Below are positions 1-38,129 of a DNA stretch of 38,129 nt, piece by piece. How positions within the stretch are numbered: position 1 is the first letter of the stretch; each line of letters opens with the position of its first letter. Origin of the DNA: Bacteroidota bacterium. Lineage in GTDB: Bacteria; Bacteroidota; Bacteroidia; Bacteroidales; VadinHA17. The notes beneath the pieces are model-generated. The model was not told where the DNA came from, searched no databases, and saw only the letters and a program-made list of their open reading frames with translations. The position numbers and the translations under genes were made by a program. The stretch lies in assembly GCA_029564935.1 (NCBI GenBank), contig JAKQPD010000034.1:1-38129 (forward strand). Direction: 5' to 3'.

Positions 1-258
1 GTGTCTATTGAAAATTGTTGGATGTTTTTTTCCTGCCTGAGGAAAGATAAAGCTGCTCCAATATCCATCATGCAGTTTTCCCAGCTAAAAGTACCCTCAC
101 TGTTAAAACTTCCCTCATAATTAAAAACAAGGATATTAATTCCGCTTTTGGACAGCCTTTCAGCTAATCCGTAGGGGCTGTCAGCATTACCAGGATATCC
201 ATGCAAGAGGATTAAAGTAGGTTGTGAATATAAAATAATTTTCAGGAAATGTCCCGGC
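1..258 (-). pseudogene. Partial alpha/beta hydrolase, no usable start codon
   Basis: Reading leftward, this frame encodes a strand followed by LILLHGYPGN, the oxyanion-hole HG region of the alpha/beta hydrolase fold. It continues with a helix-strand pair (LAERLSKSGINILVFNYEG) typical of that family. The window edge cuts the gene before the nucleophile elbow. The frame is open back to an in-frame TAG just inside the end of the neighbouring ParB-like gene, but between that stop and the HG motif there is no ATG or GTG. TTG occurs only inside the motif. It is either a gene that lost its 5' end, or one translated from an unusual codon such as ATT or CTG, coupled to the upstream gene. The fold is clear; the substrate is unknown. 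Confidence 0.6.
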
Positions 259-697
259 CACTATGAAGATTTTTCAAATCTTTAATCTTACAATTCCAAT
301 ATTCAACATACTTTGCATAAGCCTTCCGGCTCACAAGAAATTTAAAATGCTGTTCTGCTTTTATTCTGTATGCCATTATTGTCTCAATACTCTGCCGATG
401 CGCCTTTTCCACCCTGTGATTGCCATCAATAACATTGTACCTGTCAGGCGCTATTTCGGCCAGTATCACAGGCGATGTCAGATCAACTGAATCAAGGTGA
501 GATTCATTTATATTTAAGGACTCTCTATAAATTTTTCTCACTGAAACAGGTTCAGGTACAAACATATCCGGATTGTTACGGATATACTCAAGCATCTTTG
601 TAATATTGAATATGAATATTCCATTCTGGTACAATTCATCATCCTCTTCAGCCGGAATGGGAATGAAATTTTTGTCGATTATGAATTTCCTATCCAT
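242..697 (-). CDS. ParB/Srx-like domain protein
   Basis: This 151-residue protein has the motif NVIDGNHRVEKAHRQ at about residues 88-102. It matches the ParB/sulfiredoxin fold signature, in which a G-x-HR stretch follows a strand and binds nucleotide or phosphate. The N-terminal half (DLTSPVILAEIAPDRYNVIDG) fits the strand-loop layout of stand-alone ParB-like proteins. There is no HTH and no partition locus nearby, so a role in chromosome segregation is unlikely; related small proteins occur in accessory regions. The alpha/beta hydrolase frame follows directly on the same strand. The ATG at 697 is the only sensible start. The exact function is unknown. Confidence 0.6.
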   Translation of the reverse strand: MDRKFIIDKNFIPIPAEEDDELYQNGIFIFNITKMLEYIRNNPDMFVPEPVSVRKIYRESLNINESHLDSVDLTSPVILAEIAPDRYNVIDGNHRVEKAHRQSIETIMAYRIKAEQHFKFLVSRKAYAKYVEYWNCKIKDLKNLHSGRDIS

Positions 698-816
698 AGT
701 TATTATCAGGGAAAATGCTTCAAAATTATTTATTTAAGTCCAGCCTGATTCCACCAATCTGCTAATAAATAATCATATATTGTATAATCCATTAAATATA
801 TTAAGATATTTGTACT

Positions 817-1000
817 GTGAGTACTAATAATGAAATAAAATTAAAGAAACTCCTGGATTTACATATTCCGGGAACAATGATTCTTGCTTCGTGGCTCGAA
901 GCCAATGTCTTTTCCTATGACTTGCAACAACGATATAGAAAAAGTGGCCGGCTGGAATCTATTTGAGTAGGTGTATTCAAACTCCAGAAGGAACCCTGGA
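817..1000 (+). pseudogene. AbiEi antitoxin N-terminal remnant
   Basis: From a GTG at 817 the frame reads about 49 residues that look like the N-terminal winged-helix domain of AbiEi-type antitoxins: an IPGT turn, then a SWLEAN helix and a recognition segment YDLQQRYRKSGRLESI. A TGA at 964-966 stops the frame where the family has glycine (ESIG-x-GVF). Reading through the stop gives VGVFKLQKEP, which again matches the family, and then similarity fades near 1000. A TAG follows near 1050. Intact AbiEi proteins are roughly 200 residues or longer and sit next to an AbiEii nucleotidyltransferase toxin, which is absent. I read it as a dead type IV toxin-antitoxin or abortive-infection gene. Confidence 0.6.
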
Positions 1001-1012
1001 GACTGGATGTAG

Positions 1013-1126
1013 CTATTCTTTTATCATCGAATCAATTTCAGATCTTAACTTAGGCAGATAAACAGTAATTATTCCCCAGATATTTTCATCTGATATTGAG
1101 TCATACCCATGGATTAATATTAGTAT
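1013..1126 (-). pseudogene. HEPN (DUF86) toxin C-terminal remnant
   Basis: Directly after the TAA of the nucleotidyltransferase, and in the same frame, 37 codons read ILILIHGYDSISDENIW and on to SMIKE before a TAG. This is the C-terminal end of a HEPN-family toxin: IHGYDS is the tail of the RNase motif R-x4-H-x-Y, and the D-E-x-I-W helix follows it. The first two-thirds of the gene (about 70 residues, including the catalytic Arg) is missing. A deletion has joined the end of the MNT gene to the end of its HEPN partner. The fragment cannot be active. Confidence 0.65.
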
Positions 1127-1438
1127 TTAAGCAATTCCTCGGTCATAAACCAGTCTTTTTTCTCTGTCCAGAACCTTGCGGAATATTGGATTTCTGATAG
1201 CTTGGTTTTCAAGTAAATCTATTTGTCTGCCAAAGAGGTCTTCAAGTTTCTCCTTAAAGTCCATATAATTGTCGAAGTAATCAATAATATCGATATCGTT
1301 AAACTGAACAAGAAAATCAATGTCACTTAAATCATTGAATCCATCTGTGAGGATTGATCTAAAAATATAAAGTTCTTTTACTTTGTGTTGTCTGCAAAGC
1401 AGGGTTAATTTGTTGATATTTATTGCAATCAGATTCAT
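1127..1438 (-). CDS. MNT-type minimal nucleotidyltransferase, probably inactive
   Basis: This is a 103-residue member of the minimal nucleotidyltransferase family, which serves as antitoxin in HEPN/MNT modules by adenylylating the HEPN toxin. The catalytic segment reads YIFRSILTDGFNDLSDIDFLV. The DID metal-binding pair is present, but the family's GS motif before it is RS, since glycine is replaced by arginine. That change should hurt nucleotide binding. The conserved FGRQIDLL strand carrying the third carboxylate is present. The partner toxin survives only as a C-terminal stub just downstream. The ORF is intact and may still be expressed, but is likely on the way to loss. Confidence 0.65.
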   Translation of the reverse strand: MNLIAININKLTLLCRQHKVKELYIFRSILTDGFNDLSDIDFLVQFNDIDIIDYFDNYMDFKEKLEDLFGRQIDLLENQAIRNPIFRKVLDREKRLVYDRGIA

Positions 1439-1490
1439 GAACCAAAGATAGTCATTGATAATTAACCAGAATCTCTCTTATGACAATTAA

Positions 1491-1512
1491 TTGGTGCCAG
1501 GTTTGGTGCCAG
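1491..1512. repeat. Tandem 12-bp-spaced TTGGTGCCAG pair
   Basis: The decamer TTGGTGCCAG occurs at 1491-1500 and again at 1503-1512. Close relatives lie in other intergenic gaps of this window: GGTGCCAG then TTGGGGCCGG at 4283-4300, TTTGGTGCCGGGA at 6878-6890, and GTTTGGTGCCAATT at 7534-7547. The remaining gap 1439-1658 shows no convincing gene apart from the promoter box before the AraC gene. Confidence 0.4.
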
Positions 1513-1645
1513 TATTTTCAACATATCGGTATAAATCCATGGAATCTTTTACAATTATTATGCATCAAGATGAACAGGTACAAACAGATACAAATCTTGG
1601 TAAATCCCCAAAATCATCCCTTCCTGAATAATTTCTTAAAGATTG

Positions 1646-1653
1646 TACCTTTG
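1646..1653 (+). promoter_or_regulatory. Bacteroidota -7 box before AraC gene
   Basis: TACCTTTG matches the Bacteroidota primary sigma-factor -7 consensus TAnnTTTG. It ends only 5 bases before the ATG at 1659, so transcription would begin at or next to the start codon and the message may be leaderless. No strong -33 TTG is evident. Confidence 0.4.
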
Positions 1654-1658
1654 TATCT

Positions 1659-2786
1659 ATGAAGTATATCTTCCTGATTGCTGTTTTTAACGCCCTGCTG
1701 TTTATTGTCTTTTTGTTGCAGAAGAGACCCAGGGCTCTGCATGATAACATTTTGATTTGCTGGTTAACATATCTGGGGTTCTTTATTGGAATCTATGCTT
1801 TTTATTCTCACGACCTGTTTACCCATTATAAATTACTATCCATCAGCCTGATCTCTCTGCTTATGTTGCACGGGCCGTTTTTGTATTTATATATTCAAAC
1901 ACTTGTATCAAACCAGGATCGGCTATCCTGGAAAGACCTTTTCCACTTGCTCCCTTATATTTTTTTTAATTTATATATTCTTGTCAGTTCATTTCAACCT
2001 GTCGCATCAGAAAAGTTAAACATCGAACGTCTATCAGGGAATTTCGATCCTCCATTATTATTCCTGATCTTTCTGATCCTTACTCTCCTTTCAGGAACAA
2101 TTTATTTTATATTGACAATCAGGCTGTTCAGAAAGCTTGACATAAGGATCTTTAATAATTATTCCTATTCGGCTCATATTGACTTAAAATGGCTCAGATG
2201 GCTGGTCCTTGTTTTTGGAATTGTGTGGACAATCCTGATTTGTGTTACAATAATCCATCATGTTTTCAATATGTTCTCAATGGTTTTCTGTACAGATGGA
2301 TTATTCCTGTCATTATCTGCTTTTGTCATCCTGATTGGTTATTTGGGATTGAAACAGAAAGTAATCTTCTCCGCTGCGGATTTTGAGGCATCAATAGGAA
2401 GTTCTAAACCTTTAACCAAATATGCTGGATCGAGACTTACGGAATCTGAAGCGAAACAATATGCTGAAAGACTTTCAGACTATATGAAGTCATCAAAACC
2501 ATATTTAAATCCGGAACTGACCCTTTCACAATTAGCTGGTGGCCTTGGAATTTCAAGCCATTTTCTTTCACAGGTAATAAATGAAAAGTTCGAACTTAAT
2601 TTTTTTGATTTCATTAACGGATATCGTGTTGAAGAATTTAAAGAAAGAACCGCTGATCCCAGATACAGTAATTTTTCATTATTAGGAATTGCACTTGAAT
2701 GTGGTTTTAACTCGAAGTCAGCATTCAACAGGATTTTTAAACTAAAAACAGGCCTTACTCCGTCTCAGTTTAAAAAGACCTTGTAA
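1659..2786 (+). CDS. Membrane-bound AraC-family transcriptional regulator
   Basis: This 375-residue protein has about seven hydrophobic helices in residues 1-240 and a C-terminal AraC/XylS DNA-binding domain (about 285-375). The two helix-turn-helix units are visible: LTLSQLAGGLGISSHFLSQV, and FSLLGIALECGFNSKSAFNR followed by the GLTPSQFK ending that closes the domain. This 7TM-AraC architecture is common in Bacteroidota, where the membrane part is thought to sense an envelope or small-molecule cue and the tethered domain binds DNA. It is monocistronic. The secreted DUF6448 gene and the hemerythrin gene downstream on the same strand are possible targets, but that is only proximity. Confidence 0.85.
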   Translation: MKYIFLIAVFNALLFIVFLLQKRPRALHDNILICWLTYLGFFIGIYAFYSHDLFTHYKLLSISLISLLMLHGPFLYLYIQTLVSNQDRLSWKDLFHLLPYIFFNLYILVSSFQPVASEKLNIERLSGNFDPPLLFLIFLILTLLSGTIYFILTIRLFRKLDIRIFNNYSYSAHIDLKWLRWLVLVFGIVWTILICVTIIHHVFNMFSMVFCTDGLFLSLSAFVILIGYLGLKQKVIFSAADFEASIGSSKPLTKYAGSRLTESEAKQYAERLSDYMKSSKPYLNPELTLSQLAGGLGISSHFLSQVINEKFELNFFDFINGYRVEEFKERTADPRYSNFSLLGIALECGFNSKSAFNRIFKLKTGLTPSQFKKTL

Positions 2787-2834
2787 TCAGTTGTTTATAT
2801 ACTTTACTTCTGAATTCTATCCGTCTCATTTTAT

Positions 2835-2852
2835 AAAACAGGCCCTGTTTTT
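2835..2852 (+). terminator. Candidate rho-independent terminator
   Basis: A perfect 7-bp stem AAAACAG/CTGTTTT with a GCC loop (2835-2851) runs into a short T tract, 48 bases after the AraC gene stop. The stem is AT-rich, so it may be weak. Confidence 0.4.
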
Positions 2853-2967
2853 CAGTGTTCACAAGTCCTGTCTTATAACTCTGGACGATTCCCCTTTTGC
2901 CATAATGTAATTTTGAATCGAATTTATAACAGTTTGATTCTTAATTATTAATTTAAAATTTTATGAT

Positions 2968-3609
2968 ATGAAAACAAATGAAAAGAAAGTTGCTACAGAC
3001 AACTTAAAAAGTAATCAGAACAGAAGGGCTTCATTAAGGAGGCTTCTGGCACCTTCGTTTATTCTATTAATGTTGATTTTTTCAACAAATGTTTCTTTTG
3101 CCCATTGCGATACTATGGATGGTCCGCTGATTAAAGATGCAAAGATCGCAATTAACAAAAACAATGTGAATTATGTCCTTAAATGGGTACAACCAGAGAA
3201 TGAGACCGAAATCAAGGAGGCTTTCTCCCTTGCGATGAAAGTAAGAAAGTCAGGCGCTGACGCCCGGAATCTGGCAGATAAATATTTCTTTGAAACAGTC
3301 GTGAGACTTCACAGAGAAGGAGAAGGAGTCCCTTTTACAGGAGTTAAACCATCAGGAACTCCAATTGATGAAAAGATACTGGCTGCCGATAAATCAATTG
3401 AAAAAGGGAACCTGTCTCCAATTAAAGATCTTGTTCCCAAAGAAATGCTGCCAGAACTGGAAGTGCGGTTTAATAAAGTAATGTCCCTGAAGGATTTTGA
3501 TGTGAATAATGTATCCGAAGGAAGAGAGTACATTGAGGCTTATGTACAATTCTTCAAGTTTGCTGAAGGTGAAGAAGAAGGCCACGCTCTTCATGAGTCA
3601 CATAATTAA
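2968..3609 (+). CDS. Exported DUF6448 family protein
   Basis: This 213-residue protein has a basic N-terminal stretch (residues 1-27), one hydrophobic segment (about 28-44) and a likely signal-peptidase site after SFA, so the mature protein begins with HCDTMDGP. The mature sequence (CDTMDGPLIKDAKIAI, then VLKWVQPENE, KSGADARNLADKYFFETVVRLHR split across the middle) matches the DUF6448 family as I remember it, an all-helical secreted family without known function. The tail is His- and Glu-rich (EEEGHALHESHN), which could bind metal. A TAAATTTG promoter box lies between it and the hemerythrin gene, so the two are probably transcribed separately. Confidence 0.7.
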   Translation: MKTNEKKVATDNLKSNQNRRASLRRLLAPSFILLMLIFSTNVSFAHCDTMDGPLIKDAKIAINKNNVNYVLKWVQPENETEIKEAFSLAMKVRKSGADARNLADKYFFETVVRLHREGEGVPFTGVKPSGTPIDEKILAADKSIEKGNLSPIKDLVPKEMLPELEVRFNKVMSLKDFDVNNVSEGREYIEAYVQFFKFAEGEEEGHALHESHN

Positions 3610-3626
3610 TAATTTACACACCAATA

Positions 3627-3634
3627 TAAATTTG
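3627..3634 (+). promoter_or_regulatory. Putative -7 box before hemerythrin gene
   Basis: TAAATTTG fits the Bacteroidota TAnnTTTG -7 consensus and lies 44 bases before the ATG of the hemerythrin gene. The -33 element is not obvious. Confidence 0.35.
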
Positions 3635-3678
3635 TATAATCACAATTTTGAATTTATCAAACTATAAAAATATTTAAT

Positions 3679-4245
3679 ATGAAAACAGCAATAGAAGACC
3701 TGATACATGAACATAAAGCTATTCAGTATGCTTTGAATATTCTGGAAAAAATGAGTGAACGGATTGAGAATAATCGTGATGCCAAGAAATCTGACATCAA
3801 AAGCTTTTTGGAATTCTTAAAAGAATTTGCAGATAAGTGCCATCACGGAAAAGAGGAGGATTTTTTATTCCCTGCTTTGGAAAAAGCAGGACTTAAAAAA
3901 GAAGGAGGTCCGATTGGAGCAATGTTATTCGATCATACTCAGGGGAGGAATTACATCAAACAGATGCAAAACAGCATTTTGAATAACCAGGTTGACAGAC
4001 TTCTTTTTGTTCAGGCTTCCAAAGATTACATTAGCCTGATGAGGTCACACATCCAAAAAGAAAATAATGTATTGTTCCCTCTGGTTGATATAAAACTTTC
4101 AGATTCAGAGCAAAACGATCTGTATGAAAAGTTTGAAAATCATGAAGAAAATGTAATAGGTAAGGGCAGGCATGAAGAGTTGCATAATATCCTTGAAACA
4201 TTAGCGGGAAAATACCTGGTTCTGGATAAAACGGCACATCACTAA
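3679..4245 (+). CDS. Hemerythrin HHE domain protein
   Basis: This 188-residue cytoplasmic protein carries the four-helix di-iron hemerythrin layout. LIHEHKAIQYAL gives the first His, CHHGKEEDFLFPAL the second His and the bridging Glu, FDHTQGRNYI the third His, and SHIQKENNVLFPLVD the last His and Glu. Such proteins bind O2 or NO, or act in iron-sulfur repair. The spacing and the KEED/KENN signature fit the bacterial cation-binding HHE type rather than RIC/ScdA, since the N-terminal ScdA domain is absent. There is no signal peptide. The gene follows an exported DUF6448 protein and faces an alarmone synthetase transcribed towards it. Confidence 0.85.
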   Translation: MKTAIEDLIHEHKAIQYALNILEKMSERIENNRDAKKSDIKSFLEFLKEFADKCHHGKEEDFLFPALEKAGLKKEGGPIGAMLFDHTQGRNYIKQMQNSILNNQVDRLLFVQASKDYISLMRSHIQKENNVLFPLVDIKLSDSEQNDLYEKFENHEENVIGKGRHEELHNILETLAGKYLVLDKTAHH

Positions 4246-4331
4246 GCTTCTTTTGACGATGTCTTTTATGCGGCAGGATTAAGGTGCCAGTTTGGGGCCG
4301 GGATTTTGAGGAAAAATTGAGGAATTTTATT

Positions 4332-5009
4332 TTACGCTATTGTAATATTGTACAGGTTCTGCATCCTCAGATCAATATTTGAAATAATATCAGCGCAGTC
4401 TTTCAGTTCTTTTGTAACACTTTCCGTCTTCCTGTTGGTCAGCTTATATGATAGCTCATGTTCAAGTGACGCCCATAAATCCATTGCAATCGTTCGAATC
4501 TGAATCTCAACTTTCACAAGTTCTGTGCTTTCTGACAAAAACACAGGAACAGTTACTATAAGGTGCAGGCTTCTGTAACCGTTCGGTTTCGGGTCCTTTA
4601 TATAATCAGATCTTCGGATAACTTTAATATCATCCTGAGAAGTTAGCAGGTCGGCAATGAGGTAGACATCGTCAATATAAGAACATATTACCCGGACACC
4701 AGCTATATCAGTAAGATTCTCTCTGGCAGATTTAACGCTAAGCTCAAAACCCCTTCGTGACAGCTTTCTTATAATACTTCTTGGCGATTTAACCCTGGCT
4801 GTTATTATATGTATCGGGTTGCGATCTTTCACATGCTTAAATTCATCATTAAGGTTTTCAAGCTTTGTTGTGATTTCTCTGGTAGCTGATGAATAAAGAT
4901 TCTCAGTAATACGAAAAGAATTTATTGCTTCAATGATTTCTTTGGGTAAGTCCTGGTCAGTAAATCCATCAAGTAAATAGTAAGTTTTGGGAAGATCAAA
5001 TTTATCCAT
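4332..5009 (-). CDS. relQ: Small alarmone synthetase (RelQ/YjbM-like GTP pyrophosphokinase)
   Basis: This 225-residue protein contains only the RelA/SpoT synthetase domain, the size expected of the RelQ/YjbM small alarmone synthetases. It would transfer pyrophosphate from ATP to GTP or GDP to give (p)ppGpp. Visible motifs are RVKSPRSIIRKL (substrate-binding basic helix), LTDIAGVRVICSYIDDVY (catalytic Asp region), KPNGYRSLHL (the conserved Y-x-S-x-H segment), and VEIQIRTIAMDLWASLEHEL (the EIQIRT strand with the catalytic Glu and the W-x2-LEH helix). No hydrolase, TGS or ACT domain is present. It is monocistronic and close to a hemerythrin gene. The gene symbol is assigned by architecture. Confidence 0.85.
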   Translation of the reverse strand: MDKFDLPKTYYLLDGFTDQDLPKEIIEAINSFRITENLYSSATREITTKLENLNDEFKHVKDRNPIHIITARVKSPRSIIRKLSRRGFELSVKSARENLTDIAGVRVICSYIDDVYLIADLLTSQDDIKVIRRSDYIKDPKPNGYRSLHLIVTVPVFLSESTELVKVEIQIRTIAMDLWASLEHELSYKLTNRKTESVTKELKDCADIISNIDLRMQNLYNITIA

Positions 5010-5255
5010 TGTATTTAAGAATATTAGTATTATCCAACATAAATATTTAAAAGAAGGTTAATCCCATAAGCTCGCCCCGGTTGCGTATTCTGGTCTTTAA
5101 CAAGATAAAGTAAGACATGGGTAAAATTACAAAAAAAGCCTGTCTGACAGCAGTCGGAATAATCGTACAGCCTGTGCAGCCTCTGCCTGAGGGGTTACTA
5201 TTATGGGATTTTCATTAACTTTGTTCAGGTATACCGACAGTCTCATTGATAAATT

Positions 5256-5288
5256 GAATGAGCACTATGGCGGAGACATAGTGCATTC
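5256..5288. promoter_or_regulatory. Bulged hairpin upstream of cardiolipin synthase
   Basis: CACTATG (5263-5269) and CATAGTG (5277-5283) form a perfect 7-bp inverted repeat around a 7-base loop. An outer GAATG/CATTC pair extends it to 12 bp with a 2-base bulge. It ends 30 bases before the cls ATG and could be an operator or an mRNA structure. The rest of the 5010-5317 gap holds no convincing gene. A 45-codon ORF (5203-5340) overlaps this hairpin and the cls start, and I could not match it to anything. Confidence 0.4.
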
Positions 5289-5317
5289 CGATTTATACCA
5301 GTCAAAGAATAATTCAG

Positions 5318-6769
5318 ATGAACAGGATCTTACTGGCTGAAGTAGCGTATGTAGTTGTTCTTGTACTGGTGTGCATCCGTATTATTTATGATACCCGAAG
5401 CGCCAGCAAAACGCTTGCATATCTTCTCCTGGCAATATTTATACCTTTCGCCGGGATGATTTTCTATTTCCTTTTTGGCATTAATTACCGGAAAAGGATC
5501 ATCTATAGCAAGAAACTGACAACAGATGAAAAGAAACTAATTGAACTGCATGACAGGATAGTATCATCAACGGTGAACAATCTTAAAATGCACTCAGATG
5601 AAATGAGAGCGGGTGAAGGGCTTGTCAATCTCTTGTTGCATGATAATCTGAGTCCTCTGACAAATGGGAACAATGCTAAGTTGCTGATTAACGGAGAAGA
5701 TAAATTTCCGGAAGTGATTAAAGCCCTGAAGTCGGCGAAGGATCACATCCATATGGAGTATTATATTTATGAAAACGACCTGATTGGCAATCTTATAAAA
5801 GATATACTTATTGAGAAGGCACGTGAAGGTATCTGTGTGAGGTTTATTTATGACGATTTTGGCAGCAGGCAGATAAGGAAGAAGCTTGTAAAGGAGTTAA
5901 AAGAAGGTGGAGTTGAGGCATATCCGTTCAACCGTGTCAGGCTTTTACTTTTTGCCAACAGGATCAATTACAGAAATCACCGGAAAATCATCGTAATTGA
6001 CGGTAAAACAGGTTTTACGGGTGGCATAAACATAAGCGACAGGTACATAAACGATGGGAAGATAAAGAACAAAGTTTACTGGCGCGACACCCACCTGCGA
6101 ATCGACGGACCGGGAATTGTTATTCTCCAGCATGTTTTTCTTTGCGACTGGAATTTTTGTTCAGGCCAGAAAGTTGAAGCTGAAAGAAAATACTTTAATA
6201 CAACTCCCATGCCTGATAGTGATGTAAGGATTCAGATTGCAGCCAGCGGACCTGATTCACCAAACTCGACAATTATGCTCTCACTTCTGAAAGCTATCAC
6301 AATGGCAAAGAAGGAAGTGCTTATAACTACCCCATACTTCATCCCCGGGGGAAGTATTCTGGACGGCCTGACGATGGCTGCCCTTAGCGGTGTTTCTGTT
6401 AAGCTCCTTGTTCCGGGTATCACAGATTCAGTTATAGTAAATAAAGCAGCAAGATCATATTACGGGGAACTGATGAATGCCGGAGTAGAAATCTATATTT
6501 ACAGGAAAGGTTTTATCCATGCAAAAACAATGGTAATTGATAATTTTGTGTCCATTATTGGGACAACCAATTTGAATCACAGGAGTTTTAATCTTGATTT
6601 TGAAGTTAATGCAAATATTTACGACACTGCCTTTTCTGAAAACCTGAGCAAAGTTTTTTATGCTGATCTCAGGGATGCCGAGAAGATAAACATCGAGAGG
6701 TGGAAATCGCGGCCGGCTTATCTTAAACTGGTTGAAAGGCTGGCAAGGCTTCTTTCCCCGGTAATGTAA
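5318..6769 (+). CDS. cls: Cardiolipin synthase
   Basis: This 483-residue membrane enzyme condenses two phosphatidylglycerols into cardiolipin. Two N-terminal transmembrane helices (about residues 5-25 and 33-53, the second with the PLDc_N-like AIFIPFAGMIFYFLFG) precede two phospholipase D domains. Each domain has an HKD motif: HRKIIVIDGKTGFTGG near residue 221 and HAKTMVIDNFVSIIGTTN near residue 401. Length and layout match the ClsA family. The start is the ATG at 5318, which places the first helix immediately after a short N-terminus. It appears monocistronic. A bulged hairpin lies just upstream. Confidence 0.93.
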   Translation: MNRILLAEVAYVVVLVLVCIRIIYDTRSASKTLAYLLLAIFIPFAGMIFYFLFGINYRKRIIYSKKLTTDEKKLIELHDRIVSSTVNNLKMHSDEMRAGEGLVNLLLHDNLSPLTNGNNAKLLINGEDKFPEVIKALKSAKDHIHMEYYIYENDLIGNLIKDILIEKAREGICVRFIYDDFGSRQIRKKLVKELKEGGVEAYPFNRVRLLLFANRINYRNHRKIIVIDGKTGFTGGINISDRYINDGKIKNKVYWRDTHLRIDGPGIVILQHVFLCDWNFCSGQKVEAERKYFNTTPMPDSDVRIQIAASGPDSPNSTIMLSLLKAITMAKKEVLITTPYFIPGGSILDGLTMAALSGVSVKLLVPGITDSVIVNKAARSYYGELMNAGVEIYIYRKGFIHAKTMVIDNFVSIIGTTNLNHRSFNLDFEVNANIYDTAFSENLSKVFYADLRDAEKINIERWKSRPAYLKLVERLARLLSPVM

Positions 6770-6791
6770 AATCTATCATAATCTATCAACC

Positions 6792-6920
6792 ATGATACAA
6801 TCATATAATCAGGATATAAAAGATGTGCTGAATAGCCTCAAAACCTTCCTCCAGCTCGCTTTCATACTCACGCTTCCTTTGGTGCCGGGATCTGAAGAAA
6901 TTCTGTATAGATTTAAATAA
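6792..6920 (+). other. Unassigned 42-codon ORF in intergenic gap
   Basis: In the 6770-7018 gap the longest open frame on the plus strand encodes 42 residues (MIQSYNQDIKDVLNSLKTF... ending YRFK) with no ribosome binding site that I can see. It spans a copy of the TTTGGTGCC word. I recognise nothing in it, and it may be chance or a relic. No other gene is visible in this gap. Confidence 0.15.
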
Positions 6921-7018
6921 GAGAATGGTGTAAGGTGATACCTGTCAAGGCCTGAAAATATTATATCTTAAAAGAAAATTGGAACAAACTACAGGAAGGC
7001 CGATATATTGCAAAATCC

Positions 7019-7423
7019 TTAGCCTTTCAGCTCTTCCAGCAGTCGTAACGCAGCATCACGTATAGGCTTCTGCTTCCTTCGCCATATCAGGTATCCTGTA
7101 AATGCCGATATCAGCATTACCGGAATATAAAAAGCCTGAACATATAGTATCCTGTTTAACAGTTCAACTGTTGTCCATTCGCTTATTTCGGAAATTACCA
7201 GGGCGGCATCTATAAGCAGGATTGATGGCAGCATAAATAAATACCGGCCTCCTTTCACTCTTTCACGTAATGTCTCCTTTATTCTGTGTATTTTATTCAT
7301 CAGGATCTCCTGATAGATATCCATCTGGTCATCTGGTGTCGGAGCATAATACCTGCATATGTGTACTGTTTTTTCTTTGTTTCCGGAAATTATCTTCCGG
7401 AACTGCTCTTCTTTGTTCTCCAT
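7019..7423 (-). pseudogene. Sigma-factor N-terminus fused to membrane-protein C-terminus
   Basis: This 134-codon ORF looks like the product of a deletion joining two neighbouring genes. Residues 1-43 (EEQFRKIISGNKEKTVHICR, then YAPTPDDQMDIYQEILMN) match region 2.1-2.2 of Bacteroidota ECF sigma factors, including the DxxDxxQE core. The sequence then switches abruptly to a linker helix, two transmembrane segments (about 62-80 and 92-112), and a basic tail ending WRRKQKPIRDAALRLLEELKG. That C-terminus resembles the small two-helix membrane proteins encoded right after such sigma factors. It lacks sigma region 4 and the rest of region 2, so it cannot work as a sigma factor. Whether the chimera is expressed is unknown. 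Confidence 0.6.
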
Positions 7424-7552
7424 ATGAATTGGTACCTTTATTCATTTAGTACGTCAGTGAACACTTTTGTTACAGAAATTTAGCTTTTTTTTTAAGAAAA
7501 GTTTATATTTTTTATGTTCAGAAAAATAATAGGGTTTGGTGCCAATTGCATA

Positions 7553-7605
7553 AGCCGGTCGTCCTGACCACAAGAAGCCGGAGTTACCTGACCATCGCCA
7601 GCCGG
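7553..7605. repeat. Short imperfect tandem repeat, 23-24 bp period
   Basis: AGCCGG occurs at 7553, 7576 and 7600 and CTGACC at 7564 and 7588, giving about two and a third copies of a 23-24 bp unit. It lies in the 7424-7652 gap, after the end of the S51 peptidase gene and just beyond a TTTGGTGCC word. I see no gene in this gap. Confidence 0.35.
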
Positions 7606-7652
7606 TTGTAAATGGCTGTTCTTATATACATTATATTTTGAATTATCTGCAT

Positions 7653-8516
7653 TTAATTTTCACTAATTAATATCCTTTCCCTCAGATTATATCTATCGCC
7701 TTCCCGGAGGAAATAAAAGATCCGTTCTTTCTCAGGTAATTGCTTTAACTCCGAGCCCTCCCTCGACCAGAATTTCCCATCATAAACAACAACATAACTT
7801 TTCCCCACCACTTCAAAAATATCTCCCCTGACTATTATTGCTGTTGACTCATCAATGCCAATTCCAAGTAATTCAGGATGATTCTTCAGTATTTCAAACA
7901 TATCAAAATGCCTGTTTCGGGCAAGCACATGCTGATCAATGGCGACATTCTTCAGAAAGCCAAATCCCTCCTGATGATCACCCATCATAATCTGATTATT
8001 CTTTGTATCCCCACGTACAAGAAAACTGCCCTGAATTGTAGCGCCAGCCGAAGATCCTCCTATGGTACCTCCGTTTTCAAGAACTTTCCATAGCATCTTT
8101 TCGGTCAGGGTATTCTTATATGCATCAACAAGTCTCCATTGACGCCCCCCGCTAAACCAGACCAGCCTGGCATTCAGGAGTGGCTTTACAAATTCTTCAG
8201 TATTCGCAACATTCCTGTCATTCGTGTGCAGAACTGTGACATTGGTTGCACCCATTTTCCGGAGCAATCCTGCTTCACCAAAGTTTTCATCATAGTTTTC
8301 TTTCCCGTCAGCTGTGGGAATAATCACGATCGGAATTTCAAGACCTCCGCTTATTTCAATTATCTTTTTATTCAGTGATTCACTTATATCACCCCCGCCA
8401 ATGATAATGAGTGTTCCCTTTTCCGGACCTGATGAAAATTCCTTGTCCCCGGCATCCTGACAGCTGAGGGAAAGCAAATTCATATTTAGAATCAAAAAAA
8501 TGTAGTAAATTTTCAT
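7653..8516 (-). CDS. Cyanophycinase-like S51 peptidase, lipoprotein
   Basis: This 287-residue protein belongs to the S51 serine peptidase group, which cleaves cyanophycin or other beta-linked aspartyl peptides. The core shows TLIIIGGGDIS at the start of the Rossmann-like fold, IVIIPTADG, FSGGRQWRLV, and the nucleophile elbow GGSSAGA followed by a DQH segment. A GIGIDESTAIIV motif appears later, all family-typical. The longer frame starts at 8585, but starting at the ATG at 8516 gives a clean lipoprotein signal (KIYYIFLILNMNLLSLSC, lipobox LSLSC). It would then be envelope-anchored, like other Bacteroidota members. True cyanophycin as substrate is not implied. Confidence 0.85.
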   Translation of the reverse strand: MKIYYIFLILNMNLLSLSCQDAGDKEFSSGPEKGTLIIIGGGDISESLNKKIIEISGGLEIPIVIIPTADGKENYDENFGEAGLLRKMGATNVTVLHTNDRNVANTEEFVKPLLNARLVWFSGGRQWRLVDAYKNTLTEKMLWKVLENGGTIGGSSAGATIQGSFLVRGDTKNNQIMMGDHQEGFGFLKNVAIDQHVLARNRHFDMFEILKNHPELLGIGIDESTAIIVRGDIFEVVGKSYVVVYDGKFWSREGSELKQLPEKERIFYFLREGDRYNLRERILISEN

Positions 8517-8584
8517 ACTGAATAAATAAGCATATATCAATTCAAATCTAACAAATTTATATTCTCCGGAATAACGGAAGATCA

Positions 8585-8592
8585 TAAATTTG
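8585..8592 (+). promoter_or_regulatory. Putative -7 box before lgt
   Basis: TAAATTTG fits the Bacteroidota -7 consensus and lies 48 bases before the lgt ATG, in the short gap between the divergent S51 peptidase gene and lgt. Confidence 0.35.
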
Positions 8593-8640
8593 AGAGATTA
8601 ATTCTATAATAGATTTCATTACAATAATGCACCATCAGAT

Positions 8641-9516
8641 ATGATTTTAAACTATATCCGCTGGAATCCTGACCCTGAGATAATAAATATCTTCGGGATT
8701 TCGATCAGATACTATGGATTGCTCTTTGTAAGTGGATTGATCCTTTGCATCTATATTTTAGGCTGGATTTATAAAAGAGAAAACCTCCCATCTGAGCACC
8801 TGGAGAAATTAGCAATTTTTGGCATGATTGGGATTATTGCAGGGGCACGATTAGGACATTGTCTATTTTACGAACCTTCTTACTATTTATCACATCCCCT
8901 TGAAATGATTCTACCGGTTACTTTTCCTCCTGATGGTGGGATAAAGTTCACCGGATATCAGGGATTGGCAAGCCATGGAGGTGTATTAGGTTTACTCATT
9001 GCGTTATATTTCTATTCGCGAAAAACTAAACATTCAATGCTTGGCGCCATTGATTTGATTGCGGTTGTTTCAGGATTGAGCTTTGGATTTATCAGACTTG
9101 GTAACTTTATGAATTCTGAAATTATCGGCATTCCTACTACCTTACCCTGGGGTGTGATTTTTGAGAGGGTAGATAACATCCCGAGACACCCGGCTCAATT
9201 GTATGAGGCGATCTCTTATCTGGTCATTTTTGCAATTATGATGATCCTTTATAAGAAATTCAGAGACAGACTTAAAAACGGATTCTTCTTTGGACTTGGA
9301 TCTGTTTTATTTTTCCCAGCCAGAATTCTGATTGAATTTGTAAAGGAAAATCAGGTTGGCTTTGAGGATGAGATGGCATTAAATATGGGACAGCTTTTAA
9401 GCCTTCCTTTTATTTTAGTGGGGATTGGATTTATAATTTATAGTCTCAGGAAGCCAAAAAAACAAGCATCTGAAATCTTATTGTCTTTCCGGAACATATG
9501 GAGTAATTTTGATTAA
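8641..9516 (+). CDS. lgt: Prolipoprotein diacylglyceryl transferase
   Basis: Lgt transfers diacylglyceryl from phosphatidylglycerol to the lipobox cysteine of prolipoproteins in the inner membrane. The 291-residue protein has about seven transmembrane helices. The family signatures are present: GARLGHCLFYEP (with the conserved Arg), a YQGLASHGGVLG segment carrying the essential His, and FIRLGNFMNSEIIG, the Lgt signature. They are followed by RHPAQLYEA. Length is normal, and the start at 8641 gives a short cytoplasmic N-terminus before the first helix. A dipeptidase lipoprotein gene follows 13 bases after the stop and is probably co-transcribed. Confidence 0.95.
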   Translation: MILNYIRWNPDPEIINIFGISIRYYGLLFVSGLILCIYILGWIYKRENLPSEHLEKLAIFGMIGIIAGARLGHCLFYEPSYYLSHPLEMILPVTFPPDGGIKFTGYQGLASHGGVLGLLIALYFYSRKTKHSMLGAIDLIAVVSGLSFGFIRLGNFMNSEIIGIPTTLPWGVIFERVDNIPRHPAQLYEAISYLVIFAIMMILYKKFRDRLKNGFFFGLGSVLFFPARILIEFVKENQVGFEDEMALNMGQLLSLPFILVGIGFIIYSLRKPKKQASEILLSFRNIWSNFD

Positions 9517-9529
9517 TAATCAAATTATT

Positions 9530-10768
9530 ATGAATAACTATAGAAATACTTTCAATACTTTTTCTGTTTCACATAAAGTTGTTGTTATTTGCGGACTGAT
9601 TAATCTGATAGTGATGGCATCTTCCTGTAAAAATTCTCCCGGGAAGGATCCTGACATAAAGCTTAGACAGGAGGCAGAGAGGATTTGCCGGACAAACCTG
9701 ATCATTGATTCCCACATCGACTGGCCGGAATTTATCCTGACAAATCCTGAAGATATTTCAATGCAGACCTCAAAAGGGGATTTTGATCTTGTAAGGGCAA
9801 AGAAGGGAGGACTGGATGCTGTACTGTCTGTTGCCTATATCAGCTCTGACTTTGATGCCGGCAAAGGACGTCATATGGTTGATACTATGCTAAAGATCAT
9901 CAGGCATTATCCTGAAGCATACCCTGATAAATTTGCTGTTTCTACTACTCCCGGTGAGGTCAGAAGCAACTTCGGCAAAGGGTTGTTCTCTTTGATCCCC
10001 TGCCTTGAAAACGGATCACCGGCCGGAGAGGATCTGCAATACCTTAAATACCTTAAAGATCAGGGAATCGCTTATATAACTCTTTGCCACAATAAGGCAA
10101 ACCTGATATGTGATTCTAATTTTGATCCCGAACGGAAGTGGAACGGATTAAGCCCACTGGGATCGGAAGTGATCAGGGAAATGAACCGGCTGGGAATAAT
10201 TGTCGATATTTCACATTCATCCGACAGTACGGTACTGCAGGCACTGAGATTATCAAAAGCTCCCGTGATAGCTTCTCATTCATCATGCAGGCATTTCGTA
10301 CCCGGTTTCGAAAGGAACCTTCCGGATGATCTTATCAGGGCCATAGCCGAAAAGAAAGGAGTGATCATGGTGAACTTCTGTACCCAGTTTCTTGATTCAG
10401 TTTGTTCGAAGAATACGGAAGAGATCCAGAATCTGCTTGAATCCGGGAGCCTTAGATATGATTCAAAGGAAGGTAACGATCTGATCATGGAGTATGCCAA
10501 AACTCACAGGCTGGTCTGTGATTCCAGACAACTTGTTGACCATATAGAGCATGTAATAAAGGTGGCAGGAATAGATTACGTGGGCCTGGGTTCTGATTTT
10601 GACGGTATCGGACCTTTAAAACCTTCTGATGTAGCTGATGTTTCTGGTTATCCGGTTATTGTTTTTGAATTGCTGAAACGTGGTTATTCTGAAGATGATA
10701 TAGTAAAGATATTATCCGGGAATTTCCTGCGGGTCTGGGAAGAGGTTCAGAAAGCTGCCGGCAGCTGA
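9530..10768 (+). CDS. Membrane dipeptidase, peptidase family M19
   Basis: This 412-residue zinc dipeptidase is a renal dipeptidase homologue and is predicted to be a lipoprotein. The signal region ends with the lipobox-like MASSC. M19 metal-site motifs are in order: DSHIDWPEF (HxD), a Glu in IPCLENG, DISHSSD (His), ASHSSCRHF (His, Arg) and GSDFDGIG (Asp). An upstream TTG at 9509 would overlap lgt by 8 bases, but the ATG at 9530 leaves a compact signal peptide and is preferred. M19 enzymes hydrolyse dipeptides, sometimes with D-residues, fitting periplasmic peptide turnover. It sits directly after lgt, which would modify it. Confidence 0.9.
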   Translation: MNNYRNTFNTFSVSHKVVVICGLINLIVMASSCKNSPGKDPDIKLRQEAERICRTNLIIDSHIDWPEFILTNPEDISMQTSKGDFDLVRAKKGGLDAVLSVAYISSDFDAGKGRHMVDTMLKIIRHYPEAYPDKFAVSTTPGEVRSNFGKGLFSLIPCLENGSPAGEDLQYLKYLKDQGIAYITLCHNKANLICDSNFDPERKWNGLSPLGSEVIREMNRLGIIVDISHSSDSTVLQALRLSKAPVIASHSSCRHFVPGFERNLPDDLIRAIAEKKGVIMVNFCTQFLDSVCSKNTEEIQNLLESGSLRYDSKEGNDLIMEYAKTHRLVCDSRQLVDHIEHVIKVAGIDYVGLGSDFDGIGPLKPSDVADVSGYPVIVFELLKRGYSEDDIVKILSGNFLRVWEEVQKAAGS

Positions 10769-10829
10769 TATGCACATGAAGCCGGACAAAATTTAAAAAG
10801 CTTCCATAATTTTCAACTAATAAAATATT

Positions 10830-11600
10830 ATGAAACAAACAGCTGGTTTTATTGGTGGCGGAAGGGTAACAAAAATCCTTCTGCAGGGTTTTAAAAATAA
10901 GAATGTGAAATTCGGGAAGGTTGTTGTTAATGACACCAATCCGGAAGTTCTGGCAAACCTCAGAAAACAGTTTCCTGATATTGAATTATCGGATGCAAAA
11001 AACACTGCCTGTCAGGATCTTGTCTTCATTGCACTTCATCCTCCGATGGTGATGGATACTCTTGAACTTATAAAAAATGATGTCCAACCGGGCGCAACAG
11101 TTATTTCACTGGCTCCGAAGATCAATTTACCAAAACTGGCAACAAAGCTGGTACATGTTAAAAACCTTGCCAGACTGATCCCCAACGCTACCTCATATAT
11201 CAACGAGGGGTATAATCCGGTGACATTTGCTACAGGATTTGATCCTCCTGCAAAGAAAGAAATTTTGGATCTCCTGATTTCCCTTGGAACCACTTTTGAA
11301 GTCTCCGAAGAAAAGCTTGAGAGCTATGCTATCCTGTCGGCAATGCTACCTACATATTTCTGGTTCCAGTGGAAAGAGCTTGCTGTAATAGGAAATAAAA
11401 TCGGCCTTTCAAATGAAGAAAGTAAAAAATCGATCCATGAGACTATTATTGCATCTCTCGATCTGATGTATAAATCCGGTTTATCTGCATCTGAAGTCAT
11501 TGATCTGATCCCTGTTAAACCTATCGGCGAGCATGAATCACAGATAACAGAAATCTATAAAACTAAACTCCTGGGATTGTTTGAAAAGATAAAGCCTTAG
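10830..11600 (+). CDS. ProC-like pyrroline-5-carboxylate reductase family protein
   Basis: This 256-residue NAD(P)-binding protein starts with the Rossmann motif GFIGGGRVTKILLQGF. It continues with the ProC layout: a VVNDTNPEVL strand-turn for the nucleotide, DLVFIALHPPMV, ATVISLAPKI, and LARLIPNATSYINEGYNPV, which corresponds to the R-x-MPN segment of ProC. The C-terminal half is helical and more divergent than classical ProC, whose conserved GSGPAY dimer motif I cannot find (here AILSAMLPTYFWFQ). It may therefore act on another imine or be a paralogue. It follows the dipeptidase by 61 bases. A role in proline synthesis is possible but unproven. Confidence 0.7.
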   Translation: MKQTAGFIGGGRVTKILLQGFKNKNVKFGKVVVNDTNPEVLANLRKQFPDIELSDAKNTACQDLVFIALHPPMVMDTLELIKNDVQPGATVISLAPKINLPKLATKLVHVKNLARLIPNATSYINEGYNPVTFATGFDPPAKKEILDLLISLGTTFEVSEEKLESYAILSAMLPTYFWFQWKELAVIGNKIGLSNEESKKSIHETIIASLDLMYKSGLSASEVIDLIPVKPIGEHESQITEIYKTKLLGLFEKIKP

Positions 11601-11612
11601 GTTAATACATTC

Positions 11613-12953
11613 TCAGATTGCACCATACATTATACCTGTTACAGTTGCCATAACTATAACAAGGCTTACGTAAACCACTGTTTTCTGTGTGCCAATTATA
11701 CCACGTATTACCAGCATATTTGGCAATGAAAGTGAGGGGCCTGCAAGCAGAAGTGCAAGTGCTGGTCCTTTTCCCATCCCCGAGGCAATAAGTCCCTGAA
11801 GGATTGGAACCTCCGTTAGTGTTGCGAAATACATGAATGCACCCACAACTGATGCAAAGAAGTTTGAAAATACCGAATTGCCTCCGACAAGTCCAGAAAT
11901 CCATTCATTTGGTATCACCCCTGCAATAGTCTTCCCGTCATGAGTTGATCCAAGCAGAAAGCCTGCTGTAACAACTCCGATGGCAAGCAACGGAAGTATC
12001 TGTTTTGCGAAATCCCATGTAGCAATTGTCCAGGCTTTGTTATCCTCATCCACCTTATCGACGATTGTTATAACACTTAATGCAATTATCCCGACAAGCA
12101 TTGGTACGAGAGGCCTGAGTTTATCACTGTCAATCAGGTTATTTGACAGAATAACTGATGCAATTACGGCTACTGCAGCACCAAAAACCCATTGCCATTT
12201 GATTTTAAGAATTTTAATAAGCGAGTATCCCATGACAAGACTAAAAAATCCGGTGATCCACCATTTATAATGCCAGATATAATACCATGTACTTGTGGTA
12301 TCACCTTCAGCAGGCTTCCCCCAGTTGGCAAAGACAAGGATCAGAACCAGCGTAAAGAAATGCAGTGATGTCTGCCATATTGGTCTTTTCTCAGGGAGAG
12401 GAGCAATATTCATCTGTTCTTCTCTCTTTGCTTTTTCCTCCCTGCGGTAGATCAGGGACATCAGCATTCCTATTATAATACTGAATGATACTGCCCCTAT
12501 AACTCTTGCAACTCCCATTTCAAATCCAAGTATCCGGGCAGTAAGGATAATTGCCAAAATATTAATGGCAGGACCTGAATAAAGGAAGGCAATTGCAGGA
12601 CCAAGACCTGCCCCTCTTTTGTGGATACTTGAGAATAACGGAAGTATGGTACATGAACATACTGCCAGGATTGTCCCGGAAACAGCTGCTACAGTATATG
12701 CCACCCACTTTTTTGCCTGTGCTCCGAAATATTTAAGTACCGAAGCCTGGCTTACAAATACTGAAATCACTCCTGCTATGAAGAAGGCTGGAAGCAGACA
12801 GAGAATAACATGTTCCTGGGCATACCATTTTACAAGATCAAGGGTTGCAGCAATGGCTGTATTGAACCTGGCACTCTCAATTGGTAAAAAGAATGCAAAT
12901 ACAAAAACTGCTACTATCCAGAACAGAATTTTTAGTTCTTTTTTGAGCTCCAT
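11613..12953 (-). CDS. arsP: ArsP/YraQ-type permease (DUF318)
   Basis: This 446-residue permease has about ten transmembrane helices and the ArsP/DUF318 hallmark: AVCSCTILPLFSSIHKRGAG followed by LGPAIAFLYSGPAINI. The paired cysteines in this segment are used by ArsP to bind and export trivalent organoarsenicals such as methylarsenite. The C-terminal half repeats the pattern (TEVPILQGLIASGMGKGPAL, then AGPSLSLPNM). It is the last gene of the leftward ars arm, 90 bases after arsG, with a strong double hairpin between. Some DUF318 proteins have other roles, but the arsenic context makes organoarsenical efflux the best reading. Confidence 0.8.
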   Translation of the reverse strand: MELKKELKILFWIVAVFVFAFFLPIESARFNTAIAATLDLVKWYAQEHVILCLLPAFFIAGVISVFVSQASVLKYFGAQAKKWVAYTVAAVSGTILAVCSCTILPLFSSIHKRGAGLGPAIAFLYSGPAINILAIILTARILGFEMGVARVIGAVSFSIIIGMLMSLIYRREEKAKREEQMNIAPLPEKRPIWQTSLHFFTLVLILVFANWGKPAEGDTTSTWYYIWHYKWWITGFFSLVMGYSLIKILKIKWQWVFGAAVAVIASVILSNNLIDSDKLRPLVPMLVGIIALSVITIVDKVDEDNKAWTIATWDFAKQILPLLAIGVVTAGFLLGSTHDGKTIAGVIPNEWISGLVGGNSVFSNFFASVVGAFMYFATLTEVPILQGLIASGMGKGPALALLLAGPSLSLPNMLVIRGIIGTQKTVVYVSLVIVMATVTGIMYGAI

Positions 12954-12997
12954 TTTAATGAATAAAATTATTGTTTATAGAAAAAGATTCCTCATTC

Positions 12998-13037
12998 CTC
13001 CCGCTTTTTGAACAAAGCGGGAGTCATTCGGAATGAC
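12998..13037. repeat. Double palindrome between arsG and arsP
   Basis: A perfect 10-bp stem, CTCCCGCTTT/AAAGCGGGAG, with a 6-base loop (12998-13023) is followed at once by GTCATTC-G-GAATGAC (13023-13037). On the leftward transcript this sits after arsG, and a T-rich stretch (CTTTTTC) follows. It could act as an attenuator or an mRNA-stability element that lowers arsP, or be a mobile REP-like intergenic repeat. Confidence 0.55.
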
Positions 13038-13043
13038 GGTAAT

Positions 13044-13742
13044 TTAAATGTAACCTCTATTTATATAGTAAATTCCGACAGCAATAAACAGACCAGCAAT
13101 GATCCGTCTGAACCAGAGTTCAAACGATTTTATCTTGTTGTAAACATTCCCGATTCCTGAAACTGTATAAGCAAGTACCCATGCAATAATTATCACCGGA
13201 ATTCCTGTTGCCATTGCATAGATGATTGGGAGGTAAAGTCCTGATGCGCTTGAAACAGTAAGAGGTACAAGCATTCCAAAATACAGCACTCCACTGTAGG
13301 GACAGAAGGCAAGAGCAAAAAGCAGACCAAGCAGCAATGCATCAAAGTATCCCCATTTTTTTTTATCCTGCATTCCAGTTGTCAGTTTATTGAATCCGGG
13401 GAATTTGATTCTGAGTATATCCAGCATGAATAATCCTATAACTATCAGCAACGGGCCAATAACCTTCTCTCCATAGCGTTGAAAGAATCCGCCAAGCTTA
13501 AGCTGATCAGCACCAAAGAAGATTATTAATGCGATTGCGGTGTAAGTGATTGCTCTGCCGAGAGTATAGACCAGGCCATTAATGAATACCCTGTTGCGGT
13601 TTTCAATGTCTTTACTTATAAATCCGATTGCGGTGATGTTTGTGGCGAGCGGACAAGGACTTATTGCAGTCATTAATCCCAGCAGCAATGCCGTTAGCCA
13701 CGGCATTGTGCTGTTTTCCAGTAAATTCGTCAGAAATTCCAT
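13044..13742 (-). CDS. arsG: ArsG-family organoarsenical efflux permease
   Basis: This 232-residue, roughly six-helix protein resembles the CcdA/TauE-like family. Its conserved cysteine-proline pairs are AISPCPLATNITAIGFI in helix 1 and AFCPYSGVLYFGM in helix 4. This is the ArsG type, encoded with ArsE and ArsF in the arsEFG operon described from Shewanella putrefaciens. There ArsEF reduces nitroaromatic arsenicals to aminoaromatic ones and ArsG exports the trivalent products. The frame can start at 13769 inside arsF. The ATG at 13742, 5 bases after the arsF stop, places the first helix properly and is preferred. Translational coupling with arsF is likely. Confidence 0.8.
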   Translation of the reverse strand: MEFLTNLLENSTMPWLTALLLGLMTAISPCPLATNITAIGFISKDIENRNRVFINGLVYTLGRAITYTAIALIIFFGADQLKLGGFFQRYGEKVIGPLLIVIGLFMLDILRIKFPGFNKLTTGMQDKKKWGYFDALLLGLLFALAFCPYSGVLYFGMLVPLTVSSASGLYLPIIYAMATGIPVIIIAWVLAYTVSGIGNVYNKIKSFELWFRRIIAGLFIAVGIYYINRGYI

Positions 13743-13746
13743 ACGG

Positions 13747-14175
13747 TTATTGGGCCATAAGACCATCAACTTTTTCGTTGATTATCTCTTTGAATTTCTC
13801 AGGTTTGACAACTGCATACATGAATCCTTCATTGGTGAGATTGATCTTCTTATCTCCCTTTACAATAAGCAGTGTCTGCCCGGAAATACCAAGTCTGTCT
13901 GCCAACGGTTTGCTTGATGCTTCTTCAAGATTAACAGACTGAAACGTTATTAATCCCTGTTTATACTGGTTTGGATAAAGAGTTTCAAGATTTTCTTTAG
14001 CGCTGGCTTCAATTGTTTTGCAGGTTGTGCAACGAGCTGTGAAGTGAAAATAATAGGCTTCAATTTTGTCACTGCTGACCTCTGCAGTTCCGGCCTGTTT
14101 GTTATCTGAAGTCTGAGATGAACAGGCAAAAAACGGAACCAGAATCAGAAGAAAAATAAACTTGAATGCTTTCAT
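13747..14175 (-). CDS. arsF: ArsF-like thioredoxin-fold lipoprotein
   Basis: This 142-residue lipoprotein has signal FKFIFLILVPFFAC with lipobox cysteine at about residue 18. The mature part has a thioredoxin-like region with TARCTTCKTIEASAK, giving a CxxC pair at about residues 49-52. A cis-Pro-like LGISGQTLLIVKGDKKI strand follows. In the arsEFG system ArsF is named as one of the two subunits that reduce nitrophenyl arsenicals; the CxxC suggests thiol redox chemistry at the outer face of the membrane. It lies 8 bases after arsE and 4 bases before arsG. Family assignment is from memory of named homologues and from context. Confidence 0.75.
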   Translation of the reverse strand: MKAFKFIFLLILVPFFACSSQTSDNKQAGTAEVSSDKIEAYYFHFTARCTTCKTIEASAKENLETLYPNQYKQGLITFQSVNLEEASSKPLADRLGISGQTLLIVKGDKKINLTNEGFMYAVVKPEKFKEIINEKVDGLMAQ

Positions 14176-14183
14176 AGCAGTAA

Positions 14184-14423
14184 TTATTTATTCTTGATCA
14201 ATATTTCTTTTACATGATCCACAGAGGGAACCTGCCCGCTCAGTACGACCTTACCATTGATGACCAGCCCGGGAGTATGCATAATACCATAATTCATAAT
14301 GTTTATGATATCCTCCTCTTTTGATATATCTGCATCAATTCCCAGATCTTTAACAGCCTCACGTGTTACCCTATCCAGAGTTTTGCATTTCGGACATCCT
14401 GTGCCCAGTATTTTTATTTCCAT
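14184..14423 (-). CDS. arsE: ArsE-like small thioredoxin-fold protein
   Basis: This 79-residue thioredoxin/glutaredoxin-fold protein has a redox site, GTGCPKCKTLDRV (CxxC), near its N-terminus and a cis-proline strand, MHTPGLVINGKVV, near residue 53. It has no signal peptide. Proteins of this type are widespread as thioredoxin family protein, but placement immediately before arsF and arsG identifies it as the ArsE component. It would pass electrons to ArsF, or act with it, in nitroarsenical reduction. It follows arsR by 44 bases in the same operon. Confidence 0.75.
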   Translation of the reverse strand: MEIKILGTGCPKCKTLDRVTREAVKDLGIDADISKEEDIINIMNYGIMHTPGLVINGKVVLSGQVPSVDHVKEILIKNK

Positions 14424-14466
14424 GAAGTAATTTGATATTTGATAATGAAAAATTTAATTGTTTCTT

Positions 14467-14820
14467 CTATTGACGACCGGAAATATCTTGTATTTCACAA
14501 TTTGTCTCTTCAATCTCAATTTTATCAAGAAAAGAAGAAAAAAGTTGTTTTGCCTCTTCCCAGTTTTTTCTGTTAATACAATATTTAATATATGGCGGAT
14601 TAATTTCCCCCTGTATCAGCCCGGCATATTTCAGTTCTTTCAGATGCTGTGAAAGAGTGGATCTTCCAACAGGGAGTTCATCCACAAGGTCCCCGCTGTA
14701 GCAACAGGAGTTCATTTTTGAAAGCTTTTGAAGAATAAATACTCTTACCGGGTGACTCAGAGCTTTTGAAATACTGGCTATTTGCCGTACTTCATGTGTG
14801 AATTCCATCCTGGCTGCCAT
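14467..14820 (-). CDS. arsR: ArsR-family arsenic-responsive repressor
   Basis: This winged-helix repressor has about 117 residues. The DNA-binding part reads ALSHPVRVFILQKLSK, then SGDLVDELPVGRSTLSQHLK (recognition helix), then ELKYAGLIQGEINPPYIKYC (wing). A vicinal cysteine pair in MNSCCYSGDL lies at the place where ArsR proteins bind As(III), and a third cysteine, KYCIN, follows the wing. The open frame extends to 14982, but that would run through the operator and the divergent arsC start, so I start it at the ATG at 14820; ATG at 14808 is also possible. It is the first gene of the leftward arm and should repress both arms. Confidence 0.88.
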   Translation of the reverse strand: MAARMEFTHEVRQIASISKALSHPVRVFILQKLSKMNSCCYSGDLVDELPVGRSTLSQHLKELKYAGLIQGEINPPYIKYCINRKNWEEAKQLFSSFLDKIEIEETNCEIQDISGRQ

Positions 14821-14843
14821 TCTGTGAATATATTTATTTTGAT

Positions 14844-14863
14844 ATTTCGCAAATATACGAAAT
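14844..14863. promoter_or_regulatory. ArsR operator between divergent ars arms
   Basis: The perfect inverted repeat ATTTCG-N8-CGAAAT lies between arsR and arsC. Read on the minus strand, the 8-base spacer is TATATTTG, itself a Bacteroidota -7 box. A repressor bound here would cover the arsR promoter core and would sit just upstream of the rightward -7 box. Confidence 0.65.
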
Positions 14864-14868
14864 GTTTT

Positions 14869-14876
14869 TATATTTG
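14869..14876 (+). promoter_or_regulatory. Rightward arsC-arsM-acr3 promoter -7 box
   Basis: TATATTTG fits the Bacteroidota consensus TAnnTTTG and lies 36 bases before the arsC ATG at 14913. The inverted repeat at 14844-14863 overlaps the place where its -33 element would lie. Confidence 0.5.
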
Positions 14877-14912
14877 TTCCATCAATAATGCTGAAAGAAA
14901 ATTTTGAGAAGT

Positions 14913-15344
14913 ATGCGAATTCTGATCCTATGCACCGGAAACAGTTGCCGAAGTCAGATGGCACAAGGATTTCTTCAATCATTCGATAAAAACATCAGAG
15001 TCTTTTCTGCAGGAACTTTTCCTGCTGCACGGATCAATTCAAAAGCAGTAAAAGTAATGGCTGAAGCAGGAGTTGACATAAGCGATAATTATCCCAAAAA
15101 TGTTGACATTTATATGAATGACAACTGGGATTATGTGATTACGGTCTGTGATGATGCAAACGAATCATGCCCGGTTTTCGCCGGGAATGTGAAACACCGC
15201 CTGCATATGGGGTATGAAGATCCTTCGCATAAGACTGGGGATGAGGAGTATATATTCAGTGAATTCAGAAGGATCAGGGATATGATAAAAGATGACTTTT
15301 TCAAACTATATATAGAAAAAATTAAACCGGAAATTCATGGATAA
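14913..15344 (+). CDS. arsC: Arsenate reductase, LMW-PTP family
   Basis: This 143-residue protein of the low-molecular-weight phosphatase type reduces arsenate to arsenite using thioredoxin. The P-loop LCTGNSCRSQMAQGF (CX5R) is at the N-terminus, and the resolving cysteine pair lies in VCDDANESCPVF. The GHRLHMGYEDP-like segment here reads HRLHMGYEDPSH and holds the general-acid Asp. A TTG at 14904 would add three residues; the ATG at 14913 gives the usual MRILILCTGNSC start. It is the first gene of the rightward ars arm and overlaps arsM by 8 bases, so translation is probably coupled. Confidence 0.93.
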   Translation: MRILILCTGNSCRSQMAQGFLQSFDKNIRVFSAGTFPAARINSKAVKVMAEAGVDISDNYPKNVDIYMNDNWDYVITVCDDANESCPVFAGNVKHRLHMGYEDPSHKTGDEEYIFSEFRRIRDMIKDDFFKLYIEKIKPEIHG

Positions 15345-16146
15345 AACAGAAAATCTGAAGGAAATAGTAAAGGAGAAATACGGGAAAATTGCAGAACAAT
15401 CCGATATGCAGGGCAGTTGCTGTGGCAGCTCGTCATGTTGCGGTTCCGGGCTTGATTATACAATTTTCAGTGATAGTTATGGAACCAGGGAAGGTTATAA
15501 TTCTGATGCCGACCTGAATCTTGGTTGTGGTATTCCTACGGATTTTGCAGGGATAAAAAAGGGAGATCATGTTCTTGATCTTGGAAGCGGTGCCGGGAAT
15601 GATTGCTTTGTGGCAAGGGCGTTAGTTGGTGAAACCGGAAAGGTCACAGGACTTGATATGACAGAACAGATGGTATTAAAAGCCAGGGAAAACTGTGCAA
15701 AGCTGAAATACGATAATGTTGAATTTGTAATGGGGGATATTGAATCAATGCCATTTGAATATATGATGTTTGATGTGGTTATCTCCAATTGTGTTTTAAA
15801 CCTTGTTCCTGATAAAACAAAAGCTTTCAGGGAAATATTCAGGGTACTTAAACCTGGTGCTCATTTCTGTGTCTCCGATGTTGTTATTAAGGGAAATCTG
15901 CCTGAAAAACTTAAGAAGGATGCAGAGATGTATGCCGGTTGTGTATCAGGAGCAAGCGGGATGTCAGAATACCTTGATATTATTGAAAACTCCGGATTCA
16001 CTGACCTTAAAGTGCACAAGCAAAAGGAAATATCGCTGCCGGAATCAGTGCTGTCAAAATATTATGATGAGCCCGCATTAAATTCTCTCCCTGAACGGGA
16101 AAAAGGGATTTTCAGTATAACTGTTTCTGCATCAAAACCACGGTAA
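15337..16146 (+). CDS. arsM: Arsenite S-adenosylmethionine methyltransferase
   Basis: This 269-residue SAM methyltransferase adds methyl groups to As(III). The SAM site is [18 protein letters not shown], followed by GLDMTEQMV and the MGDIESMPF acidic loop. The three conserved As(III)-binding cysteines of ArsM are visible in [18 protein letters not shown] and YAGCVSGA. An extra cysteine-rich stretch near residues 27-37 ([11 protein letters not shown]) is also typical of many bacterial ArsM proteins and may bind arsenic. It overlaps arsC by 8 bases and precedes acr3 by 17 bases. Its products, methylarsenite and dimethylarsenite, are the kind of substrate proposed for ArsP in the leftward arm. 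Confidence 0.93.
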
Positions 16147-16163
16147 TTTTCAAATTGACACTT

Positions 16164-17204
16164 ATGAGTACCACAAAGCAATTATCCTTTTTTGACAGAT
16201 ATCTTACACTGTGGATATTCCTTGTAATGTTTGCCGGTGTAATCACTGGTTACTTTATGCCAGCTATTTCAGATTTCTGGAATTCATTAAGTTCCGGTAC
16301 AACCAACATCCCGATTGCTATTGGTCTTATTCTGATGATGTATCCTCCACTTGCAAAAGTCAGATATGAAAAACTGCCACTGGTCTTTAAAAATCTTAAA
16401 CTTCTGGGATTATCCTTATCCATGAACTGGATTATCGGACCGGTTGTAATGTTCCTGCTGGCGATACTGTTTCTGCATAATCATCCCGGACTGATGGTGG
16501 GAGTTATTCTGGTTGGACTGGCAAGATGCATTGCAATGGTTCTTGTCTGGAACGACCTGGCAAAAGGTGATACCGAACTGGCTGCTGGACTTGTAGCGTT
16601 TAATGCGTTATTCCAGGTATTTCTTTATTCTGTTTATGCATATGTTTTTATAACACTTCTGCCTCCAGTTTTTGGGCTTAGCGGATCAATCGTTGAAGTA
16701 TCAATATCTGAAATTGCGGTTACTGTATTGATTTACCTCGGAATACCATTTCTGGCAGGATTGATTTCCAATACTCTGTTGAGAAAATTTGCAGGCAATG
16801 AATGGTATTATGGCAAGTTCATTCCAAAAGTATCCTGGCTTACTCCCATAGCTCTCCTTTTTACAATATTTGTCATGTTCTCCCTTAAAGGTGAGAACAT
16901 CATAAAACTACCGCTGGATGTTCTCAGGGTAGCTATTCCGTATACAATCTATTTTGCACTTATGTTTTTTTCCACATTCTTTATTGCAAAATGGATGGGG
17001 CATGGTTATGAAAAATCAACAACAATGGCTTTCACGGCTGGCAGTAATGATTTCGAACTCGCTATTGCCGTTGCAGTGGCGGTATTTGGAATCAATTCTC
17101 AGGCTGCTTTTGCAACGGTTATCGGTCCATTAGTAGAAGTCCCGGTGTTAATCCTTTTAGTCAATGTTGCACTGGCTTTTAAAACAAAGTACTCCTGGAG
17201 ATGA
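16164..17204 (+). CDS. acr3: ACR3-type arsenite efflux transporter
   Basis: This 346-residue transporter has ten predicted helices in the BART superfamily fold and exports arsenite. Family marks include the [15 protein letters not shown] segment, the conserved cysteine in [20 protein letters not shown] (the residue required for As(III) transport in characterised Acr3 proteins), and [19 protein letters not shown] followed by [10 protein letters not shown] near the end. A TTG start at 16155 is possible, but the ATG at 16164 gives [17 protein letters not shown], the usual N-terminus. It is the last gene of the rightward ars arm. No terminator is evident downstream. Confidence 0.93.
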
Positions 17205-17226
17205 AAAATAGTTGGGAGTAGTATTT

Positions 17227-17583
17227 TTATGTTCTTTGCATTAGCCGCCCGCCATGCAAACGTGCCATTCTGACAAGCACACTGTCTGAAACCATAGGGC
17301 TTCCTGCCTGCATTGCATACGGGAAACAGCTTTTTGCACACAAATGATCCTTTGATATTTCAATTGAGTATCCTTTTTTGCTGTCAGGAGTTAAATTCAT
17401 CTTCTTCCCTGTAAGACCATCCCTGAACCGGATGTTATATAAACGCTTTACTCCGGTATCTCTTCCCCTGAATATTCCGTTATTAATACAAAGGAGATTG
17501 TAAATATCAGGGTTGATTGCGTATAATCCGGGAAAATAAGATATATCATAGGCCGGACAGTATGAGATGCTTCGCCGAAGCGG
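17227..17583 (-). pseudogene. Orphan C-terminal gene fragment, unrecognised
   Basis: An open frame of about 118 codons ends at TAA (17227-17229). It has no start codon at its 5' side, where an in-frame TAG stops it inside a small palindrome. It reads SISYCPAYDISYFPGLYAIN near the start and ends SDSVLVRMARLHGGRLMQRT. The composition is protein-like, with Tyr, Arg and Gly spread normally and no low complexity, so I take it as the tail of a deleted gene. I do not recognise the family. It lies between acr3 and another gene fragment. Confidence 0.4.
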
Positions 17584-17607
17584 CTACGCGAAGGCAAGGG
17601 GGGACTT
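17569..17607. repeat. GC-rich palindromic repeat remnant
   Basis: GCTTCG-C-CGAAGC (17569-17581) is followed by CGCGAAGGCAAGGGGGGACTT. The words GGCAAGGGG and GGGGGACTT recur in the palindromic element at 30824-30884, so this may be a degenerate copy. It lies exactly between two gene fragments, where a deletion or rearrangement must have occurred. Confidence 0.4.
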
Positions 17608-17613
17608 AATGAA

Positions 17614-17829
17614 TTACTGATGCTTACAAAACCCCCTATAATTGTGCCAAATGGCTTTATCCTGTTTGTTGCGCCATTCAGGCTTTACTGTTTTATTCCG
17701 GACAGTCTCAGTATTATTTTCTTTTCTGACAGTAAAGTTTCCTGCTACAGGAACTGATATGACCGCCAGAGAGCTTTTTCTTATAAACTCCCTTCTGCCT
17801 ATCGGATTTGATTCTCCCTTTATGTTCAT
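17614..17829 (-). pseudogene. Tat signal plus N-terminus of a lost oxidoreductase
   Basis: This 71-codon ORF begins with a twin-arginine signal (GRREFIRKSSLAVISVPVAG) and continues with KTVKPEWRNKQ, which resembles the linker just before the catalytic domain in Tat-exported aldo/keto reductases of Bacteroidota. The similarity then ends and the frame stops after 12 more residues. The mature enzyme is missing, so this is a 5' gene stub. Its assignment as an aldo/keto reductase is tentative; Gfo/Idh oxidoreductases carry similar signals. Confidence 0.5.
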
Positions 17830-17853
17830 ATAATTAGTATTTTGAATATTAAT

Positions 17854-19092
17854 ATGAAATGTATGAAAATAAATTCATTTAAACAATATGTGGGCCATCA
17901 GAACAACTGGCCACTTTGTGATAAAAACGGGATTATGGTATGGCAGGATTTTTCAATGGCATGTGCACGGTATCCTCAGGATGCTGACTTTTTTCAGAAA
18001 ATTGCTGAAGAAGCTGAATCTGTTGTAAAAAGGTTTCGTAATCATCCCTCACTTGCATTATGGGCCGGGAATAATGAGAATGATGAGGAATATACCAAGA
18101 ACCTCGATCCCGGGATGCCTCCGAAGGATCCTAATGAGGACGACAAAATAAGCAGGGTAATATTAAAGGAAGTTGTCAGAAATAATGATTCCTTCAGGGA
18201 TTATCTTCCAAGCAGTCCGTACTACAGCCCCGAGGTAATGATAGCCGGCTTCGATAAAAATACTATGTCTGAAGTACATTTGTGGGGACCCAGAGGATAC
18301 TATAAAGCCCCGTTCTACACGGAAACCAATGCTCATTTTGTTAGTGAAATCGGGTATCATGGCTGTCCGGATATTGCCTCCATCAGACAAATGATGGATC
18401 CTGAATATGTCGTTTCTGATTTTAAAAACCGTAAATGGAATGATCAGTGGCTGGCAAAAGCTACAATGCCTCTCCCAAAAAAACTGACAGATGCACAATT
18501 GAAACGTAATGACCTGATGGTAAACCAGGTGGAGGCATTATTTGGCACCTGTCCTGATGCTTTTGACGATTTTGTTTTTGCATCCCAGGCAACCCAGGCG
18601 GAAGCAAAGAAGTTTTTTATTGATTTCTGGAGATCACATAAACCTGATAAAATGGGTATCCTTTGGTGGAATCTGAAAGATGGCTGGCCTATATTGTCAG
18701 ATGCTGTTGTGGACTATTATTTCAGGAAAAAAATAGCTTATGATTATATAAAAGATGCTCAGCTAGATATTCAGGCTATTGTATGTGACCCTGTTGAACG
18801 ATTTCATGATGTCGTCATTGTAAACGATACCCGGAAGGAAGAACAGGGAGAGGTGCTGATTAAAAGCGTTGATAACGGAAAGGAAATTTTCAGAGCTGCT
18901 TATACTTGTCCTGCAAATGGCAGGATAATTGCCGGGAAAATACAGGCATCTGAAAAACAGGATATGTGGATCATTGAATGGAGTACCTCAGGCGGGGAGA
19001 AATTCAGGTCTCACTATCTTAACGGGAAAGCGCCTTTTAACCTGGCCCAGTACAAAAAGTGGTTTGATAAGGCAGGTCATAAATTTGAGTGA
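17854..19092 (+). pseudogene. N-terminally truncated GH2 beta-mannosidase-like protein
   Basis: The ORF encodes about 412 residues of the catalytic and C-terminal part of a GH2 beta-mannosidase, a family usually 800-900 residues long. Present: LCDKNGIMVWQDFSMACARYP, HPSLALWAGNNENDEEY (NE, the acid/base Glu), and HFVSEIGYHGCP (SEIG, the likely nucleophile). A substrate-pocket WWNLKDGWPI segment and a C-terminal beta domain follow. Missing: the N-terminal sugar-binding and immunoglobulin-like domains and the first barrel strands, including the RIWGGG region. The first 20 residues do not match the family, so the gene has been cut and given a chance start (ATG 17854 or TTG 17842). No signal peptide remains. 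Probably inactive. Confidence 0.75.
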
Positions 19093-19152
19093 CTACAAAA
19101 GTCCTGCAGGAATATTCCCTGCTTCACAGATATATTAAAAGTAGGAAAAGTA

Positions 19153-19620
19153 ATGGATAAAACAGAAAAAGCTTTGGATTATTTCAGAAACAGTTATAAC
19201 TGTTCTCAATCGGTATTGGTAAGCTTCGGAGAGGAACTTGGATTATCTGAGGATGACTGTTTAAAAATCGCAACTGCTTTCGGAGGAGGAATGGGCCGTC
19301 AGCAGTATATCTGCGGTACCGTCACCGGTGCCCTGATGGTACTGGGTTTGAAATATGGCAAAGGATTGAATGATCCTGAGGAGAAAAAGAAAAATACTTA
19401 CCGGATAACAAAAGAGTTCTTCGATGAATTTAAGAGACTCAACGGATCGGTGAATTGTCTTGATTTACTTGACGGGCTTGATATGAACAATCCTGCTGAC
19501 CATAAGAAAATTGTTGAACAGAATTATTTTAAAATCAGGTGTGAAAAATACGTGGCAGATGCCGTAAATATCCTGCTTAAGTCCGCCGTAAAAGATCTAA
19601 ACTCCCGGAGGAAGCTTTGA
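19153..19620 (+). CDS. C_GCAxxG_C_C family redox-like protein
   Basis: This 155-residue protein of the C_GCAxxG_C_C family is named for its cysteine pattern. Cysteines appear in YNCSQSVLVSFGEELG, then DDCLKIATAFGGGMGRQQYIC with GTVTGALMVLG, NCLDLL and RCEKYV. In many members the first motif reads GCAxxG; here the glycine-rich segment follows AFGGGMG. The conserved cysteines suggest metal or Fe-S binding, and members often lie near redox or membrane-transport genes, but no function is established. The 3' end overlaps the flavin reductase gene by 24 bases tail to tail. Confidence 0.8.
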   Translation: MDKTEKALDYFRNSYNCSQSVLVSFGEELGLSEDDCLKIATAFGGGMGRQQYICGTVTGALMVLGLKYGKGLNDPEEKKKNTYRITKEFFDEFKRLNGSVNCLDLLDGLDMNNPADHKKIVEQNYFKIRCEKYVADAVNILLKSAVKDLNSRRKL

Positions 19621-19968
19621 AAGCATTAATTTCCGATAATTTATTTTCCGGCCGTCAGTAATAAAGGTACCATCTCCGACAGCATGTATAGTACGGCGTT
19701 CCTTACGGTCGGCATCTGTCCATGCATGAACTGCATCAAGAATGAAAATATTATGCTTTTCAATATAATCAGTAACATGACATTCGATATTTGCCAGACA
19801 TTCTTTGATCAATGGTGCATTAACTGACTTTGCTTTAAGAGGTGTGAGCTTAAACTTCTGGAATTTATCAGTATCTGACCTGGAGCATGTTCCGATTTCA
19901 ACAACCGCCTTGGCAATATCGACTGTTGGTACAGCTATTACACACTCCCTTCTGCGGTATAAAATCAT
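19597..19968 (-). pseudogene. Flavin reductase family, N-terminus missing
   Basis: The 123 codons match the C-terminal two-thirds of flavin-reductase-like FMN-binding proteins: ECVIAVPTVDIAKAVVEIG, SDTDKFQKFKLTPLKAKSV, APLIKECLANIECHV, then a HAVGDGTFITDGRK ending. The family is normally about 190 residues. The first 60-70 residues, which contain much of the FMN-binding strand order, are absent. Upstream of the ATG the frame closes at a TGA after 14 unrelated codons, so the loss is real and not a start-choice issue. The protein may fold poorly and is probably a relic. Confidence 0.7.
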
Positions 19969-20074
19969 ACCCTGATTACCGGTTTTATTATCCTGAACAG
20001 AAAAAATTCAGGAAAAGTATCTTTTGGAAGTGTTAGGTCATCAGTATACTTTTGTAATTATTTAAAAGTGAGTT

Positions 20075-20953
20075 ATGGTACTGAGAACAATCATTCATAA
20101 TGTCAGGACCTATTTTATGATAGCGTTCGGTTTGCTTGTACTATCGGTGGCATGGACAGCTTTTCTTCTGCCTCACCAGATATCGGGAAGCGGCGTTACA
20201 GGCATTGGCGCCATCGTCTTCTATGCTACAGGTATTCCTATGGGATATACCTACTTCGCCATCAACGTTCTGCTGATGATTATTGCTCTAAAGAGCCTTG
20301 GGACCAGCTTCGGTATCAAAACAATTTACGGAGTAGTGCTTTCTGCGGTCATGCTTACGATATTGCAGCCACTCATCCCCGCTCCGGTGGTTCAGGAAAA
20401 GTTTATGTCAGCCATAATAGGCGGCATACTTTGCGGTACGGGGCTGGGTATAGTTTTCACACAGGGTGGAAGTACCGGGGGAACAGATATAATAGCCCTT
20501 GTAATTAATAAATACCGCAATATCAGCCCCGGAAGAATAATTCTATACTGTGATGTTATTATTATAAGTTCTTCATATCTTATTTTAACCCACCTTGAAT
20601 CTGCACAACGTGTGGAGACGATGGTCTACGGTTTCGTAACAATGGCAATACAGGCCTATACCCTTGATGCAATACTCACGGGCAACAGACAGTCGGTACA
20701 GATGTTTATATTTTCAAGGCATTTTGAAAAGATAGCTGATGAGATAACTACCAGAATGCATAGGGGAGTAACAGTCATTGACGGCACAGGCTGGTATACA
20801 AAGGAAAACCAGAAGGTAATAATAACCATGATAAGAAAACATGAAGCAAGCGATGTTTACAGGATCATAAAAAGCATTGATAACGAGGCTTTTATAGCCG
20901 TAGCCAATGTAATGGGCGTTTATGGCAAAGGTTTCGAGGAGCTGAAGAAGTGA
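20075..20953 (+). CDS. YitT family membrane protein
   Basis: This 292-residue protein has an N-terminal membrane domain of about five helices (DUF161/YitT_membrane), with the glycine-rich GTGLGIVFTQGGSTGGTDI motif near residue 130. A C-terminal soluble DUF2179 domain (about 210-290) shows RGVTVIDGTGWYTKENQKVI and ends NVMGVYGKGFEELKK. Bacteroidota carry many copies, often as single-gene units, and the transport role is not settled. The ATG at 20075 gives the usual N-terminus. It converges with the SRPBCC gene, 26 bases away. Confidence 0.9.
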   Translation: MVLRTIIHNVRTYFMIAFGLLVLSVAWTAFLLPHQISGSGVTGIGAIVFYATGIPMGYTYFAINVLLMIIALKSLGTSFGIKTIYGVVLSAVMLTILQPLIPAPVVQEKFMSAIIGGILCGTGLGIVFTQGGSTGGTDIIALVINKYRNISPGRIILYCDVIIISSSYLILTHLESAQRVETMVYGFVTMAIQAYTLDAILTGNRQSVQMFIFSRHFEKIADEITTRMHRGVTVIDGTGWYTKENQKVIITMIRKHEASDVYRIIKSIDNEAFIAVANVMGVYGKGFEELKK

Positions 20954-20979
20954 TAGTTATAACACGGCAGACAATAACA

Positions 20980-21597
20980 TTATAAGCCTGTTAATCCTTT
21001 ACAGTTTTTACGCCGGCAAAATAACCACCATAGCAAACCTGATTCGGGATAGTGATTTTTAAAGTCATATAGACCCGTTTTTACCTTTCCAGCCCTGAGC
21101 ATTTCAGATAACTTCCTGATCTTACCGAGTTGTTTTTTTGTCATTATCAGATTAACTATTGAAAAAACCCTGAAGAATCCTTTCGTTTCAAGACCATGAT
21201 TATACCATCCTTTTATTTTGCACCATAATATTGAATTTAGCCCGGATTCCTGGATCCTGTATTCTATAAGCATCTCCCTGATAAAACGATTGACCGGTGG
21301 ATTGACCGGAACACAGAAACGGCCTGCTATATATTTATTTTCTTCAAATCCGTAAATATGAAACGCAAGTAAAAAATGAGAACCACACTTTAACGGAGGG
21401 AGATTTTCAATCAGAAATTCCGGTGACTTCCGGCCCCGGTTATCAAGCAGGTCAAAACTGTAAGGAGCTATACGAAGCTGTTTAAGCCAGACAAAAATTT
21501 CCGACGCAGCTGCACATATTTCAATATGCCTGATCAATTCCCTGCAATCTGTACCGGAAATATCGGGCAATGAATCGATAAAAAACTCAGTTTTCAA
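20980..21597 (-). CDS. SRPBCC (polyketide cyclase-like) domain protein
   Basis: This 205-residue protein reads like a START/SRPBCC fold: a first strand with HIEICAAASEIFVWLKQLRI, then PYSFDLLDNRGRKSPEFLIE, a lipid-pocket strand GSHFLLAFHIYGFEENKYIA, and a long C-terminal helix with MTKKQLGKIRKLSEML. The Y-S-x-D-x-x-DNRGR-x-SP segment is typical of polyketide cyclase/dehydrase-like proteins annotated in many genomes. The ligand is unknown. It overlaps the DUF1801 gene start to stop by 4 bases, so the two are translated from one message. Confidence 0.6.
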   Translation of the reverse strand: MKTEFFIDSLPDISGTDCRELIRHIEICAAASEIFVWLKQLRIAPYSFDLLDNRGRKSPEFLIENLPPLKCGSHFLLAFHIYGFEENKYIAGRFCVPVNPPVNRFIREMLIEYRIQESGLNSILWCKIKGWYNHGLETKGFFRVFSIVNLIMTKKQLGKIRKLSEMLRAGKVKTGLYDFKNHYPESGLLWWLFCRRKNCKGLTGL

Positions 21598-21941
21598 AGA
21601 TTCCTTTGAAAGTTTTCTTCCACCCTGAATTTGACAATTTTACCAATAAGTTCAAGAGGTAAGGGTTTGTCAACAGGAAATTGCACAGACCCTTTTCCAT
21701 GTTTGTATTTTGAGAGTTCCTTTGCAAATTCTGCATGCCCGGTCGGAGTAGCATAAAATCCGATATGATTTTTAAATCCTGCAAAATATACCAATGGCTT
21801 AGCATTATATCTGTAGGCAGGCATTCCATATGCAAAATCCTCTGTCGCCCCCGGAGCATTTTCAACTATAGCCATCCGGATCTGCTTTAACAGGATCTGA
21901 ATATTTTCAGGAAAAGTACTGATGTAACTATCAACTGTCAT
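21594..21941 (-). CDS. DUF1801 domain protein (YdhG-like)
   Basis: This 115-residue single-domain protein has the DUF1801 signature: TVDSYISTFPENIQILLKQI, then NAPGATEDFAYGMPAYRYNA, VYFAGFKNHIGFYATPTG and the C-terminal LIGKIVKFRVEEN. Bacillus YdhG, an iron chaperone-like protein, belongs to this family, but function in Bacteroidota is untested. It forms a 4-base-overlap operon with the SRPBCC gene downstream. The ATG at 21941 is well placed. Confidence 0.85.
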   Translation of the reverse strand: MTVDSYISTFPENIQILLKQIRMAIVENAPGATEDFAYGMPAYRYNAKPLVYFAGFKNHIGFYATPTGHAEFAKELSKYKHGKGSVQFPVDKPLPLELIGKIVKFRVEENFQRNL

Positions 21942-22090
21942 TAAATGGAAATTTATTGGGTCTGTAATTGATCTTAATTCGTTTAGGTGTTAAAGAATCT
22001 AACAATAAATGTATTAATTTGTTTAATTTCAGGGGTCATGAAAATAAATTTTTTGATAATATAACTATTTGAATATTATTTATTTCAATC

Positions 22091-23947
22091 ATGGATAAAA
22101 ACACAATTTACAACTTTCTGAAAGGAATTGAACTCTTCAGAAATCTGAATTATAATGAATTGCATGATGTTGCTGAAAAGGTGACATTGAAACACTGCAC
22201 TGATGGTGAAATGCTTTTTCATGAAAACGGTCCAAGGGAAAACATCTTTATAATTTATGATGGTGAAGTTGAGCTTTACAAACACAATTCATATGGTAAT
22301 GAAGTCAGACTGGCTTTATTTGCCGGTGGGGATTTTCTTGGTGAAGGGATCTGGGATCAAAGCTCTCCTCATTCAACATCCGCAAGAGTAGCCGGGAATG
22401 CTATACTTTTTGTTATCAACAAGGAATTTTTCAGTTATAATCCTGAAACCACTCTTAAGATCCTTTCGAATATAACAAGGGTCATTTCACGAAGAATGAG
22501 GAATGTAAATAACCGGATGCTGAATCTTTCAACTCAGTATGAATCCGGGATGACAAGATCCGAGCACGATCTTCTCGGAGACAGGGAAGTGCCGTATGAG
22601 GCATATTATGGTATTCAAACCCTGAGAGCTGCAGAGAATTTTAATATTTCCGGAGTAACACTTAATTTCTTCCCCTCACTGATTGAAGCTTTTGCGATGG
22701 TAAAGGAAGCAGCTGCCGAAGCAAATTCTGAACTGGGGTTGCTTGATAAGAATATTAAAGATGCTATCGTAATTGCCTGCCGTGAGCTGCAACACGGTAA
22801 ATATCAGAACCAGTTTGTTGTTGATATGATACAGGGCGGGGCCGGGACTTCAACCAATATGAATGCCAATGAGGTAATCGCTAACCGCGCCCTCGAAATT
22901 CTTGGCTATGAAAAAGGTGACTACTCCAACTGTCATCCCAATAATCATGTAAACCTGTCCCAGTCAACAAATGATGCATATCCTACTGCTGTCAAGATCG
23001 CTCTTTTCAATTCTAACAGGAGAATTGTTTCCGTGCTTAAGGATCTGACAGACTCTTTCAGGAAAAAAGGAATGGAATTTTCTGATATAATAAAGATGGG
23101 AAGGACCCAGCTTCAGGATGCAGTTCCGATGACACTCGGACAGGAATTTGAAGCTTATGCAGTTACCCTGGAGGAAGAGTTAGAAAGATTAAATCAGAAT
23201 GTGAAATTATTCCTTGAGGTAAATATGGGTGCAACCGCAATAGGAACAGGCATAAATTCCCATCCGGATTATTCGGAAAAGGTGATAACTCACTTGAGGA
23301 GAATAACAGGCCTGGATTTATGTCTGGCCTCAAATCTTGTGGAAGCAACACAGGATACCGGAAGTTTTGTAATGTACTCATCAGCAGTAAAACGGCTGGC
23401 TCTGAAACTTTCAAAGATCTGTAATGATCTCAGACTTTTGTCATCGGGGCCCAGAACGGGCATCTTTGAAATAAATCTGCCACCCATGCAACCGGGATCA
23501 TCAATTATGCCGGGAAAAGTCAATCCGGTAATCCCGGAAGTTGTAAACCAGATCGCATTTAAGGTTATCGGAAATGACCTTACCGTAACGATAGCCTCTG
23601 AAGCCGGGCAGCTTGAGCTTAATGTTTTTGAACCTGTAATTGTTCAGAGCATATTTGAATCTGTCGAAATGCTTATTAATGGAATGAACACTTTGAAATA
23701 CAGATGCATAGACGGGATCACCGCAAATAAAGAACACTGCAGGCAACTGGTCATTAACAGTATTGGTCTCTTAACAGCCCTTGTTCCATGGATCGGTTAT
23801 GATCTGGCAGGAGCTCTGGCAAAAGAAGCTTTCGAAAAAAACGAAAGCATCTATACCCTTGTTCTTGGGAAAGGTATCCTTACCAAAGAAAAGCTTGATC
23901 AGATATTACTTCCTGAAAATATGATCCGTCCTGTAAAGATCGGTTAA
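22091..23947 (+). CDS. aspA: Aspartate ammonia-lyase with N-terminal cyclic-nucleotide-binding domain
   Basis: This 618-residue fusion joins a cNMP-binding-like domain (about residues 8-130) to a full aspartase (about 158-618). Aspartase reversibly splits aspartate into fumarate and ammonia, feeding fumarate respiration. Lyase marks: GDREVPYEAYYGIQTLRA, NQFVVDMIQGGAGTSTNMN, NLSQSTNDAYPTA, and the flexible loop PGSSIMPGKVNP near residue 468. The first domain shows the beta-barrel pattern FHENGPRENIFIIYDGEVEL, and GDFLGEGIWDQSSPH in place of the phosphate-binding cassette. There the Arg that contacts the cyclic phosphate appears to be His or Ser, so classic cAMP binding is doubtful. Such Crp-domain aspartases occur in other Bacteroidota. 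Confidence 0.9.
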   Translation: MDKNTIYNFLKGIELFRNLNYNELHDVAEKVTLKHCTDGEMLFHENGPRENIFIIYDGEVELYKHNSYGNEVRLALFAGGDFLGEGIWDQSSPHSTSARVAGNAILFVINKEFFSYNPETTLKILSNITRVISRRMRNVNNRMLNLSTQYESGMTRSEHDLLGDREVPYEAYYGIQTLRAAENFNISGVTLNFFPSLIEAFAMVKEAAAEANSELGLLDKNIKDAIVIACRELQHGKYQNQFVVDMIQGGAGTSTNMNANEVIANRALEILGYEKGDYSNCHPNNHVNLSQSTNDAYPTAVKIALFNSNRRIVSVLKDLTDSFRKKGMEFSDIIKMGRTQLQDAVPMTLGQEFEAYAVTLEEELERLNQNVKLFLEVNMGATAIGTGINSHPDYSEKVITHLRRITGLDLCLASNLVEATQDTGSFVMYSSAVKRLALKLSKICNDLRLLSSGPRTGIFEINLPPMQPGSSIMPGKVNPVIPEVVNQIAFKVIGNDLTVTIASEAGQLELNVFEPVIVQSIFESVEMLINGMNTLKYRCIDGITANKEHCRQLVINSIGLLTALVPWIGYDLAGALAKEAFEKNESIYTLVLGKGILTKEKLDQILLPENMIRPVKIG

Positions 23948-24017
23948 ACCTTGTATCTTTATAACCGGGACAACTGTATTCTGTAATTGATCGACATTTT
24001 GTTTCCGGAGACGATTA

Positions 24018-25076
24018 TTAAGCCCCAAGATCCCACCTTCTGAAGTAAAGAGCCTGTCTTACAACCGGCAGGGTCTTTATTTCAATTTCATCCATCTGCG
24101 ACTGGCTCAGCGGTGTGAACCCGGAAGCTATTTTAACGTTTTCCTCAATCTGGGCTATAGAGTCAACCCCGATGATTGTTGTGCTTACCGGAAGGCTCAT
24201 ATTATATGTCAGTGCTTCCTTAATCGATATAGTCCCCGGCTTCGGAGTTCTTAATCGTGCATCGGCCTGCTCCTCCAGCGGTGGAGGCGTCCATGAGGAA
24301 AGAATACGGCTTCGGGTTGTAACCTTCATTCCGACGATTGCAATTCCCCTCTTCTGGGCTTCCGGAAGCAGGTAATTCTTAAAACTAAGATAGTGAACAT
24401 CTGCGGCATTCAGAGCCATCAGAATAGAATCGAACGGATAACGTTTAATGGCTTCAAGCAAAACAAGCGGCTCAAAATGCCCTGTTATACCAATATTCCT
24501 GACAATTCCCTCCGATTTAGCCTTCTCAAGAGCTTTAATTGCACCATCTGAAGCAAATATCTGGTCTACCTGATCCTGCCGCTGTACATTATGAAGCTGC
24601 CACAGGTCAAGATGGTCAGTCTGAAGGTTTCTCAGGCTCTCTTCAAGAAGACGCATCGAACCATCATATGTCCGGTCATGGGTCTTTGTGGACAGCCAGA
24701 CTTCTCCCCTCCGGGTTTTCATTACCCGGCCGATATTCAGCTGGCTCACACCCTGACCATATGAGGCTGCTGTGTCAATATAGTTAATCCCCAGGTCAAT
24801 GGCCCGGTTAATTATCTTTTCCGACTCCTCTTCCCTGCCTTTTATTTCCAGGGTAGCCTGACCACCAAGGCTTAGAATACCAACCTTATACCCGGTTTTT
24901 CCGAATGTCCTCGTAGGCATGGCACTATATGTAACCGGATTAAAGGGATCTTCATTATTCTTCTTTAAAGGAACTTGTTTTACGTCTGCTCCGGATGCAA
25001 AAGTTCTTCCTGCAGCTGCCATGGCAGTGGCAGCTACTCCGGCTCCTAAAAAGGTTCTGCGGTTAATGTTTTTCAT
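24018..25076 (-). CDS. Tat-exported aldo/keto reductase
   Basis: This 352-residue protein starts with a twin-arginine signal (NINRRTFLGAGVAATAMAAAG) followed by an aldo/keto reductase barrel. The catalytic tetrad can be placed: Asp and Tyr in NYIDTAASYGQG, Lys in VWLSTKTHDR and His in DLWQLHNVQ. The C-terminal NADP-binding part reads VSTTIIGVDSIAQIEENV. The substrate is unknown. Periplasmic members are frequent in Bacteroidota and often tied to sugar or sterol-like substrates. It is divergent from the Psr-type operon, with a TAAATTTG -7 box upstream (minus strand, 25117-25124). It converges with aspA. Confidence 0.88.
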   Translation of the reverse strand: MKNINRRTFLGAGVAATAMAAAGRTFASGADVKQVPLKKNNEDPFNPVTYSAMPTRTFGKTGYKVGILSLGGQATLEIKGREEESEKIINRAIDLGINYIDTAASYGQGVSQLNIGRVMKTRRGEVWLSTKTHDRTYDGSMRLLEESLRNLQTDHLDLWQLHNVQRQDQVDQIFASDGAIKALEKAKSEGIVRNIGITGHFEPLVLLEAIKRYPFDSILMALNAADVHYLSFKNYLLPEAQKRGIAIVGMKVTTRSRILSSWTPPPLEEQADARLRTPKPGTISIKEALTYNMSLPVSTTIIGVDSIAQIEENVKIASGFTPLSQSQMDEIEIKTLPVVRQALYFRRWDLGA

Positions 25077-25116
25077 GGGCTTTTCTTTTTCGGTTATTTA
25101 ATACATTCACTAAAAT

Positions 25117-25124
25117 CAAATTTA
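25117..25124 (-). promoter_or_regulatory. Putative -7 box before aldo/keto reductase
   Basis: On the minus strand this reads TAAATTTG, matching the Bacteroidota consensus TAnnTTTG, 40 bases before the ATG at 25076. A TTG lies about 24 bases further upstream. Confidence 0.4.
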
Positions 25125-25270
25125 CAACATTCTTCGAAAGGAATAGTTCAAATGATTAACAGGTTGCTTACAAATAATTCTATTAATTGTATCTGATTAT
25201 CCATAATATAAATCATACTTCGTGAAAGCAAAGTAAAAAAAATATACATTCGCTTACAATTAATTTTCAG

Positions 25271-27508
25271 ATGGCAACACGCAGGCAATTCATCAGGATC
25301 ACAACAATGGGTGCCGGAGCTGTCATTGCCGGAGCAGCAGGTTATAAACTGCTTGGTAATGAGCGCAATGCCGCTCACAAGGCTGCAGAGGCAGTTCTGA
25401 CAGGGCGCACCCCGACATACTGTGAGATCTGTTTCTGGAAATGCGCCGGGTGGGTTTACAGGGATGAGAATGGAGCAATAAAAAAGATCACCGGGAATAA
25501 TGAAGATCTCAACTGTAATGGTCGTTTCTGCCCCCGCGGAACCGGAGGGGTGGGAATGTATTATGATGAGGACCGCCTGCGTACACCACTCATCAGGACA
25601 GAGGAGCGTGGTAAACAGAGTTTCCGCGAAGCTACATGGGATGAAGCTTTTGATTATATCGCAGAAAAAATCAAGGTCATTTCTGCTGAACATGGCCCTG
25701 AATGTCTTGCTCTTTTCACTCACGGATCGGGAGGAAAATACTTCTCAACCCTTCTGCGGGCACTTGGCTCACCTCATATCGCAGCACCATCATATGCACA
25801 ATGCCGCGGACCCCGTGAAGTGGCATTCCAGGCAACATTCGGCGAAGCGATCGAAAGTCCTGAACGAACCGATATACGCGATACAAAATGCCTTGTCCTG
25901 ATAGGCAGTCATATCGGTGAAAACATGCACAACGGCCAGGTTCAGGAGATGTCCGATGCCATCGACAAGGGAGCCACGATAATTACTGTTGATCCCCGAT
26001 ACTCAACTGCTGCCGGAAAATCAAAATACTGGTTGCCAATCAAACCGGCCACCGATCTTGCATTACTGCTGGCCTGGATAAACGTTATTATCACTGAAGA
26101 ACTGTACGACAAACCATATGTTGAAAAATATACATATGGCTTTGAATATCTCAGGGATCATGTGAAAAATATGACTCCCGAATGGGCCTATGGTATCACA
26201 ACAATTGATCCGACTGTCATACGTGAGACAGCCCGCGAGATGGCTAATGCCGCTCCGGCAGTTATTGTTCACCCGGGTCGCCATGTTACCTGGTACGGTG
26301 ATGACACCCAGCGAATGAGGGCTGTCGCCATCCTTAACGCCATTCTTGGTTCATGGGGACGAAGAGGAGGATTCTACCGTCCGGAGACCTTCAGTATCGC
26401 GGAACCGGAACACCCTCCCTTCCCGACTCCGAAAAGATCATGGAGAACAGAATTCCCTGATCTGTACAAACTGGCTGATACAGTACTTGCCAACGGAGTA
26501 TGCGATGCCACAGTCCCTGATCCCAGCAGGCATTGCCAGTTCCAGGGTTGGATCGTCAACGGGACAAACCTGATAGAAACACTTCCAAACCAGGAAAACA
26601 CCCTGAAAGCCATCCAGTCCCTTCAGCTTCTTGTAGTGATTGATACTATGCCGATGGAAATAACAGGCTGGGCTGATGTTGTCCTTCCTGAATGTACATA
26701 CCTCGAGAGATATGATGAACTGAGAGTGGGACCACACCGCAAACCGCAAATTGCCCTCAGAATGCCTGCAACAGAACCTTTATATAATACAAAACCGGCA
26801 TTCTGGATGGCAAGAGAGCTCGCTAAAAGACTGGGCGTAATAGATTATTTCCCCTTTGAGAAAATTGAGGATCAGCTTGACTGGCAGCTAAAGCAGATCG
26901 GAAGCAGCCTCGAAGAAATGAAAAAGACCGGGGTTAAAACCTTTGAACGCCCTTATGAAGACCTGTATTTTGCTCCCGGCGAAAATGTTGAGTTTTATAC
27001 ACCAAGCGGTAAAATTGAACTTTACTCTCTGTCAATTGAAGAGGCCGGATTTGATCCTATGCCAAAATACACTCCTCATGAAGAACCTCCGGAGGGTTAT
27101 TACAGGCTCAATTACGGTCGTGCCCCAATGCATACTTTCAGCCGGACTGCTAATAATCCCAATCTGACCGATCTTATGGATGAAAACAGCCTGTGGGTTA
27201 ATCCGGGAGTTGCAAAAGAGTGGGGGTTGACAAGCGGACAATATATCTACCTCGAGAACCAGGATGGCAAACGTTCAGAATTCCCGATAAAAGTAAGAGT
27301 AACGGAACGTATCCGCTGGGATTCAGTATATATGGTTCATGGCTTTGGCCACGATCAGAAAAAACTGAAACGGTGTTACGGCAAGGGAGCCAGCGATACC
27401 AATCTTATTACTAAAGTACTTGTGGATCCTATAATGGGAGGTACAGGAATGAGAGGAAATTTCGTTACTTTCATTACTGACCTTAAATCAGGGGAGGCGA
27501 GATCATGA
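25271..27508 (+). CDS. PsrA/PhsA-like molybdopterin oxidoreductase catalytic subunit
   Basis: This 745-residue Mo-bisMGD enzyme of the polysulfide/thiosulfate reductase group (CISM catalytic subunit) opens with a Tat-type signal, TRRQFIRITTMGAGAVIAG. The [4Fe-4S] site uses C51, C54, C58 and C87 (YCEICFWKC then RFCPRG). The likely molybdenum ligand is C178 in SYAQCRGPREV; Cys is usual in Psr/Phs/Nap-like enzymes. A pterin segment (TVDPRYSTAAGKSKYWLPI) and the C-terminal MopB-binding domain (residues 600-740) follow. Its stop overlaps the start of the ferredoxin gene. The YeeE/YedE and rhodanese genes favour thiosulfate, polysulfide or sulfur as substrate. Tetrathionate or arsenate cannot be excluded by eye. 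Confidence 0.85.
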   Translation: MATRRQFIRITTMGAGAVIAGAAGYKLLGNERNAAHKAAEAVLTGRTPTYCEICFWKCAGWVYRDENGAIKKITGNNEDLNCNGRFCPRGTGGVGMYYDEDRLRTPLIRTEERGKQSFREATWDEAFDYIAEKIKVISAEHGPECLALFTHGSGGKYFSTLLRALGSPHIAAPSYAQCRGPREVAFQATFGEAIESPERTDIRDTKCLVLIGSHIGENMHNGQVQEMSDAIDKGATIITVDPRYSTAAGKSKYWLPIKPATDLALLLAWINVIITEELYDKPYVEKYTYGFEYLRDHVKNMTPEWAYGITTIDPTVIRETAREMANAAPAVIVHPGRHVTWYGDDTQRMRAVAILNAILGSWGRRGGFYRPETFSIAEPEHPPFPTPKRSWRTEFPDLYKLADTVLANGVCDATVPDPSRHCQFQGWIVNGTNLIETLPNQENTLKAIQSLQLLVVIDTMPMEITGWADVVLPECTYLERYDELRVGPHRKPQIALRMPATEPLYNTKPAFWMARELAKRLGVIDYFPFEKIEDQLDWQLKQIGSSLEEMKKTGVKTFERPYEDLYFAPGENVEFYTPSGKIELYSLSIEEAGFDPMPKYTPHEEPPEGYYRLNYGRAPMHTFSRTANNPNLTDLMDENSLWVNPGVAKEWGLTSGQYIYLENQDGKRSEFPIKVRVTERIRWDSVYMVHGFGHDQKKLKRCYGKGASDTNLITKVLVDPIMGGTGMRGNFVTFITDLKSGEARS

Positions 27509-28038
27509 GATACGCAATGGCTGTTGATACGAAGAAATGCGTTGGTTGCAGCGATTGTGTTGTTGCCTGCCAGACTGAGAACAATGTACCGATCGGATTC
27601 TGCCGTGACTGGGTTGTGGAGGTGATCGACGGAACTTATCCGCAGCTGGAAGTTGAGCTGAGATCAGAACGGTGCAATCACTGTGAAAATGCACCCTGTG
27701 TAAGATGCTGCCCGACCGGAGCAAGTCATATTGCTGAAGGAGGAATTGTCCTGGTCAAACCCGGCAAATGTATCGGCTGTGGAGCCTGTATCGCCTCCTG
27801 CCCCTATGATGCACGTTTCCCTCATCCGAAAGGATATGTGGATAAATGTACCTTCTGTATTCACCGCGTGAAACAGGGGATGAAACCTTCATGTGTATCG
27901 GTATGCCCGACAAAATGCATGTATTTCGGCGATCTCGATGATCCCAACAGTGATGTAAGCCAGGTGCTGAAAAAACGTAAACATAAAACCCTCATCCCTG
28001 AGGCCGGAACCTTACCCCAGTTGTACTTCCTAATCTGA
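27505..28038 (+). CDS. PsrB/PhsB-like four-cluster ferredoxin subunit
   Basis: This 177-residue electron-transfer subunit contains sixteen or so cysteines arranged for four [4Fe-4S] clusters: CVGCSDCVVACQ, CNHCENAPCVRCCPTG, CIGCGACIASCPYD, and CTFCIHRV with CVSVCPT. It passes electrons between the NrfD membrane subunit and the molybdoenzyme. The start overlaps the psrA-like stop by 4 bases and the stop is 7 bases before the NrfD gene, so the three subunits are translated together. It has no signal of its own; as in other CISM enzymes it would be carried out with the Tat-exported catalytic subunit. Confidence 0.93.
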   Translation: MRYAMAVDTKKCVGCSDCVVACQTENNVPIGFCRDWVVEVIDGTYPQLEVELRSERCNHCENAPCVRCCPTGASHIAEGGIVLVKPGKCIGCGACIASCPYDARFPHPKGYVDKCTFCIHRVKQGMKPSCVSVCPTKCMYFGDLDDPNSDVSQVLKKRKHKTLIPEAGTLPQLYFLI

Positions 28039-28045
28039 GAAACAA

Positions 28046-28987
28046 ATGAAAGAAGAACTTATCATCAGCGGAAGGGAGAATTTGTTGGTCGACCCGCAAC
28101 TGCATATCTGGCACTGGCCCATCCCGCTTTATCTTTTCCTGGGCGGACTGGCAGCCGGGGTACTGTTTTTTGCCGCCCTCTACCATCTGTTGGGAAAAGA
28201 GGAGGAATACCGTACTGCCGTGCGGAAAGCACCTTTTATAGCCCCTTTTGCACTGGTCATAGGCCTGATATGTCTGTTTATCGACCTTAACCATAAAGCA
28301 TATTTCTGGCAGCTTTATACTACTATCAGAATTGAATCCCCAATGTCCTGGGGTGCCTGGACATTGCTCGTTATAACTGTTTCGGCTTTTATCTGGTGTG
28401 CTCTGCACATCAGGGAGTATTTCCCCGCCTGGGACTGGAAATATAAATGGCTCAGGGATCTTGAGAGCTTCTTTAACAGATATAAGAAACAGCTTGCCTG
28501 GGTGATGCTCATATTTGCAATAATTACCGGCGTCTATACCGGCATATTACTCTCTGCTTTCAATGCCAGACCTCTCTGGAACACATCGGTGCTCGGTCCG
28601 CTTTTTCTTGCGTCAGGGCTCTCAGCAGGTGCTGCAGCAATTGTACTGTTATCAAAAGATAAAAAGGAAAGATTGCTGTTCACAAAGATAGATCTGATAA
28701 TACTTGGCACGGAACTTTTCCTGATCGTCCATATGTTCATGGGATTCCTGGCCAGTACACAGGTACAGATCGAAGCGGCACAGCTCTTTCTGGGCGGACC
28801 TTATACAGTGGTTTTCTGGATTTTCGTAGTTATCCTCGGTATAATCATACCGGGTGTTCTCGATCTGATGGAGATGCGGGGTAAACATATTCCTGCAGTA
28901 TTACCCGGTATTCTTGTTCTGACGGGTAGCTTCGTCTTCCGTTTTGTATTTGTTTTTGCCGGCCAGGTCAGTCGCTGGCTTTACTGA
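28046..28987 (+). CDS. NrfD/PsrC-like membrane quinol subunit
   Basis: This 313-residue integral membrane protein has about eight helices of the NrfD/PsrC family, the quinone-linked anchor of CISM enzymes. The N-terminal WHWPIPLYLFLGGLAAGVLF is the family's first-helix signature, followed by LFIDLNHKAYFWQLY and SPMSWGAWTLL, where quinone-site residues cluster in PsrC. The C-terminal part has AQLFLGGPYTVVFW near helix 7. It completes the three-subunit reductase. Two YeeE/YedE genes follow 21 bases downstream. Confidence 0.92.
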   Translation: MKEELIISGRENLLVDPQLHIWHWPIPLYLFLGGLAAGVLFFAALYHLLGKEEEYRTAVRKAPFIAPFALVIGLICLFIDLNHKAYFWQLYTTIRIESPMSWGAWTLLVITVSAFIWCALHIREYFPAWDWKYKWLRDLESFFNRYKKQLAWVMLIFAIITGVYTGILLSAFNARPLWNTSVLGPLFLASGLSAGAAAIVLLSKDKKERLLFTKIDLIILGTELFLIVHMFMGFLASTQVQIEAAQLFLGGPYTVVFWIFVVILGIIIPGVLDLMEMRGKHIPAVLPGILVLTGSFVFRFVFVFAGQVSRWLY

Positions 28988-29008
28988 AATTAATAAAACA
29001 TAAATTAT

Positions 29009-29545
29009 ATGACCATTAACACAAGTAAAGATAAGAGCAGAAAATACCTTAATCCCTACCTTGGCGGGGTACTTCTGGGACTGGTACTGCTTTCTGCCAA
29101 TTTTATCGCCGGAAGAGGATTGGGAGCCAGCGGCGCTATCAAAAGCGTTGTGGCGACTACAATCGGAACTGTAAATAAGGATGCCATCGGTACTATGCCT
29201 TTTATGGCCGAATATGCTGAATCGCACAGTGGTAATCCAATGAAGTCGTGGCTTGTCTTCGAGATGTTTGGAGTTATTGTCGGTGGTTTTCTGTCAGGGG
29301 CAGTAGCGGGCAGACTTAAGCTTAAAGTTGAACATTCGCCTAAGATCAGTTCCCGGAGAAGACTGATTTTCGCTCTGGCCGGAGGGATACTTTTTGGCTT
29401 CGGCTCACAGCTGGGACGAGGTTGTACAAGCGGTTCAGCCCTGAGTGGTATGGCTGTACTTTCTCTGGGAGGATTCATAACCATGATGGCAATCTTCGGA
29501 ACAGCCTATGCACTGGCATATTTTTTCAGAAAGAACTGGATCTAA
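29009..29545 (+). CDS. YeeE/YedE thiosulfate-transporter half, first copy
   Basis: This 178-residue protein has four or five transmembrane helices and the YeeE/YedE motif SQLGRGCTSGSALSGMAVLS, whose cysteine is part of the relay that passes thiosulfate through the TsuA/YeeE channel. TsuA-type proteins are about 330-360 residues with two such repeats. Here the function is carried by two half-length genes in a row, which presumably pair. The N-terminal half reads GGVLLGLVLLSANFIAGRGLGASG. It lies in the Psr-type operon, so the supplied compound is probably a sulfur substrate for the reductase or for thiol synthesis. Confidence 0.88.
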   Translation: MTINTSKDKSRKYLNPYLGGVLLGLVLLSANFIAGRGLGASGAIKSVVATTIGTVNKDAIGTMPFMAEYAESHSGNPMKSWLVFEMFGVIVGGFLSGAVAGRLKLKVEHSPKISSRRRLIFALAGGILFGFGSQLGRGCTSGSALSGMAVLSLGGFITMMAIFGTAYALAYFFRKNWI

Positions 29546-29562
29546 ATTGAAAGGAGGAAAGT

Positions 29563-30153
29563 ATGGGACCACTGGCACCAAATGAAATAATATCAGAAAA
29601 TACGAATTTTTTACTCGCATTCTTTATAGGTATAGCTTTCGGATGGGTACTTGAGAGCTCCGGATTCTCATCGAGCCGGAAACTGGCAGGTATCTTCTAT
29701 GGCTATGATGCCGTTGTACTGAAAGTCTTTTTTACGGCAGCAATAACAGCCATGCTTGGACTACTGTTCATGAGTGCTTTCGGCTGGATTGACCTGACCC
29801 TTGTATATGTCAATCCGACATACCTCACCTCTGCAATAGTGGGCGGGGTAGTAATGGGTGCGGGGTTTATTATGGGAGGATTCTGCCCGGGAACAAGCTT
29901 CTGCGGTGCAGCTATAGGAAAGATCGATGCAATGGTATTTATCGGAGGACTTTTCATCGGCGTATATGGTTTCGCCTTTACATACGGCTGGTGGGAAAAG
30001 CTTTATCTGGCAAGATACCTGGGAGAACCTAAGATAAGTGACAAACTGGGTCTTTCTGACGGTCTTTTCGGACTCTTTATGATTCTTGTTGCTCTTGGCA
30101 TGTTTGTTGTTGCCGAATGGGCTGAAAAGAAATTCCCAAGGGAAGAATATTAA
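29563..30153 (+). CDS. YeeE/YedE thiosulfate-transporter half, second copy
   Basis: This 196-residue protein is the partner half. It starts at the ATG at 29563, preceded by the unusually good ribosome binding site AGGAGG (a purine-rich AAAGGAGGAAAG). It has four or five helices, the first-helix segment FFIGIAFGWVLESSGFSSSR, and the cysteine motif MGGFCPGTSFCGAAIGKIDAM, with two cysteines against the single one in the upstream copy. Both halves together would match the two-repeat TsuA fold. It is followed 16 bases later by the rhodanese-like gene. Confidence 0.88.
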   Translation: MGPLAPNEIISENTNFLLAFFIGIAFGWVLESSGFSSSRKLAGIFYGYDAVVLKVFFTAAITAMLGLLFMSAFGWIDLTLVYVNPTYLTSAIVGGVVMGAGFIMGGFCPGTSFCGAAIGKIDAMVFIGGLFIGVYGFAFTYGWWEKLYLARYLGEPKISDKLGLSDGLFGLFMILVALGMFVVAEWAEKKFPREEY

Positions 30154-30169
30154 TCAAAAATCAATCATA

Positions 30170-30793
30170 ATGAAACAATTAAAACTACTCGCACTTATTA
30201 TTATTCCTCTCGGGATAATAATTGCTGCCATGCCGGCGGATAAGGTAAATCACTCCCGGCTTACGCCCGGTGAACTTCTTCAGGAAGCAGGGTCTGGTGT
30301 ACAGTTCATTTCTCCCGATATTGTTGCTGACATGCTTGTAAGGAAAGATCCTTCTCTCAGACTTATCGATGTCAGAACACCTGAGGAATTCGAAACATAT
30401 AGCTTACCAGGGTCAATAAATGTACCTCTTAGCAATCTCCTTTCTGATGAATTTTCTGATATACTGAATCAGGATGCCTATACTAATGTTTTCTATTCAA
30501 ACGGATCAGTATATGCCAATCAGGCATGGATGATCACCAGGCAGCTCGGATATGAAAATAATTTCGTTCTTGAAGGAGGACTCAACTACTGGTTCGGGAA
30601 CATACTCTCGCCTGCATCACCTTCACAAACCAGTCCTGATGAGGAGTTTGCCAGATATGATTTCCGAAAAAGTGCAGCAGCTGCACTTGGCGGAGGAGGA
30701 GTCGTTTCAACTGATGCAGCATCACCTTCACCAAAAGCAGTAAAACCACCTGTTACTGCAAAGTCAAAAAAGAAGCCCTCTGGTGGTTGCTAA
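30170..30793 (+). CDS. Rhodanese-like protein with serine active site and C-terminal GGC tail
   Basis: This 207-residue exported protein has a signal or anchor (residues 1-22) and a rhodanese domain (about 48-145): RLIDVRTPEEFETYSLPGSI and NFVLEGGLNYW. The position of the catalytic cysteine is Ser110 in VFYSNGSVYANQAW, so it cannot form the usual Cys-persulfide. The protein has one cysteine, residue 207, the last residue, in PSGGC after a flexible Ala/Pro/Lys tail (170-203). This placement resembles sulfur-carrier proteins such as SoxY, whose swinging arm ends GGCGG. I start at the ATG at 30170; a frame from 30086 overlaps the upstream gene. It ends the Psr/YeeE operon. Confidence 0.85.
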   Translation: MKQLKLLALIIIPLGIIIAAMPADKVNHSRLTPGELLQEAGSGVQFISPDIVADMLVRKDPSLRLIDVRTPEEFETYSLPGSINVPLSNLLSDEFSDILNQDAYTNVFYSNGSVYANQAWMITRQLGYENNFVLEGGLNYWFGNILSPASPSQTSPDEEFARYDFRKSAAAALGGGGVVSTDAASPSPKAVKPPVTAKSKKKPSGGC

Positions 30794-30823
30794 CTTAAAT
30801 AATTCATATACTACTATATAACT

Positions 30824-30884
30824 CACCCCTAAATCCCCCGAGGGGGACTTTTGAATCTGAGCGCCCCCCTGGGGGCAAGGGGTG
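30824..30884. repeat. Compound GC-rich palindromic repeat
   Basis: Outer CACCCCT (30824-30830) and AGGGGTG (30878-30884) enclose two small hairpins, TCCCCC-GA-GGGGGA (30834-30847) and GCCCCC-CT-GGGGGC (30863-30876). This type of CCCCCGAGGGGG intergenic element is common in Bacteroidota genomes as I recall. It follows the Psr-type operon and could end its transcription, although no T tract follows. The remaining gap to 31245 contains an acyl-CoA synthetase relic and the promoter of the HlyD gene. Confidence 0.6.
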
Positions 30885-30903
30885 GCAAGAAGGGCAGGAG
30901 TTA

Positions 30904-31030
30904 TTATAGTTGATGTTCCTGAAGCTCCTTTGTCAGCTCTTCACCGGGATTATAGTTTTTGGAAAGTATTATGGCTGCTTTCACTATCTGCCCCCTGTCC
31001 GGGTCAGGTACAGCTGTATATGACCTGGCG
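30904..31030 (-). pseudogene. Relic of AMP-forming acyl-CoA synthetase
   Basis: The minus-strand frame reads AVPDPDRGQIVKAAIILSKN then YNPGEELTKELQEH before a stop. This is the C-terminal lid-domain segment of acyl- or acetyl-CoA synthetases (family form VPDPDRGE-VKAFIVL...ELKKELQEHV). The downstream catalytic-lysine region is missing, and upstream the similarity is lost within a few codons, so both ends have been cut. The open frame extends to 31227, but that part does not match the family. Confidence 0.6.
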
Positions 31031-31199
31031 GATATGTATAATAAGGTCCGGGCCCAGATCTGGCAGCAAGGGTTTCTGCTGAGATACCTGCTATTTCCAG
31101 GATCTTGTTTATCCTTTAAGCAATCTGCTTTATTTGTTCTGTCATGATATATGCTTTTTGGAATTTCAATATTATATAAATTTTTTTGATATGACTTGT

Positions 31200-31207
31200 T
31201 ATCTTTG
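31200..31207 (+). promoter_or_regulatory. -7 box before HlyD/TolC operon
   Basis: TATCTTTG matches the Bacteroidota -7 consensus and lies 38 bases before the HlyD ATG, in an AT-rich stretch. A TTG at 31186-31188 is too close to be the -33 element, so that part is uncertain. Confidence 0.45.
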
Positions 31208-31245
31208 CCGTTTAATAGAACAACCATAAATAGTTTTAATTTATA

Positions 31246-32481
31246 ATGAAGATCAAACAGAAAATGATCCGGAAAAGGATTTTGCCCATAACATTGATCC
31301 TGATCTGTTTATTGGCAGCGGTATTTTTTGGAACCATGTATTTAAAGCCGTCTCCAATAAAGCAGACAGACTTTCTTACTTCAATAGTTGATTATGGCCC
31401 TGTTTTTACCTCAGTGCCGGCATCAGGGATAGTAAATCCTGAAAACGAAGTATTGTTATTAAGCCCGGTATCAAGCCTTGTATCCTCAATTGTCCAGGCT
31501 CCGGGAAGACGTGTATCGAAGGGAAGTACAATTCTTACCCTTGATCCCAAATCGCTGATACAGGAGATTGACAACCTGAAAGATCAACTGGTTGTGATGG
31601 AAAATGATCTTCAGAAGAACAGGTTGAATTCCAGGAGCATCAGGGTTGACCTTGATTATAATGTGGAAGTAAAGAGCCTGAGGATCACATCGCTTAAAAC
31701 AGAACTTGAGGATCAGGAACAACTTCTTAAAGTGGGAGGCATATCTCCTGCTCTTCATGAACAAACTAAGGAAGAGCTTATACTGGCTGAAAAAGACCTG
31801 AAAATGACCCTTGAAAAAAATTCAATACGCCTGAAACAGCTTGAGGCAGATGAAAAGGGGCTTCAGCTGCAGATGGATATGAGGCAAAAAGAACTTGAGC
31901 TCAGACAGGATCTGCTTAACAAACTGACGGTCAGGGCAACCTCGGATGGTATAATTCTCGGTATATATACAAGCGTTGGCGAAAAGGTTGACAAAGACAA
32001 ATTGCTTGTAAAGATGTCGGACCTGTCGACCTTCAAGGTCAAAGCCACAGTTGATAACTCTTACATCGACTATGTAAGGACAGGAGGAGAGGTATATGCA
32101 GTTATTGAAGATACCCGGCTGAAAGGTAAAATCGGAAGTGTGACTCCGGTTTTGAAAGATAAGAAGATAGAATTTGATGTATTTCTTGATTACAGCCATT
32201 ATCAGAATCTTATCCCAAACATGGAAGTGGAGCTTCAGATCGTAACACAACAAAAAGACAGTGTCCTGCGTGTGGAATACGGCCCGGTTTTCAACAGGAA
32301 CAGGCTCCAGGATCTTTTTGTTATAAAGACCGGCAGGGCTGTCAGGAAATCAGTAACAACCGGACTGATAGGAACGGATTTTGTGGAAATAGTTGACGGA
32401 TTATCTCCTGGTGACCATATTATAATATCTGATATTTCCCGCTCCCGGCGAAAAAAGGAAATACAGTTTGAGGAATTATAA
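31246..32481 (+). CDS. HlyD/MFP periplasmic adaptor subunit
   Basis: This 411-residue membrane fusion protein has an N-terminal helix (about 12-30), a lipoyl-like domain split around a coiled coil (about 115-225, rich in Leu, Glu and Lys), then beta-barrel and membrane-proximal domains. Marks: LSPVSSLVSSIVQAPGRRVS for the first lipoyl half, VRATSDGIILGIYTSVGEKV for the second, and the closing VEIVDGLSPGDHIIIS. It would link an inner-membrane pump to the TolC encoded 11 bases downstream. No ABC or RND pump gene is adjacent, so the pump is encoded elsewhere. Confidence 0.88.
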   Translation: MKIKQKMIRKRILPITLILICLLAAVFFGTMYLKPSPIKQTDFLTSIVDYGPVFTSVPASGIVNPENEVLLLSPVSSLVSSIVQAPGRRVSKGSTILTLDPKSLIQEIDNLKDQLVVMENDLQKNRLNSRSIRVDLDYNVEVKSLRITSLKTELEDQEQLLKVGGISPALHEQTKEELILAEKDLKMTLEKNSIRLKQLEADEKGLQLQMDMRQKELELRQDLLNKLTVRATSDGIILGIYTSVGEKVDKDKLLVKMSDLSTFKVKATVDNSYIDYVRTGGEVYAVIEDTRLKGKIGSVTPVLKDKKIEFDVFLDYSHYQNLIPNMEVELQIVTQQKDSVLRVEYGPVFNRNRLQDLFVIKTGRAVRKSVTTGLIGTDFVEIVDGLSPGDHIIISDISRSRRKKEIQFEEL

Positions 32482-32492
32482 ACCGGCCTGTT

Positions 32493-33989
32493 ATGAGAAG
32501 AAAGATAAAGTATTTAATACTTGTTATTTTATTTACGTCGCCGGTCAGCCTGTCACAGGTGCTTTCCAATGACAGCATTGTAGTATCTCTCAGCCTCAGA
32601 AATGTTGTTGATCTTGCAATCAGGCAATCCGCTTCTGTAAAATATGTCCAGAATACTAATGTTAACTACTACTGGCGGTGGAAGAATTTCAGGACCAGCT
32701 TCAGACCCCAGCTTACTCTAAGAGGCGATCTGCCGAATTATAGTCATACTACCACACCGGTCACCCAGCCTGATGGAAGTATTGAATTCAGAAAAATATC
32801 ACAGATAAAAGCTTCTTCCCAGCTGTCGCTCAGCCAGTCAATACCCACATTGGGAACACAGATCTACGCGGCAACTGACCTTTACCGCATTCAGGATTTT
32901 ATTAAAACCTCGGTTGAATATTCAGGCAGTCCTTTTGAGATTGGACTGTATCAGCCTGTTTTTGCATACAATTATATGAAATGGCAGCAGAAAACAGAAC
33001 CGCTGATATATGAGGAATCACAGAAACAATTCATTGAATCAACCGAACAGATCGCCCTGCAGGCAACAAGTTACTTTTTCAGGTATTTACAGATCCAGAC
33101 AAATTATACACTGGCGGAAAATAATCTGAAAAACAGCGAAAACAATCTTAAAATTGCTGAGATAAGGAAGCAGCTGGGGAAGATCTCGGATAATGACTTT
33201 GCACGTATACAGCTTTCGGTCTTCAATGCCCGGAAATCTCTGAACAAAGCAAGAATGGACCTTAAAAATGCCGATTTTGAATTAAAGTCATATATAAATC
33301 TTGATCCGAATCAAAAAATCGAGCTGACAATTCCCCTCGATATGATCCTGTTCTCTATCAACACTGAAAAAGCACTCAACGAGGCAAGGGAAAACCGGAA
33401 GGAGACACCCTATTTTAAGAGAAGGCTCATCGAAGCCGACAGGGATCTTGTCAGGGCCAAAAGAAATTCAGGGCTCAGCGGGACACTGGTCGGCAGTTAT
33501 GGCTTATCGAACAGTGCCGGGACATATGGAGGCATATTCAAAGAACCTGAAAAGCAGAGAACCATAAGTTTGTCGATGAGTATCCCGATTCTTGACTGGG
33601 GTCGCTCAGCCTCAGCAGTAAAACTGGCTGAATCTCAACGCGAACTTGTGGTCTATGATGTTGAAAAAGATATTAAGGATTTTGAAAGAGGTGTTGTTGT
33701 ACAGGTTGAACAGTTCAGCCTGCTGCGTGATCAGATCAGTACTGCACGGGAAGCCGATCATGTAGCTGAAAACGGTTACCTGATAGCTCTGAAGAAATTC
33801 CAGAGCGGAGAAATAAGCATCACAGACCTGAATATAGCACTTTCAGAACGTGAAAGCGCTAAAAGAGACTATATAACTGCCATCGAGAATTACTGGGAAT
33901 CATATTACAGATTAAGAATCCTGACCTTATATGATTTCGAACTGGATCAGAAGATAGCATATGGCAATCCGATGCTGGATACAAAATAA
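32493..33989 (+). CDS. TolC-family outer membrane efflux protein
   Basis: This 498-residue outer membrane factor has a signal peptide (about residues 1-21, ending SLS/Q). The two TolC repeats are visible: SLRNVVDLAIRQSASVKY at the start, LAENNLKNSENNLKIAEIRK with the LGKISDNDFARIQLSVFNAR helix in the first, then SLSMSIPILDWGRSASAVKLA and a KKFQSGEISITDLNIALSER helix in the second. Length fits the family. It would form the exit duct for the HlyD-type adaptor gene upstream. It converges with the desulfurase-SelD gene, 67 bases apart. Confidence 0.9.
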   Translation: MRRKIKYLILVILFTSPVSLSQVLSNDSIVVSLSLRNVVDLAIRQSASVKYVQNTNVNYYWRWKNFRTSFRPQLTLRGDLPNYSHTTTPVTQPDGSIEFRKISQIKASSQLSLSQSIPTLGTQIYAATDLYRIQDFIKTSVEYSGSPFEIGLYQPVFAYNYMKWQQKTEPLIYEESQKQFIESTEQIALQATSYFFRYLQIQTNYTLAENNLKNSENNLKIAEIRKQLGKISDNDFARIQLSVFNARKSLNKARMDLKNADFELKSYINLDPNQKIELTIPLDMILFSINTEKALNEARENRKETPYFKRRLIEADRDLVRAKRNSGLSGTLVGSYGLSNSAGTYGGIFKEPEKQRTISLSMSIPILDWGRSASAVKLAESQRELVVYDVEKDIKDFERGVVVQVEQFSLLRDQISTAREADHVAENGYLIALKKFQSGEISITDLNIALSERESAKRDYITAIENYWESYYRLRILTLYDFELDQKIAYGNPMLDTK

Positions 33990-34056
33990 GGTGCAGCAGC
34001 CAAACATATAGTAAAAGCCCGATTTTATACCAGAGCTACAATCTGAAATAAATGGA

Positions 34057-36270
34057 TCATTTTTTCACATAGATTTTGCCGGCTCCCCTTCCATGACAGT
34101 TACCTATATGTGAGGCATGAATTATTCCGGATTTTTTCAGATCAGCCATTATTCCATCCTTCTCCTTCGTCGGAACAGTAAACAACAATCCCCCGGATGT
34201 CTGGGCATCACAGAGTATTGTCCTTGTTATTGAAGATATGGTCTTATCCCAGATGACATGACGGGAGAAGTGATCCATGTTATTTTTTGTTCCCCCGGGA
34301 ACAATCCCTGCAGCCGCAAGATTTGCAGTTTCTCCGAATACCGGCACCTTACCGGCAAACAGTTCAACATCAACGCCACTTGCGACAGTTACCTCCCTCA
34401 GGTGCCCTATAAGCCCAAATCCGGTTATATCGGTACAAGCATGAACTGTATATTTTTCAAGAACCTCTGCCGCCCTTCTGTTCAGCTCCGACATGACTGA
34501 TATAAGTTCCATTTTTGCATTGTTGCTGAGGAGACCTCTTTTCAAAGCTGTAGTCAATATTCCGGTGCCTACAGGTTTTGTCAGAATTATTGCATCATTT
34601 TCCTGTGCCCCTGAATTTGCCCAGATCTTATCAGGATGAACGGTTCCGCATACTACCATCCCGTACTTTGGCTCGGGATCATCAACAGTATGACCTCCCA
34701 GAATACATATACCGGCCTCTGATGCTTTATCGGCAGCTCCTTTCAGGATATCCTTCAAAACTTCCATTGGGAGCCGGCTTGACGGAAATCCGACTATATT
34801 CAATGCAAAAAGGGGCTTCGCTCCCATGGCATAAATATCACTGAGTGCATTAGCCGCAGCTATTGAACCAAAATCATACGGGTCATCAACAACAGGGGTA
34901 AAAAAATCGACAGTCTGGACAATAGCTGTTTTATCATTGATCCTGTATACTGCTGCATCATCCGAATTCTTTGTATCAATTAACACATCCGGATCCATGC
35001 CGGATGGTATCTCCTTCAATATTTTTTCAAGTTCCTGTGGACGTAACTTACAAGCACATCCGAGGCCCTGTGTATAGCTTGTCAGCCTTATTTTCCCCCT
35101 TTCAGTATTCGTTTCAGGGACCTTACCGGATCCTGATAGCCTTAACCTGTTGACAATGTCCGTTATTACAGATGAAGCATGCCTAATCTCATCTTCGGTA
35201 GTATACCTTCCCACAGAAAACCTGATAGTACCCATTGCATAATCAGGATCCAGTCCGATAGCTGTCAGTACCGGAGAAATATCTACTGAATCCGTGTGGC
35301 ATGCTGCACCAGCTGAAGCAGCAATACCCTTTGATTCCATTTCGTTCAGAAGTATGTTGGCTTCTATCCTGTGAAAGCTGACACTAAGGGTATTAGGAAG
35401 ACACATCTGAGGATGGCCATTAAACTTTATCTCCTCTATTTTCTGCATCAGGGAATCCCGGAGCAAATCTCTCATTTTTTGCATGTGGCTGATGTTTTTG
35501 TCCAGATCCTGCCGTGCTATCTCACATGCTTTGCCCAGTCCGGTAATTTCAGGCACATTTTCAGTCCCGGCCCGCTTATTCTGTTCATGATCAGCTCCAT
35601 GAATAAGTTTCTCGAGAATAATCCCATCCCTTATATAAAGAGCTCCCACTCCTTTCGGTGCATAAAGCTTATGACCGGCTATCGTTAAAAGATCAACCTC
35701 CATTTTCCTGACATCTACCGGATATTTTCCTGCAGACTGAGCTGCATCGGTGTGAAAAGCAATATTATGCCTGTGTGCAATTTCAGCTATTTCGGAAACG
35801 GGCTGAATAGTTCCGATCTCATTATTTGCATGCATAACTGAAATCAGTATCGTCCCTGGAGTGACTGCCGCTTCCACATCCCCGGGATTTATTCTCCCGG
35901 ACCCATCAACCGGAAGGCAGCTTACCAGGAAACCTTTACTCTCCAGATACCTGCATACTTCCAGAACTGACGGATGCTCGATGGCAGATGTTATGATGTG
36001 CTTCCCCCTGTGCTCATTTGCATAAACAAATCCCTTAATTGCAAGATTATTTGATTCGGTCCCTCCGCTTGTAAAAATGATCTCATCAGGCCGGCAGTTT
36101 ATAAGATCTGCAACCTGTTTTCGTGCATTTTCAACGGCAACCTTTGCATCAGTACCAAAGCTGTGAGAACTTGATGGATTACCAAAATACTTTTCAAGGT
36201 ATGGCTGCATCGCCTGAACCACATCTCTGTCAACCGGTGTGGTAGCATTATAATCAAGATATATTTTCAT
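34057..36270 (-). CDS. selD: Cysteine desulfurase-selenophosphate synthetase fusion
   Basis: This 737-residue bifunctional protein has an N-terminal NifS/IscS-type PLP enzyme (1-380), with LYLDYNAT-like start, TSGGTESNN, the PLP lysine K201 in AGHKLYAPKG and the catalytic C324 in SAGAACHTD. The C-terminal SelD (about 393-737) has catalytic C405 and K408 in GLGCACKLRP, the metal Asp in NSDDAAVY, VDFFTPVVDDPYDFG, NALSDIYAMG and ATP-binding GGHTVDDPEPKYG. The first half can release selenium from selenocysteine and the second makes selenophosphate for selenoprotein or selenouridine synthesis. Cys is used at C405 where some homologues have Sec. Start is the ATG at 36270, not the TTG before it. No selA or selB is in view. 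Confidence 0.93.
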   Translation of the reverse strand: MKIYLDYNATTPVDRDVVQAMQPYLEKYFGNPSSSHSFGTDAKVAVENARKQVADLINCRPDEIIFTSGGTESNNLAIKGFVYANEHRGKHIITSAIEHPSVLEVCRYLESKGFLVSCLPVDGSGRINPGDVEAAVTPGTILISVMHANNEIGTIQPVSEIAEIAHRHNIAFHTDAAQSAGKYPVDVRKMEVDLLTIAGHKLYAPKGVGALYIRDGIILEKLIHGADHEQNKRAGTENVPEITGLGKACEIARQDLDKNISHMQKMRDLLRDSLMQKIEEIKFNGHPQMCLPNTLSVSFHRIEANILLNEMESKGIAASAGAACHTDSVDISPVLTAIGLDPDYAMGTIRFSVGRYTTEDEIRHASSVITDIVNRLRLSGSGKVPETNTERGKIRLTSYTQGLGCACKLRPQELEKILKEIPSGMDPDVLIDTKNSDDAAVYRINDKTAIVQTVDFFTPVVDDPYDFGSIAAANALSDIYAMGAKPLFALNIVGFPSSRLPMEVLKDILKGAADKASEAGICILGGHTVDDPEPKYGMVVCGTVHPDKIWANSGAQENDAIILTKPVGTGILTTALKRGLLSNNAKMELISVMSELNRRAAEVLEKYTVHACTDITGFGLIGHLREVTVASGVDVELFAGKVPVFGETANLAAAGIVPGGTKNNMDHFSRHVIWDKTISSITRTILCDAQTSGGLLFTVPTKEKDGIMADLKKSGIIHASHIGNCHGRGAGKIYVKK

Positions 36271-36432
36271 CAAATTATTACCCCATAATACTTTTATCCT
36301 GCTAAGTTAAAAAAAACAGGGTGTAGTTCAATCAGTTGTACAGATTGATTATTTTTACATGCAGAGCAATATTATAAACCGGAAGGATATTATTGTTAAT
36401 TTGTAAATTGAAACAGTTATAACATCACAATC

Positions 36433-37869
36433 ATGAAAACAGAGAAAAGACGCACTTTCATCAAGAAGTCAGCAATGGCTTCAGCAGGAATAGCTCTTGG
36501 AGCACCGGCATTTATAGAAGGTTATGCCCGGATCAACCCGAGTGATATTCTTAATGTCGGAGTTATAGGAATAAACGACCGCGGAGGATTTTACGGAGGC
36601 GGAGGACATACGGCTAACTTCACCAAAATAAAGGACACAAGAGTAACAGCAATTTGCGACTGTGTGGAATATCTGTTACCCAAAGCGGTTGCTGATATTG
36701 AAAAGCTGGGCGGTGCAAAACCGGCTTTATATACCGATTACCGTAAAATGCTTGAGAACAAGGATCTGGACATAATATCCATAGCAACACCCGATTACTG
36801 GCATGCAATAATGACTGTAAACGCCTGCCAGACTGGAAGGGATGTATATGTCGAAAAACCAGTTTCATATAATATTGATGAAGGCAGGAAAATGGTACAG
36901 GCAGCCAGGAAGTACAACAGGATAGTACAGGCCGGCACGCAGAGAAGGGCAAACAGGGTCAATAAAAAAGCTGTTCAGCTGCTTCGTGAGGGAGTCATCG
37001 GAGATATCTATATGGGCAGGGGTACTGTTTACCGCTCACGTCCAAGCATAGGCAGAAAACCTGATGGTCCGGTACCTAAGGGCGTTGACTGGGATCTTTA
37101 CAGAGGTCCGGCCCCGATGATGCCTTTCAATGAAAATCATTTCCTTTATAACTGGCACTGGTACTGGGATACAAGCACAAGCGAATTCGGAAATAACGGA
37201 ACCCATTACATGGACTTTATAAGATTATCAATGAACCTGAATGAACATCCGTCGAAAATAGCATGCTGCGGTGGTTTCTATGCTTATGCAAATGAATCGG
37301 ACCAGGATGTTCCCAACCTGCAGGTTGCGACTTTCGAATATGCTAACGGAGCAATCCTGGAACTTGAAGTAAGAAGCCTTCCTACACCGGATGATCCCTG
37401 GGGTATTCTCTGGCTTGGCACCAAAGGTTATGCCTGTACTGTTGGCAATACATTCCAGGTATTCCAGTCAGGCAATGAAGCAGCAGCAGTCGCCGGTCAG
37501 ACAGGCACAGCGGCATTCAGCACCGGAGCCCGGCAGGACAGGTCAAATAAACCTTCAATAACTGTAACACAGGCAGATCTTGAACCGGATCCCAGATATG
37601 ATGAAATCACCAAAGCAGGGATTGACTTCCATTTCCAGAATTTTGTCGACTGTGTAAAAACCAGGAATAATAAAGATCTGATCGCTGAGATCGAAGAAGG
37701 TTATCTTTCAACAGCCATGATGCACCTGGGGAATATCGCATACCGTACGGGAAGGAAACTTGTATTTGACGGAAAAACCGAGAAGTTTATCAACGACTCC
37801 GAAGCAGATTCATATCTCTCCAGACCCGGCGGCGGAAGAAAACCGTTTAACATGCCCGAAAATGTCTGA
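36433..37869 (+). CDS. Tat-exported Gfo/Idh/MocA oxidoreductase
   Basis: This 478-residue protein has a twin-arginine signal (KRRTFIKKSAMASAGIALGA), an N-terminal NAD(P)-binding fold (NVGVIGINDRGGFYGGGGH) and the family motif VEKPVSYNIDEGRKM, with the EKP Lys near residue 140. A C-terminal dimerisation and sugar-binding domain follows, with HWYWDTSTSEFGNNGTHYMD and HFQNFVDCVKTRNN. Exported members are numerous in Bacteroidota and usually act on sugars or sugar acids; the substrate here is unknown. It is directly followed by a truncated pirin frame, with no gap. Confidence 0.9.
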   Translation: MKTEKRRTFIKKSAMASAGIALGAPAFIEGYARINPSDILNVGVIGINDRGGFYGGGGHTANFTKIKDTRVTAICDCVEYLLPKAVADIEKLGGAKPALYTDYRKMLENKDLDIISIATPDYWHAIMTVNACQTGRDVYVEKPVSYNIDEGRKMVQAARKYNRIVQAGTQRRANRVNKKAVQLLREGVIGDIYMGRGTVYRSRPSIGRKPDGPVPKGVDWDLYRGPAPMMPFNENHFLYNWHWYWDTSTSEFGNNGTHYMDFIRLSMNLNEHPSKIACCGGFYAYANESDQDVPNLQVATFEYANGAILELEVRSLPTPDDPWGILWLGTKGYACTVGNTFQVFQSGNEAAAVAGQTGTAAFSTGARQDRSNKPSITVTQADLEPDPRYDEITKAGIDFHFQNFVDCVKTRNNKDLIAEIEEGYLSTAMMHLGNIAYRTGRKLVFDGKTEKFINDSEADSYLSRPGGGRKPFNMPENV

Positions 37870-37871
37870 AA

Positions 37872-38129
37872 GAAAATGCTCGGGTTGTCGAAAAAGAAAA
37901 TGCAACAGTCAGAGTCCTGTCGGGCATGTATAAAAACAATACCGGAGCCGTAAAAGGAGAATATGTGAAAGTTCAGTATCTGGATATTAATCTGAAACCG
38001 GATAGTATCTGGACATATAACGAAACTTCAAATGACCAGACAATGTTTCTTTATCTTATTGACGGAACTCTTGATGCTGATGAAGAATTATCAAAGTTTG
38101 AGGAAAAGGCATGCGCCATACTGATGGCT
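37872..38129 (+). pseudogene. Pirin C-terminal fragment, N-terminus missing
   Basis: From just after the Gfo/Idh stop to the window edge, the frame reads VVEKENATVRVLSGMY, VKVQYLDINLKPDSIWTYNE and MFLYLIDGTLDADEELSKFE. These match the second cupin domain of pirin proteins. The first cupin, with the iron-binding His/Glu set, is absent. No start codon precedes the conserved part; the first in-frame ATG lies inside it. The upstream gene ends in another frame, so the pirin 5' half was deleted up to the Gfo/Idh gene. It continues past the window edge. Confidence 0.65.

Follow-up and report, generated by a model that had tools for sequence, protein, structure and literature searches.

What can a rhodanese do once the catalytic cysteine of its loop has gone and the only cysteine it has is its very last residue? 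The question is raised by a gene in a 38,129-nucleotide stretch of DNA from a Bacteroidota bacterium (contig JAKQPD010000034.1 of assembly GCA_029564935.1, the whole stretch being called the window here), which stands in one operon with a YeeE/YedE-type sulfur importer and a reductase of the Psr type. The original prediction, made from the letters of the DNA, saw in its product a carrier taking sulfur between these two by means of a cysteine at the end of a swinging tail.

The protein and its predicted architecture

The gene (30170..30793, plus strand) runs from ATG to TAA and encodes 207 amino acids ending in ...KSKKKPSGGC, with a single cysteine, Cys207, in the whole of the sequence. Rhodanese (PF00581) is the sole Pfam match, at 54.1 bits against a cut-off of 22.2, which makes the protein a member of the rhodanese superfamily, and Pfam, AlphaFold2 and Foldseek agree on a domain covering residues 49-141 (30314..30592, plus strand). 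No NCBIfam model above its cut-off names the protein, and because of this such genes may pass as plain Bacteroidota rhodaneses. Four PDB sequences match it, each across the rhodanese domain alone. The top Foldseek match is the rhodanese-like protein 6mxv, and many of the 50 matches listed are rhodaneses or sulfurtransferases by name, with other names among them too, such as 2hhg and the mitoribosomal 9hny. In the alignment with 6mxv, ungapped at this point, a Cys faces Ser110 (codon 30497..30499, plus strand), and so the loop cysteine has been replaced in the window protein, which therefore lacks the residue expected of a catalytic single-domain rhodanese of the GlpE/PspE type. Family members that retain the loop Cys (L053 and L065_3512) have it in the Ser110 column. 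With 6mxv, Pfam and AlphaFold2 in agreement, the claim of a fold that is intact apart from the exchanged catalytic residue holds.

The AlphaFold2 model, made from 33 sequences, has a helix at residues 4-19, a confidently predicted rhodanese domain, a further helix at 157-175 and then a tail, residues 176-207 (30695..30790, plus strand), that is basic before its end; its pLDDT block means of 43-57 are of low confidence and mark it as a disordered region. The last three residues form the GGC terminus (30782..30790, plus strand), and translation and model together bear out the placing of the only cysteine on a flexible tail. By hydropathy residues 4-22 (30179..30235, plus strand) are an N-terminal transmembrane segment, so that the protein is probably membrane-anchored. 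The original prediction spoke of the only Cys of the mature protein: the sole-cysteine part stands and the cleaved N-terminus probably does not, as the segment is kept as the sixth transmembrane segment of the fusions described below and is probably an uncleaved anchor.

Conservation of the tail and the fate of the loop cysteine

GTDB genomes of the phylum Bacteroidota were scanned with peptide patterns drawn from residues ahead of the tail, and 300 of the 366 stretches retrieved encode a relative; records of Labilibaculum and Carboxylicivirga, which have cultured members, are among those with the gene. Among the best 80 of these 300, where the count of tails is not circular since the patterns exclude the tail, the tail Cys is kept in 79 of 79 complete homologues, the ends being GGC in 78 and GGCS in one, with one further gene cut by the end of its contig. 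The loop residue is Ser in 79 of the same 80, and the script did not parse the remaining one. Some of the named loci duplicate contigs of the other genome set (DIWB01000049.1, for instance, is G032:C44, 5831 bases). The window protein has matches in 70 of 98 genomes, its own included, and in 261 of 395 genomes of the phylum, both counts taking in ordinary rhodaneses. An alignment of 33 members, reaching down to 25% identity and chosen by hand for diversity after their tails were known, has D67, R69, W120, G137, G206 and C207 invariant. A family HMM built from it, with tail columns that favour tailed sequences, gives the tail in 127 of 128 distinct frames at E below 1e-30 (the exception being a frameshifted gene), a figure that is partly circular because of those columns, as the 79 of 79 is not. 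On both counts the tail has the conservation on which the original prediction depended, and the 79 of 79 is far more than chance would give. A family member at L228:548-952 is frameshifted before its tail, which is readable in another frame, and is either a pseudogene or the result of a sequencing error.

Within the 127 tail-selected frames the final Gly and Cys codons differ synonymously (for Cys, TGC in 79 and TGT in 48), and the mean net charge across the 15 residues preceding the Cys is +4.5; with values from -2 to +9, not every member has the polybasic stretch. Of the 116 tailed members shorter than 250 amino acids, 105 have no Cys after residue 30 other than the terminal one, and in a second fetch a Cys lies at most five residues from the end in 32 of 32 family members. 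Variant ends that keep the Cys while the glycines vary are GGLCS (L291, L292) and RMGC (L295, L296, L298, L217). A DNA pattern for the GGC end has 35 matches in the window's own genome, where its reverse, used as a control, has 25. The scan was one for GGC ends as such, and 30 of the 35 were viewed as loci; the 26 viewed matches with a stop, out of 29 such matches, include no second long GGC-ended frame, the next being of 72 amino acids. Among 2934 frames of the scanned loci, a total that includes spurious frames and genes duplicated across overlapping loci, 181 of the 184 GC-type ends are on rhodaneses. There is little doubt that the tail Cys has a function, and it is likely to carry sulfur.

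How tail and loop go together is seen in 206 distinct rhodanese frames, sampled by homology searches and for that reason biased, so that no p-value is attached: a tail without a loop Cys is found in 137, both together in 10, a loop Cys without a tail in 50 and neither of the two in 9. At least three of these nine (L191, L200 and L218) are alignment slips in which the loop Cys is present. A strict rule that absence of the loop Cys means presence of the tail is not upheld in this table. The invariable pairing of loop-Cys loss with a tail that the original prediction proposed to look for also fails from the other side, as 10 of the 147 tailed frames, and L297 besides, retain the loop Cys. Homologues with a loop Cys and no tail, which had been named as evidence against the idea, are the 50 just mentioned, and with the family HMM none of them scores at E below 1e-20. 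For comparison, 40 control regions were taken, two of which (L217 and L228) proved to hold family members; in the 38 control rhodaneses outside the family the loop Cys is found in 33 by HMM and in 4 more by eye and is absent from 1, and a Gly-Cys end occurs in two, both of them GGCGG. The tail is absent from a single-domain operon paralogue, L078_1952, and from two-domain rhodaneses adjoining the modules (L070_162, L070_1189, L077_274 and L078_2538). The tail is thus no mere by-product of loop loss, and such loss is common in proteins that have a tail.

A different kind of neighbour is a set of two-domain rhodaneses of 364-380 amino acids (L060:3804-4946, L061:1404-2543, L069:521-1618 and L079:5006-6100) with lipoprotein-type starts, active-looking loops and tails resembling those of their operon neighbours; these are possible loaders of the arm. 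The window's own genome, in an assembly about 95% complete, has three rhodaneses in all, and the two besides the window protein are MnmH (L232) and a 138-amino-acid rhodanese with the loop Cys and without a tail, so that no tailed loader was found there. MnmH uses selenophosphate, and this MnmH would use that of a NifS-type cysteine desulfurase-SelD fusion encoded within the window (34057-36273, minus strand).

Several operons have more than one tailed rhodanese, and their tails resemble each other. For this comparison 14 loci, each with two or three such genes, were picked by hand (L068 was excluded, its first gene being cut). Over the eight positions that precede the final GC, agreement is 68% for the 22 pairs from one locus and 27% for the 474 pairs from different loci, both percentages being raised by the first Gly of GGC, which is one of the eight; none of 5000 label shuffles gave a within-locus agreement as high as that observed. 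Recent duplication does not explain the likeness, as the bodies of same-operon tailed paralogues are only 17-35% identical. It suggests a docking partner that the tails would share, and gene conversion of the tails could also give rise to it.

The importer as constant neighbour

Immediately before the rhodanese gene are those for the two halves of a Sulf_transp (PF04143) importer, YeeE1/YedE1 (29009..29545, plus strand), with Cys139 in GRGCTSG, and YeeE2/YedE2 (29563..30153, plus strand), with Cys108 in GGFCPGT; the stop of the latter is 16 bases from the rhodanese start. Among the best 80 of the 300 loci, YeeE2 is directly upstream of the rhodanese in all 75 with at least 700 bases of upstream sequence and YeeE1 is upstream in all 71 with at least 1500. 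Cys139 of YeeE1 is invariant (74 of 74, window included), as is Cys108 of YeeE2 (75 of 75, window included), and a further YeeE2 cysteine, Cys114, is in 72 of 75, again with the window included. With two PF04143 halves and a conserved Cys in each, this is a split importer of the YedE1E2 kind. The constant module is YeeE1-YeeE2-rhodanese and, more widely, the constant element is YeeE together with a tailed rhodanese.

The link is closer still in 34 loci of other genomes of the phylum, where rhodanese and tail are the C-terminal part of YeeE2. Eight of these came from a first fetch (L042, L043, L045, L046, L051, L052, L069 and L079) and 26 from the second, whose 35 regions gave a rhodanese match in 33, 32 being of the family and one (L288) another protein, with none in two fillers. 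That the protein is tied to the YeeE pair, as had been predicted, is thus borne out both by adjacency and by fusion. Hydropathy of the first eight fusions gives five hydrophobic segments followed by a short linker, net positive or neutral in charge, and by a sixth segment that leads into the rhodanese; L042 has an additional weaker hydrophobic stretch within its rhodanese. If the linker is cytoplasmic, the rhodanese domain is therefore outside, and on this architecture the rhodanese domain of the window protein is predicted to be periplasmic. A fusion model of moderate quality (mean pLDDT 71.3, pTM 0.53) has a helix at 201-218 ahead of the rhodanese domain, and no tail contacts are visible in it. 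Several tailed paralogues have, as judged by eye from their sequences, lipoprotein-type signal starts, and because of these their tails should be extracytoplasmic.

Upstream of the importer in the window are genes for a PsrA/PhsA-type molybdopterin reductase catalytic subunit (25271..27508, plus strand), a PsrB-type 4Fe-4S subunit (27505..28038, plus strand) and a PsrC/NrfD membrane subunit (28046..28987, plus strand), the last two identified by Pfam. The closest solved structure to the PsrA protein is 2vpw_A (649.9 bits), which we take to be the polysulfide reductase of Thermus and which carries the PDB label thiosulfate reductase; against the PhsA model the protein scores 459.4 bits, below the cut-off of 694. 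All of PsrA, PsrB, PsrC, YeeE1 and YeeE2 are upstream in each of the 57 loci, among the best 80 of 300, with at least 5400 bases there. In the four fused clusters with wide flanks (L302-L305, from four genomes) the order is octaheme cytochrome, cytochrome b, YeeE1 and YeeE2-rhodanese. All four octaheme proteins are above the tetrathionate reductase family cut-off, and the cytochromes b match the model for thiosulfate reductase cytochrome b with scores under its cut-off, which suggests that these clusters may tie the use of tetrathionate or thiosulfate to sulfur import. Of the predicted carrier between importer and Psr, then, the importer end stands and Psr as a fixed partner does not, its place being taken by the octaheme cytochrome in four of four; the steady partner of the tailed rhodanese is the importer. 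Further upstream in the window a gene (22091-23947, plus strand) combines, as a fusion, a cyclic-nucleotide-binding domain with a lyase of the aspartase/fumarase type.

A proposed relay arm and its alternatives

Conservation, architecture, fusion and synteny are plain features of these loci, and delivery to YeeE is the specific model with the best support. Our main reading, to which we give a probability of about 0.57, is that the protein is the sulfur-relay arm of the two-part YeeE/YedE importer, with the terminal Cys handing over sulfane sulfur; the loading, the cargo, the direction and the order of the cysteines are what we infer. The N-terminal helix would anchor the protein in the inner membrane beside YeeE2, with the rhodanese domain facing the periplasm and, having lost its catalytic Cys, acting as a docking body, which fits the scaffold role of the original prediction. 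Cys207, on its long disordered basic tail, would pick up periplasmic sulfane sulfur (as persulfide, polysulfide or thiosulfonate) and present it to the importer, to Cys108 of YeeE2 and then Cys139 of YeeE1, toward the cytoplasm. The adjoining reductase, PsrABC here and octaheme cytochrome with cytochrome b elsewhere, may handle related sulfur compounds, and in some relatives the arm may be loaded by those rhodaneses of lipoprotein type that share its tail and still have the loop Cys.

The sulfur could instead be destined for the reductase. Sud of Wolinella succinogenes is a periplasmic single-domain rhodanese, a polysulfide-sulfur transferase that feeds Psr and works through its loop Cys, and a tail Cys bringing polysulfide sulfur to the Psr catalytic subunit, with the YeeE pair merely belonging to the same pathway, would resemble it in joining a rhodanese fold to a Psr-type reductase. 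The complete PsrABC at all 57 loci whose upstream sequence is long enough and the kinship of PsrA with 2vpw are what such a feeder would lead one to expect. It is nevertheless unlikely: the module persists without Psr in the four octaheme clusters, and YeeE2 is the only fusion partner identified, in searches not specifically directed at reductase fusions. Unlike Sud, the window protein has Ser in its loop, its only Cys at the C-terminus and probably a membrane anchor, and is tied to YeeE. A terminal Cys that formed a disulfide with another subunit or copy, so holding a complex together, would also explain why one Cys alone lies on the periplasmic side and why an operon can have several tailed paralogues with similar tails. 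A disordered linker of some 30 residues followed by GG would seem to belong to a mobile arm rather than to a clamp, and anchoring is already supplied by the transmembrane segment or the fusion, which leaves this structural role improbable.

A short conserved end behind a variable linker, common to the paralogues of one operon, is also what a C-terminal signal for sorting or lipid attachment, recognized by a processing enzyme, would look like. GC-type ends are nearly confined to rhodaneses (181 of 184 in the scanned loci), the 26 viewed matches with a stop in the window's own genome include no other long GGC frame, and many carriers are already anchored by YeeE2 fusion or a lipoprotein-type start; for the first two of these reasons the signal is not favoured, and we hold it to be very improbable. 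Equally slight are the chances that the arm carries selenium and not sulfur, supplying selenide to SelD. It is the NifS-SelD fusion gene of the window that brings selenium to mind, and there is a published link between selenium and YedE-like proteins (PMC5322559). Against this, NifS-SelD is within 9 kb in only 2 of the best 80 of 300 loci, many with little downstream sequence, the genome's MnmH is a user for the selenophosphate, and the adjoining reductases are of sulfur type.

The relay-arm reading has several partial precedents, given here from the accessible portions of the papers cited. SoxY, which ends in GGCGG (PMC6067878), is a periplasmic carrier whose swinging arm bears the Cys in a C-terminal end rich in glycine, as is proposed for the tail here. 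The paper on SoxT deems a passage of sulfur from the SoxY Cys along three cysteines that line a YeeE-like channel ‘conceivable’ and describes the second sulfur atom of thiosulfate as transferred by unknown means (PMC11582611). Unlike SoxY, the window protein has a rhodanese fold, with Pfam reporting Rhodanese alone, and its own membrane anchor; it stops at GGC with no trailing GG, the family ends being GGC or EGC, and reductases adjoin. It is SoxY-like in its proposed working and by domain no member of the SoxY family. A second kind of tailed rhodanese (L233:8131-13372 and L234:8845-13803) has the loop Cys intact, a lipoprotein-type start and a GGCGG end, and so gives substance to the SoxY-like look noted in the original prediction. 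Both genomes belong to the order of the window's organism and have a full-length YeeE-type protein beside two GGCGG rhodaneses; the scanned region downstream in L233 has FlpD, FAD and Fe-S proteins as well as a DsrE_2 match slightly short of the cut-off, and this is perhaps an Hdr-type sulfur pathway in which rhodaneses replace SoxYZ.

Closest to the importer itself is YedE1E2 of Cupriavidus pinatubonensis, likewise a two-gene importer, with one conserved Cys per half, one mid-membrane and the other at the cytoplasmic side, essential for the import of zero-valent sulfur, and with rhodanese genes co-occurring in STRING (PMC10812762). The association of rhodaneses with YedE1E2 is accordingly not new; a tailed or fused rhodanese is not mentioned in the available part of that paper. 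What is added here, or fused, is a third conserved Cys, carried by an arm predicted to be periplasmic, and the tail Cys may be the outer station of the importer's cysteine path. YeeE-YeeD (TsuA-TsuB), for the uptake of thiosulfate, likewise gives a YeeE-type importer its own sulfur protein with a Cys; YeeD is TusA-like and thought to be on the cytoplasmic side, whereas the partner here is predicted to be periplasmic and has a rhodanese fold (PMC11073785, PMC13047784). In Dethiobacter alkaliphilus rhodanese-domain genes cluster with SirA/Otr-like octaheme cytochromes, as in the octaheme clusters, with YeeE occurring 0 times and the tail not described in the text available (PMC10376724). LbpA of the sHdr system, a proposed substrate-presenting protein with a near-C-terminal Cys often beside glycines, is lipoylated and of another fold (PMC6067878). 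In the accessible parts of the open-licence PMC literature no paper was found that brings together YeeE and a rhodanese with a Cys on a C-terminal arm, and this is perhaps an undescribed kind of sulfur hand-over arm.

The broader picture, which we put at somewhat short of even odds, is of an as yet undescribed carrier class in Bacteroidota made up mostly of dead rhodaneses whose thiol has moved from the loop to the tip of a swinging arm, several arms per operon sharing the YeeE1/YeeE2 site in a three-cysteine inner-membrane relay that would take the place of SoxYZ. With the carrier fused to an importer half and an invariant thiol on the arm, the relay becomes testable within one polypeptide. 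More generally, these proteins suggest that a rhodanese with a dead loop may be more than a relic, as its thiol can relocate to a tail.
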